Source: Rhypophila decipiens (lineage: Eukaryota; Ascomycota; Sordariomycetes; Sordariales; Naviculisporaceae). Taken from it: a DNA stretch of 64,000 nucleotides. Position 1 is the first letter of the stretch; every line of letters starts with the position of its first letter. This document shows, piece after piece, positions 1 to 64,000 of the stretch. The stretch is from NCBI GenBank assembly GCA_033297075.1, contig MU858214.1:21172-85171 (forward strand). Reading direction: 5' to 3'. The notes beneath the pieces are model-generated. The model was not told the origin of the DNA. It saw nothing but the letters and a program-made list of their open reading frames with translations, and made no database searches. A program made the position numbers and the translations under genes.

Positions 1-2099
1 GCGGCAAAAGGCGACCTTGCTCGTGTGAAAGAATTTGTCGCCACTGGGGGTGATGTCAATTCAAAGACGACCGACGGCCTAGCTCCATTGCACTTGGCGG
101 CGAGCAAGGGGCATTTAGAGGTTTGTCGATATCTTCTAGATCAGGGCGCGTGTATAGATGCGCAAGGCGGGAAGAAAAAAAACACGGCGTTACATATGGC
201 GGTTTCCAACGACGATGCCGAGCTTGTTCCAAACACGGGGCGTCCACATCTATTCGCGACAAATTTGGATGGACTGCCGTTGGTCTCGCAGGGAAGAGAG
301 ATTGCAAGACGGTTATGGCTACCTTTCCCGCAGCATCTCTGGCGCACAAATCCTGCCGCGGGCCAAACTGTGAGCTAGCTGCCGGGCAGGTGACGGATAA
401 ACTGGGTAAGCTTACCACGGTCAGTGATATTTTTGTGGCCATTAAGGATGGCGCGAACGACATCGTCAAATACATGGTCCACAATGGCTGCATTGATCTG
501 AATTACGAGTTCGAAAAGAATGGCTGCACTCTTGCTTTAATCCAAGCCCTCGTTTACAACAACACTGATGTTGCCGAGGAACTTCTCCGGTCTGGCCGGC
601 TGCAACACTTAAACGAGTTCGATAAGAATGGGAAATTGCCACTTCACTACGCCTGCGAGTGTAGTTCAAGCGAGTCCGTTATCGGGGAACTGTTATCCAA
701 AACGCTGAATATTGACGCTGTCGCCAAGGACCGCGACGGAAACAATATAATACATTTTTTACTGACCAATTACAACCTTACAAGAAGCCAGGAACAGAAA
801 GATGTCTGGATCTCATTGATATCCACCATCCTGGGCTTTGGGAAGGTGGACATTAACGCACACAATCACAATGGCGATTTACCACTTCATTTCGCATGCC
901 GTCGAGGCAACCTAGCTGCCGTCAATCTGCTTCTGCCGCAAACCTTGTCAATCGATGAGAGAAATTCGGCCGGATATACACCAGTACATGTAGCCGCACA
1001 TGAAGGATATTGGGACATTGTCGGCGTCCTCATCCAGGCCGGTCCTGTGAATCTCCTCAACAAGGCCATTAACGGATTTTCTATTATAGCTGGATCGACG
1101 ATACGGAGCAATTTGGCCGTGATGGATCGGCTGTTTTGGAACAATCCCTCAATCGACTTCTCACATACTGGCCTCACGGCTCTACACTGGGCGGCCTGGA
1201 GCTTGAATCCTGCCATGGTTCTCAACGAGGTAGCAAAAGGCAATGCCATCGACATCAACTCAAGCGCTGTAGAGCTTCCGCCTGAGTGGGACCAGGACCT
1301 GCGGTTCAGCACTCTCGCTATCAGCAATTCTGCAGCGAAACGTGTTCTTTCAACGCCGTTATTTCTGGCAATGAATGTAGGCAATGCTGAGATTCGATTT
1401 TACGCGTCCAGAAACGACACCTTGAACACGATCTTCGGCGTCCCAGAACTCGATATCTCGAAAGTTTTTGACATGCTACCTGAAGAGTATCACGTCATCC
1501 CGACCCGGCATGTCATTGATTTAGGTTTGGAACATGAGTTCTGGTGGGAGAGACTGATCCAAGTGGGCCTAGCACTACCCTGGAAGCTCATGAGCTGTGA
1601 TGAGAAGAGCGGTACAATTGAAGTCTACATGGCGGGGCCACCGACAAGTGAACGAACACGACTATTGATACCACTGAATTTGCTATGCAAATGCAACTTT
1701 CTCGGCATTGCCAAATCTAATTTTCCCTTGGCACACAAAATCGTCTGTCACTTATCCAAAAACAAAACGGAATTGACTAAACTGAACTTTGGCGGCGCAG
1801 AAGACGGCATCGAGCTTCTCACGGAGATCCACAAGAACCAGTCTCTTTCAACATTAGAGGCCATGATTGAAGCGGGGTTCGACGGCTATAATACGCTCTT
1901 GAACGCGGCATATGTCAACAGGATCGAGCTGGTCAAACTACTGCTACAAACAGGAATGCTCAACGCTGTGGATCAGAGACATGTCACAGACGAGACGGGC
2001 GCGACGGCCGTCGACATTGCCATGCGGGAAGGCCACTTGGAGGTCGCCGAACTGCTTATGAGCCAGGGGTTTCACCACTCAGGAGACTTGCGGGTTTAA
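1..2099 (+). CDS. Ankyrin-repeat protein, 5' truncated by window edge, with an apparent frameshift
   Basis: Ankyrin repeats are protein-binding modules; no other domain is recognisable, so the partner is unknown. The frame is open from base 1 (AAKGDLARV...), so the true start lies outside the window. Typical units are visible, for example DGLAPLHLAASKGHLEVCRY near 76-135, NGDLPLHFACRRGNLAAVNL near 870-930 and ATAVDIAMREGHLEVAELL near the C-terminus. Coding potential runs in frame 1 to about base 228 and resumes in frame 3 at about base 234 (KHGASTSIRDKFGWTAV). The gap is far too short for an intron, so a small deletion inside one repeat is the simplest reading. The gene is convergent with the oxidoreductase downstream. 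It is either a pseudogene or carries a sequence error. Confidence 0.75.
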
Positions 2100-2550
2100 G
2101 GACGAGACCTCGATGGGGATGGAACAGCATAATGCAGAACAGCCAGATAATCACCCTAGCTATGTTGCATTGAGGGACCTAGAAATCCAACGCTCCTAGA
2201 TTGGTACACTTGGATAGCTGGGCGGATTTTGTGCCAGGCGCGGCGGGATATCTCGTGTGTGAGTGTTATCACTCTACGGACACACTGAGATATTTACGCG
2301 ATCTTTTCAATCTTCCTTAGCAGAACGAGTATGGGAGTCGTCTAGAAACATGTATAGTCCACTGTGTTCCAGTGCAACAGCGTTAACGAAAAATGATATT
2401 TCCTTCTCTGGCCGCTCTTGCCTACAAGCGTCTGATGAAGGGACGCGGCCACTGAGGGTCGGATCTTGTAGTCTCAGGCATAATGTGAGAAAGATTTGTG
2501 CACTATCGCGTGATTCGGAAGCCCAAAAAGGCAACCAAAATCCCAGGCCC
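2100..2550. other. Intergenic, convergent 3' ends
   Basis: This stretch separates the ankyrin gene (plus strand) from the oxidoreductase (minus strand). I see no gene, repeat or structured element in it. Long open frames over 2263-3513 on the plus strand are antisense shadow of the oxidoreductase. Confidence 0.5.
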
Positions 2551-3776
2551 TCACTTCGGAACAACGTCCCTTCCCATCTTGACACTCTCCCTAACAGCCT
2601 CAATAATCTTCAACACCTCGGCAGCATCCCATCCACTAACCGGGATATCCTCCTCCCTGCCGGTCTCGACCGCCTTGGCAAACAACTCATAAAACTTCTT
2701 ATAAGTCAAAGGAGGCCCCAAAGTCGGCCAGACCATCTCGTCAATCTTCCCATCATCACCCACCAAGCAGACCTTTCCGTACTTGTCCTCGCTCTCCCAA
2801 CCAAACTCATCCTCGTCATCGGCCTTAACAGTCCCACCCCGAAGCTGATCCTCCTGCGGATCCAGCCCAGTCTTGACATAACTCCCCTTTGTGCCCCTTA
2901 CCCAGAACCTAGGCTGTGTCTTCTCAACACTCGCCACCCCGATCCTCACAAATACCAACAATCCCCTCTCCTGATAAGTCAACATAACAGTGACACTATC
3001 CGGCTCCTCCTCCTGCCCCCCCTGTCCAGAAACAAACCTCCCCTCTCGCTGGTTAACAAACCACCCCTTGACAAAACTAGGCTTCCCAAACAGTACATAT
3101 ACCTGATCAAGCAAATGCGAGCCCAAATCAAACAAGACCCCACCACCCTGATCCATTCCCAGCGTTCCCTTCCAGGTACTAGGCTTCTCCAATCTCAACC
3201 GATCAAAGTGCGTCTCAAACTCGACAATCCTGCCAAGCTTATCCCCCTCAAGCAATTCCTTCACAGTCAGAAAATCCGAATCAAACCTCCGATTCTGATA
3301 CACCCCCAAAATCAACCCCTTCTCTCTCGCAAGCTTCGCAAGCGTAACAGCTTCATCGGACGAAGGAACAAAGGGCTTCTCGACAAGGACGTGTTTCCCC
3401 GCGCGCAAGGCATCGCTCGCCAGATGGAAATGTGTTTGCGGCGGAGTGCAAAGAATCACAATGTCAACTTCGGCGTCGGCGAGGAGGGGTTCGATGGTTG
3501 TGTGGTGTTTTAGGGCGGGGTAGGTCGCCGGTGCTGAGTCAGGTCCCCCCGAGGGCGAACGTTGGACGATGGAATGCAGCTTTAGGGAGGGCGTCAGGTT
3601 GACAAAGGGGATGTGGAATACTTTGGCTGAGAGGCTGTTTATATGGGGGTGTTAATTAGTCGATGGCTGGGATCGTAGCGAGTTGAGATGTAAAAGGTGA
3701 GAGGAGGGGGAAGGGATTTGAAAACTTGCCCGTATCCCACGATTCCGACGTTGAATTGCTTTTGAGTGGTGGCCAT
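2551..3776 (-). CDS. GFO/IDH/MocA-family NAD(P)-dependent oxidoreductase
   Basis: A 376-residue cytosolic dehydrogenase of the Gfo/Idh/MocA family; substrate unknown (sugars or related polyols are usual). Two exons: 3776-3730 and 3634-2551. Exon 1 encodes the start of the Rossmann fold (FNVGIVGYG), and exon 2 resumes with LSAKVFHIPF, the expected continuation in fungal members. The NAD-binding fold continues through IVILCTPPQTHFHLASDAL and AGKHVLVEKPF, whose EKP lysine is the family catalytic residue. The C-terminal alpha/beta domain includes DQGGGVLFDLGSHLLDQVY. The 95-base intron (3635-3729) uses a GC donor (GCAAGT) with an ACTAAT branch site and a CAG acceptor; the upstream GT would break the frame. 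Length is normal for the family. Confidence 0.9.
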
Positions 3777-4595
3777 TGTTTCTTTGAGATGAATATTGTT
3801 GGCTTCTTGAACAGAGGAGCTCGAATTGTTGCAATATGGAAAGAAACGAAAATGAGTATAATGGACGATGAGTGATGAGTTTGATTTGATGTTGGGTGAA
3901 AATAAAGTTCTCTTGACTCCACCTATTGGAGCTACATCTTTCCCCTCATAGGCCCAAAAACCACCACGGGCTCCGCCAGCTCTGATGGCGTTGACTAAGT
4001 GAGATACCTACTCCGTATCAGCCCTGCCAAGGGACAAAGACGGGCCGATTATTCACCACAACACGCCCAGGCACTAGTTTCTCCACACGTGCTGCCAAAG
4101 TTTGAAACTACGGATACTTGAACCACTGTCGCCAGCAGGGTTCCGAACAAGGCAAGGAAAGCAAAGTAGGGGGTCCCCTTACTTTATTTAAAGGTTTTCC
4201 GGACTACCTTTATAAAGGCCAGTTCAAGCAAGGCCTTAGCATTCCTTAGTCCCTTACTTAGCTATATATAACCTTAACCCTAAGATACTTAGGTAACTAG
4301 GGTTAGGGTTAGAAAAGGTAGGATTAAAGTTATACTAGGGAGGGTTAGGGTTATAGGTAAGGAATTAAGGCACTAAAAGGGATCAAGGTAAAACAGAGGG
4401 TTAACCTTACTTTACTTTAGCCATTTTTTTAGCCCCCTTACTTTGCCCTACTTTAATTTACTTTGGCCTTGCCGTGGTTCATTGGTCTTGATCGGAGCCC
4501 CGGTCCCCAATGGTAAAAATGCATAAACCCCTTTTATCGTAATACTCTTAGTTCCACATGATATATGCGTTCTTAGCTCGATGCCTTTAGTCCTT
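3777..4595. other. Intergenic with repeat-like block
   Basis: This is the promoter side of the oxidoreductase and the region beyond the 3' end of the F-box gene. It contains the AT-rich repeat block listed at 4140-4470. No gene was recognised. Confidence 0.5.
4140..4470. repeat. AT-rich block with AAAGTA inverted arms and telomere-like TTAGGG runs
   Basis: The left arm (about 4150-4200) and right arm (about 4400-4470) are rich in AAAGTA/TACTTT motifs in opposite orientation, giving an imperfect inverted-repeat layout. The centre has telomere-like tracts: TTAACCCTAA near 4273 and runs of GGGTTAGGGTTAG near 4306 and 4346. It could be a small non-autonomous transposon or an interstitial telomeric relic. 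Ends and target duplication are not clear. Confidence 0.4.
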
Positions 4596-6245
4596 TCAGC
4601 CCAGGTGTCCCAACGAAATACGGTACTCCTCCCATTCTTTAGCTGTAGGCGGAGGCCCAAACTCGTCAGCCCGAGCCATCCTCCAGTCCAGATACATATA
4701 CGACCACTCCCGAGTCTCCACCGTCATGCGATGCTCGTCCGTAAACTCCAGTCCAACTGGCACTCCATGCTCATCCCGGCTCTCCAGAAAGAAAGCCTCG
4801 CCGTCCCACTCCCTCAAAAAGACAAGATCATTTTCACGGCACGGGAAATGGCATCGGTCTGGAAGGCTAGTAAGGTTGAAGTATATCTCCTCGCCGTTGC
4901 GACCGATACCCTTCCGTCGCAATAATCCTTTTCGGCGACAGGTTGACCACGCAGTTCCTAACTTGTTCGTATCTGTATCGCAAGAGATTCTCCAATCTCA
5001 GGTACTGAAGGTTCGGGAGCGTGTCAGGCTGGAGCTTGCGAAACACGGACAGCCAATTGCCGTGTGGCAGCCAGATCTCTCGCAGCTTTAGGCTCCGTAG
5101 TTGACTGCCGTGCTTGTCAAGAAACTGAAGGATTGAATCCTCCGTAGCGTAGAGACCGCGCAGGGTACAATCTCTCAGTTCCGGAAAGTGTGTATCCCGC
5201 ACGAGGTTGACAACATTTGACACAGCACGGGTGCGCGGTTTCCAGGGGGGGTGAACATGTGCAGGTCTAGAACCTCGACGTTTGCAGACACCATACCGAT
5301 GAATCTTGGTACAGCAATGAAGGCCTCTTGTATCAGGAGACTCAGTCCATCGGGTGCTAGGACCAGGGCGGGGACATCAAACTGGCGCTCTTGTCCAGGG
5401 TTCGGTTCTTCGCTTGCTCCAAGGGCAGGTTGTAGTCCGAAATCAACTCTTGTCCCAATGACGGGTGCAAAGCTCAATGCAAAGTTCTTGATTCCTGACA
5501 TGACACGGGCGAGATCTTGGTTGTCAACCGAGTGGAGAAGCCAGCTGATGGTGCTAGCAGGGACGCTGCATCTGCTCGTCTGGGGGAATATCCACAACAA
5601 AGGCGTCTTGAGTCCGCTGCGGACCATAGCGTTCATCGTGACGTAAAAGGCCTGAGATGCCCTTCGAGCCACGTTGTTCCAGATTGCTGGTCCCGATCGA
5701 ACAGGGCTGTGCATGATCCCCTGGGTGGGAGACACAACGCAGACGAGATCCAGTCCGCTGCGTAGCATTGGCCTCTCCGCCATTGGACCCCCAAGCTGCT
5801 TCATCATCTCCGACAGTCGGATAATGACTTCTTGGTGCTCGTCCCACTCTGCGAGAGCCTGTTCGCTTCGCCGATCCGCCACCCAGTTGAGCTTTTCCTC
5901 GACCTCGTTCATCTGGACCTCAGAAGTTCTGGAAGTTCCGCTGATCTGCTGGCTGTCCTGCCCGTCCATGTAGTACACAACGGCTTGGACTGTGAGATGT
6001 TTGACGGCGGGGCCGAAGCCGGGGCTCCAGATTATTTCCTCGACGCGACTGAATCCAGCAGACGAAAGGTCGATGGTGGTCCTCTCGTAACCGGTCTTTA
6101 GCAGGTGTGGCCCGACGGCACGTTTGGCGAGGTCTCGGCAGGTGAGGCGCAACTTCAGAATCGAAGAGAGGTCCAGGTATTCGATTATATTTTCGAGGAT
6201 TTCTGAGGGGATAGGCGCAAAGATGTAAGTGTTTGATGCTGCCAT
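4596..6245 (-). pseudogene. F-box protein, interrupted by two frame changes
   Basis: The N-terminus is a clear F-box (PIPSEILENIIEYLDLSSIL, residues 12-31), the Skp1-binding module of SCF ubiquitin ligases; the rest would be the substrate-recognition part. The first segment is open 6245-5175. Coding sense then moves to another frame (5223-4867, FPELRDCTLRGLYATEDSIL) and again to a third (4922-4596, FFLESRDEHGVPVGLEFTDE, ending LGHLG). Overlaps between segments are only about 50 bases, too short for introns. The first change probably lies in the run of seven G at 5245-5251; the second lies near 4910-4922. Read through both shifts, the product would be about 550 residues. A decayed gene is more likely than three genes; sequence error is possible. 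Confidence 0.65.
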
Positions 6246-6511
6246 GTTGGCCGCCCCGGTGCGGGGATGAATTATTGTCCATCCTTCTGCTTGGCACTTG
6301 AACCGCTTTTGTCTTGACTGTTGAGCTTGTTATCTAACTTGTTTCGGGTACTCGACGTCTCTATTTGGCTAACCTTTGTTTTGATGTGCTGCGATGGAAG
6401 CTGCGTGGTGTTCTGGTGCACACGAGTCAAGTTTCGAAATTTCGAGCGTTGCAAGAAGTGTAGGTTGTGTTCGGGTTGATTGGGGTTCCTTTCCGGTTTT
6501 ATGGTGGGATG

Positions 6512-6549
6512 GTCATTGGTCAACGGTCAACGGTCAGTGGTCAGTCCAG
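6512..6549. repeat. GGTCA-rich simple repeat
   Basis: Five GGTCA cores with AAC or GT spacers occur in about 38 bases, immediately upstream of the foldback element. It could be part of a larger inserted unit or just simple sequence. Confidence 0.4.
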
Positions 6550-6593
6550 CTGGGCGGCCCTGACTCCGCTCGGCTCGCGGCTCGCGGCTAACG

Positions 6594-6931
6594 ACTGACT
6601 ATGGTGCTACACACTTACGCGAGGTCCAATCGTGCAACAATTCAAACACACCGCCCATAAAATCCTCCGTGCACACCACTACCGACTGGCTTTGACTAGA
6701 TTTGACTGAACTGATTGAACTGACTGAACTGACTGGATTTGACTGAACTGACTGAACTAACTAGATTTGGCTGGCTTTTCCTGGATTTGACTGAACTGAC
6801 TGGTTTTAACTGGCTTTGACTGAACTAACTGTATTTGACTAGATTCGATATCTTGATGTTGATGTCGGTGGTGCGGTGCCGGAATTGTTGCACGATTGGA
6901 CCTCGCGTAAGTGTGTAGCACCATAACTGAC
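6594..6931. mobile_element. Foldback/MITE-like element with 44-bp perfect terminal inverted repeats
   Basis: Bases 6600-6643 are the exact reverse complement of 6882-6925 (44 of 44), and pairing continues imperfectly inward. The element is 326 bases. The sequence ACTGAC sits directly outside both ends (6594-6599 and 6926-6931), as expected for a 6-base target-site duplication. ACTGAC-like words also occur inside the element, so chance is not excluded. The centre (about 6670-6845) is a degenerate array of TGACTGAACTGACTG-type words. No transposase is encoded, so it would be non-autonomous. Confidence 0.7.
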
Positions 6932-7479
6932 GTCCATGGCAGTTGCCTCAACTAAAGGGCAGATCTTCTGATCAATGGAGACAAATAGCTACCTATCGGT
7001 GTACCGCCTTTCGCTGCTCGTCAGGCTGGGCTGGTATCAGTCAGTGGAATCATTCAAACTTTAAACAGTCCACCAGTTGCCGTTTCCAAGTTCTTCGGCT
7101 TCAGATGTCTAGTGACAGTTGTCATACGGTTGGTTAAACTTGGTCAATTTGGTCATTGTTCGGAAAGGTACTTGGCAGCTGATCGATATTCATCCGATTT
7201 CGCAATGGAAATACATGTATTGAGGGATAAAGAGTAAGAAGATGTTACAAAGCTGAACAAAGCTCCGTTGCCGGAAATATTGCTATCTCCAGAATCCAGA
7301 AAGCTTCAAGCAGCCAGCAGCACACAATCGCCGAAATTACCGTTCCTGCTTGATCAGGAATCCTTTTTTGATATTTACGAAACGCCCTTGTTAATGTTTC
7401 TTCGCGTCAGCCTTTCCACCTCGAGCGTCCATTTCTCCTTCATTTTCCACGCCCTTCGACTCCATCCCCATTATATGCC

Positions 7480-8010
7480 TCAGCAGGCAGTCCCCTTTGT
7501 CCCGTAGCACTCCAACACACCGTTGTTGTTATCGACGATATCATCTTGACCATCGTTAGCAAACAAACCCTTACCCACCAAACCCAAAAAAAAGACCAAA
7601 GAAAAGAAAAAGGACTCACTGATATCAATAAAAGCAGTAGGCCACGCACTCTGCGCAATCGCCGTGCCGGGGTTACACTGACAATGGACCAAGGTCGGCC
7701 CACCGGCAACGACGAAGCCGCTATCTCGCCCATTGGAACAGTTGATGCACTGGTCGCCGAAGTGCGGGCCGGATCCTTTGGGGTCGGCCTCGAGCGTGCC
7801 GTAGCTGTTGCGGATGCACTTGTTCAGGTCGAGCTTGCTGCATTTCAGGTCGCCTTTGATGTTGCGGCAGCTGGCTTGGAGGATCTTGCCGGTCACTTTG
7901 ATGGAGCTGTCGGAGCAGGAGTTGAAGAAGTTTTGGGCTGGGGCCGCCGCTGCTGCGGAAGAGGTGGTGGCCCCCAGGAGGGTGGTGGTTAGGAGGAGGG
8001 AGAGCCTCAT
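7480..8010 (-). CDS. Secreted cyanovirin-N homology (CVNH) protein
   Basis: A 151-residue secreted lectin-like protein; CVNH domains bind oligomannose glycans. Two exons: 8010-7620 and 7544-7480. Residues 1-24 form a signal peptide with an alanine-rich end. The CVNH fold follows: FFNSCSDSSIKVTGKILQAS, CRNIKGDLKCSKLDLNKCI, and after the splice DINDIVDNNNGVLECYG, which matches the domain's closing strand. The 75-base intron (7545-7619) has a GTGAGT donor, GCTAAC branch and CAAG acceptor. It is a multiple of three without a stop, so intron retention would give a longer protein with a strongly hydrophobic insert. Its biological target is unknown. Confidence 0.85.
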   Translation of the reverse strand: MRLSLLLTTTLLGATTSSAAAAAPAQNFFNSCSDSSIKVTGKILQASCRNIKGDLKCSKLDLNKCIRNSYGTLEADPKGSGPHFGDQCINCSNGRDSGFVVAGGPTLVHCQCNPGTAIAQSAWPTAFIDISESFFFSLVFFLGLVGKGLFANDGQDDIVDNNNGVLECYGTKGTAC

Positions 8011-9818
8011 GATGAGCAGTGGAGACTTGTGATATGAGGTGGTGTAAGCGAGTTATGTGTGTTGGGGTCAGAAAAACCGGGTTGACTTTGTATGAGTGAT
8101 GACTAGTATGCAAGGCTCAAATGCAATTCCATGCGTGGATGGGGCAAAGGGGACTTGAGCGAGGTATTATATGTACTTTGGGAATCCCAACCCATACAGA
8201 TTCCGCATCTCTCACTCATGCTTGATACGCATACAGTGCATGTCAATAACGTGATAAACCACATGGAGTCATGTCCCCCGACAGTACCGACCATTCCAGA
8301 ACAACCGCGAATGAAGAGACCAAGCGAGCAGAAAGACACATGATTACGACGCTGGAAGATTGTGCAGAGAGAACTCAAGATAAAGGGTACTGGTAGGTAG
8401 TAGATGGTTTCTAGTATGCCCACACACCCAGCCCGCATGGCATTCCAATGGTGTTACTCTCGAATGATTAATGTCCTTCATCCGCGGCGAGCCGATATCC
8501 ATCGATTCGTTGACTTGGGGGTCTTCCGGCTCCAAAAGACTGGTGTCCCTTCATAGCTGGGCCCAGTCGCGGATGAATGGGATACCGATGTGGACTTGGG
8601 GACACGTGAGTACGACGTAGGTAATATAGAACCCAGACGCAAGGAAATCGATTAGCGATGGGTGAATTGCATCACAGCATACCTATCAAGACCCATGATA
8701 TCTCGCTTCAGTGGGAAAGCCGTCAGTCATATTGATTGACAGAAAGGCATTTTAGCCGCAAGCCAAGTTGCTAAGAATAGAAGAGTACCTAGACGACAAT
8801 TCTGAAAATTTGATTGAGATATATCGTTATTTCTTGTCCTGGCAAGATAGCTTTTCCCGGGTCTAATCTATTGAACAGACGGGTAAATCGGTACATCACA
8901 GCCCGGAGCGTATGGTTGCAGACTGGTACCGACTGTGTGAATGATGTTCCATATTAACCACACTGCATCGTGGGGTACGTGCTATATAAGGATAATATGG
9001 ACCCTGCGATAGCTTCGTCCCGTCGTGGCTTTCAAAGCATTTATTCCCTTGAAATGGCTTGTCGATGTCCTGTCTTACAATATTGGGTTCCATTCGGTCA
9101 TGAGAGCCTCAGTAAGCCGGTCAACGCATGTTTATATAACCTGGCGACTCCGTTATGTTGGATAGATTCGCCTCAGTCGCCGGTCGGTCAACTACTGCTT
9201 GGTGTTTAGGTATTCGAGCATGAAAATACAGGCTGTTATGACTTTTGACCAAGTTCCGGCTTGCCCAAAACGTGACTTTGTGGCGTTTTTCGTCTTGGCT
9301 CCGAGACGGAATGATTAGAACTTGCACAGTTATTGAATCTGGTATATAGACGGGCCGAATGCGCATTTCATTTGATGTTTACTTGTCAAATCTAACACCC
9401 GGAAACCGGGTCAAGAAAATGGGGCCGCTTCTCAAGCTTTCTCGGTAACCGGGAATTGTGGCAAGTTGATCCTTTTCGCTTCCACAGAATACACACATGT
9501 CAGACACTGCACTGTGAGCGAATTAGGTTCAGTGACTCCAAGTTTCTGGGCCCCGGGGTGAAGCGGCGAGGTATATTTTATCACTATCTGCCTGACTATC
9601 ACGGTCTGTAGGAGTTTTATATAGGTGAAAGGTTAAAGTAATTAACCAACAAAAGGATTGACAAGAATGGTAAAAAAGCAGAAAGGTTTTGTATTCCAGT
9701 TGGCGCCTTATGAGAAAGAGAAGTGTCCTTGGTATCCAATACTGTACTTTCAAGCCTGGAAGCTTGTTTTATCATCATCCCCCAAGTTGAAGCCGCCGTG
9801 AAGGTGGTGATGACGGCT
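8011..9818. other. Intergenic, about 1.8 kb, no gene seen
   Basis: Only short unsupported frames occur, with no domain, signal peptide or splice-consistent extension. No tandem or inverted repeat stands out. It includes the promoter region of the CVNH gene and the downstream region of the mucin-like gene. Confidence 0.45.
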
Positions 9819-11659
9819 TCAGATAGGCGAGTACGTGCTGGTGCTGATGTAGCTGCTGGTGCTGGTACCAGCGGCGGTTTCCTCGCTGCATGTTGTATCT
9901 GGTGCATCGGTCGTGCTGGTACTTATTGGTAGAACACTCTCGATATCACTCTCCGAACATGAGGTTGTTGTCTCGGGCGTGCTGATGGTGCTCGTGGCTG
10001 AGGGGCTAGTGGTGGAAACCGGGCTCGGTGGCGGGACGCTCTGGATCGTCTCACTCTCGGTGCATGATGTAGATATTCCTGTGGGAGTTTCGGTACTAGT
10101 TGTGATGAAAGCGGAGCCGGTCGACGTGGTATAGCTCCCTGAGACAGGTAACTCGCTAGAAGTTTCGGTCTCGGTGCACGACGTAGATATCCCTGGGGGA
10201 ATTCCCGTACTGGTTGTGATAGAAGGGAGGCCTGTTGACGAACTACCGCTACCTGAGATGGGCAACTCGCTCGAAGTCTCGGTTTCTGTACATGTTGTCG
10301 AGATTCCGGGGCTGCTGCTGGTAATTACACTTGGGGGAATGCTTGTTGACGTTACAGGTGGGAAGCTTGTTGGAAGCTCGCTTGAGGTCTCTGTAGAGGT
10401 TCCTGGTGTGCCAGGACTGCCGGTGGTTATGCTAGGTGGAACAGCTGTCGATGTGTCTGGCAGGCTGGTGGCTACACCGCTTGTCGTATCAGTACATGAA
10501 GTAGAGGTGGCATATGAGCTGCTGCTTGTTGAGACAATGGGCGGCGGGATGCTAGTCGCAGACGTGATGATCGAAGAGAAGCTGCTCGTCGACACGCCCC
10601 AGCTGGACCCCGACCATGTTGACGTCCAGTTCGACCAGCTGAGACTGGTGGATCCAGACCAAGTCGTAAGGGTCGCGCTGGAGCCTTGGATACTCGGTGG
10701 GACACTGGTGGCCGGTATATCCGACGCAGATGTCACCGGGTGTGTGGAAGTCGAAATGGTCCAACTACCAGTACTACTCGTCGCACCCAAAGATGAGGTG
10801 GTGACTGCAGATGGGACACTGCTCGTTGATACCTCGGGCCCAGAAGAGGTTGATACTATACTAGTGGTCGACGATGTACTGATCTCTGGCGGTGCTGCCG
10901 GTCCAGGTTAGTAACGGAAATGACGCGTCGCTTCAGCGAAGAATGAAATTGGTATGGATATCTTACTTGAAGTCAGCCACGAGGAACTAATAATAGAAGG
11001 CAGTGATGTCCATCCCGAGGTAGTTGTGCTGGTCCAGGAATTCCAAGTAGATGTCGAAGTGGCCGAGGACGTATCTGGTGGTGGCGGCGGCGGAAGAAGA
11101 GTGGACGACGAGGATAATGAGACACTGGAAGTGTAAGACGTTGTCACAGAGCTCGAGTACCAACTAGAACTTGTCGTGGACGTCGAGGACGTAGTTGGGG
11201 TCGGCGGCAGAGATGTCGGTATGGTTGAGACACTTGTCGAAATAGAAATAAATATGGTAGAGCACAGAACAGGAGTAGCATCCGAGGCGATTGTTTCGGT
11301 GACGGTCACTGTTCCTGATTCGATGAAGGTCTCTATCTCTGTCTCTGTTTCTGTCTTGGTGAGTGTGCTGGGCCAGTAATAGCTGGAGAAGGTGTTGGTG
11401 AGAAGTGTGGTCGTTATTGACGTGATCTCGGTTGTTATAATTGTGGTGAAGGTCGTGGTGCCACACTGACATGGCGTCCCGTATGGATCAAGTTGCCGAG
11501 GACTGAGTTGGTTGGGGCGGGAGTAAACCGAGGCAAAGCTGGGGCCGCCCATCATATTAGTCCTGGTCCTCTCCAAGCAGCATGCATCCCGGGATTAGAC
11601 AACCTGGGGTCTTACCTTAGGGCCCAGAGGGCAAAACGTAGAGGTGATAGACTGGCCAT
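9819..11659 (-). CDS. Secreted Ser/Thr-rich mucin-like protein with Cys-tagged repeats
   Basis: A predicted 563-residue cell-surface or secreted protein that would be heavily O-glycosylated. Three exons: 11659-11616, 11538-10967 and 10894-9819. Exon 1 gives the signal peptide (MASLSPLRFALWAL...), continued by exon 2 (SFASVYS), then a PCQCG motif. The rest is dominated by Ser, Thr and Pro, with a polyproline run (LLPPPPPPDTSS). The C-terminal half holds imperfect repeats of about 40 residues, each with one cysteine in a TSCTETETSSELP-like motif. Both introns (77 and 72 bases) have GTAAGA donors and ACTAA(T/C) branch sites. No GPI-anchor signal is visible. A wall or adhesion role is inferred from composition only. 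Confidence 0.75.
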
Positions 11660-13651
11660 CTTGGCGAGCGTGTATACAAAGACCACAAAGGACCAAGCGA
11701 CAAGAAAAAGTACGTGCTGAGTAGCTCCGAGTCGAAATATGGATTGAGATTGAGCATCAGAGTTATCCCACAGGACCAGTCTTTATACTTTTGATCATGT
11801 CTAATCTCTCCCAGCCTCTTCTTCTCGTAATTAATATTATTCTCGCAATCTTGGTGCAGCGAGGTAACATGCACGCGGAACCGGCCTGCCTGCCTGCATG
11901 AGAGTTGCCTTCCGGTCAACATGTAAAGTTCACGGAAGGGAGCAGACTTCAGTCGGCTAGTCGGAACGGGTTGGTGGTTGGACAGCCCGACAGCCTAGTG
12001 TATTCTGTTTCCGTCATCGTCCTGACCTGCGGTGAAGGGGCTGGAGGAAGCACAACCTGGGCCAAGTTCCAAATAGGCCGTCTGCACCAGCAGTGTAATG
12101 GAGATCATGATTGCAAGAATCTCGATATCATGCTGAGGATTAGAGTGGACTGCATACTGGAGTTTGTTGATGAAGCCACGGCCGCCACAGTACGGCATAT
12201 CCTGTGAAACGTCAGCTTAAAGGAAGTCTAAGCGGGCTCATCAGGGCTATCCCTGGATGGAAACCCATGAGCTTGCTGGTCCAGGGTTGGTATTGGATAG
12301 GATCCTCTGATGTAGTTATTATGTCTTTCTTTTGCTTTATTATGTCTCTTGGACTATTATGTCTCCAACATGTATGCGGGATATCACCCCAAGGAGGCTC
12401 TTGGGAGCGGTGGGCATGTGTTGCGTCCCCTACCACAGCATATCCGAACCCACTCGAGACCATAGATACAAAACAAGATTGCAGATGCCGTGTGATAGTA
12501 CGTTAGAAATACGTTAGAAAAAGGACAGTTGGCGATGGCTTGTCTCAAATGGTCATCGAGGTACGCCACCATCAATGCTCAACGGTTGGGTTCGGGTCCG
12601 TGGAGTCGTCGCCATGTCGTCAACTTTATTCGGTCAAGCGTGTGGGGGTGCCATGCCAGTAACTTAAACAGGCTTGATCTATCCACGACCCATGGTACAG
12701 GAATCCCTGTGAGGTGCAAGTGACCGAGCGGGAGCATGGGGGGCCGCACGGGAAACCCTTCCGAGACCCGAGTTCGTGAACGTCGGGAAGATAAAGCCCA
12801 AGGTCTGTTGGAAGAATCCTTGTTCCGACACGGAGTGGATATGCAAGCGTCCGAATGGCTATACGGGACACAAGCACACAAACCTCTGATGTGGCCTTCC
12901 AGAACACGACATGATGCATGGCATCTTTCGTGACGGCCCAGGTTAGCTCAAGAAAAGGTTAACAACAGCAGCTAACGCAAGGGCCGTAGCGATAGAGACG
13001 GCAGGAACCGGGAAGGGAAGTCCCAGGCATGTCTGGTCCTGCGTTTTGACAGCCAACGCTCTGCAGCCGTCGGTCGGCAATATACGGCGGAATCTGGCAG
13101 ACAGGTGCTTGAGGGACCTGCAGATAAAGAGCCCGGAAGTAAATCTGATCAATACGAGGAAGAAGGTGCGGCATATGGCGCATAGATCTTCGGAAACTGG
13201 TAGGGCAAACTCAGCCCGTGAGAGCGCGGGAACCACGTTGCTGCACTCGGTGAGTCCCCAGGGCATGGCCACGCTGCAATGAGACATGTTCAGTGCTCTA
13301 TGGCCCATACTGATCACCTTCTATCATGCCGAATATGGGGAGGTTGGTGTTTGGGGGGGTAGAGAGAGTCGGTCACGCAAGCTTGTACCACAGAACCGTG
13401 AGCTGGGAGGTCTCGGCCGTGAGGGGACATGTACTTATCGGCAGGTCTCTGGGCTAACGAGCTCGTTATATTGTAACGTTTTATTGTGTGCAACATTGCT
13501 CGACTAGGTAGCAATAAAAGCGCCAAGGTGAGTACTCATAATGATGGTATACACGGCCACTATCCCCCTCTTCCTTGGGGGAAAACGCAGGGCCTGGGAC
13601 GGGGAACACATAAAGAAACCCAAACCTTCCCCGGAAGGACTTCCAGGTGGC
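11660..13651. other. Intergenic, about 2 kb, one weak ORF only
   Basis: This lies between the mucin-like gene's start and the 3' end of the superoxide dismutase gene. The only candidate is a minus-strand frame at 12943-13317 with GC-rich third positions and a hydrophobic C-terminus. It has no recognisable domain or convincing start, so I do not call it a gene. No repeat was recognised. Confidence 0.4.
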
Positions 13652-14438
13652 CTAGAGCAAAGACTTCAAATCCGCAAAGAAGTCTCCATGGCCGGCCTGG
13701 AATCTGCTCTCAGCCGTCTTCCAGTTTATAACATTCCAGATGCTGTCGACGTATTTCGCCTTGCCGTTCAGATACTGTGAGTGCAGTGCGGGTCAGTTCG
13801 GTCTCAGTCACCTAGGAAGGGAAAGGGAGAAGGCGGCGGAAGCACAAAGCAGGCATACCTGAAGGTAGTACGCATGTTCCCACATGTCGACGCCAAAGAT
13901 GGGAACCTCACCGCCCACGATGGGGTCCTGGTCTTTGGCCGTGACAATGCGCAGACTGCTCGGCCCCGCCTTGACGAGCCACCCCCAGCCACTGCCTTGA
14001 ATACCTAGCAGCTCCTTCGCGAATGCCTCCTTGAACTTGTCAAAGCTGCCCCATGTCTTGTCAATCTCGGCAGACAGAGTGGGCGCCGCGTCCGGAAACA
14101 GGGTCTCGGGAGTCCCGGCCGGAGCCAGGTTTGTCCAGAACAGAGCGTGGTTGATGTGACCGCCGGCGTTGAACTTGATGACGGGCTGGAGAGCGACCTG
14201 GGCAGCAATATCACCGGCAGACAGGGCTGATGCGTGCACCTTCAAGGCCTTGTTGAGGTTGGTCACGTAAGCTTGGTGATGCCCGCTGTGATGCAGCTTC
14301 ATGATCTGCCCAGAGATGTGTGGTTCGAGTGCCTGTTCATCACATCAGCCTCTGTATCCAAACCGACAAAATAAGTGGCTGGGGCCTTACATCGTAGGCA
14401 TATGGTAATTCGGGAAGTGAGTACGTCTTGATGTTCAT
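13652..14438 (-). CDS. Manganese superoxide dismutase, cytosolic type
   Basis: Converts superoxide to hydrogen peroxide and oxygen. Product 214 residues from three exons: 14438-14391, 14332-13859 and 13774-13652; introns of 58 and 84 bases. The start MNIKTYSLPELPYAYD joins ALEPHISGQIMKLHHSGHH, the usual MnSOD opening. Metal ligands visible are the His of the LHH motif (about 29-30), His78 in NHALFW, and Asp165 and His169 in DMWEHAYY. The DQDP motif and GGHINH context fit the Mn rather than the Fe type. The C-terminus (YLNGKAKYVDSIWNVINWK) is complete. No mitochondrial presequence precedes the start, so a cytosolic or peroxisomal location is inferred. An upstream in-frame ATG exists but adds unconserved residues. 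Confidence 0.93.
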
Positions 14439-15355
14439 CGTGGTGGAATTACCTGAGAAAGTTGCCTGCAATGGGGATTGCACGGCCAGGTATTGCCAGA
14501 TGTTGCCAAAGTTGACCATTTTGTGTTTTCCGCCTGGTATCCAAAATACCCAACTGAGATGGAATAACTTGCTCAATTGATGGATTCAGAGGCAAAACTT
14601 GCTCAGTTGAGGATGGTCCAAAGGCCAGATCTGACAATGATGCGACGCGTCAAAGGTTCAAGCATTGTTGATGTCCGAACCTCCGAAGCCATTGTCGGCC
14701 CGGGAATGCTGGAAGGCGGCATGCACAGCGCCAAAAGCACTGGCTATCAGGGTTCTCAGGGTCGTTTCAGCGCAAATGTGAGCATGTTCCAGCGCAAACC
14801 TGCTCATTTGGCCGCTGGAATTCTGACCCCACCCTAAACTCCGGGCCACCGATCCACCGATGGCCGACCTGAACTTCCTGAAGAAGTGCTCACGGGGACG
14901 AAGGATGAACCAAGCTCCATGAACCAAGCTCCATGAACATGCTCAAAACATGGCCAAGCACGTCAACGCAACGAAAGAGGTCATTTCCATGTTTTATATC
15001 TTCTCTGCTGGGTCTAGACTCACCATGCACCCCTATCTGGCCCATCTGAGATGGGATGGGACAATGCGATCGGCATCACATGAGAAGCGATGAACCTTGA
15101 TGGTGTGGTCATTCATCACGGCCCTTGCCAGGAGTATTACCATCTCAGTCTGGGATCTCTTATTGATATGAGCATCTATGAGCAAGTTTCATTCGGCGGT
15201 CAATTTATATATCAGTTTATTTACCCTTCACATCAACACAAGATGGATCGAACACTAGATTCACTGAACAGCCCTTGCCTCAACGTCAAACTATTCCTTC
15301 CGCCATAACACCACGATACGTTCCAGACCCAATATCTACACCAAAAACGCCAAAA
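14439..15355. other. Divergent intergenic region between SOD and the unknown small gene
   Basis: A 917-base region shared by two divergent genes. Besides the tandem 14-mer noted separately, I see no gene or defined regulatory site. Confidence 0.45.
14907..14934. repeat. Tandem 14-mer, two copies
   Basis: GAACCAAGCTCCAT is repeated exactly twice in the SOD upstream region. It is probably a small local duplication. Confidence 0.7.
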
Positions 15356-15954
15356 ATGTGCTGCTCCGACGAGACGATCTCTTCAAGCAGGGTAGGAGCC
15401 CGAGTCGACCTCTCCTCCCCAACCGGCCAGGGTCAAATCGGCAACCTCCTCTTTCTCAACCCTGCTTTCCCCGGCAGCTCTCAAGCAACACATGTCCAGT
15501 TTACCAGCGGTATTCCTTGTTCAAGTCATCATCAACATCATGATTATGATGTGGACGAGGAAGGAGACGATATGATAATGGTCTCGATCCAGTAAGTCCC
15601 TTTGCTCCCTCCTTCCAATCACCGTGGCTGGTCCCTATCCCTCAACTAGTTCTAATACGGTTCACAACAAACAGCAAATCAGGCGACCTAACAAAACCAG
15701 TATCAGAAAGTGGTCTCCTCCAACAATTCGCCCTTCCCCTTCCACCAAGCCACAACCTCGAACTCACCACCACGCAACTCGAAACATCTGTCTCGCTTGA
15801 GGTCGGCGGCGACGGCATAATCGGGCGACGAGTAACCATCCATCAAGGCCGAAAACATTTAGCAGATGGGATCGTGGGCTTTAACTCTGCCCCGATTCTG
15901 CCTTCTTCCTTCACAAGCCTTTCGACTGCTACGAACGTGTTAGTGGTAGTGTAG
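15356..15954 (+). CDS. Small protein of unknown function
   Basis: Predicted 171 residues from exons 15356-15591 and 15675-15954. The 83-base intron has a GTAAGT donor and an ACAG acceptor, and phase is kept (CA|C). The start MCCSDETISSS was chosen because it has an A-rich upstream context and upstream frame extension lacks an ATG. There is a His/Asp-rich acidic patch (HHQHHDYDVDEEGDDM) before the splice and a beta-rich second half (LELTTTQLETSVSLEVGGDG). I do not recognise the family and see no signal peptide or membrane helix. It is divergent from SOD and convergent with the DUF1766 gene. Confidence 0.55.
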
Positions 15955-16387
15955 TCGTCTGATATAGTATGGATATGGTACCATCTCACTGTATGCTGTT
16001 ATTGAATCTTGCATTTTCTTCATTTAGCGTTACTTTCTCTCTTGTCTGTCAAATGCATTCACGGCGTTCGGGAATTTACGCATGTGGGCATTGAAGTTTC
16101 ATGAGCAGGCAATCACCGAGTTACTCGGCTGCGACTAAAAGGATTCTGATCTCAGCCATGGTTAGATGCAGCTAGAAAAACGTGATATAACTGGCCGATA
16201 TTACATGCGACTCAAATAAACTAGAGAAAAAAAAGGTAAATAGAAATGCCCATGTGATAGATCACCGCCTCCCATGTGAAATGTAGATATGCCCTGAAAC
16301 CATATGCAACGCCAAAGCCAATGCAAAACACCCAAATGCAATAATTATGCTCCCATTCCCCCCAAAAAATGACACTCCCACAGAGCG
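15955..16387. other. Intergenic, convergent 3' ends
   Basis: AT-rich 3' flanks of the small unknown gene and the DUF1766 gene. No gene or repeat was recognised. Confidence 0.5.
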
Positions 16388-17743
16388 CTACGTCAATTTA
16401 TGCCCCTCAGCCTCGTTCCAATCCGACCACTTCCTCACAATCCGATCGAAATCGGCTACGCTATCACGATCAGCTTTGACCTCGAACCACTCGCGATGTT
16501 CCCGTCCACAGTTCTTGCACTTCTCCCGATCCGTCACCCGCATATTCAGCCCCGTTAGCTGGATATGAATCAGTCTCTCCACCTTGTGACTATGCGGCAT
16601 CTTCCTGGGCGTAGCGTCCGGATCTCTGGACGAGACGTACGGGTAATACCGCACGAGGGAGATCTCATGGTCGCATTGGCGTTTCCACTCGTTCAAGCGG
16701 CGCTGGACATTGTTTGCTCGACCCACCTTGAGGAGGTAGGTGCCTTGGGATTGGGAGGCTACGACTTGTTTCCCGCCGCGAGAGCCGCCCGGTGCGAGGA
16801 GGTCGTTGGGTGTTCTGAGCGGCGTGCTCGCGTCGGCTGAGGGGGTGGATGCTAGTCTTTCGGGCTCGAGGCGGAAGATGTAGATGTAGCCCGGCTCGTC
16901 ATTTTCCGAGATGGGCTTGGCGAGTTCGGCTAGCAGGAGGGCGGCCGTGTCGGGGGGCACATCTTCCACGAGGCGCAGGAACTCGAGAGTTTTCACGTCT
17001 GAGGGTCGTCGAGAGCTCGGTCGGGCAGCGTTAGGAGAAGGTGACAGTTTGGAGGTTCGCGGAGGACGTGATGGGGTCCCGGCAGGTGACGGTGTCGGTC
17101 GGCTGCTCCCCGGTCTGCTGGATTTCTCGGGAGTTGTAGGTTTGGGTCTCCTGCCACCGCTCTGCACAAAAGGGTCTTCGTAGTCTTGTTTCTCTTTCCT
17201 GTTTCCTTGGAGACCTGCGGGCATCGAGGCCGAGATTTGACCTTGAATCGGGGTCGGCTTTGGACGAGGAGGCGGGTCAACATATGACGAGTCCGAACAC
17301 AAGGCAAAGCAACACCACAACGAGCTCTGCTTTTGCCGCTTCTTCTTGGGTCGGGGATGGGTCGCGACACCACCCGCATTGTGTCTTTGTGGCTTGGGCC
17401 GTTTCTGGGGCCCATCTTCGATGTCGATGAGGCCCAATCGCTCGGCTAGAGTATCGATGCTGGTCCGTTCTTCCAGTATGGGCGTGTGTCCCATCCTCGG
17501 GCCAGGGCTCGAGTGAGCCGATATGCTCGCCTGGTCCTTGTGTTGCCAACAGTACAGAGCCTCATCGGCGGGGTCATCGACTCGAAGTTTTGTTCTTTTA
17601 GTGATGGGCGCCTGTTGACCGGCATTACGGATCGCATTTCGACACGGGCGCCCGCTTGTCGTTATTCCACGACATGTCGTCGCTGGGTTCTTGGAATCAG
17701 ATCGGTCAATTTTCAGCTCGGGTGTGTTGGCAAAGGCCGACAT
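16388..17743 (-). CDS. DUF1766 / T5orf172 (GIY-YIG-like) domain protein
   Basis: An intronless 451-residue protein. The N-terminus has a CRGITTSGRPCRNAI motif followed by YCWQH, a cysteine/histidine cluster typical of fungal DUF1766 proteins and possibly zinc-binding. A long Pro/Ser/Arg-rich disordered linker follows (about 95-260). The C-terminal domain (about 285-445) carries GYIYIFRLE, TYLLKVGRANNVQRRLNEWK and HSKVERLIHIQL-like elements (here HSHKVERLIHIQLTG). These match the T5orf172/GIY-YIG-like fold, whose GIY-YIG relatives are nucleases. Fungal members are largely uncharacterised, so nuclease activity is inference. It is divergent from the membrane-protein gene at 18999. Confidence 0.85.
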   Translation of the reverse strand: MSAFANTPELKIDRSDSKNPATTCRGITTSGRPCRNAIRNAGQQAPITKRTKLRVDDPADEALYCWQHKDQASISAHSSPGPRMGHTPILEERTSIDTLAERLGLIDIEDGPQKRPKPQRHNAGGVATHPRPKKKRQKQSSLWCCFALCSDSSYVDPPPRPKPTPIQGQISASMPAGLQGNRKEKQDYEDPFVQSGGRRPKPTTPEKSSRPGSSRPTPSPAGTPSRPPRTSKLSPSPNAARPSSRRPSDVKTLEFLRLVEDVPPDTAALLLAELAKPISENDEPGYIYIFRLEPERLASTPSADASTPLRTPNDLLAPGGSRGGKQVVASQSQGTYLLKVGRANNVQRRLNEWKRQCDHEISLVRYYPYVSSRDPDATPRKMPHSHKVERLIHIQLTGLNMRVTDREKCKNCGREHREWFEVKADRDSVADFDRIVRKWSDWNEAEGHKLT

Positions 17744-18998
17744 GGTGGGGTCGCGAGATGTGTTCGAGGTTCGAGGCGACGTGTCGAGGGCGGCCGGGGA
17801 GGAGCTGAGAAGAGCACGGTCAAGGAGATCAATGAGAAAGGAAGATGGGAAGAATCGAGGTAAGAATAGTTCAAGACATTATCCTTCCTCACGAGGACGT
17901 GAAGGGCCTCCTGCCATTGCGGCCAAGCTGTGCACGCATCGCGTGCTTGCAAATGCACCATGACTCGATGATGCAGGGGTGCGGCCTCTGGAAGAAGATG
18001 AAATCAAGGGGCTGGTCCCGTCACTGGCGGATGGGTCTCCACGTTGAAACAGGGTCTAGGCAGCATGTGGGGCTGACATTTCACTACCTAACAGATTTTG
18101 CGGTGCTAAAGCCCGTCTGACGTTAGTGTAGACTGTCAAGTGACATGAACTGCCACATCAAAGTGCTGGCTGAGCTGTGGTTGAGCTGTTGTCGATCTTC
18201 AAAATCAAGGACACCCAGGACTCTGTTACGGAGTTCTCGAGATTGAGGACAAGACTCGGCCGATAATTTATTTCCAGCAAATTGCTCCATATTTGTGAAT
18301 GTTGCTGTGGTGTTTGTTGATTCTTTTCATGAGGGGATCCTCACCTTGACACCGATGGTCAACCCTAACCCAGATCGCCCCTCCAGATCGTTAAGCCCGG
18401 GGCAAATGTCAGGGTCCAAGGGAACAGATCATTCGGTAGTACCTACCCCGTACATAGTACGATCTTCCTCGGTGAATGAAGGAGGAACAGCCCAAGTCTG
18501 ACGAAGACATGATGCAGTCTCTGCTATATGGATATTTTAAAACCCCAACATGAGCAAGTCACTTCCCATCATGAAATGCAGTTGCATGATGATGTTTCGT
18601 GACGAAAGGCGCTCCTGCGATTGGTCCGGTCCTTCTCGCGCACTGGGAAGGAGTGGCCCCACACCTTCAAGCCCAGGCACCCAAAGGCTCTTATCACAAC
18701 CGCACTGGGAATAGCGCTACGCCATGATAATCTAATCTGAACTTTGGAGAGCGGCGTCCCCATCACGCTATCTTGGGTGCTTGGGTCACAGCATTGAGCG
18801 GGATTACCAAATAATCTGTTGACATTTTTTTCTTCTGTTCGACGCGAACCGGCGAATCAAGGCAGCTTCAGCTTTTGTCTGTGATCTGCGGACAACTGGC
18901 ACCAGACGCCAATTGACTTGAGGTCACCACGCGGTACCAGCCGGCCAACCAGTTCACTGCAATTGTCTCGATCGACATCGTCGTCGACGCCGTCCACC
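17744..18998. other. Divergent intergenic region, about 1.25 kb
   Basis: The shared upstream region of the DUF1766 gene and the four-helix membrane protein. No gene, repeat or defined binding site was recognised. Confidence 0.45.
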
Positions 18999-20047
18999 AT
19001 GGCCGAGGACAAAGGCCTCCGTATTGTGACCATTGCCAGCTTTCTCCCAGCATTCGGTTTGGGAATCGCCTATGTCACCCTCTCCGATCAGGCCTTCCCG
19101 GCGGTTGGCATAATCCCCATGTTCTTCTCATCCAGTTTCGCCATCTTTCTCTTATCACGTCACCGGAGGAGGGCAAAGGACAAGCAGAGGCAAACCGACG
19201 TCGAAGGCTCAGAGGCTACAGCGTCGCATGAGGCTTCTCATCAACATAGCGCAGATGATGAGCTAACGAGTTTGCTCGCACGGTCCCATAGTCACTCTTC
19301 GCATGTTGCTCATCCCATCCTGGTCTTCCTCGCCGACGCCATCCTAGCAGCGGCCTTGATGGTCATCTTGGTCTTTACATGGATCCAGAACAGCTCTTCG
19401 AATAGTGCCCAGCTCGCCATGCTTGCTGCCTACATGACGATCCCCATGTTGATCAACTTGTGAGTACTCGTCGGCCGTTCCTCGAAACAGGGCAAAGAAC
19501 TGATTCAAGCGTACCCAGCTTCATCCACCTATACCTCGCACTTCGAGAATTCGCCGTGGGATTGGCATTGCGTGACCTCTTGCGGTGGACTGCGTGGCAG
19601 AGTGTGCCTCCCGACTGCCCTCACTGCGGCAGTCGTCTCCGTCCAGACTCTCTGCCCACCATTCCCTGGTATGAATCGGTCTCGGCACCTGAGATGACCA
19701 TGCCCAAGTTCAACCGTCCTTCCATGCCTAAAATGTCCCTGCCGAATATCCAGTGGGCCGCCGTCAAGATGCCCGAGTGGAAGACGCCCGCTTGGCTGAA
19801 ACGAGACCGGGGCGAGGAGCAGGAAGATCCCGAGTATGCGAGATTGTTTGTCGACGAGCGAGAGCGCGTCTCGGGGGAGTCAGATCGTGACCACACGGGA
19901 TATCCAGATACGGCCGAAGCGTCTGCCGCCGCTCTGATTTCCCCGGAGCATGACGAAACGGCAGTGGAGGAGGTTGTCATCAGTCGCAAGAGATCCAAGA
20001 ATAAATCTCCTCCAATCGAAGGAGACGAGGGCACCCAGTGGTCTTGA
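18999..20047 (+). CDS. Four-helix membrane protein of unknown function
   Basis: Predicted 329 residues from exons 18999-19459 and 19519-20047; the 59-base intron has a GTGAGT donor and CCCAG acceptor. The start has a strong context (CACCATGGCC). Hydrophobic segments lie at about 9-28, 32-53, 105-129 and 137-161; a His/Ser-rich loop (SHSHSSHVAH) separates the pairs. After the last helix comes a CPHC motif at 187-190, then a Pro/Met/Lys-rich stretch (FNRPSMPKMSLPNIQW) and an acidic, charged C-terminus. I do not recognise the family. Organelle or plasma membrane location cannot be told from sequence. Confidence 0.75.
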
Positions 20048-21051
20048 GGTGTACAGCGGTGGTATGGATTTGGAAATTGGGATCGGATCACGGCGCTGAC
20101 GGTGAGCTGCTGGGTTGGCTGACTCGGTCTGTGCTATCCATCAATGTTGTGAGGGCTGGGCTGTGGAAATCGAAGAGAATGGAAGATGCTTATTAACCAT
20201 GGTGTTATTAGCATCCATTCCTAGATGGGCTGTTCTCGTCCCTGATCGTCCCCTGTACGGATATTCATTTTCATTTTAGTCCGATACCCTCTACATTTCT
20301 TTCCTTTCTCTACAGGGTTGACGGTATTCGGGGGTGGTTCATTGTAAATATTGTATGTAGTACATCGATCGTCCTTACATTTTCCTCCTGCCAGTACCAT
20401 GAAATGGACGGGTCCGTTTCGGGTTACAACGGTTCAGGTCCCAAGACCTGGGCATCCAACCGGGTTGAACGCCTTTAATGATTCCTCTCTCTACGTTATC
20501 TGGAATTATTCTCTTAAAAAGTTCAATGCATCAGAGGGATTGATAATACGTTTAAAACAGATATGGGTATACCGTACGGTACCAGGTAGTATACTTGGAT
20601 ACGGACAGGGGTTCCCACATTCCGTGCCCCGGTTTGGATGCCCAGGTCTTGGGACCGGAGCCAGTGTGACCCGAGACGGCCTGACCCGTCCATTGGCACC
20701 GACATGACCCTTCCCGCAAAAAAGCCCCGACTTTTAGTGGCGGGCCGGGCAGCCGGCTTTGTCACGCCAAACCCGGAATGGCAGGAGACAGGGATGGGGG
20801 TCAAGACGCCTCTGATGCAAGCCCACGGATTTTGCTGATGACACCTCATGTTTGCTGAGCGAATACGCGTTACGGGCTACCCACCCCGCAGTTTCTAGTC
20901 TTTGCAGGACGCACCAGGGAATGTGCATCGTCTTCAATCTACACACCTTCTTGTTGACTTCTCCATCGTGAACTCCATCGAACTACTCGCTATCGACGTT
21001 TTTGAAAGTTTGTGTAAGGAAAGACGGAGATACGAGAGAGAATATTCCAGC
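20048..21051. other. Intergenic with inverted-repeat element
   Basis: The 3' flank of the membrane-protein gene and the promoter of the methyltransferase gene. It contains the element at 20404-20693 and nothing else recognised. Confidence 0.5.
20404..20693. mobile_element. MITE-like inverted-repeat element, about 290 bases
   Basis: Arms 20404-20464 and 20628-20693 are imperfect reverse complements. A 23-base core is perfect (20437-20459 against 20634-20656) and the outermost ATGGACGGGT is also perfect. The arm core contains the near-palindrome CCCAAGACCTGGG. No open frame lies inside and no convincing target-site duplication is visible. This fits a degenerate non-autonomous transposon or a foldback structure. 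Confidence 0.6.
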
Positions 21052-22846
21052 ATGGCGTCGGCCGGCGAAAACAATGGCGTGGGGGGACAGGGCGAGGAGT
21101 CGACGACGGCACCGTCAAATGAGCTTCAGGTTCCAGGCCACGTTCCCATGGCCGACAGAATATCTCTGCAATCCTGGGGCACTGGAAGCGGACCTAGCCT
21201 TCCGGACATTGACAGCGAGGTCGGGGTAAGGAAGCGCATTCCGGTTGAGCTTTAAGCTGTCTACGACGCCAGAGATGAAGTACTAACTGGCCCTCCTATG
21301 CGCTTAAAGTATCTTTCCGATTCTGACTCAGATTTTCGAAGCAACAAGTGAGTCGAGCTCATTCGGCCCGCGTTGAGAGACCAACAGGAAGAGGTCGTGT
21401 GACTAATCTCAGGGCTCATGAAACTCAAGATTCTCGACCACGTCGGTACAGTCGAGCATATACCACTCTGTTGAAGAGCACGGGAGGACCTATCACAGAT
21501 TCAGGGAGGGAAGTAAGTCATTGACTCTCTACCGCCATGGTTGAAATTTCAGGCCTTGCAAGTGATCTGTGCTTCGCTGACTTGCCTCATATCAGAGTAC
21601 CCGCTTCCAAATGACCAGGTAAGAACTCCTTTTCGGCAGCGAAAGACCGAGTCAGCAGGAGCAAGTGTCTGATATCGACAACAGCAAGAGCAAGACAGAC
21701 TTGGTGAGTTCATGTTGTCCACAATCCAAGGGCTTGAGCTGATACGTGGGTTGGCAAGATCTTCAACATGCCATGTTCGTAATTACTACCCATGGCAAGC
21801 TGCATCTTGCCCCAATCGGGAACAATCCCAAGAACATCCTAGATATTGCCACAGGTATGTCCGCTTGGTACTGAGACCGGCCTTGAGCTTTTAATGACGT
21901 GGGATTATAGGAACGGGAGTCTGGGCCATTGAGATGGGTAAGAATAGATGCCAGCCATGAGATGCCTACATGACGATGCTTCTGGCCCCAGACTGATGCC
22001 CACTGATCATCGTCTCATAGCACAACTCTACCCCAACGCCGAAGTGACAGGGACGGACCTCAGCCCAATTCAACCAGAATAGTAAGGAAACCGAAAACAA
22101 AAATACAAACCTACGATTCCTTTCTGACGCATCCTTCCCAACCTCGTTTAGCATCCCGGCAAACTGCCAGTTCGAAATCGACGACGCAGAAGAAGAGTGG
22201 CTATTTTCCAAGAAATTCGACTACATCCACGGCCGCGCCCTGCTCTCCTGCTTCCGCGACCCTCTCTACGTGATCCAGCAAGCCTACGACTCTCTCGCGC
22301 CTGGCGGATGGCTCGAGTTCCAAGATGGGACCTTTCCGATGGAATACGTCGACGGCCCGCCTCCGGAAAATTGCGCAATCAAGAAGTGGAATGATTTGCT
22401 CATTGCCGGTGCTGAAAAGGCTGGTAGACCGTGGACGAATACGAAGCATTATAAACGCTGGTTTGAGGAAGTGGGCTTGGAGGAGGTCGTGCAGAGGGAG
22501 TTTTACTGGCCTATTACGCCTTGGGCTAAGGGGAAATATTACAAGACTCTTGGGGCGTTTTGTCAGGAGGATATGCTGAGGGGTGTGGAGGGTATGAGTT
22601 TGAAGGTTATTGGGCAGCTTGGATGGTCTGCCGAGAAGATTCGCGAGTTTATACCCGAGGTGCAGGCTGAGTTGCGGGATACCAAGGTTCATGTTTATAC
22701 CAAGATGTGAGTCTTTCTTTTTTCTCCTTTTCCTTTTTTTTCTTCGTACCTCTGATGGGGTATGCTTGTATAGAGAGTTGGTGTGCTAACTGTGACTTTT
22801 GGTTAGCCGGTTCGTATATGGCAGGAAGCCCTTGTCTGCAAAGTAA
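21052..22846 (+). CDS. LaeA-like SAM-dependent methyltransferase, ten exons
   Basis: Predicted 376 residues from exons 21052-21225, 21310-21347, 21413-21512, 21598-21618, 21685-21703, 21759-21854, 21911-21937, 22021-22081, 22152-22706 and 22807-22846. Phase is kept at all nine introns. The disordered acidic N-terminus (YLSDSDSDFRSN) precedes YPLPNDQQEQDRLDL, a hallmark of this family. The SAM-binding motif ILDIATGTGVWAIEM (about 143-157) has Ala where Gly is usual. TGTDLSPIQPEYIPANCQFE and the acidic DDAEEEW follow, and the end is RFVYGRKPLSAK. Relatives include LaeA-type regulators of secondary metabolism and velvet-complex-associated methyltransferases; substrate and role here are unknown. 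No biosynthetic cluster is adjacent. Confidence 0.9.
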
Positions 22847-23140
22847 ATTCCTGGACGACGCGAAGAGGCTTCGCATGAAATGGTCTATTGGTCGGGTTAT
22901 TGATCTTTTCTTGGACAGTATGTGATGAATATTTCACTCAAAACTGAGATGGAAAGCTGGAAACTAGACGGAATTGATAATACTATCTACTCTGTGTCTT
23001 CCAAGTCCTGCTTGGTTTTGCCGATGATGACTTTGGGAAGTCAGAATTCATCATTGAAGTGGGGCTTACGAATGTTGTCATCGTTTAACTCCGCTCTTGG
23101 GGGACTGAGATGGCTACTAGCTGAGATGTGATACTCGAGG

Positions 23141-23691
23141 TAATTTAAGAGAATTAATCGGGGCACACACTTGCACCTGGCAATGAAAATACCGTATTTG
23201 CCATACATAACATACCCCTGTTCTGGCCACAACCCATCACTTGTATAAAAATCAACATACCAATTGGCTCGTATGGTTATATTCAATTGCAGGCTGGGCT
23301 CTTTCAATTGCGCTCGTTCAATTGTAGGCTCGTTCAATTGTAGGCTCGTTCAATTGTAGGCTCGTTCAATTGTAGGCTCGTTCAATTGTAGGCTCATTCA
23401 ATTGCAGGCTCGTTCAATTGCAGGCTCGTTCAATTGTAGGCTCGTTCAATTGTAGGCTCGTTCAATTGTAGGCTCAGTCAATTATAACCTGACTGTAGCT
23501 CTGCCAATTCTCAATTATATATAAGTGACTGTCCTGAACTTTTATATTTGAGATGGGTGTTGACCTTGTAAGCCTAAGTTTTTGGCTGTGAAATGCTGAA
23601 ATTTCAGGCCAGTTGCTATGCACTTGGAAAAGTGGGGGGACGTGTGCCCCGAGTAATGGGGGTGTGTGCCCCGATTAATTCTCTAATTTAA
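23141..23691. mobile_element. Non-autonomous hAT-like element with 8-bp target duplication
   Basis: Bases 23149-23170 match the reverse complement of 23662-23683 exactly (22 bases, ending in GGGGCACACAC). The 8-mer TAATTTAA flanks both ends directly (23141-23148 and 23684-23691). An 8-base duplication is characteristic of the hAT superfamily. The element is 535 bases and has a second subterminal GTGTGCCCCGAGTAAT copy near the right end. It carries a minisatellite and no transposase. Confidence 0.7.
23301..23480. repeat. 16-bp minisatellite
   Basis: The unit AATTGTAGGCTCGTTC recurs at an exact 16-base spacing from about 23317 to 23461 (ten units), with diverged copies on both sides. Variants are T/C at the sixth position and CGTT/CATT. 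Each junction recreates the palindrome CAATTG. The array lies entirely inside the hAT-like element. Confidence 0.9.
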
Positions 23692-24920
23692 GACTTATGC
23701 AGGTACCGTATGGAACAAAGATCCGGCCTCTGGGAGCCCCTGCAGCGAGCCCTGGATAAACTTCACAGCTTGCAGGGGTTGAGCTGTCTGACATGAGCGG
23801 CGAATTTCCATGATGAGAAAGCACATATTGACTTCCGTAGCAGAGGGGCACGAAGGATGGCTGAAAGGGACCATTTTGACCTGAAAGGATCTAAGAATTC
23901 TGAATGAATGGAAGTGATGTCCTTGTTTTGTCAAAAGTTCTACATCTCCTTTTCAATGTCATTTGCCTCTCATTGTCAGTGGAGTTTGTTTGTTCGTATG
24001 ATCCAGTCCCAGACCACCCTGAACGAAGGCATCCGGCTGAGAGCCAAGTCGGAGGGTTTTTGTACCACCTGTGCGCCAAGATCAGTAATTGCATATTGAG
24101 AGAACGACTCATTTAAATGAGAGCAAAACAAATGCGGTGACTAGCCGGATCTGGGACAAGACCAGCACCGACAGGGCGGTAAACGAGCCGACCTCTCAGG
24201 CAGCAGAATTATCACAGATCTGGCGGCTCTTGGCAAAACCCCCAAACAAGCTTCATAACATGCCTGCCTCAGTCTTAGTTCCGGCCCGTTGTCAAGCACT
24301 ACAGTAGCACTAGCTTGGTACGAGAGCCTCAGCCCTGGGGAGAAACGAGCCTAGCTTCAGCTTGGATTCCAGGTGGCCCCCTGGGGAACCACCACAAGCG
24401 AGGCTTGACCCTTGACATTTCTAAGCCCTGGACGGCTTTGTCATCGCCTTGCCGGAAATTTGCAGCAAACGCTTCCAGAGATGAGGTTCAGTACACAGAG
24501 CGGCACTTCCAGGGGCGCAAAGTGAACAACACTCCGAACAGTACTCCATATGAGCCAGCCAGCATCGTGCATCGTATATCGTAGGCCCTGCCTTTTGACG
24601 CCTGAAATGAACTGGCATTGCTAGTAGGGATTGAGACATAGACGAGGGGCGCAGCCAGCCAGGATCGTGGGTATCTGAGTTTCTGGGAAGAGGGAACCAC
24701 TGACCCAGCAAGGAGACAATAAACATTTAAATATGCGGCTTCTTCTCTCCTGTCCGAATCTCTCTACTTTGAGATCACCCTCGAGCCATCATTCAGTCAT
24801 TCATTCATTTTTTTTGTCCAACTCCCACGGTCTTTACCAAGTTCCATCATTTCGTTCTCATAATCATACTCGATACTGTCCCTCACTATCTCCTCGAGTC
24901 CTCGGCAACCAATATCCAAA

Positions 24921-25463
24921 ATGAAGTTCTCCGTCCTCACCACCGCGCTCGCAATGGCCGCTTCCGTCGCCGCCCTTCCCAGCGCTGTCCCCGAAGTGAC
25001 AGCCGAGTACGTCTCCGTTACCTCCTTAAACTTCTCGGGCATAACTGACCACAAAATCTCTCATCCGAGCAGATCCGCGGGCCTCCAAGAGCGAGGAACC
25101 AACGTCTGGACGCACCTCTACTACTGCACCAAGACCTACTGGCAAGGCGAATGCCAAAACTGGAAGGTCGAGAAGCAGACCTGCTACAACATCAAGAAGT
25201 TCGGCACTCAGTTCGTCAAGAACACGGGCTCGACTGGCCCTGATGCTGGTACTTTTTGTACTTTTTACAAGTCAGTCTTTCTATTTTTCCTCGTCCGACC
25301 TACTACTCAATGTGAACGAAAGAGTGCTGGGCTGACCGAATGATTAAACAGTGCCGAAAACTGCGACACCTCCAAGGACAGGCTCTACGCCAATTACCCC
25401 GGGTATGAACACCTCGAAGGCCACCAGTGGAACCAGAAGGCTATTTCGTTCCGCTGCTGGTAG
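24921..25463 (+). CDS. Small cysteine-rich secreted protein
   Basis: Predicted 131 residues from exons 24921-25006, 25073-25270 and 25352-25463. Residues 1-19 form a signal peptide (MKFSVLTTALAMAASVAAL). A short propeptide-like stretch follows. The mature part has six cysteines in YYCTKTYWQGECQNW, KQTCYNI, GTFCTFYN, AENCDTSK and the final FRCW. This pattern resembles small beta-rich fungal secreted proteins (crystallin- or killer-toxin-like folds) that include candidate effectors; the family call is tentative. Introns are 66 and 81 bases, the second with a GTCAGT donor. The neighbouring genes give no functional clue. Confidence 0.8.
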
Positions 25464-26331
25464 ACACATCGCCCGACCTCCTTGGGCGTCATCATCGCGA
25501 CAGGCTCTTGGCTCTCAATACCTAGGCAGCTTGGCCCAAATGGCACTACAGTAGGAGATGATGAAAGTAGTCTCACTGGCTTGGATTCAGGGACCTGAAA
25601 TGGGTTGGGAGTTGTCATCTGTAGGAACTTTAGGATGAAATTCTGTCGATGTATGTTTTCGCATGTTTTCGCATGTCCTTGTCAAGTTGTTCACTTGACA
25701 TTTAATAATACTATTCGTCGCGTGCCCTGTGTGCTCGGGGTTTCTTTCGCTTTGGAACGGAAAACATCGTGATGTCGATATCCGGAAGGGCAGTACGCCT
25801 GTTTCTTGCTTCAACACTGAACCAGTACTGCCCAGCAACGTCGTGTTGATGATTATTCCCATGGTACATGTCTCTCCCCTCGTTCCTCAAGATGTTGCTC
25901 CTTGGAGAAAGTCAGCACCCCTGTACAAATGCTTATATTTCTGCAGCTTACCACATCGGGCACTGATGAGTAGGTGTGGTTGTACGGCGGCCGACCAGCG
26001 ATCTTGACAGTTGCCAGTCAAGTGGTTCCGCCAGTCCAGTGAGGCTGTGCCTGCATGGCGTCTCAGATCGTGCAGAGTTTCAAAGATTACTCCGTACCAC
26101 ACTGCCTGCATCTTTATTGGACATGTAGACAAGCCCGAGTCCGCCTTGGCGGTTCTAGACCACCCACTAGACGACAAAAACTTTCAGCTCTTGGCAGCAT
26201 AAAAGGAGGTGCAACTGCTGAATTCCTCTGGACTGGTGTGTTCGTATCTTTACACCTTCATTACTAGTACCAATCGTCCAAGGCCCTAGGCGTTTTGAAG
26301 ACGTATTAGACTATTGTGGTCAGTGTTGGCA
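25464..26331. other. Intergenic, no gene seen
   Basis: The 868 bases between the small secreted gene and the HET gene. A short duplication of GTTTTCGCAT occurs near 25656. Otherwise nothing was recognised. Confidence 0.45.
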
Positions 26332-28437
26332 ATGGCTTCTTGTAGCATACCTTCCAACTCCGGGCCGTATATGTATCCGGGCCCTGAGCTTCGGCACGCG
26401 AACGAAATCCGACTGATTCGTCTCCTCCCCGGGGCTGGTCCCATAGAATGCGAGTTCCTCGTCGTCGACATCACCACCCCACCCCCATTTGAAGCTCTCT
26501 CCTACACATGGGGCGACTCTCTCGACCGCCGCGAAATTCTCGTCCGAGCACCGCCGTCGACATCCCCAAGGACCACGTCGACGGCCGCTAGCATATCGGT
26601 CACCGCCAACTGCCTCGCAGCGCTTTATAGTCTGCGAACTACAGAGTCCCGCCAGCTCTGGATCGATGCCATTTGTATCGATCAAATCAACCTTGGCGAG
26701 CGACACCACCAGCTCAGCCTCATGGGGCGCATCTTCTCCTATGCCGCAAGGGTGCTCATCTTCCTAGGCGAGGCCGATGATGATAGTGATTTGGCCATGG
26801 AGTATATCCATGACCTTTACTCACCCGACACCAACTGGGCTCTCGATGAGTCCACGAGTAAAGGTCAGGTTTACAATGCGGTCAGGCGGTTGCTTGCGAG
26901 GCCGTGGTTCCGACGTGTGTGGGTCATCCAGGAAGTACTGATGGCACGGGAGGCGACCATTATATGTGGCACGAAAACGTTCCCATGGACGGCGATGAGG
27001 GAGGTGTGCGCCGTGGCGGCGAACCCTCCGGAGGGGATTTGGAGTGAGGAGGATCAACTATGCCTGCAGACGAAGGACATCCCTTTTGTGGCGCGGGCGA
27101 GGAAGGGGGACTTTTGGCCGAGGGTCGTGCAAGGAGAAGAAGAAGAAGAAGAAGAAGAAGTCGACGAAAGTCCACGTTTGCTTCCCTCCGACCCATTTGA
27201 CCGACAAATCGTCACGTTTGAGACGCTGTGTCGTTCCCGTGGATGTGAGGCGACCGACCCACGGGACAAAATATACGCCCTCCTCCCACTCCTTTCATCG
27301 CCCCGAAGCCCAGTGGCCATCGAGCCAAATTACGCTGACCCCGCCGCCAAGGTTTTTGTTGACTGCATGTCATACTTGCTCCCCTACTGGGGTCTACAGC
27401 TTCTCTGTGCTGTACAAAGCCCGCCAGTCACACCTGGACTTCCCTCCTGGGCTCCAGATTGGACCCTTGCCCCCCAGCGGTCTATCTTGGGTGGTGCCGG
27501 TGCGTCTCAAAAGGGGTCTCTTGGTCGGCGTGATCGGTGGAAGGATGTCCTCCCTCGGCTCTCCTCGGACCGCGATTCTTTTGGCTCTACAAGTTACCAG
27601 CGTGGATTATGGTCCGAACTAAAGGCGGCTTGGAAACGTACCCGTACTCGTAGTAAAGGTGTGCCCCAGCCTAGAGGTGGTATGTCGAGCCTCGGGACGA
27701 GGGTCTCTCGCCAGACCAATTTGCCCAAATCCTCTCGCTCGGAGGGTTACCAACATGAGCCGCGAATAGTAGTTCGAACCGAGACTTTGACGAGGACGAC
27801 AAGCTATGAACTTCACACACGAGGGATTTTCCTAGGAAATATTATCAACCTCACAAGTCCCTGCGACGTAGGACATCTCGAAGACTTTTGCCTGACGGAA
27901 TGGGTGGACATGTCCAAACGCCTGGTCCCAGGATTCGAGAGCACATCAGTCTATGACGCCATGGCGCCCAAGCTGTTCTATGATGTCGTGTTCGCCCAAG
28001 AAATAGGGGACGGATGGTATTACTATGTCGACAGGGCCATTCGTCATCTAATAGACCACGCTAAGCTAACCACCGAAGATGGGGCTGCAACAGCGGCTCA
28101 GAACAGCGCCGATGCATCGGGTTGGAGATTTGACAAGACCGACTTCAAGGCTTCGTTCGGGAACACGGCGCTGATGTGGGAGAGGTGTCACTCCCGAAGG
28201 CTTTTCGTCACGGATACAGGATATCTGGGTCTCGGTCCGCTCGAGGCAAGTCTCAGTGACGCCGTGTATGCTTGCCCTTCGGCAAACGTGCCTTTTGTGC
28301 TTCGAGCCACTGGAGGTGCTTCTAAACGGCTCCATCATCATCTCATTGGGGAATGCTTTCTCGAGGACAGAATGTGGGGTGATATCAAAGCGAAGAATGC
28401 TGGACCAGAGGATCTCGTGGAGTTGGTCCTCGTATAG
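26332..28437 (+). CDS. HET-domain (heterokaryon incompatibility) protein
   Basis: An intronless 701-residue protein; HET domains trigger cell death after fusion of genetically unlike hyphae. The ATG at 26332 is the first in frame. The HET domain runs from about residue 50 to 200: FEALSYTWGD (53-62), LWIDAICIDQ (109-118) and PWFRRVWVIQE (191-201). DPRDKIYALL (309-318) follows, as is usual in this subgroup. A run of glutamates near residues 269-276 is encoded by a GAA/GAG microsatellite. The C-terminal half has no NACHT, ankyrin or WD40 partner domain, so allelic-recognition specificity is unknown. Flanks are gene-poor. Confidence 0.92.
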   Translation: MASCSIPSNSGPYMYPGPELRHANEIRLIRLLPGAGPIECEFLVVDITTPPPFEALSYTWGDSLDRREILVRAPPSTSPRTTSTAASISVTANCLAALYSLRTTESRQLWIDAICIDQINLGERHHQLSLMGRIFSYAARVLIFLGEADDDSDLAMEYIHDLYSPDTNWALDESTSKGQVYNAVRRLLARPWFRRVWVIQEVLMAREATIICGTKTFPWTAMREVCAVAANPPEGIWSEEDQLCLQTKDIPFVARARKGDFWPRVVQGEEEEEEEEVDESPRLLPSDPFDRQIVTFETLCRSRGCEATDPRDKIYALLPLLSSPRSPVAIEPNYADPAAKVFVDCMSYLLPYWGLQLLCAVQSPPVTPGLPSWAPDWTLAPQRSILGGAGASQKGSLGRRDRWKDVLPRLSSDRDSFGSTSYQRGLWSELKAAWKRTRTRSKGVPQPRGGMSSLGTRVSRQTNLPKSSRSEGYQHEPRIVVRTETLTRTTSYELHTRGIFLGNIINLTSPCDVGHLEDFCLTEWVDMSKRLVPGFESTSVYDAMAPKLFYDVVFAQEIGDGWYYYVDRAIRHLIDHAKLTTEDGAATAAQNSADASGWRFDKTDFKASFGNTALMWERCHSRRLFVTDTGYLGLGPLEASLSDAVYACPSANVPFVLRATGGASKRLHHHLIGECFLEDRMWGDIKAKNAGPEDLVELVLV
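27134..27160. repeat. GAA trinucleotide repeat inside the HET gene
   Basis: About nine GAA-type codons in a row encode an acidic tract. It is likely length-polymorphic without breaking the frame. Confidence 0.8.
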
Positions 28438-29982
28438 CGATTACCAAAACGCGGTATTCAATCCCAAGATATTGCAACGCTTGTAGGGACAGGTAACTCT
28501 CTCACAAAGGAGTGCTGCTTGGAACTTGGATTCCCCAAAACTTTGATATTACTATGCAGTTCGAGAAGAATGTTGCCATTTTCAAGATGAGCATATGGAG
28601 GTCACTTGGGAAAATCTCACAACCGCACCAATCGGAACTTTACTGTAATAAGAATGGTACCTTATTATACAGTCAGAAATTACTTCTCAGGCCTAGATAT
28701 CTTACTCGTTTATGCTATTGAAACACTTTCGTGGGTCGAGACTCGTATGGGCCGTTGTGGCGTGTCGAAACAAGTACCAGGAAACACAGACTGTTGGTTG
28801 GATACCCTGTGACTTTGTTGTTTTCTGCAAATTTGATCTCTTTGCCATTGGCGGGCACAGCGTTTCCTTTCGTGCCTTATTCTGGGCTTTCTAGAGCATC
28901 CATGTCTCCACGAAACATGCACCTCACAGCATGTATTTACCCTAAACATGTATGCATCCTGTAATCTTCTCAGCGAGGCATAAGAGGAAGGTTCGTGGGC
29001 CGCTTCGGCTTCGAATTCCTTCCGTGCCTGGCCGGGTCGGAGAATTTACCCGCTCTTTGCCCGGCCAGCGATTTGGGAATCACTGTGCCAGATTTTCAGA
29101 GCCTATTAACTGACCAACTCCCGCCAGAGCATCCATCACGACCCAGAATAAAACCGACTTCGAGGCCACTCACATGTTGGCTGGTCTCGGAAATTTTCTG
29201 TCCATGGCTCCCGATAAAGTCACTACCGCCCGGGCGCCAACAGACGTTCCAGATCCTCAGAGATCTTCACTCCGCTACAGGAGATCGACACCGGGTATCC
29301 TAGCGCCAACCATGACCAGACCTCAAAGTTCCCGAATCTAGACTCCCGTCTTCACATCTATACATACACATTTCACCCCACGCATTGAGCCGCCATGACA
29401 GGGCTGCATGCTGCACTCTTTGCCTCTCTTCCGGTACCGTCATGCGAGTCATTACGAGCCGCGAACCACACGCCCCGGATCAGGCTATGTTAACATGGAA
29501 CAAGGATGGAACACAAACACCCACCACCACAATATCTGCGAATAAACAGTTGACCGTGTCGGAGGGAGACCTTTCATGGCTCTGCGGTGCACGAATGAGA
29601 TACGGTCCATGATCTGACCAGGCTCAACAACATGACAAAACACTCCGAATGAGCACGGACTTTGACAACCACGGCAGATGAAATCCAGTCAGTTGGGCCC
29701 TTGGGAAACAATATGGCCAGTCGCTAGGTATGGGCAAAAATCTAGCATATGACATGGTAGTTGTTTCTGAAGCTTCCAAGACAATTTCCTCTTCTTCATT
29801 TTCCCATATCCACTTGATCTTCTTCTTCAGGTTTCCTTCTGCTCGGAAAATAATGTGAAAATCACCGCCGAGGCTCGACGTTCCTAGGCTCATACCTTCT
29901 CCATTTTTTATCCTTCTTTCTTGTCATTCCAACACATCTCGCATCGTTGAACCTGTCGTTACTGCAATGATATATACACAGA
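28438..29982. other. Intergenic, about 1.5 kb, no gene seen
   Basis: Only short frames occur, none with a domain, signal peptide or splice-supported extension. It includes the promoter of the receptor gene. Confidence 0.45.
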
Positions 29983-32008
29983 ATGGTGAACAAGGCCATG
30001 ACTAGTTTCCACACTGATCCCTACGACTCGGAAGACGCTTCTGGCAGCATTTCACCACTCCCGCCAGTCCTCTCCAATGGGCTAGTTGCAGTCGCTACTT
30101 TTGGCTTCCTGAGCTTCCTTTCGTCGCTGTGGTTGTTGAGCTATCTCACTTACAGGTTCGTCGTCTGGCACGTCAGACCGCCTCCACCTCCAGAGAAGAA
30201 GCGGGCTCTCTCGCCCGAGCCAGAATCGCCAACCACATCCGACGCCAACGGGTTTCTAGTCCCAGCATCAGCGCTCTGCCCACCGAAGAACGAGGATGAG
30301 GAGGATGATTCATCACCAGTACCAATGTCCCTCTTGGAGCGGATGCAGAAGAACCCTCCGAATCAGTTCTTGATCCTAATCTACAACCTCTTGTTCGCTG
30401 ATATCCAACAAGCCATGGCGTTCTTATTGAATATCACCTGGATAGCAAACGACTCGCTAGATATCAAGAGCACAGCTTGCTGGGCCCAGGGCTGGTTTAT
30501 CTCGACGGGGGATCTTGCGTCCAGCGTCTTCATTACCGCCATCGCAATTCATACGTATCTCGGGGTCGTCAAAAACTACCGGCTACCCACGTGGATCTTC
30601 TACTCGGCAATTGCCTGCTGCTGGAGTTTCACCTACGGTCTAGGCATATTGGGTGTCATCGTTACGGATAACGGGTCTCGGGTTGGCGGGTTGTACGTCC
30701 GGGCTGGTGCATGGGTGAGTTACCCGAACGGTGAACCTCACTACTCTCCAAACCTCTATGACACGGAGAAAGTGATATCATTTCATTTGGCCCTGAGTAC
30801 TAACAAGCCCTCAACACCAGTGCTGGATTAACTCGGCCTTTCAAGACCTCCGTCTCTATTTGCATTACCTCTGGATCTTCATCTCGCTCGCCCTCACGAC
30901 GCTCGTCTACATTATCATCTACTTCCATCTGCAAGTCCACAGCAAGCACAGCCCCTCCTGCTGTCTCAAGCCCGGCGGGTTACACAACAGTTTGAACCAG
31001 GAGCAGCACGACCCATCTTCGGCCGAGTACCCCGGGCAGCTCCATGTCGATTCTGCAGACCGCAACCTTGCCGCCGCATCAAGAGCCCCGACCCCTGTGC
31101 CCGTACCATCCATCCTCACCCGCGGGAGCAGCACTACGGATAATGGCAACCAGGAGAGCACCAATACGAGTGACAGTCCCCGCTCATCAATATCTATCTC
31201 TACAACCGCAACTTCATGGTCATCTTCTGAATCCTCTGCACAGAAAGACCTCCCGTCGGCACCGCTCTCAGCGCGGCACCCAACATTTCTCCTCTATCCA
31301 CTAATCTACGTCCTCTGCACAGCACCGCTTGCCGCAGGAAGAATCGCCTCCATGGCGGGCAACAAGGTCCCGCTGTCCTATTTCTGCTTTGCCGGCGCCA
31401 TGATTGCCTCGGCGGGGTGGCTTGATGTCGCCCTGTACGCGTCTACCAGAAGAACCATTGTCTTCCATTCTGGGGAGAAGCCACCGGGTCAAGATACCGG
31501 AATTGAGACTTTTGCCTTTATGCGCTCTCTCACACCACCCGACAGAAAGTTTGGAAATGTCGTTTTTGTTGAGGGGGGTCCGCGGAAGAGGAGGGGGCAG
31601 AAGGATGATAAGAGAGGGATAAGTAATACGTCGAATTGGGGGTGGTCGATTGAACGTGGTGTAATAGGGGGCAGAAGTCGGAGTTTGTCGAGTAGTGCAA
31701 GGAGTGCTAGAGCGAGGTTACGATATCTGGCTGGTGGAAGGGCGGGGAGTAGTTACTCGGTCAATGGAAGTTCGGAGACGATTAGGGGTGGGAATATGGG
31801 CTTCGGTATGGACCGTGGAGAAGTTGTTGGGATGGCTATCCAATGCGAGACGACCACTAGCGTTGTTGTTGAGGAGGTTGTTGGTCCTATTGTGGTTCCG
31901 GCTCCAGTTCGGACTGCCAGTCGGGCTGAGGTTCGGGTCTTGGTCCAAGAAAATCAGGATCGCCCTGGGAGCTGTTCCGGGGAGAAATGCACTGGGGCCT
32001 TGGGGTAA
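29983..32008 (+). CDS. Git3/cAMP-receptor-like seven-helix G-protein-coupled receptor
   Basis: Predicted 639 residues from exons 29983-30714 and 30821-32008. The 106-base intron has a GTGAGT donor and TACTAACA branch and joins AGAW to CWINSAFQDL. Helices lie at about 34-61, 128-154, 168-195, 202-227, 258-281, 399-421 and 428-450. FADIQQAMAFLLN in helix 2 and ACWAQGWFISTGD entering helix 3 are typical of fungal Git3/cAMP-receptor-like GPCRs. The third intracellular loop (about 282-398) is long and Ser-rich. The tail is basic and Ser/Gly-rich, as expected for a signalling receptor. The ligand is unknown. The stop overlaps a strong donor (GGTAAGTAT), so a further 3' exon cannot be excluded. Confidence 0.82.
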
Positions 32009-32524
32009 GTATGGCGGCCCGTCTCAAGTGTCTTAACTCTTTCTTCTTGTTGGTTCTTTTTTTTGCTATTTATTCTTTGTACTAATTGTTTCTTTGGGTC
32101 CTCTGGCCTTTTCCTTAATCTATTCTGTTAAGTTGTTTTTTTAACATTCCTCCCCGATCCCTCCTGTATTTGGTCATATCTCTGACCACATGTCTCTTCT
32201 CTCTGGTCGATCTAACGAATGGGATGGGACGGATTGGATGGCTGGCTCGCATGTTCGCTTTGAAAGACGAAATGGGGAGAAAGGCAGGTTTGGTCTCTAA
32301 GATGAGAAACGGTACAAAAAAAGACTTTGGTGTATCATTATTAATGACTGGATGAATGGGACACGCAGGATTGTAGGACAAGGTATACGCTGAATATCTA
32401 AACAGATGTAAGATAGATAGAGTTTGCCAGGTCGCTTCGTTTTGAGGAAGCAATGTTAATCAGATCATCCAAAATGAAGAGGTAACTTCATTTCCATACT
32501 AGTATCAACCTGATGATAGACCAT
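32009..32524. other. Intergenic, convergent 3' ends
   Basis: AT-rich 3' flanks of the receptor gene and the large disrupted gene. A TACTAAT branch-like motif near 32077 could belong to an extra 3' intron of the receptor gene. Confidence 0.45.
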
Positions 32525-35500
32525 CTAGAACATGGCCGCTTTAAGAAACATGCTGTCCAGGTGTTTCGGAAGCTTGTACTGTGCCGAACCTGAGTTATCA
32601 TTCTTGTCGGGCACCCCAGCCGTACTGCTGCTTCGGACAACAACATCGGCCACTGCTGCAATACTCGGCTGTTGAGCGGCAGAAGGAAGGGTATTTTCTG
32701 TTGACACTCCATAGATGATGCCACCTATAAGTTTCCACATCCTTGTTAGCCAAGTTGATGACGAAGATAACGGATTGCCGGTTATTGTGTTTGGACTTAC
32801 AAACAACTGCATTCGCGGCATCAAATCCCAGTGCTATAAAGATGATCGCCGCTGCCTGGGGGTCCTCGCCCAGAGCTCTGCCAAGGCAAGTAAACAAGGC
32901 TGAGAAGGATGTGAATATTGTGCTGGCGAGCGTCCTGACGTCGGTTGAGGTGGACCCCGACGGGATATATCCCCCGACACCGTACTGCAGTACGCTTCCC
33001 AGATCGGCAATGTAGCCTGGCCAGACCCATCAAGGGCGGTAAATAGGGACGAGGCGGAATAATTGGAGGAATGCTCCTGCCATTCGGACCCAATGCTGAA
33101 AGGGGGGGTAATGTTAGTTAAGAGTGACTCAAAATTGAACGCCGATGAAGAGTAAAGAAGAAAAAAGTGAAAGTAACAATGCTTACCTGCCAGACATCTT
33201 TCCAGTCGCCGTCTTGATATTTGATGCCTATAATAAAGTTGTAAAGGCAACAAAAGAGAACAAACACAGCTACCACGCCACGAAAGATTCGAAGCAATAT
33301 ATCAGAGGATGGAGGCGCCGCGGCTGGCGCTTTCTCAAACCGCCCTTCACCTCGTAGAAAGACATCCAGCTCGTTGTTGTCGGTAATTATCCGTCGGGCG
33401 CCTTGACCGGGAGTCGTTTGAACGTCTTTGCGGGGCCAGAAAGGTTAGCAATTTTTCCTCTTCCATGTGCTGGATGATGCTGTGCTGGGCTTACTGTCAG
33501 CGGCGATTGCATCGGAAAATATGCAATAGACATCGACGAGACCGCTGATTGCACCTGCCGTGGGGGAGAGCATGCTCAAAATTAGGTCAAACTAGGTAGA
33601 AGGATTAGCAAGAGAGGTCAGAACGAGTCCCACATTACGAATTACTTACAATTTGCAAATTGGACAAGGGTTTGGAGGTCGGCTGCGGCGGTGGATTGGT
33701 CGGATCCGGTGATGGTTTGTTTGGAGGCTGTGGTGGTGTGGTTGGATTCGGGGATGAATTGTTTGGAGGGCCCGCAGTCGACATCTGGAGATTAACGATC
33801 GAGGCCGTGTTTGCTGTGAAGGTCGGTTTGCTGGCCTCTTGGCCGGCTTTCGATCTTCTCCCTGGCGACGATTGCAGTTGTGAAGACGTTGGTCGAAGCC
33901 ACGACTTGACCTGTTCCCTCCGACGGGATCACCTTGGCCGGATCACCAAAACCCTCAGCATCAAAAGGCATCTTGCCATAGACAGTGCCGGCATACATGT
34001 TGAGTGCCCAGGAGGGAATGACGGTCATGGCGTTGAGAATCGTAAGAGGCGTATCGGGGCCCATGAAAGCATTCCAGATGGGTGAGATTATGGGTAGCTT
34101 GATGGGTGAGGTGATGACCTTCCACAGTTCAGTCATGATGTCAGGAATTGCCTTGAGTGCGTTGGCCAGGACGATCTTGATGGCGTCGAATAGGGTCCAG
34201 AACGTGTCACCCAGTAGCTGTGCAATCGCTTCAAATACGTTCGCTTTGCCATCAAACACGGCCGTGAACTTGTTCAGGACGTCCGTCAACAGTCTGGTGA
34301 TATTGTTTCCTTCCTCGTCCAGGGTATTCCCGATGGCGTTCATGATAACACCAATCAGCCCACTCAGATCGGGCAACTGGATCACGTCGCCAAGAATGTT
34401 GCTTGCTTGCGTCATGAGCCAGTTCATGGGATTGAACTTGCCAAGAAACTTCATTATTGGGTTGTCAAAAATGAAGCCGAGAAGCTTTGTGAACAGATTT
34501 GAATGGCCAGCGTCGGGCGGAGCAGGCCGCGCATCTGGAATCCACTGCGAAAGCTGGTCTTTGATGGTGTCGAATAGCTGGGCAATGATGGGCTGAAAAG
34601 CAGTGACGCTATAGCTGACAAAGTCAAAGCCTGCCTTGATGGTCTTGTTGACTGACTTTTGAGTCTCTAATACCTTGCCAATGTCGAAAACGAAGCCCAG
34701 CCAGTCGAGAAATCCGTTGATGTCAATGCCCAAGGCAGACTTGAGAAATCCCGCAAACGTCCGCAGCACAGACGCCGCAGTTCGTAGGACGAACCGAAAG
34801 ATTTTCCCTGCGATGGAGAGGAAAATGGAGATACCTTGGTCCAATACCTGCAGGGCAAACTTGATGCCGGTTCTGAGACCGGATTTGATGCATTCCCAGG
34901 CATCACCAAAGAAGTTGGCGACGTCGGTGGCGGCGTCCGAGATCCAGCTCCCATCGTCCTTGACGTATTCGCCGCTTTCAAGCTGCGTGAAGGACTCGAT
35001 AGCTGCGGGAGTGCTTTTGACGCGACTAACTGCTAGGTTCAGGGAACACGCCTCGGTGGATGTGTTGGTACTGCTCTTGGAGACATTGTCGTGCACGGCC
35101 TGGAACCGGCCCAGCAAACCAGCGGCGGCGTCAAAATTGTCAGTGTTTGGAAACTGAACTGGTCTGCCGTCGGTTGTCTTGGCAGCTTTCAGTGAGCCCG
35201 CAGTGGTGTATTTGGGTAGTTGTGTTAAGATGCGCTGAGCCGGGTCGACTGATATCGAGGTGCTGCCAAACTGTGTGAGACCAACCTCGTAGCTTGGAGC
35301 GGCGATCGAGTCACTGATTCTCTGGACGATGTTGATGGAACCCGCCGAGTCTGTCGTGATCTTGGTAGGTGTCGTATTGCTGAGCGTATAAGTGCCGTTG
35401 TTGACTGTCGCATACGCCCAGTCGCAGGAGAGTGTCTACAAGGAGCACGGCATATGTCAGCAGCAGCACAGAGAGACACACTAGACTGGGGGGAAAGGAG

Positions 35501-37013
35501 ACACTCATACAACAGGATAGTCCGGACCAACGGGAAGGCCTGTCGTCAAGTTGAATGGTTAGATAGATGTCACGTGCGCTGGATAGGTCAGGGTCTGTGG
35601 TTGCTTCGATGCTGGCCGAACGGGGATAATGCTTTCTTGCCAGATGGCAGATTCTGGCGTCAGATAGAGATGTCCCACAGTCGCATTGGTGTTGGTAACA
35701 TAAATAAGTTCGATAGACGCAGAGGAAAGGTTGTACTGGGTCGAAATTTCCAGGACGTCAGAGCGTATCGGCAAGCCTGAGGCCTCCCAAACGATGGTGG
35801 TAGAACCGGACTTGGTCCTGGTGCCTCTGATGTAATACAGGTCATTGGAGGCTGAGACAGCCAACACAACGAGTGTAGTGCCTTTTTGTGAAGCAACGAC
35901 TTGCTTAAAAGCAATCGAAGGCAGGATGACTTGGGGCACCTGGTCTGGCCTGCTCGATGGGATGAAGGCGATACCCCGGTCAGAAGCAACAAACAAATCC
36001 GTAAACCCGCTTGGGGCAGGACAAGAAAAGAGGTTGTGTACAGTGCCTAGCGAGTCGAATCAAGCTGGGCAGTAAGAGAGTTGTCCGTGTTTGAGAAGCA
36101 ACCACCAACAGTCTCATTGGCCATCTTGAACAGGGTGGATGTTCCTGCGAAGAAGCCAGGGAGATTGCCTGGCAAAACTTGCAGAATGGACTGGTACACC
36201 TGAGGAGGAGGGACTGGGACCGGGTCGGCATTCGAGTCATCTTGAGCTGGAATGGTATAATTGTCCGAAAGCAGGCCACCGATAGCCTTAGTACCGAGAG
36301 CGATGAGACTTTGGCCATCAGGTTTGAACCCTCCACAGCTGAGAGCAGTGATATTCAAGGTACCGCTGGTTGTTTTGTTGGAGCGAGCTACCCATTCGAT
36401 TGCTGAATGATTGGTTCTGTTAGCATTTCAATTGGACTGAGGAGTAATTACATCTAAGACGGTGAAGAGCACTTGCCTGCTGGATCGAAGGCCTCAAGAC
36501 TCACGACTGCTGTGTATAGCGTCTGAGACTGGTTTGCATCCGTCGACACAGCAGCAAGAACGACGGTATTGGTGGTGGCAGTGATGGATTGAGTGACATC
36601 GTAAACGAGAACAGAATTTCCAGCACTGGAGACAGGGCTGATCATGGAGCTTTGCCAGACTTCGGCACCGCCCTCGATGTGACGGACACAATAGAGCTGC
36701 TATACAAGTCAATTCAGTCATCAGTAACTCATCCAAGATTCTAAACTGCATGGGTGACAAGGACTTACATGATCATTCCCAATGGAAAAAATCATGGGCT
36801 GGCCATCACATCTTGGACGAGGGCAAGCTGCAAAGCCCCGCCAAACGCAGTGACTGGGGCAGTATGAGACGTGAATTCGGAACAGACTTTGAGTCCAATC
36901 TTGGCGTCAGGACTTGGCTCAACCTTGAAGGTGCCGTCATCCTGGAGCCTAGAAACAGGAGCAGGCACTGATGTTTCGATCGTCAATACGGGGGTAAGTT
37001 GAGGATTTGCCAT
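32525..37013 (-). pseudogene. Large propeller-like, membrane-anchored protein gene, disrupted
   Basis: Eight exons: 37013-36769, 36699-36477, 36402-35511, 35435-33650, 33591-33495, 33425-33187, 33095-32801 and 32724-32525, about 1320 codons. The N-terminal half has repeated strand-like units (PMIFSIGND, DLFVASDRGIAFI, NDLYYIRG, IVWEASGL) suggesting a beta-propeller. The middle (about 35000-33900) is amphipathic-helix-rich, then comes a Pro/Asn-rich linker. Exon 6 encodes one membrane helix (about 33224-33303). I do not recognise the whole family. Lesions: frame changes near 36798, 36057 and 33855, in-frame TAA at 35559-35561 and in-frame TGA at 33030-33032. Outside these, phases agree at every splice site. 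The 36403-36476 intron has a GC donor (GCAAGT). Divergent from the P47-like gene. Confidence 0.65.
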
Positions 37014-37883
37014 GGCGACAGCTTTCGGGGCTTCCTTTGGGGAGACTATGGCTTAGAAACAGGAAATGGAGTTTCGAAAGAAAATTGGGCGGGTTGTGGA
37101 CGAATACAACAGATGAAGCAAATGGTTACTTGTACGTATCTCAAATACAAACCCATGTGAAGGATATGGAGCCGCTCTCACGGAGCATATGGTCCGGCAA
37201 GATGAGTAGCGTGAGTCGAGACCGTGACCGGGAAAGCACGCTGGAGTCTGGACAAAAGCTGAATCCTGACGACCTGCATACCGCGATGCATTACATTAGA
37301 ATTTCCACAGTGATTAGAGCCAATATATTGCTTCCAGCTGCATTGGCACTCTTGGTAGTCAGTATGCGATTGGCTCTGATAAATATCGAAGAATCACTAA
37401 TTTCTAAACCAAGAAGTCCAGACGTTAAAGTCTAACTGCGGCCATGCCATCCAGTGCATCCCAACCATCGCCAAGGAGTCAATAGTATCCCCGTTGTATT
37501 TTCCTGCAGCTTAGTCACAAATATTGAGCATGAGCTGATCTATCTCGGTCTAGCCCCCGTGGTTGTGCCAGCTGAATGCTGCAGGTAATTACCGGTACCT
37601 AGGTAAGGAAACCCCCGCATCGCTACAATCCATTAGTCGAATTCAGCTTGCGACTTGCGTTGAACAAATCACTATGGCGAGAAATTCATGAATCATGGGA
37701 AACAATGTGGGTCATAATAACAGACAATGGGGAAGGAAAAGGAGAGAGAATCCCAAGATTCATAATGCTGGGGGCATTTCACACAGCCTTGGTCATTTTG
37801 CGACGTCTTGACACTCATTCAACCACTTCCTACGAGATCAAGTGCAAGGTCATCTTGCAGTCCAAACTCGGTAATCAACAAAG
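37014..37883. promoter_or_regulatory. Shared divergent promoter region
   Basis: The 870 bases between the start codons of the large propeller-like gene and the P47-like gene are the only sequence available to drive both. Co-regulation is therefore plausible but inferred. No specific binding site was identified. Confidence 0.4.
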
Positions 37884-40040
37884 ATGGGCAATGCGACGCC
37901 CGGTACGCTGGCGGAATTCGACTTGGTCCTTTCCGTCACCGAAGCCTCACTCAATGCTCAGTTCATGCGCCTGTTTCTCACTCCTCTTGATGATGATGAT
38001 AGCAAGTTCCTCATCAGCCATTCGATGGTTTTGAAAACCAGCCCAAACTCTAAAGCCGGTATTTTTGGCTCAATTGAATGCCCACAAGTTCACATGGATC
38101 TACCTGACGTTCCCACAAACGCACGGGTTGTGAGGTTGGCGTTCAAATTCCTGACCAACACGCCGGGTTCAACTGGGGATCCAAAAAAGGGCATCCCTTC
38201 TTATGGTGATCAATTTACTCCTTGCCCAGACAGTTTGTGATGTGACTGACAGTGATGCTACAGATCCGACATATGACAGCGTCTTCAAGTGGTGGGACGA
38301 GAGCAAAGGAGACCCCGAATTACAAGAGCAAACTATCAATGGATGGACTTTCAGCTTTGAGTGCTCGCTCGGCCAAGCTAACATTCAACAAATCGAAGAG
38401 CGTAAGTCCGATTCAAAATTGTGGTTGCTTGACTCAGGAATAACTCATTAATAACCTCGACAGAGTATCTCCATCCGTCTACGGCTGATCGACTTCAAAG
38501 CGCAATCGACAACAAGTCGTTTCAGCCAGCTTCTCTATTCTGCCTCTTCGAAACGGGCCAGCTCGCCAGAAGCTTCCAGATGGCAGATGCCACTGGTAAG
38601 GCTATAACAGACGACGAGGCACTTTCCAAATTCAAAATTGGGCTCACGACTCGATTCGCTCCGCCAAGACCAGGTACAGGCACAGGTGTTGCAACTCCAG
38701 GGAACGGGCTCCCAACTCCAGAGAATCCATTCGTGCTCGGCTACGGTGTCAGCCAAGTCGATCCCAAACCGCTCCCGCAGACTCCCCAATTCGATCCTCA
38801 GAATTTTCAGTTCAGCGTAACTCATCAGCCCAATGGCTGCAGCACAATCAACTTCCTGATGCTGTTGGGTCCCATCACGAAGCTCATCGATGTGACCCAA
38901 AACCTCAACGCCGGCATCTTCACAACCCCGTTCCTCGCGGCCATCGGCGCCGACGCACCTGGACCCACCGGTCGCCCGCAGTATGACGGCACCCTGGTCA
39001 TCTCAGCAAAGTCTTTCAAAGAGCAGTACATCGCCAAGCAGCTTCAAGATTTCTTTGCCATGCCCAATCCAACCTTTCCAAACGTCGCTGTCCACAACGA
39101 TTCTACTAATGTCAATTGGAAGTCCCTCAACAGCTACAATACTACGGCCGCCTGGCATTCTGATCAGTATGGTCAAAGCGATGATGACGTTCTTTCGTAC
39201 AACGGAACCTGGACCAACGATGTCGCCATCACCAGCAACTACGCCAACCAGCAGATGCCAGTCGACGCTGCTCGAAATCTGACCATCAAGGTATCCGCCC
39301 AAGCATGGGTAAAGTATCTCGAAACGGTCACTGCCAGTAAGTTTTCACTTTATTTCTTCTGCCCTGCCCTAGTAAAGGAACACGTTCTAATTTCGGATTC
39401 ATCACAGGTTGAAAGCACATCGACCCTTACAGCGGAACCCTCTCCGCCGAGACGACTATTCAGCCCATCAACTTGGAGTACAACGTCACCACCAGCTCCC
39501 TCGGTGCTTGGACCTTTACCCAAAAGACCGAGGCCGCAAAACTTCCACCCATGCAGGATGACCCCAGCCACCCTGGTCAGAAGCAACTGAAGTTGAAGGG
39601 GCAAAACGAGAAGGGTGACGCACTCGAGGTCAAGACGAACATCACCGGGTCGTTTTTCAACAGGGGAACTTTTAATTGGCAGTACGTTTAACACCCGAGT
39701 TTCATTCATACATGACACAGATTGGAACTTGCGGGTGCTGATGACTGACACAGGGCTTTGATGAATCAAATAACCGACGGACTCACTCCCGTCGCACGGT
39801 CCATCTGGGCCATGTATAACGCTTACTTGTCAACCTCGTTGAGCTCAATCAACACCCAAATCGTCATGCCGGTATGTCCCTCCCCTTGTTTGAATTGCTA
39901 AGATCCTGATACTTACTCATGACAATGAATAAACACAGGCCGGCAACGTCTTCACTTTCAATGGGCTAAGTCTGGACAAGGATAATAATCTCTATACGCT
40001 CATGAAGCACCAGACCCAATCGGGCAGAGAACATATTTAG
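37884..40040 (+). CDS. P47-like (TULIP superfamily) protein, with an in-frame stop
   Basis: Six exons: 37884-38205, 38264-38401, 38464-39336, 39408-39681, 39754-39871 and 39939-40040, about 608 codons. Phase agrees at every junction. Resemblances to the clostridial P47/bacterial P47-like family are the opening FDLVLSVTEASLNAQF, the strand NGWTFSFECSLG, GTLVISAKSFKEQYI in the middle and NVFTFNGLSLDKDNNLY near the end. P47 is a TULIP-fold protein of bacterial toxin gene clusters; the role of fungal homologues is unknown, and this call rests on pattern recognition. Exon 4 begins GT|TGA, an in-frame stop at 39410-39412. A weak donor at 39311 with an AAAG acceptor at 39416 would avoid it. It may be a pseudogene or unusually spliced. 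Confidence 0.55.
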
Positions 40041-40229
40041 AGGCAGATGTCGAAGCAAATCAAAGACTAGTCTACCGTAAAGAGGTGTACCATGAAGCTA
40101 AAAGGATTATAATGAGCACACGATATTTTCAATATATAAATACCGATGACAATTTCCAAGAAGTTGACGATGTGCTCCTGTATCAACTTTCGCCAACCAA
40201 CAATAGCAGACGAGGCTGGCGCACTGTGC

Positions 40230-41367
40230 TTAGCGCATGTCCCCACGCATGTCAGACCCCGGTAGAGCCTTCAACCAGCTGTCCAAATCTTCCTTGACTC
40301 TTCTCTTGACAGTACACCTGTTTGTATCGGCAATGGACTGCAGCTTCAATGTAGGACAGTTGACCTTGTCGTTGATTAAGTCGCTGTTGCATTTGGCGTT
40401 CATGGCGCGTTGGAGTGCATCGCCCTTCCTATAAAGAGAAGCACTTGGTCAGCCTAGTTCAAAGCACATAACCAAGGTTACAAGTCAGACTTACCACCCA
40501 AAGACATAATCGCCGTGGTTTCCATAGCCAGTGTTGTCGCCAAAGGACCACACAAAAGGCTGTGACCCGTCAGCAGGCCAGTCAGCCTTGTTGTTGAAAG
40601 GCCGAGTATCCCAGTACGTCTCGTAGAACACTTCAGGTATCGCAACCGGATGGGTCGAAGGACACTTTCTGCTGACTGGGTAGGCAACATGGCTCTGATG
40701 ATCCGGACTGTCCGTGTGTTTACCATTCCAGCACGTCGGGAAGCGAACGGTGACCATGATCCCGCCTTTGCAGGGGGTAGTCGGGAAGTCATATCGGTAT
40801 CCCGACCGTGTCATGGGGCTGTCAAGACAAGTAAATTGCAGCGCAGGATTCTTGCGAGCCTCGGCTTGCGTCTTGTAAGACGGATTGCCAACCGTCATGC
40901 GGAAACCTGGTATAAAGGCTATGACCTTGCCATTCGACAGATAGTAGACTGTCTGACCACCGTTGGAAGCGGTGTATCCCAGCCCGTTGCCTACCGTGCT
41001 GACGCGCTTATATGTCCCGTTGCGGGCCTTGTAGAAGAGAACGGCGGTCCAGTAGTTGGAAAAGTCTTCCATCGGTTGGCAGCTGGTGCAGGTCGCCGTG
41101 GTGGCTTGGTCGTGGGCCTCGTGGTCCATCGTGACGTTGAAGGCATTTCCTCCGACGATCTGGTGGAGATGGGGGGTTGGGTTCTGACCTGGGTTGACGA
41201 TTCTGCGATAAAGGTGTCAGCGGGGAATGAGGATGGCTTTGGTGGGGAGGTACGTACGGATCGAGGCGGTCGACGGCGAGCTGAGCGCATGAGAAGCGTA
41301 GGGTAGTCGAGATAACGCCGGCGGGCGCCAAGGCTACCGCAGCCAGAAATGAAGAAAGCCAGCGCAT
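40230..41367 (-). CDS. Secreted DUF1996 protein
   Basis: Predicted 338 residues from exons 41367-41258, 41202-40495 and 40428-40230; introns of 55 and 66 bases. Residues 1-20 form a signal peptide. The DUF1996 domain follows: CAQLAVDRLDPIVNPGQ (first splice inside), TPHLHQIVGGNAFN, TCTSCQPMEDFSNYW and FPTCWNGKHTDSPDH, with [20 protein letters not shown] near the end. These conserved Cys, His and Asn residues define the family, found in secreted or wall proteins of many fungi; its activity is unknown. No GPI or carbohydrate-binding module is appended. Its 3' end faces the P47-like gene 189 bases away. Confidence 0.92.
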
Positions 41368-42563
41368 TGTGAGCTTGATGTGAACTTGACGCTTTTGCGA
41401 GTCTGGGTGCTGTTCAGTTAGGTCAGTCTGGACAGACCGTTTGTGTCCACAGAAAAAGTCGGCAGGTCGCCTTTGATCATCCTCAGGGTCCGACTAAGGC
41501 CTTTATGTCGGCCGGCGAGTAGAAATAACACCTTTTCCAACTCCAACACAATCGAAGGGCCAAGGGCGAACATAGTCAAGGCGACGACGGCATTCAACCT
41601 TTCACCGTGATCTGTCACACCCATAACTCGATAGCAAATCGACGCCGATGGTGAACTATGTGAGAGGCAAACTTGTCGGCATCTCTTTTAATAACTGTGC
41701 AATAAAGAAGACGCGATGGTATTAGTCATGTGAGGCTCAGGTATGCCGTGGAGTTATTAGCCTGTGGGTCCGGAGGTCTTGTGCTGCACGGCAGTGAGCT
41801 TGCGTCGATTCGAAATCCGGGGTTGGCCAATCGGATATTTTGAGGTAAAGTGTTGGAAAGGACCTTCTTCTGTTCTCGATGGTTTGAGGGAAGCATGATA
41901 GGCTGGGTAAGGGTTATCATTGGGGATGGTACTCCCCCCAGGTTTTGGTGTATCGGTTCGAGGGCAGTGTCTTGTGGGCGATGGGTTCCGGGTATCTGTT
42001 CAGTCATATCCAATCTGCTCCAGGCCGCCAAACAGGTTGACCAAAGACCTGGCATTAGATCCTAGGTAAGGGTGGAGCTAATCTTAGAAGATGGAGTATC
42101 TTGAGGATAATAAGAGATTATTGGGCTAAAAGTATCATTGAGGGGAATAGGGAGATTGTTCTAAAATGTTCTGGCTGGGAGGATGCCTAAAAAGTGTAGA
42201 ATTAATATTGGAAGGCGTGACTAAAAACGTAGATGTAATGGAGGTATGAAGCTTCACGCAGGGCGTGAGGGCATTGTATGATGGTGGGATACTTGGTCAA
42301 CATCACCCCGATATATAAGACGTGGTTTGCAATAGACACTCATGATCCAGACATGGAAATTCCAGGCTATGTATGGAAAAACATTTAAATAGGAAGCTTA
42401 ATAGACATGCCCCACTACTTTCATATACAGGCGCCAGTCCAGTGTGACTCTATTTTCCAGTCAAGTTATGTATTCTACCTAGTGAAAGACCGTCAAAGCA
42501 TCCCAGACTGGCCCTGCCCTACACAGTTCCTCCAATCCTGTATGAGTATGAAGATCAAATGTC
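41368..42563. other. Intergenic, about 1.2 kb, no gene seen
   Basis: The region upstream of the DUF1996 gene and downstream of the 96-residue gene. Short frames only; no repeat was recognised. Confidence 0.45.
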
Positions 42564-42854
42564 TCAACGCCCTCCACTCCCTGCAGTCGAGGACCCCAGA
42601 GATACACACGTGCTCCACTCATCATTCTCAGCCCGACGTCCTTGTGAACCTCCACCTCCAGTGCCACCCGGGCTGGCATTTTGCTTTACCACGTCCACGG
42701 CATTCCAAGGGTCACGTTGGCCGCCAAACAGCCAGTTCTCCATGGAACTGTTGCCTTTGAACGTGTCTCTTGCTTGACTTGGCGGGTCCTGGTGAGATCG
42801 TTTGACGGGAACCCAAGGTTCGGGGCTGGGGGTCTTGGAAGTCTGGGGCTGCAT
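42564..42854 (-). CDS. 96-residue protein of unknown function with a spliced 5' leader
   Basis: A single coding exon with strong GC3 bias, starting MQPQTSKTPSPEPWVPVKR. Polar and probably disordered, it contains a central SSMENWLFGG motif and a Gly-rich stretch (GGTGGGGSQG). Small fungal proteins with a similar WLFG motif exist, to my recollection, but I cannot name a function. There is no signal peptide or membrane helix. A 69-base leader intron at 42879-42947 (GTAAGTC donor, TTCTAACAC branch, TGCAG acceptor) lies upstream of the ATG, supporting a transcribed gene. Confidence 0.6.
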   Translation of the reverse strand: MQPQTSKTPSPEPWVPVKRSHQDPPSQARDTFKGNSSMENWLFGGQRDPWNAVDVVKQNASPGGTGGGGSQGRRAENDEWSTCVSLGSSTAGSGGR

Positions 42855-42947
42855 TGTGCCAACAGTGGGTATGTTCTACTGCAGGGGGGTGTGTTAGAAC
42901 AGGTTAATTGGTCGAACTTGAAGGGTGTGACGGGTTTGAAGACTTAC

Positions 42948-43875
42948 GATATGGTTTGAGAGACTCAGAGTCTGTGGCTTGGATCAGCGGCGGATGGAGC
43001 AGGTTTTCTCTCAGCTTGTTTTGCTGGATGGAAAAGAAGCTTGCGGCTGGTGACTTGAATAGTAGGAGAGACGTCTAGATTCAACCAGTCGGTTTTATTT
43101 GCTTCTCAATGGGCTGCGCTTGCCGTTGGCATTATGAGCATTGGAGCAGAAAAGCGCCCCTTTTATCCCCAATCTATAGCATCAAAACAAGCCCATGGTT
43201 TTCGAGTTTAAATCAACGTAATCTGGACCTTTGGATTCAAGAACGTGCCCCGTCCAGCCAGCGTGCGCAAGACAGAACCGCCGCCTTGAGCATTCGATTT
43301 AGGAGACGCTACCAAAACTCGCCCCGTCATGATATCTTCCCACAAAGCTGAATGTGCAGATTTCTTTTCGCCAGTCTCACCGAAGGGGGAAATGTAAACA
43401 GGGACGGGAAAATTGGCCCCGTCGTGAGGAAAGGGGCAGATATTGTGTTCCAACAATTGGGGCATAATGGCGTTCGGGGCAAGAAACGGATGCCAATGGC
43501 GTTCTTCCAGTTCTAGCCCTTGGCATTAATTCTCAGGCCCAAAGAAATGGCCCCGGAGCAGCATGTACCCAGCCGGGAGTGAGGTCCTCCTGTGCAACAT
43601 CAGGGGGTGGACTCTGCGCCGACTGCGTGTTGGTGAAATTGATTGGACCAAAATATTGTCCCCGTCGGCTCGTGTTTCTCCCGTCCTGTCTCTGCCTTGG
43701 GTTCGAGGGGCCGAATTTGGTGTCCAATCATTGCCGACTTGGCCCTTCCGGCGCCGTCAACCGGTTGGAGCTGAATGAGGGGAACAAACAGCACCGTCAG
43801 ATTCACCCAGGTCCCGTCAAGAAACCCGAAGATGATAGGCATCCGCCAAAGGTGACTTTCAGGCCTCAACAAGAA
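42948..43875. other. Divergent intergenic region
   Basis: Between the 96-residue gene (minus) and the basic protein gene (plus). The plus-strand frame is open upstream of 43876 but lacks conserved character, and I treat it as leader. No repeat was recognised. Confidence 0.45.
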
Positions 43876-45033
43876 ATGACAATGGAAGAAGATCCCAAAG
43901 ACACCACCAGTGGGAGCTTTGAGGGTTATGGTTATATTACCCCGGAAAACCTGGCTGATGCCGCCTCCTCACACCACGACGACCATGCTGCGTTGCTCAT
44001 CGCCAACAAACTCTCGAGCATTTCAATTTCGGAAACCGCTGGCCCAGAAACAATTCAGAGTGCCACTGACGACAATCCCGGGGCCGCATCATTAAGTCCA
44101 TCGTACAGCGATGATGACGCCGGAAAATCGACCTTGAAGCCGGCTGGCAATCGCAGATCAAGGAATCGCGAGAAGCAAAGAGCTCGACGCGCCGTGAAGA
44201 GACGACAGAAGCACGAGATCGCCGGTGCAGCTATCGAATCGGCTGCCGGGACCCAAGACTGCGTCAAAGGGGAAGAAAAAAGCGAGGGTGGACAGCCCGG
44301 CAACAGACGGCACAGACCTACCCAGGTAGAGCGTAGCATGAACTTCTTCATGACCATCTGCGACTGGTCTCGGTTCTTTCTCCAGTGGTACAAAACTGGG
44401 CTTCCTTTTCTTAATGTTGGTGGAGGCAAGCTTGACCTCGAAACCGCCGAAGCTATTTCAAGGGTAGTCAAGCGAAGCTGGATTAGTGCTGGTGACGGCG
44501 ACAGGTCATCGGGGTTTAAGTCCCTGGAGGAGCTGGAGCGTTTTGTCGAGCTCAAGGAGAAGGAAGCATCATACATTGACAGACAGCTCAAACGGATGCC
44601 GTCAATTCAAGACGAAGCATGGAAGTCGTACTTTGGAGAGTTGGAGGCGGCGTTTTTGCAGCAACAGCCTGTCGAGGAAGTACTGGGTGGGCCAGCCGAG
44701 TTTCTCCACGACACCATTCTGCCGTCCCTTGAGGCCCAAGTCATATCATTGCGAGCGCGTATTAGGGAGGTTCGGGTTTTACGTGACAAGTACAAACGGC
44801 TATGCCAAAAGTGGGATCGTCAGGAAGAGCTCCGCTGCTTGATTTCGAGTTTACGGATCAGCCAGAGACTCCTTCTTCCTGTATGTCCGGTCTGGAAGGA
44901 GGTCGGCCTGGAGATTGCGCTGCTCCAAGGGGAGCTTTTGGGACAGCATGATTGGGAAATCTTGGAGGAGAACAGGAGAAAAGCTGGGATAGCCTACGAG
45001 GAAGCGTTAGGTTGTTTGTTGCTTGTAGCTTGA
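43876..45033 (+). CDS. Basic/coiled-coil protein of unknown function
   Basis: An intronless 385-residue protein. The start at 43876 (context AAGAAATGA) was chosen over the longer open frame because the N-terminal extension looks non-coding; an ATG six bases later is an alternative. An acidic, Ser-rich region leads to a strongly basic patch (RRSRNREKQRARRAVKRRQK), a likely nuclear localisation or nucleic-acid contact site. The second half is helical with coiled-coil character (SLEELERFVELKEKEASYID; LEAQVISLRARIREVRVLRD). There is no known catalytic motif. It was probably nuclear or cytosolic; the family is unrecognised. Confidence 0.65.
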   Translation: MTMEEDPKDTTSGSFEGYGYITPENLADAASSHHDDHAALLIANKLSSISISETAGPETIQSATDDNPGAASLSPSYSDDDAGKSTLKPAGNRRSRNREKQRARRAVKRRQKHEIAGAAIESAAGTQDCVKGEEKSEGGQPGNRRHRPTQVERSMNFFMTICDWSRFFLQWYKTGLPFLNVGGGKLDLETAEAISRVVKRSWISAGDGDRSSGFKSLEELERFVELKEKEASYIDRQLKRMPSIQDEAWKSYFGELEAAFLQQQPVEEVLGGPAEFLHDTILPSLEAQVISLRARIREVRVLRDKYKRLCQKWDRQEELRCLISSLRISQRLLLPVCPVWKEVGLEIALLQGELLGQHDWEILEENRRKAGIAYEEALGCLLLVA

Positions 45034-45891
45034 TTCGACAGACAGCATGGACGTTACTTGATATCCAGTCGCTGCAAAACATATCCAAAGTGTTAAAAGA
45101 GCGACAATAGTTGGTATTGGGGGGGGGGGGGGGGGGTTAGAATGAGGGCGCTGGAACTATTTACATCAAAAAAGAAATGTGAACCAGTCTTTGGCCACAG
45201 GCCATATAAAGGAAAAGAAATGATCATCAATTCATAGTTCATAATACAGTTTGTGTTCTTTTGCAAAAGCAAGATCCACAAACCATCCTCAACATCAATC
45301 AACATTCGGACGATTGACCATAAGGCCGACCAAGTCATTTGACACAAATCTGGACAATGACAAGTGGCCCAAGTGGGGAACACTTGAACCCAGACACGAG
45401 CCGCAACAAAGTCCGCAATGAAGTCCTCCTTTATCCTGATCTTGCTAGCCGCACTGGCATGCCAAAATACAGGGCACATGGAGGATTATGACATCCTAAG
45501 TACAAGGGCTACCCGGCTAATATCGCACCTGACCGCCCGCCACCGGCAGGCAATCAGGGGCGCTTTTAGCCCTGACGACGATCTGCACCGATGACGAGTG
45601 TTGATCGATCCGAGCAAGACACGGATCGATCCGACTAAGCGAGGGCTCTTCTGCATATCAAGGGATGATTCAAAATCAGCCCCTGTGCAGAATCCCGACG
45701 TAGTCATCATTCTCAAAATACAATCCTTGTCAGATTGACTGAGCCAGCAATCCAGTCGAGGACGTTCCAAGTCGTTGGCAAGCAACCATAAGTTCTCGTT
45801 GAATACAGAGTGGTGGAAAGGAGGTACAAGACGGTCCACATCACCAAAGGGTTTGTATGGGAGGAAACGCCTAGCTGCAAAAGTCGCAGCT
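45034..45891. other. Intergenic, convergent 3' ends
   Basis: The flank between the basic protein gene and the zinc-finger gene, with a long poly-G run. Minus-strand frames here are unsupported. Confidence 0.45.
45119..45136. repeat. Poly-G tract (18)
   Basis: Eighteen consecutive G lie just beyond the 3' end of the basic protein gene. The length is unreliable in most sequencing chemistries. Confidence 0.9.
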
Positions 45892-47249
45892 TTAGCCGCT
45901 GACCACTTTTGTTTCCATCGTAGTCGCGTTTTTGGGCCGGCCACCCTTCTTTCTTCCAGACTTGTAATGGGCGAAGAAGGAAGCAAAGTCGTGAAAGGAT
46001 GCTGAGCAATGGCCTGAACATCGACACAGATATGGTCCGACCATGGGTTTTCTGTGGCGTCGATGGTGCTCGGTGAGCTTGTCCCAACGTCTAAATTCTT
46101 TTCCGCAGGCACACACCCAGAAACTTTCATCTCGTTGGTGCTCGGGAGCGTCAGCGGCAGCGCTCCGAATCTTGCAGGTCTTGATGTGACGAGCGAGGCC
46201 CCGCTTGTCGGCATAGTCGTTGGCGCATTCTCTGGCTGGGCATGAGTACCGAACCCTGCATGACGGCCGTCTGTGCTTGAGGAGATCGACGTGAGACCTG
46301 CGTTCGGGAATACGTCAGTGAAGTGTCTGATGCTCGGTATGAATTGTGATCAGGTTCATCCTACCTGAGGCCCTCGGCGGTGAAAAACAGCTTGTTGCAT
46401 CTGGCGCAGCGGTGGGTCTCTGCACGCTCAATGCGGAGTCTTGATCCTGGGAAAGCGACGCTGCGAGAGACATCATGTTCTGCCGGACTCGGATCGGTTC
46501 TAGCTCCGGGAGACTGTATGGAGGAGCTATCTCTGGTCCCTGTTGCGGCCTGAATGCACGGGTTGTCGATTTGGGCGAGGTGCTGTGGAGTGCTAACTGG
46601 AGAAGCGGGTGTAGGATTGGCGGTCCAAATGGCTGCGCTGGTTGCGGAAGGCGAGATTGTCAATGCGCGTTGCTGCTCGAGCAGAAAGAGGGCGTTGTCG
46701 TGCACGAGAAATTGGGAGGGAATATTGTTGTCTTGTGAGAAATTATTATAGTTAAAGATATCAAGTGGCGCAGAAGCTATATCACCGAGAGTTGGTAGGT
46801 CCCAATTCTCGCCGATAAAATTGTCGCGATCTTGGCCGGGTGTCGAGTTGAACAAACTTGACCCCGGTGATGTCGACTGTGATATCCACTGCTGGTCGCT
46901 CGACCTGAAATCAGCTTGACAGGACTGAGGAACGGGGCTCTGCTGAAGTGCTAAGTCCCAGTCATATCCGTCGTAGAAGAAGTAGCTATCGGTTAAATGA
47001 TGACCATGATTGCTGTCAGAGATGGTGTGATCGCGGACCTAGATCCGCGCGTGTCACCGAGTTGGGACGGAGTTCTGCCGGGAGGCGGGGCCTGATCAAC
47101 TGATCGGCCCCAAACTGGATGCGGAACTGCTTGTCGAAGCGAAATACCGGGGCCAATATTGATAGGCCGGTGAGTGAGACGAACAGTGTCAGCGGTGAAC
47201 CGGGGAAAGAGAGAGAACCTTGGGATCACTCACGGCACCTGCCCTCCAT
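45892..47249 (-). CDS. C2H2-type zinc-finger transcription factor
   Basis: Predicted 354 residues. Exons 47012-46365 and 46297-45892 are well supported (67-base intron, GTAGGA donor, GCAG acceptor). The first exon (47249-47239, MEG + AG) is tentative: it fits phase and gives MEGSNHGHHLTD, but its donor GTGCCG is weak and the intron would be 226 bases. The N-terminal half is acidic and aromatic (YFFYDGYDWDLALQQ), like an activation region. Cys/His motifs cluster at the C-terminal end: HRCARCNKLFF with a later HVDLLKH, YSCPARECAND with RGLARHIKTC, WVCACGKEFRRWDKLTEHH and CSGHCSASFHDFASFFAHY. A basic RKKGGRPKN tail follows. Target genes are unknown. Confidence 0.78.
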
Positions 47250-48900
47250 TATGTACTTCTCACGCCCGGCGGGGCACGTTTTGATAACCAATCACGTTCC
47301 CCGCCGGAGCTGTTCCTTTTGCTAGGAAGTACCAATCATATCGTCACAAGCAGTGCGGCTCGGGGAGTATCTCGCTAACAGGAAAGACAGTCGAGGGGGC
47401 AGATATTGCTACCCAATCACTGCCTGCCCACCTCAAGAGGCCTCTCTCTCAATGAGACCCAGAACCCGGAAGTGTGACTTTCAGCTGCCGCCAAGCCATT
47501 CATTGTACCGGTACGGTCCCGAGGTCATCTGACTTTGACGCCACACCGAGCCACAGAAGCTATACGCCATTGATGCAGATTGCATGGTTCCATGGTCTCG
47601 TGACTCTCGTCTCGGCCAAAGATCTGACCGCGCGTTGATTCAACGTCTAATCGGTCAAGTTAAGCTGGAGGGTCCGCAGCGGGTGTGCCGGGACTCAGCC
47701 GTCTTTAATAGGAAATGAACCTCCCACTCTTTCACGTCCCCAAACCTAGGCCTTGTTGCTTTAAGAGCAGGAGGATAAACTGTATCCATCCTTGGGCGGT
47801 TTGCCATGCCTAATAATGAGGCTGACGTTCTCCATAAAACAATCTTGTACACGCTTAGATTGAAGTCCGCGGTTATGTAAGGGCGAGAGATAAGAGAGAC
47901 TTTCGATCGAAATTTGTCTATCCAAGGCAAGTTCAGTTAGCAGCATCCTCCCTTACCTTCTCGTAGGCTCAAAAGTGCCCTACATGTTTCTACATAGCGG
48001 GTTCTTTTTCTATCTTCTTTCTTTGCAAGTTTATATGGTGACGAGTCTTTATATTACTACCGGTAGGAAGGAAGTGAATGACTAACATTCAATGGCAAAC
48101 ACGGAAGAACTTGAAGAAGTGTGCGCTGCTCAGCACCTGAGGCAATTTCAGCACCGTAAACACATGTTGCTCGCCATGGCGTGTTACATTATTCTACACC
48201 CTTGTTCCAACCCAGGAACTGCCTTCAAGAGTCCAAATAAAGCAGCTGCAACCCCTCCGTTGCTTCCGAGCGAAAAGCGCTGAATTCAGCACAGGTTCAA
48301 GACACAATGAATCAAATCCCTCTGGCATTTTAAACGACACAAGATTGACTGTTAAAACTACCTCAAACTTGCCTTGTTGTCAGCTTACAGTCTGCTTACC
48401 TGGGTAACTGGGTTAAGATACTTGGCCAGGTGCTTGTTTCCCAAGGATGTCTGCAACGTCATTATTGGCGTGCCAAAGTTTCTAAGTGAAGACTTTGGGT
48501 AATTGCGGTGCGATCCGGCAGGTGCTTATTTCTATGACTTCCATTTTCCAAAAGATCGTCCTCTAATGACGTTAGACTCCTCTTGATCTCAGGCATATCA
48601 AGAAGTCGCAAGTGTAGCGAAGGCAACCAGCGGCAATTGACGTAATCCTGGCGAGCAAACCACAGCCATAAATTCAGTACTTGTTCATTTTCTGACTCGC
48701 TTCAATTACAACTCTTCTTGATCTACGTTTTTGTCACTTGCATTCATCCTCTCTTGGTGATTCCACTTTTTGCTGCCTTCATGACAATCAGCATTACAAC
48801 CAACCATTGATTTCCATCATATTCTGACCATTCCTTTTGGCCATCGACGGCCACCTCCGAAGCTTCATCACCATCCAGCACCGTTCTCTTCCGACGTACC
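47250..48900. other. Divergent intergenic region, about 1.65 kb
   Basis: The upstream region of the zinc-finger gene and of the secreted acidic protein. Short frames only; no repeat or RNA gene was recognised. Confidence 0.45.
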
Positions 48901-50025
48901 ATGAAGCTCTTACTACAGCTGCTGGTGTTCTCCCTGACAGCAAGCCTCGGCACCACCGCACCTGTGACGGTTGATGGATACCCAGGAGTCGGTCCAGTTA
49001 TCCCCAGTCACATCTCACCTCCTCGTCAGTCGGCTTCGAAACCCACCGTTGTCACATTGAGCAAGAAGAATTCACTGTCAACAACCTACCATGAGTGCGA
49101 TCAACATTGCAATCAAGCGACAGCAGCTCCTTCCTCGACCAGTTCCGAGGTCTAGCAGACTTTCGGAGCCAGACACACACAAGACCAGGCTCGGCTGACC
49201 AAGAGACGCATCCCAAACCGTGCTTCGATTGGACGTCCAACGCCCACGGCCACTCCCACTCCCACCAGAACCACACCATCTATACAAGGACAATGGCTCG
49301 TCACCACCGGCCTGAACGACGCGGTGTGGTATTATACCATTATCAGGGACACCGAGCTCTATTCAACCCTGAGCAAGACAATTTACCCGATAGACTGGGA
49401 GTCGTCAGTATACACCAGGCGAGTCAAGCCCACTACCACAACCTTGGAATCATGCGAACAGCCAACAACGACGCAATGGCCAGGCACTCCTGCGGGCGAG
49501 CTACCTGCTTCGGATTGGTGGGACGCAGGCACGTCCGTTTATGTCGTTCCAAGGAAAACCAGGACAGTTTTACCTACATCTCCCATCCCTGTCATATATT
49601 GGGACGATTTTGAAGATATTGCCTGGATGAATCCGATTCCGGTCTCAACGGTTACAGTTACCAAGACAGTTTTCGCTAGACCTCCTCCTGACACTGTCAC
49701 ATGTTGGGACGAATCCTGGTACGAGTACGAAGATTCAGATTGGAACGGGAAGCCAGAGTCGAATACAGATACCGAGAATCACCCGGATTGGGTAGACAAC
49801 TTCAACCCAGAGACGGACTACTGGGATCTTGCTCCGTGGGAACACCATGATCCCCACCCAGCACACAGTAGTGTACCCGAGGTCGATTCCGGCGATGAAA
49901 CCGCAGTCGATTCCGGTGACTCGGACTCTGACTCGGAATATGCTAGCGATCCGGAGAGTGTGTGGGACAGGTTGCCAGATCCCATCCCGTGGAATATTCC
50001 TGGGTATGAGAGTGATGATGAGTGA
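48901..50025 (+). CDS. Secreted acidic Trp/Ser/Thr-rich protein with an in-frame TAG
   Basis: One reading frame from ATG 48901 to 50025 (375 codons) is interrupted only by TAG at 49153-49155. Residues 1-20 form a signal peptide (MKLLLQLLVFSLTASLGTTA). A Pro/Thr-rich segment with a dibasic KRR site follows, then a Trp-rich part (NDAVWYYTIIRDTELYST), and an acidic C-terminus with repeated VDSGDE/DSDS motifs. The TAG could be a true nonsense change (CAG to TAG). Alternatively it could fall in a 54-base intron 49150-49203, which keeps the frame and has a CTGAC branch-like word but a poor donor (GTCTAG). The family is unrecognised. Confidence 0.55.
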
Positions 50026-50407
50026 GGAGCATGGGGGAGCAAGCAGGGCCAGCTAATGTGAACGAGCGGTGGTATCGACCTGGTAACGTTAGTGGTAGTC
50101 CTAAGTAATCTCGCCTTTGATACCTATAATGAAGAATTCCGTATTCCAACAAGGCCTGATTCCTGTTTTGTTTTTACCGTATCGTGTATCGAGATGTATT
50201 GTGGTATTGATCTCCTCGAGTGGCCGAGATGCTGATTGGCTAATATGACCTGTTCAGCTGGTCCCCACTGTTGTCCGAATCTAATCTCCGATTCGCTGAA
50301 AAGATCGACAATTGTGTACCCCTGCATTTCCTTATTTCCACTTTGTGAAGACAACAACAACAGTAATTTTTGCTGGAATCAGCAACCTCCTTCATACCAT
50401 CGCAAAG
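50026..50407. other. Intergenic, promoter side of the hydrolase gene
   Basis: A 382-base spacer with no gene or repeat recognised. Confidence 0.45.
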
Positions 50408-51956
50408 ATGGCTACTCCTGCTGTTACTAGTATAAGTACCGGCTCCGGTTCTGGTACTCCTAATGCCAAAGTACACCAGCCGCCGCCGAGACGATACCCC
50501 GTCGCACGGTCAAAAAGCAGGATACCGTGTGTACAATTCTTGAGTCCCGGCCGCGGGACCAGCATATCCAAGGGGGGCTCCAGTCCCAGACCGACCAAAC
50601 GCATACTCGTTTATTTCGTCCCGGGAAATCCGGGACTGGCGGGGTATTACACCCCGTTTTTGGAGACCCTTCGGGGTTTGTTGGATGCATCTTGTCCTCG
50701 CTCCCAGTCTGGGGGAGCAGGGGAGGGGGAAGCGCAGGTAGAGTTTGATCTCTACGCGCAGAATTTATTGGGATTTGATGATTCTGATCATCAGGTTCCT
50801 TTTGGGACTCGGATTCCTGGCAGTGAAAATGGCGATGGGAATGGGCAGAAGCAAGAGAGTCTGCCGTTCTCGTTGGAGGATCAGATTTGCGGGGTTTGGG
50901 ACTCGCTTGGTGAGATTGTGAAGTCTGGACTTGAGGACGCCGGCACCGCTGGCGGTGTGGAACCAGAGACAAACGGTGATGAAGACAACGGAGAAAGACA
51001 AACAAAGCCGAAACGGTACTACTACGACCAAGTCATCCTCATGGGCCATTCCGTGGGCGCCTACATAGGGATGGAGATCTTTCACCGGCACCACCACCAG
51101 CTGCTCGCACTCTCCCACCAACAAACCGACCCCGACCCTGACCCCGAGAACCACCAAAAAGAAGTGAAATTCCCATTCAACCTCCTCGCCGGGATAATGC
51201 TCTTCCCAACAATCTGGGACATTGCAAAGTCTCCCAACGGCCTTGTATTCAACAGATTCATCCGTAACAACGCCTTCATGTCCAACAACGCGCACAAGAT
51301 CGCAAAGTGGACTGTGGATTGGTTCCCTTCTTGGGTCCTCAAATCCGTCGTTCGCAATGTAATGGGTTTCTCGGATGATGGAGCCGAGACAACTACGAAT
51401 TTCCTGACAAGCAGGGATGGGATCCACCAGGCTCTGTATCTTGCGAGGGATGAGATGGCGAGTATTACGGAGGAAAAGTGGGAGAGGGAGATGTGGGAGG
51501 CTAGCCACGACTTGGAGCAAGACGAGTCGTCCAAAGTGGGAGCAGAGGGAAAGACGAAACTCAAGCAAGGCGGGGATAGATTCTTCTTCTTGTTCGGAAA
51601 GAAGGATCACTGGGTTGCTGACAAGACGAGGGATGCGTTTATTGAGAAGAGGAGGCAGGAACATGGTGATAAGGGACGGGTTCGGGTCTTGGTGGATGAG
51701 ACTGGCGGCGTCGGCGGTGAGAAAGCTGGTATTCCGCATGCTTTTTGTATTCGTGAGTACTTTTAACCCCCCGCCCTTCTTTACTTTGTCACATGTGTCT
51801 GTCTGCCTTTTCTCTTTGCCAGGCTTGATGTTTTTGTTTTGACCTAGACTCGAATCATGCTAACCTCCTTTTCTCTTTCACACACAAACAGATCACAGCG
51901 AGGTAGTAGCTGAGAAAGTCAAGACTTGGATTGATGAGGTCGTTGCATCTTTGTAA
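50408..51956 (+). CDS. Lipid droplet-associated serine hydrolase (LDAH family)
   Basis: Predicted 469 residues from exons 50408-51752 and 51892-51956; the 139-base intron has a GTGAGT donor and CATGCTAAC branch. The alpha/beta-hydrolase core is clear: VYFVPGNPGLAGYYTPFL (oxyanion strand), VILMGHSVGAY with nucleophile Ser215, PNGLVFNRFIRNNAFM, the acidic motif FGKKDHWV, and the catalytic His in AFCIHHSEVV, which is assembled by the splice. The usual N-terminus is extended by about 60 low-complexity residues, and an acidic insert lies before the nucleophile. Members associate with lipid droplets and are linked to sterol-ester or triglyceride handling; the exact substrate is debated. Confidence 0.9.
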
Positions 51957-52511
51957 AAATCATATGGCCTTGTGAATGCCGTCAAGGAGATCTGTGGAGG
52001 AATGCCAGTTACTACAAGATTTGACAAATTGATCTATTTGCCAGGGGTGTCAGTGTGTTGGCCAGAAGGTGCGGCCAGACACATCGTGAACAGCATATAT
52101 AGGCCAGTAGTAAGAACAAAAGAATGATACAAATTGTACAAATTATAAGAAACCAAGGAAATTATAAGCATGGCTGTCAATGGAGCAATTATCTAAATAC
52201 TTACACAATCCAAGATGTGAAAAAAAAAAATACCTCAACCGCCCCCGCGTAGTTCATCACTCCGCCGGCTATTATCCTCATACCTCCCATCATCAATCCT
52301 CACCATGAAACATACCCTCTCATCCATATTGTGAGCGAACCGATGAAATCGCTGTTACACTCTACCCATTGTATTGTATTGTCTTACTACAGGCGTTTAT
52401 ACAACCTGGTATCTATAACCACAAAATCACAACATCCCTCAGCCTGTATTTAACAAAAAAAAGAAAAGAATATGGTATATCTTGCAAAGAAAGGGTAGTA
52501 AATAATAATAA
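51957..52511. other. Intergenic, convergent 3' ends
   Basis: AT-rich 3' flanks of the hydrolase and INO80 genes. No gene or repeat was recognised. Confidence 0.5.
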
Positions 52512-55500
52512 TTATACATCAACCTCGCCGTCCGCCATCGCGAGCCTCTGTTTCGTCGTCTTGGCCTTTTTGCTGCTCACTTTTTTGCGCTTGCCACCAC
52601 GGGCATCGCCCGGATCCACAACGGGTGTAGCAGCTCCAGAGGGCTTGTTTCCTCCATCGTCAAAGTGACCCTCGCCTGGGAAAGAGTTAGTTTCATCATC
52701 GAAAATATGGGTATTAATAGCAGCAGAAAACTCACCCTCGTGGTACATCTCATCCAGACTGACTTCCTTGCCCTCGGTAGCCCGCTTGCGCTTGCCTCCC
52801 CGCTTCTTCTGCATCTTGTCAAGCTCTCCGCTCTCGAGCATCTCCTTCTCACGGCGCTCAATCAGCTCGGCCTGCTCATCGTCCGCCAGCCACATGGCAA
52901 TATCGCGATTGCGGTTCTCGGGTGCCCTGCGGCCAGAGAAGTCGACGCCGCCACCAGCGGCCGACGAGCCACCCGTGATGACCACGCGCTGCACTTCCTC
53001 CTTCTGCATGGCACGCTTGCGAATACGTTCTTCGATCGTGTTGCGCGTGATGAGACGATAGACGGTGACCTGCCTGGTCTGTCCGAGACGATGAGCACGG
53101 TCCATGGCCTGAGAATCGATGGTGGGATTCCAATCCGAGTCGTAGAAAATGACCGTGTCTGCAGACGTAAGATTGATGCCCAGACCTCCGGCACGAGTTG
53201 ACAGCAGGAAGATGAAGATGTCGGGCCTGCTTTGGAAGTCGGCCACAGTGTCGCGACGATCTTCTAGCTTTGTAGAACCGTCCAGGCGACAATACTTGTA
53301 ATTCCGGTACGTCAAGTACTCTTCCATCAGGTCGATCATGCGTGTCATCTGGAAGTAGAGCAGCACACGATGGCCACCCTCCTTGAGCTCCCGTAACAGT
53401 TCGTCCAGCTTGGCAAGCTTGCCAGAGTCGGTAACAAAGCGGCGCATCGAAGGAACAGTAATATTGGTGAAGCGGCGTTTCTCGTTGTCGGGCTCCGGGT
53501 ACAGCTTCGGAGGTGGGTACCGCTCAACAGGGACCTTTTGCGTGACAAGTGCCTTCTCTTCGATAAGTGTCGGGCCGAACAAAGACTTCCGCATTCTAGT
53601 ATTGAACAGGATGTCCTCCCGCTCAATGACCGCGCCACGGCTCTCACAGACAACTTCGATGGGCGGGGCAGACGCCTTGGGTCCTCCCGCTTGCTCGAGT
53701 CGTGGCAGGCCAAGATCGTCGTATACGGTGCGAGCCACGTTCATCAAACTGCTCAATATGCCCTGTTCGGTGATGGGAGCGAGTGCCTTGGGGTCTTCCC
53801 GCTCTTTGACCATGAAGAGAGCATGCGCCGGTGTCCAGTTCTTGTCCTCGGAATCGTCGTACGCAATCTTCATGTTCCCAAACCGTCGTTTCTTGGTGGA
53901 GAGCTCGACTGCTCGAGCAAAGACATCTTGGTGGCTCGCCTTGTAGACTTCCTGGGGGCTGGTATCGGTAAACCGGAGCCAGGAGAAGTTGTCAGTGCCA
54001 GCTAAACTGTCACGGACGTTGTCGGGGGAGTAAATGTTCATGAGCTGGTCGAGATACTTGCTCCGGAAGCCAGCCACCTTGTTGTTAGCACTGGCCTTGA
54101 AGAGTCTTCCATCCTCTTGCCAGAGGAGACGGGGCAGGTTGTACTCGATCAAGCTGCGACTGGAATAGCCGACGGTAACATTTGGCCCTTCACGAATAAA
54201 AGACCCAGTCTGCGCATAATAGCTAAACGAAAAAGGCGACGCCGTGTCGGCTCGCTCAAACAGATCAGGATGATTGCAGACCTTTCTGAATTGCATGACG
54301 AGATTCATGAGACTAGCAGAATCGTCGTCACCAATCGTGGCCTTCTCGATGAGATCCATGATGCTGATCTGGTTGCGCAGGTTGGAATACAGAGCACGTT
54401 GTCGGTAGGTGAGGTTGCAAAATACATCCAACTCGATCTTGTCGCCCAGCTCTTTCTGGACATGCTTCTTGACGCGACGAAGCATAAAGGGCTTGAGGAT
54501 CATGTGCAGACGCTTCAGCTGGTCCTCGTTGAGCTTGGTATTACTCGTCGCGTGCGATTCAATATCCTTGGAGAACCATTCGCTGAACTCGTCGTGTGAG
54601 TCGAAGAGCGAGGGCATGATGAAATGCAAAAGTGCCCACAGTTCCTGCATGTTGTTCTGGATCGGGGTACCTGTCAGGAGCAGACGGTTACGGCAGTGGA
54701 AGCCCAGCAGGCACTTCCAACGTGAGCTCTGCGAGCTCTTGATGGCTTGCGCTTCGTCCAAGATCATGTATTGCCACTTCATCTTCTGGAAATAGGCAAC
54801 ATCAGATACGACCAGCTGGTAGGACGTGATCATGACATGGAAAGCAGCCTCCTTCTTGTAGGTAGTGTGTCGCCGGTCCCAGAACTTTCGCAATACCTTT
54901 CGATCGCTAGCCGTACCCCAGTATGGAAGGATCTTGAACTGCGGCACGAACCTTGCGATTTCCTGCTGCCAGTTGTGCAGAGTCGAGGCGGGAGCGACGA
55001 CGAGGAACGGGCCCCAGATGTCGTACTTCTCGGCGAGATATGCCATGACCGAGATGGATTGTACCGTCTTGCCGAGACCCATTTCGTCGGCAAGGATTCC
55101 GTTGATACCCTGCTCGTAGAGGTTGACAAGCCAGTTGAGACCCTTGAGCTGGTATTCCTTGAGCTGGCAGTTCAGGAGCTTGGGCTGTTCAATCTCCACA
55201 TCGCCCATGCCAGTAGGGTTCTGGAAGTTCATCTCGCCATCCTCGTCGGGCTCGTTGTCTTGCTTGTTGAACTCCCTTGCCTTCCGTTGGGCCTCGGCGA
55301 TGGCATTCTGGGCGTTTGCGACGGCGGCAGCTTGGAGGGCCGTCTCGTCCTCGGCATCGAAGTCGAGGTTCTCGAAGTCTGTGACCTTGGCCCCAACAGT
55401 AGTCGGTTCGGGAACACTGAGCTTGGGCTCCGGGATCTTGTCTTTGTCCTGGGCGGTGGCTTCGTCGGGGTGATCGGTGCTGCGCTCCACTTCGTCCGTC

Positions 55501-58500
55501 TTGATCTTCTTGCCGATGAAGTGAGAGTACAACTCGGTCTGGGAGATGAGGAAGTTGAGTTTCCTCTTCTGTCGGGCTGCTTCACGGTCTGCTTCTTCCT
55601 TTCGGGCATTCTCGAGTTCCTGTCTCTCAGCAGCCTTTCGCAAGTCACGCTCCTCGCGTTCATTGCGCTTCCAGAAGCCCATCATATCGCGCATCACACG
55701 TTTCGCGCGCGCTTGGAGATCCTTGGTGCCCTTGTTCGTCCTCAGCTGCCACCTCTTGGCCTCTTTGGAAGCGAGGATGGCTGTCTTCTTGAGATTCGAC
55801 GCCTTGGTGGAGTAGGACTCGGACGCCACCCTGAAGGTCTTGGGAACTTCCTTTCTTGCCAGATCCCGCCAGATCTGATCGTAAATCTGATTGTATCCCT
55901 TGGACAGGAATCTGGTCTCCAAGGAGTCTTTGGGCTCTTCGACGGGCTTCTCTTTCTCCTTGGGCTCCTTGGGCTCCTTGTTTTCCTTGTCTTTCTCAAC
56001 ATCGTCCTTGTCCTTGGAAGTCTTGCCCTTGAACTTGATGCGAATCTTGGTTTCTTCCTTGGAAGGAAGCTCTTCACCAGCATCCAAAGCGGCCTGGGCG
56101 GCTTCGGCAGAGTCCTTCTCGGCCTGTTTTTGCTCCTTGGATTTCTTGAGCCTGGTGCCAGATTTGCCCTTTGCCTTTGTCTTTCCTGGTTCCATGTTCT
56201 CGGCTTGGAAGGTGGCCATGACACCGCCTTCGAGGTTGGGCTCGACGGCAATGTTCCGGGCAGGTCCCTTAATACCTTTCTGTAAGATGAGCTTGGTCTG
56301 CTGAACCTTTTTGTTGTGACGGTCGGCTTCACGCAAATGCTTGAGTCGGTCGGCTTCAGTCTCTGCCAACTCGGCGTTGCGGAGAGCAGCTGCTTTCTGC
56401 TCCATCGTGATGGCCATGGACTTCTCGCGACGACGTTTCCGTTGCATGTCCTTTTTCCGCTCCTTCTCGGCAAACGTCTCGCGCTCTCTGACTTCAGCGA
56501 GGGCCTCGTCGTAGTGGAGGTAATCGTAGCGTCGTTTGCCAAAATCGACGTGGGGCTTGAGCATGAGCGTCTCCTCTTGGACATAGTCACCGCGCCGTGA
56601 TGGACGATGTACCGAGTCACGCTTGTTCATCTCAGTCCTCTTACGAATGGCGCGCTCCCTCCAAGCCCCCGACTCGCTCTCGAAGTCATCGTGATCGATA
56701 TCATCATTTTCGAATTGGTCCATCAGGATCTTGATCTTCTTCTCCTTGTCCGCTGAGAATGTCTTTTGTTGTTTTGGTTGGCCGTTGAGTTGCCTCTTGA
56801 CCGCGACCTTCATCGTCGAAGGGGTGCTAGGCTCGTGTTTGGATGACGCTCTTCGGGAGGCCTTGGGGGTGGATTCGGAACCCTTGATATCCGAAACGCG
56901 TGATTTCGGCACTCTACGCGGCTTTTTCTCTTTCTCGACCTTTTCGCGTTTCTCGGCAGGCTCGGACCTCTCGACCTTGACGGGTGTGTCATCGACAACG
57001 ATGGGCGATTTGGGAGTTGGTTTGGCAGCGGGTTCGGAGCTTGACAGGATGTTGGAAAAAGACATGACGCCAGCGGCACGACTTGGTGTCTGTGAGAGTT
57101 TAAGGTGTTAGTCGGGCGAATGGCTTTTAGGCCACCACTTGGGATGGAAGCTTACACTTGATGCAGCGTTAGCTGTGGATTTCGAAGAGGGCGCCGGCGG
57201 GGGCGACTCGGTCCGTGCAAGTGAACCGTTGGAAATAGAGGCCGGTACAGGCACATGCCTCACAGTTGGCGATGCCATCTTGTGTGACCGGGCCGATGGG
57301 CTGATGGATCCAGCAACGTGGGCTTGTTGGGAATGGGAGATGGATGCTGGGCTATGTGGCGGTGGAAAAGTTGAAGCGGCGGGCGATTTGTAGGCGCCGT
57401 TGTAATACTCGGAAGAAGATTGGGAATAATGATATGGTTCACGAGCCTAAAAGTGGCGATCGTGCAGAAATTGAGTTAGTGGACTGGAGTGGAATGAGAC
57501 GATGTGTGTGGTTGTAGGTCGAAAGCAGTTCAGTTGATGAAAGTGGAAAGGCAGAAAGGCGTGCACAAAGAAAATTTCGGGAGTCGCGAATTGGCCATCG
57601 TTTGTTTGCCAGCACGGTAGGGAGAGTTCTGTTACTGGTGGTGGTGGAGGCTTTTGGTGATGACCTCGTGCACTGCCTAAAAAGCGGAAAGGGGTGATGA
57701 CGGTGATGGTAAAATGAGATGGTTTGGCAAAAAGGTTGGGATTAAAAATGAAAGAGAAACTTGGCAGATGATGATCGATGGCATTGAAAATTTTTGGTAC
57801 GGATTGGAAGGAGATTGGGAAAAAGGAGGCATGTGGTGAGGTGCCCAAAGGGCCAAAGCTTACGAGAGGTGTTGGATTGGTACTGACCTTTGGTGTCGAG
57901 ACTTGCGTCGCGTTCCGCCAGGAGGAGCCCGTGTCAGAAACCCTGCGCTCCCGTTCTTTATTTGCACTGGCCGAAGGTGTTGTATCGGATGTCGGGTCAT
58001 AGAACCCGTTACCAGTCGACTTTTCGCGGTGATGCTGATGATGATGGTCCCGGTCGCGATCACGAACGTCTGCTGAAGGTGGATAAAAAAGCGAAGGCGC
58101 GTGTAATGCAGGCGATGGTGAGCCCAGAGTCGCTGTTGTCGTTCTTGGTGATGCAGCTGGCGGCAGCGGCGGAGCGTGCAGCGCTGATGGTTGTGGCGGC
58201 AGCAGCGAGCGAGTGGATGCTGAATCAAAGGGGTTGTTGAGGATCGACCGCGGACCTGATGGTTCTCTCGCCCCGCCAATGCTAGCAATGCTGGTTGATG
58301 GCGGCGAGGCAGAATACGGCGAAGCGTGGTGGTAGTCGGTCAGCTGCGTCGTTGGTGATCTCAGATTAAACGACGACGGCGCTGCTATGGACGAGAGCGA
58401 CGATGGTACTGGCGCTGGCGCTGGCGCTGGCACAGACGGCCCGCGAAGAACAGGCGACGTCTGGGACATGGAGCTCACGGGGTTCAAAATGTCGCGCAGT

Positions 58501-58604
58501 CCTCCCCGTGGTGGTGCTCGATCATCTCCTGTGCCCGCGCCTCCATTGCTGCCGTCCTCATCGAAATGAGCCGGCCTCTGCAACACGGTCGAGAAGTGGT
58601 CCAT
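52512..58604 (-). CDS. INO80: INO80 chromatin-remodelling ATPase
   Basis: Catalytic subunit of the nuclear INO80 complex, which slides and edits nucleosomes in transcription, replication and repair. Predicted 1841 residues from exons 58604-57888, 57446-57156, 57089-52736 and 52675-52512. The N-terminus is Pro/Ser-rich ([10 protein letters not shown], charged Lys/Glu runs). DBINO lies at about 750-865 ([20 protein letters not shown] to [14 protein letters not shown]) and defines the INO80 class. SNF2 ATPase: [11 protein letters not shown] near 1006 (Walker A), ILDEAQAIK near 1113 (Walker B). Helicase [21 protein letters not shown] near 1670. A long insertion between the ATPase lobes is also typical. 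Intron 1 is 441 bases, unusually long here. The last intron (60 bases) is in frame. Confidence 0.96.
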
Positions 58605-61267
58605 CTTGCTGTTCCTGGACTTGTTTATATACTACTTCTTTTGCTCACTTTTCCGCAAATCCCAAGTTCCGCGGCAACCCAAATTACTGCAGAATTTTAC
58701 GGCTTTCTATGCACACCCATTGAGATGATCTTGTCGGCGCGTCCCACGTTATGGTATTGGCAAGTCAGGACAAGTCAAGCTCAATGCAGCGTCGCAAGGG
58801 ATATATTTGTGCGGGTCCGGTCCAGACAAGAGTATTAGGGGAGACGGAATGAGGCCGTCAGCGACTATTTTGCTTGCCCAGATTGACACTGGCGGTGGCG
58901 CGTACAAAAGGAAAGGGAACCGTTCGAGGAGCTCGAGAAGGCGCAAAAAGGAGATGGTGTTGACACCGCGATGATAGAAGACCGGATAAGTTGGCGCGAT
59001 TCGATGGAATCAAAACGATGGTTCGAGTAGCGGCCGATGCGATGGCGAAAATGGTACAATTATTTAAATGGAAAATTTGAACGCGCGATTGAGGTGGCTT
59101 GGGAGTTGGACCCGGAGCGACCAAGCGACAGTGGTGCGATGCGATGCGATGATGGGATTCCCCGATGGCGGTGATGATGTTGTTGTTGGTGATGATGATG
59201 CAGTTGGGAAGGGGGAATGGGATGAGGATGCGAGTGGAAGGGGATAGGGATGGCGATGATCGGGAATCGATTAGACAGTCATGGTTGCCAGGCCCGGATG
59301 GTTCTACGGATGCCACATCTACTTTTACTGCATTGTGTGTGTGCTGTGTGTGTCTTCCCCCAAAATGGATGCCGCTTCTTTCTCGCGAAAGCTGATCCAT
59401 CCCTCACTCCAGAGGCTGACGTTTCTGGATCTTGAGACCAGGATGCTTGCTGGGACCCACTTCCGGACCCACTCGGGCCACCCCTCTCCTCGTGGTGTGG
59501 CAGCTGTGGCCCTTTTTGTGGGAACCAAGGATTGGCAACGGGTAAAACTCCAAAATCTCAACCTCACGAGCTTGCTGCCCATGCGTCTACCGGGCTGCGA
59601 AAAATGCATCATGAAAAGTTAAAAAAACAAGGTTGGCAGAGGATGCAGAGCTAGGTCTCTAGTTCAAGATGACACTTTAGTCCTGTGGCATTTAACCAAC
59701 TTCTCTTCGGCCTGTCTTCAAGTTGCACCGCACTGTTTCGGACTAGCACGAGAGGCAGGTCAACGTGATGATTCTGGGTTCTCCAGTCAAGTCACTCCCG
59801 GCAACTTGACAAGGCCAGGGTTGCAAAATCTGGGGAACCGCTCAAATGAACCTGCGCTTTATTCTCACATGTTATCAGAATAAGGGATTAAAACAATCCG
59901 AATTATCAGTCGTTGTGGTTTCCTTAAATTCCATCTCCTTTCCAGCATTTTGTTCTCGCCGCGTCGCTTTTGTTGGTGACGCTGGAAATCCCAAGACAAA
60001 AAAACATCATGATTTGCCGCCACAAACACCTCAATCCAACAGTTCCAACCGAGCCCACCCAATCCTCGGATGAAGATCCCTGGCCCGGGCCTTAACCCCA
60101 ACTGCGGAAAGGGGGGGCGCCGCCCAGGCGCACCAGCCAGTCCTTCAGGCTGCTTCAGCCCTGATTCTCTGTGCGAATTATCCGCTGGGGCTGCAGCTTG
60201 GCACGTGCTTACAGGACCCAGGCGATTCCGTCTTCTCGGCTCTTTTGCTTTTTGGGAGCCAACCACCAACCAACCAGCGGGAAGATATCATCATGCATGC
60301 CATCTGCTGTCAGCTGCTGCCGCACGCTCACCGCCGCAGGGTGAAGCGGAACCCCTCGTAGAGAACAAGTTGTTCTTCAGAAATTCCGATGTCTGGCTTT
60401 ATTTTCAAGAAGTATATATCCGTATGGGGGAGTTAATATTTTCTCCATAACAGAAACACTGCTGTCATCTTGAGATTCTTGCATGTCAACCGGCCAATCT
60501 CTGACTTTCACATCCGGAACAAAGGTTCCAGCGACTTAATAAGCGGCACAGTCTGTCTCGAACCGAAGTGACAGGGCATCCTGCATTTTAGCAAGGTCAA
60601 AAAGAACAAAAATGCTACACTCTGCCAACAGAGATTCTGAAGGAAAGTGCTGTTGAGTAAATTAATAACAGCAGTATCAATACCAAGGATCGTCGGACAT
60701 AATAAACACAAAATCCGGACAATGTTCACAGTCCCTATGTGCTGCATCATGAATTGCTTCATCATGTTGCTCACTGCAGCACATGACTCCTGCCAAGGCA
60801 AACCGGCCTTCTCCACCCCTCAGGTGGCAAAGCAGAACGGGAAAAAAGAATCAGTAGTATTTTGTTTCGCTCAAGATGCTGATTTCTTTTAGTCATTACT
60901 CAGTATCTAGATGTGTCTAAAAGAATGGGTCAGGTACGCAACCGCGCAAGAATAGCAAACTGACGAGAAAAGACAAACAACCAAAAAGAAAAGAAAAGTC
61001 TATCCCACCCCAGCCGGCCTATCCGTCCATCCATATATTGGGTTCATCATCATCGGCATCACCGGCAACCCAACAGGCCGCCATGCCCAGTCATCCTTTT
61101 TTCCCTATCACTTAAAAACCCATGCTCTCGACCATATCCGCACCTTCAGGTTGGAACCTTGAGCATGCTTTTCGACCGTCTACGCCTGTGTCATAATGCT
61201 AGCCATAGTCATTGCTTTTATATATGTTCATAACACACAAGAGTGGTCCAGTCCAGTCTGTTTCTGT
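58605..61267. other. Intergenic, about 2.7 kb, no gene seen
   Basis: The promoter side of INO80 and the 3' flank of ARB1. Many short frames occur, but none has a domain or splice-consistent extension. GATGATG/TGTTGT-rich simple sequence lies near 59150-59260. An unannotated leader exon of INO80 is possible. Confidence 0.45.
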
Positions 61268-63284
61268 TTAGACAGCGCCTGATGCAAACATCTTCTTCCG
61301 CAGGTAGTTCTTGTAGTCACCGATACTGCCATCCCATTGCTTGATCGTCCTGTTCTCACACACGAGAATTTGTTTGGCAATCTTGTCCAAAAGTCTAGGG
61401 CGAAAAGGTTAGCACAAGCCTCTCGAAGTCAAGGGTCTGGGAATATTCTCACCTGAAGTCGTGACTGACGACAATGACACCACCGGTGAACGCGTTGATG
61501 GCATCTGCCAAGCTGTCGATGGTAGGGATATCGAGACCGTTTGTAGGCTCGTCTAGCAGGAGCATGTTGGGGCTCTCAATAGCCAAGAGTGCGAAAACGA
61601 TACGACTCTTTTGTCCGTCGGAGAGGGTACCGATAAGCGACGTCTGGGCCTCACCTGTCAAGCCGTATTTGCCGAGCTGCTGTCTCCAATATTGGTAATC
61701 CTGCGACTTGGACGAGTACTTCTCCCGGACGAAATCCAGAGCAGACTTTGTAAGGTCGAGTTGCTCAGCCGAGTGCTGAGAGTACAGACCCAGCTTCAAG
61801 TGAGTATGTCTGCTGACGGAACCACCGGTGGGGGAGAGCTTTCCAGTCATCAGGCGGAGAAGGGTAGACTTGCCCACACCGTTGGGGCCGACAAGGGCTG
61901 TTCGCGAGTCCATGTCGAAACCAAGATCAATGTTGCGGTACAAGTCATCCTTGGGGTCGCCAGAATAGGAGAATGTTACGCTGTCGAATGACAGAACCGG
62001 GGGAGGAAGCTTCTCCACGTCGGCGAAACGGAAGGTGAAAACCCGGTCTTGATGGACAGGCTCGATGAAACCGTCGGCCTCCATCTTGTCCAAAATCTTT
62101 TGCCGAGACTTTGCCTGTCTGACCAAGTTGGCATAGGTACCAGCACTGGCAATGAACTTCTTGATGTGGGCAATTTCGTCCTGCTGCTTCTGATAGGCCT
62201 TCATCTGGTTCGTCTCCTGTTCAGACCGCGTCTTGGTGTAGGAGTCGTAGTTACCACCATAGTACAGCAGCTTCTTGGACCTCATGTCGATCATGCTTGT
62301 GCAAACACCGTTGAGGAAATCTTCCGAGTGAGAGACAAGCACGAGCGTGCGATCCCACTTCTTGAGGTATTCTTCCAGCCACACGCAAGCCTCGAGATCC
62401 AAATGGGCAGTGGGGTCATCGAGAAGGAGGAGCGTGGGCTTGACGAACAGGGCCTTGGCAAGGGCAACACGCATCCTCCATCCACCAGACATGTCCTTTG
62501 TCTTCTTGTGGATAGTTGTCTTGTTGAAGCCAAGACCGGTCAAGATAAGCGATGCGCGAGTGGAAAAGGTGGAGGGGTCCATGCCTTCCATGTGCTAGAC
62601 AACAAAAGTCAGATCCTGCGGCATCATCACGTCTCATACACAATTGTCGCCTACCTCGTAGAGTTCCATGAGGACCTGGGACTCGGGTCCTTCCTCTTCG
62701 AGCAACTTCTCGGCCAATTTGTCGAGACGCTCCATCTCGTTCTCTGCCTCCTTGACGACCCATTCAAGAGCGCCAAGGTCACTGGGAGGAGCACCTTCGT
62801 TCAGGAGATAGATGTCGACGTGCTCGGGAATGGGGAACTCGCGCTTGGCGATGGCCTTGAGGAGAGTACTCTTTCCGCAACCGTTCTCGCCCAAGAGACC
62901 ATAGCGGCGACCAAGGGTAAGCTCGAGGGTGGCGTCGCTGATCAACACCCGACCGTGGAACACCAAGCTGACACTGGTGATCTTGACGTCCTTGCTGGCA
63001 GCAGTGGATGCCAGGACACCGGTAGTGACACGATCGGAGAGACCGTGTTTGTCCAGCTGCTCGGCGAGACGCTTAACCTCGTCCATCTTGTCGGCTGAAG
63101 TGGCGGGCTCGTCCGAGACGACGGGCTTGCCGAAGGCATCGAGTTCAGGTTCGTCGCCGTTCTCCGATGCGGCGGTACTGGCATTCTTAGAGTTGGCCTT
63201 GGACCGGGAGGCGACTGTCTTCTTCTCCTTGCCCTCGGCGGCGCGCTTCGCGAGACGCTTCTCCTTGGATGCTGAGGGGGCCAT
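61268..63284 (-). CDS. ARB1: ARB1-type ABCF ATPase (ribosome biogenesis)
   Basis: A soluble twin-ATPase ABC protein of the F subfamily; yeast Arb1 and animal ABCF2 act in 40S and 60S ribosome biogenesis. Predicted 632 residues from exons 63284-62655, 62594-61453 and 61394-61268; introns of 60 and 58 bases. The basic N-terminus ([19 protein letters not shown]) is family-typical. Domain 1: GENGCGKST (132-140), [15 protein letters not shown] (245-259), [12 protein letters not shown] (265-276; the DDPTAHLD variant is characteristic of Arb1). Domain 2: GPNGVGKST (446-454), LSDGQKSR (534-541), [11 protein letters not shown] (555-565). There are no membrane helices. Length matches the family (about 610). 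Confidence 0.96.
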
Positions 63285-64000
63285 CTTGGTGGGCTTGCAG
63301 GGGTGAACGGAGGGGTATCAGATAAGGAAAGCAAAAAGAAGACTTTTTATTAGAATCCAAAATGAGTGGAAGCGGTCAAATCGAAGAAGAAATCCTGATT
63401 TGTTCCGTTGATGATGACCAGAAGAAGGGGCAAGAAAGGTAAACTTGCTGCGCCTTTGGTGGTTTGGGTTCTCAGGTTCGAGATTCAAAGGTGGGGGAAA
63501 CGAGTCCAAAGTTGCCTTTTGGTGGGGCTTAGATTTCGAAAATTTCTGATAACCGATAGCAGCCTGGTGCGTCAGGCATCAAGGCATCAATCAATCCGAA
63601 CCCGTCGTGGCCAGGACAAAGCAACAGTGATCCACAAAAGAAACCACTTTGACAAAATCTCCAATTACAGTAGAGTATTTTTTAAACTTGTGTCTTTTTC
63701 CATTTCCATACATTGATCCAACAAAATTGTTTATCCCAACTTTATCAACAGATTCGGTCGTTTGTCGGAAACGCCAACAGTACTAAAAATCCATCGCTCT
63801 TGGCGGGCTTCGACTGACCCCTCCTTCGCCTCTGGGTTCGCCAAGTTTGACTCGCAAAACCATTTGACGTCACAGCGTCGGCTTATGTCAGCATCTCCTG
63901 AACTCCGGGGGCCCATAGGGACACGGGTACCCGTGTCTCTAAAATTTCACGGGTACCCGTGCGCATTATGTAAGCCCGCTATCCCACCCCACCCCACACC
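63285..64000. other. Upstream of ARB1 to window edge
   Basis: The ARB1 promoter region and right window edge. It contains the two identical palindromes listed separately. No gene was recognised. Confidence 0.5.
63920..63961. repeat. Paired perfect palindromes
   Basis: GACACGGGTACCCGTGTC (63920-63937) is an 18-base perfect palindrome. Its 14-base core CACGGGTACCCGTG recurs at 63948-63961, offset by 26 bases. This could be a dyad binding site or the end of an inverted-repeat element running off the window. Confidence 0.75.

Follow-up and report, generated by a model that had tools for sequence, protein, structure and literature searches.

Two genes that face away from each other in the genome of the fungus Rhypophila decipiens raise the question of whether they form a functional unit and, if so, of what kind. 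The DNA analyzed (64,000 nucleotides, positions 21,172 to 85,171 of contig MU858214.1; hereafter the window) had been described in an earlier note, from the letters alone, as carrying a P47-like TULIP gene beside a large propeller-like, membrane-anchored gene, possibly a fungal two-component secreted or membrane system acquired or kept as a unit. On the evidence presented here, we consider it rather probable that the window holds a decaying version of a two-gene unit that occurs in a fungus and in bacteria and is made up of a P47/OrfX-type double-TULIP protein and a large modular membrane-associated protein, with a likely defensive role.

Organization of the gene pair

Both genes are multi-exon, lie on opposite strands and diverge across 870 bases (37014-37883) between their start codons, as originally described. 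They are publicly annotated as QBC37DRAFT_486307 and QBC37DRAFT_486306 of R. decipiens, where their contig is 85171 bases long. According to PMC12734299, the sequenced R. decipiens strain PSN293 was isolated from donkey dung, and we infer that the QBC37DRAFT record represents this strain. Our model gives six exons for the plus-strand P47-like gene (37884-40040) and approximately eight for the minus-strand partner gene (37013-32525), arranged as follows.

37014..37883, no strand: region between both start codons, 870 bases
37884..38205, plus: P47-like exon 1; start codon at 37884; matched by P0001 and P0004
38264..38401, plus: P47-like exon 2; reading consistent with P0004; the deposited protein omits part of this stretch
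38464..39336, plus: P47-like exon 3; contains the near-invariant NPFVLGYG motif
39408..39681, plus: P47-like exon 4; in-frame TGA 39410-39412 at the exon start; the deposited model has another intron
39754..39871, plus: P47-like exon 5; gene model
39939..40040, plus: P47-like exon 6; C-terminal signature and stop codon
36062..37013, minus: partner N-terminal part; exons approximately 36769-37013, 36477-36699 and 36062-36402; frame break at approximately 36777-36810, where no intron fits
35511..36059, minus: partner, propeller-like region continued without intron; frame break at 36059; in-frame stop 35559-35561
33650..35435, minus: partner conserved core, a beta-rich linker and then amphipathic helices; frame change at approximately 33862-33919
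32525..33591, minus: partner C-terminal exons with hydrophobic segments; approximately 33495-33591, 33187-33425, 32801-33095 and 32525-32724; TGA 33030-33032 where the deposited model skips

A DUF1996 gene (40494-41216, minus strand) adjoins the P47-like gene, and a heterokaryon incompatibility (HET) gene (26299-28434, plus strand) lies near the pair. RIP indices of the pair were no different from those of other window parts, and no known toxin family was found in the 20 window ORFs scanned for them.

Fold and family of the P47-like protein

For a member of the fungal family, fold comparison of the predicted structure showed the entire chain to be covered by two TULIP domains arranged as in P47/OrfX, so that the TULIP fold suggested from the letters was indeed found. 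This comparison supports the modeled assignment of the plus-strand product as a P47/OrfX-type double-TULIP protein. A first AlphaFold model, built from 7 alignment rows, had a pLDDT of 46 and gave LBP, CETP and BPIFA1 as top Foldseek matches, none at E <=0.001 and with P47 at rank 35; it was replaced by a 16-row model. In the model, the NPFVLGYG motif (encoded within 38464-39336) sits in a low-confidence loop of the N-terminal half, residues 269-289.

Of the P47-like motifs reported earlier, those at the ends of the gene proved genuine by both alignment and fold comparison; the Pfam search proposed to confirm them failed, PF06597 (Clostridium_P47) being absent from the matches of all 17 fungal members (E up to 10, HMMER filters on). 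The same model matched nothing in the window's own genome, with Bacteroides ihuae, one of 14 control genomes, positive, and nothing in the two bacterial TULIP genes described below (Stanieria and Methylocystis). PDB chains of P47 and OrfX gave no phmmer or profile match at E up to 10, a kind of search that remote relatives are expected to escape, and BFVD gave nothing at E 0.001 or better. Pieces of the two window genes reached no curated cut-off in Pfam or NCBIfam. The earlier suggestion of secretion found no support, as a simple hydropathy scan of P0001, P0009 and P0010 detected no N-terminal hydrophobic segment.

The distribution of the P47-like family is patchy. A 16-member tree requires two changes for its four ascomycete rows and two for its three basidiomycete rows. 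Paralogy or transfer could account for this, but the branches are long and the forks close to the root too weak for any claim. The Crucibulum laeve protein (P0019) carries a long additional C-terminal part, from approximately residue 445 to its end.

Recurrence of the pair in bacteria

A tblastn search of 72,556 plasmids with the Ceratobasidium P47-like protein gave a single match at E up to 1, in Stanieria sp. NIES-3757 (E 5e-5), where a 471-aa TULIP gene is followed, after 38 bases and on the same strand, by a 1197-aa partner gene. The 1197-aa protein and its Rhypophila counterpart align over 572 columns at 22% (E 3e-12), with a second match in the helical part (E 0.002). With the 1197-aa protein as query, matches came from Methylocystis sp. 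MJC1 (E 9e-31), Kovacikia (5e-5) and Undibacterium (3e-4), and the Kovacikia protein in turn led to another Kovacikia replicon (1e-158) and to Variovorax (2e-4), the last perhaps matching through its laminin-G part alone. The Methylocystis partner is preceded, 79 bases away, by a 534-aa gene in tandem.

All ORFs of 80 residues or more from the six bacterial loci (388 in total) were then screened with the fungal-only profile A5, and exactly two reached E 1 or better: the gene immediately before the partner in Methylocystis (1.2e-8) and the one in the same place in Stanieria (2.6e-15). Because the Methylocystis locus was found via the partner alone, its adjacency is independent evidence; the Stanieria locus was found via the TULIP gene, and kinship of the partner was tested there separately. 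Among the 388 ORFs the Rhypophila partner matched the Stanieria partner only (E 3e-11), and a pairwise comparison with the Methylocystis partner gave E 2e-6. By hhalign, fungal and bacterial TULIP genes matched at 97.9% and 95.7% probability (20 shuffles each reaching at most 0.2% and 1.3%), and a two-row bacterial TULIP profile matched the window gene only at E 0.0039. Both window genes are thus homologous to the members of a bacterial pair.

No TULIP gene could be recognized in the fetched DNA of Undibacterium, both Kovacikia loci and Variovorax, four of the five loci found via the partner alone. Of the five bacterial partner loci that are annotated, all but Methylocystis have transposases nearby. 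One Kovacikia partner has, further upstream and on the far side of a transposase gene, a gene whose product carries Tectonin and Hemopexin domains (L021 3440-5770). Further searches yielded no additional relatives: tblastn of the Rhypophila partner (P0010) against plasmids gave none, each bacterial TULIP protein matched only itself on plasmids, the Stanieria partner (P0021) had no match in phage records, and none was found in genomic contigs (scanned with P0009 and A6 only) or viral contigs (P0010, A6, P0021, P0023 and P0022). The plasmid finds carry no information on plasmid preference, nor can the direction of any transfer between fungi and bacteria be told.

Further copies in Rhypophila

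In a second genome labeled R. decipiens, the orthologues V8F06_013104 and V8F06_013103 have consecutive locus tags and share a contig of 41007 bases. Strain CBS 256.69, sequenced by JGI, is assigned to R. myriaspora in PMC12734299.

The window's own genome was searched with the bacterial proteins. The Stanieria partner matched two other contigs, C273 and C349 (E 5e-18 and 6e-17), the window copy being weaker (4e-6); the Methylocystis partner found C273 and C349 and not the window copy, and the Stanieria TULIP protein had no match. On both contigs, an ORF with a P47-like start and end lies directly upstream of the partner on the same strand. Profile A9, which includes two bacterial rows, ranked these upstream ORFs best among 271 ORFs (4.5e-5, 5.8e-4 and 6.2e-3; next 0.39), with matches covering profile positions 13-34 and 543-605 in the correct order. 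With the fungal-only profile A5, the same C349 ORFs reached just 0.14-0.16 and none on C273 was matched; profile-profile comparison (hhalign) of the C273 protein gave a probability of 12.5%, 30 shuffles reaching at most 1.2%. Judged from sequence, C273 and C349 probably carry additional P47-like/partner pairs, the P47 identity resting on the ends.

The two P47-like copies are identical at 416 of 575 positions. On C273 the ORF stays open through 581 residues and stops 50-odd bases short of the first methionine of its partner, a gene that is itself split over several frames; the C349 copy has two in-frame stops and then an in-frame run into the partner (L029 2850-4650), which may reflect a fusion or a lost stop. 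Beside the C349 pair, an ORF (L029 7934-10000, minus strand) resembles a HET protein in its motif, a HET gene also being near the window pair.

The pair recurs outside the window, in the second Rhypophila genome, in Stanieria and Methylocystis and, probably, in the two weaker own-genome cases, so that the second genome with adjacent genes asked for in the earlier note does exist. The expectation of a head-to-head arrangement elsewhere was not borne out, the order being tandem wherever it could be read. Recurrent adjacency agrees with a pair kept as a unit, as had been suggested, but describing that unit as fungal was too narrow, since bacteria also carry it.

Probable decay of the window copy

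When the V8F06 orthologue was mapped on the window, the partner gene was seen to shift frame twice without room for an intron (36777-36810 and 36059; the matched pieces overlap or abut) and to contain an in-frame stop (35559-35561). Two more possible lesions lie at 33862-33919 and at a TGA (33030-33032), where the comparison is weaker. Splice phases of the P47-like gene are consistent except for an in-frame TGA (39410-39412) just after the third intron of our model; the consistent phases claimed for both genes thus held for this one, with that exception, and failed for the partner. The deposited model of the P47-like gene sidesteps the TGA through a different intron, and the V8F06 and Colletotrichum tamarilloi proteins read through at this site.

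The V8F06 proteins differ in other ways. Two stretches of the P47-like protein resemble another frame of the window gene, and the partner model is shorter, has one rewritten stretch and lacks C-terminal segments; the two Rhypophila partner models are 93% identical over the aligned part. Long ORFs neighboring the window pair are uninterrupted (a 1531-aa SNF2 ORF and a 712-aa HET ORF). Because of the breaks and stops in the window, the different defects of the V8F06 proteins and the open neighboring ORFs, the pair is probably decaying in both Rhypophila genomes, separately; errors in the V8F06 gene models are possible, the comparison there being one of predicted proteins.

The partner protein

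A profile of four bacterial partners had a sole match at E up to 1 among 671 window ORFs (33795-35435, E 1.5e-17). Alignment of these four with the two Rhypophila proteins placed the shared core after a lectin-like N-terminal half; in the bacterial partners (1072-1197 residues) the lectin-like part is the N-terminal half only. The N-terminal part of the window gene (36062-37013) has its homologue in the beginning of the Stanieria protein. The latter matched propeller lectin models weakly (E 1e-6 and 1e-5), far under the curated cut-offs (28.1 bits for the NCBIfam beta-propeller lectin match at E 1e-6, cut-off 200), and the Rhypophila partner (P0010) reached E 0.037. Laminin G was found in the N-terminal half of the Undibacterium and Variovorax partners. 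Taken together, domain matches suggest that the N-terminal half is lectin-like but variable, resembling a propeller in Stanieria and Rhypophila and laminin G in Undibacterium.

Three regions had been proposed for the partner: strand repeats, amphipathic helices and a single membrane helix. Amphipathic windows were present in the core (computed without a null), and the membrane helix was roughly confirmed, as the C-terminal part of the deposited protein holds two hydrophobic 19-residue segments; hydrophobic segments towards the C terminus are seen in the partner proteins including the bacterial ones. Strand repeats were not evident in Rhypophila, where self-similarity of P0010 residues 1-420 was no higher than in shuffles (64 of 300 as high), support coming instead from Stanieria; for the helical region compared with itself, 6 of 300 shuffles were as high. 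No toxin or enzyme domain was recognized in domain scans of the pair genes, and PDB sequence searches with the partner gave nothing credible. Among the matches listed, where relatives had to share 5-residue words, no fungal homologue of the partner occurred outside Rhypophila.

Alternative explanations and proposed function

Were the frame breaks and stops merely assembly errors, both genes would be intact and active. Their annotation as proteins in both genomes and the close identity of the two partner models speak for this, but we regard it as improbable given that the long SNF2 and HET ORFs nearby are open, that the lesions of both predicted proteins differ in the other Rhypophila genome and that two in-frame stops also interrupt the P47-like copy on C349. 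Far less probable still is that the genes are unrelated and neighbors by chance. The orientation does change, from divergent in the window to tandem elsewhere, and four of the six bacterial partner loci have no recognizable TULIP gene; against this stand five adjacency sites (the window with its V8F06 orthologues, C349, C273, Stanieria and Methylocystis), of which at most four are independent because C349 and C273 are close paralogues, one of those four resting on weak end matches.

Housekeeping lipid handling, in which the TULIP protein would shuttle lipid within the cell, bringing it to a membrane-anchored partner or taking it away, and nothing offensive would be involved, seems unlikely, if less so than either of these. 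TULIP proteins are chiefly described as lipid carriers (PMC6791001), and the hydrophobic segments of the partner, the lack of any recognized toxin family and the Rhypophila products without an N-terminal hydrophobic segment would accord with such a role. A patchy distribution, in contrast, better suits an accessory, surface-directed system, and the damage in two Rhypophila genomes, the transposases beside most annotated bacterial partner loci and the lectin-like parts of the partner also argue against housekeeping.

The pair looks, rather, like an undescribed system common to a fungus and bacteria. The N-terminal half of the partner would recognize a surface glycan or lipid head group, and its amphipathic and hydrophobic segments would insert into the recognized membrane; the TULIP protein might bind lipid or mask a hydrophobic part of the partner, aiding its assembly, the two products presumably touching each other. 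More tentatively, then, bacteria and fungi could share a two-component membrane-active system, present three times in one fungus, whose P47/OrfX-type double-TULIP helper would deliver or assemble an amphipathic membrane protein guided by its lectin part. Defense against grazers or competitors appears the likeliest role; this role is modeled on bacteria in which orfX-p47 clusters neighbor genes for insecticidal toxins, and it is an analogy because no toxin or enzyme domain was recognized.

Relation to known P47/OrfX systems

OrfX and P47 proteins make botulinum complexes more toxic when taken orally, with OrfX2 binding NTNH (PMC13030710), orfX-p47 clusters adjoin insecticidal toxin genes, and related clusters are spread across many bacteria, their general role being open (PMC7020563). 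Fungal homologues of P47 are stated to be in Pfam (PMC6791001). In the open-licence literature of PubMed Central, no paper was found linking P47/OrfX to propellers, or OrfX/TULIP or Clostridium P-47 to fungal genomes. Present in environmental bacteria and a dung fungus, and with a partner gene that does not belong to the toxin world, the pair offers a system for asking what a P47-type TULIP protein does, be it binding lipid, binding its partner or placing that partner in a membrane. If the proposal is correct, the P47/OrfX helpers of botulinum clusters are part of a broader class of lipid-protein delivery pairs that is independent of toxins.

The fungal protein has the double-TULIP order in common with Clostridium P47, OrfX2 and OrfX3 (PF06597 superfamily) but differs in having no PF06597 match and in length, intact fungal members comprising approximately 640-720 residues and the matched P47 and OrfX1-OrfX3 chains 409-487. 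Its fold match to BPI, LBP and CETP, which are secreted animal proteins, is clearly weaker than that to P47/OrfX. In place of a named toxin or NTNH, as in orfX-p47 clusters, the partner here is a lectin-like, helical membrane protein, and no orfX1 was seen. With respect to beta-propeller lectins and tectonins (NF052348, NF052350, PF19193), the weak propeller-lectin match belongs to the Stanieria partner and is well below cut-offs. The closest parallel to a P47 protein acting with a lectin module is the fusion of P47 to carbohydrate-binding domains in some bacteria, as described in PMC7020563.
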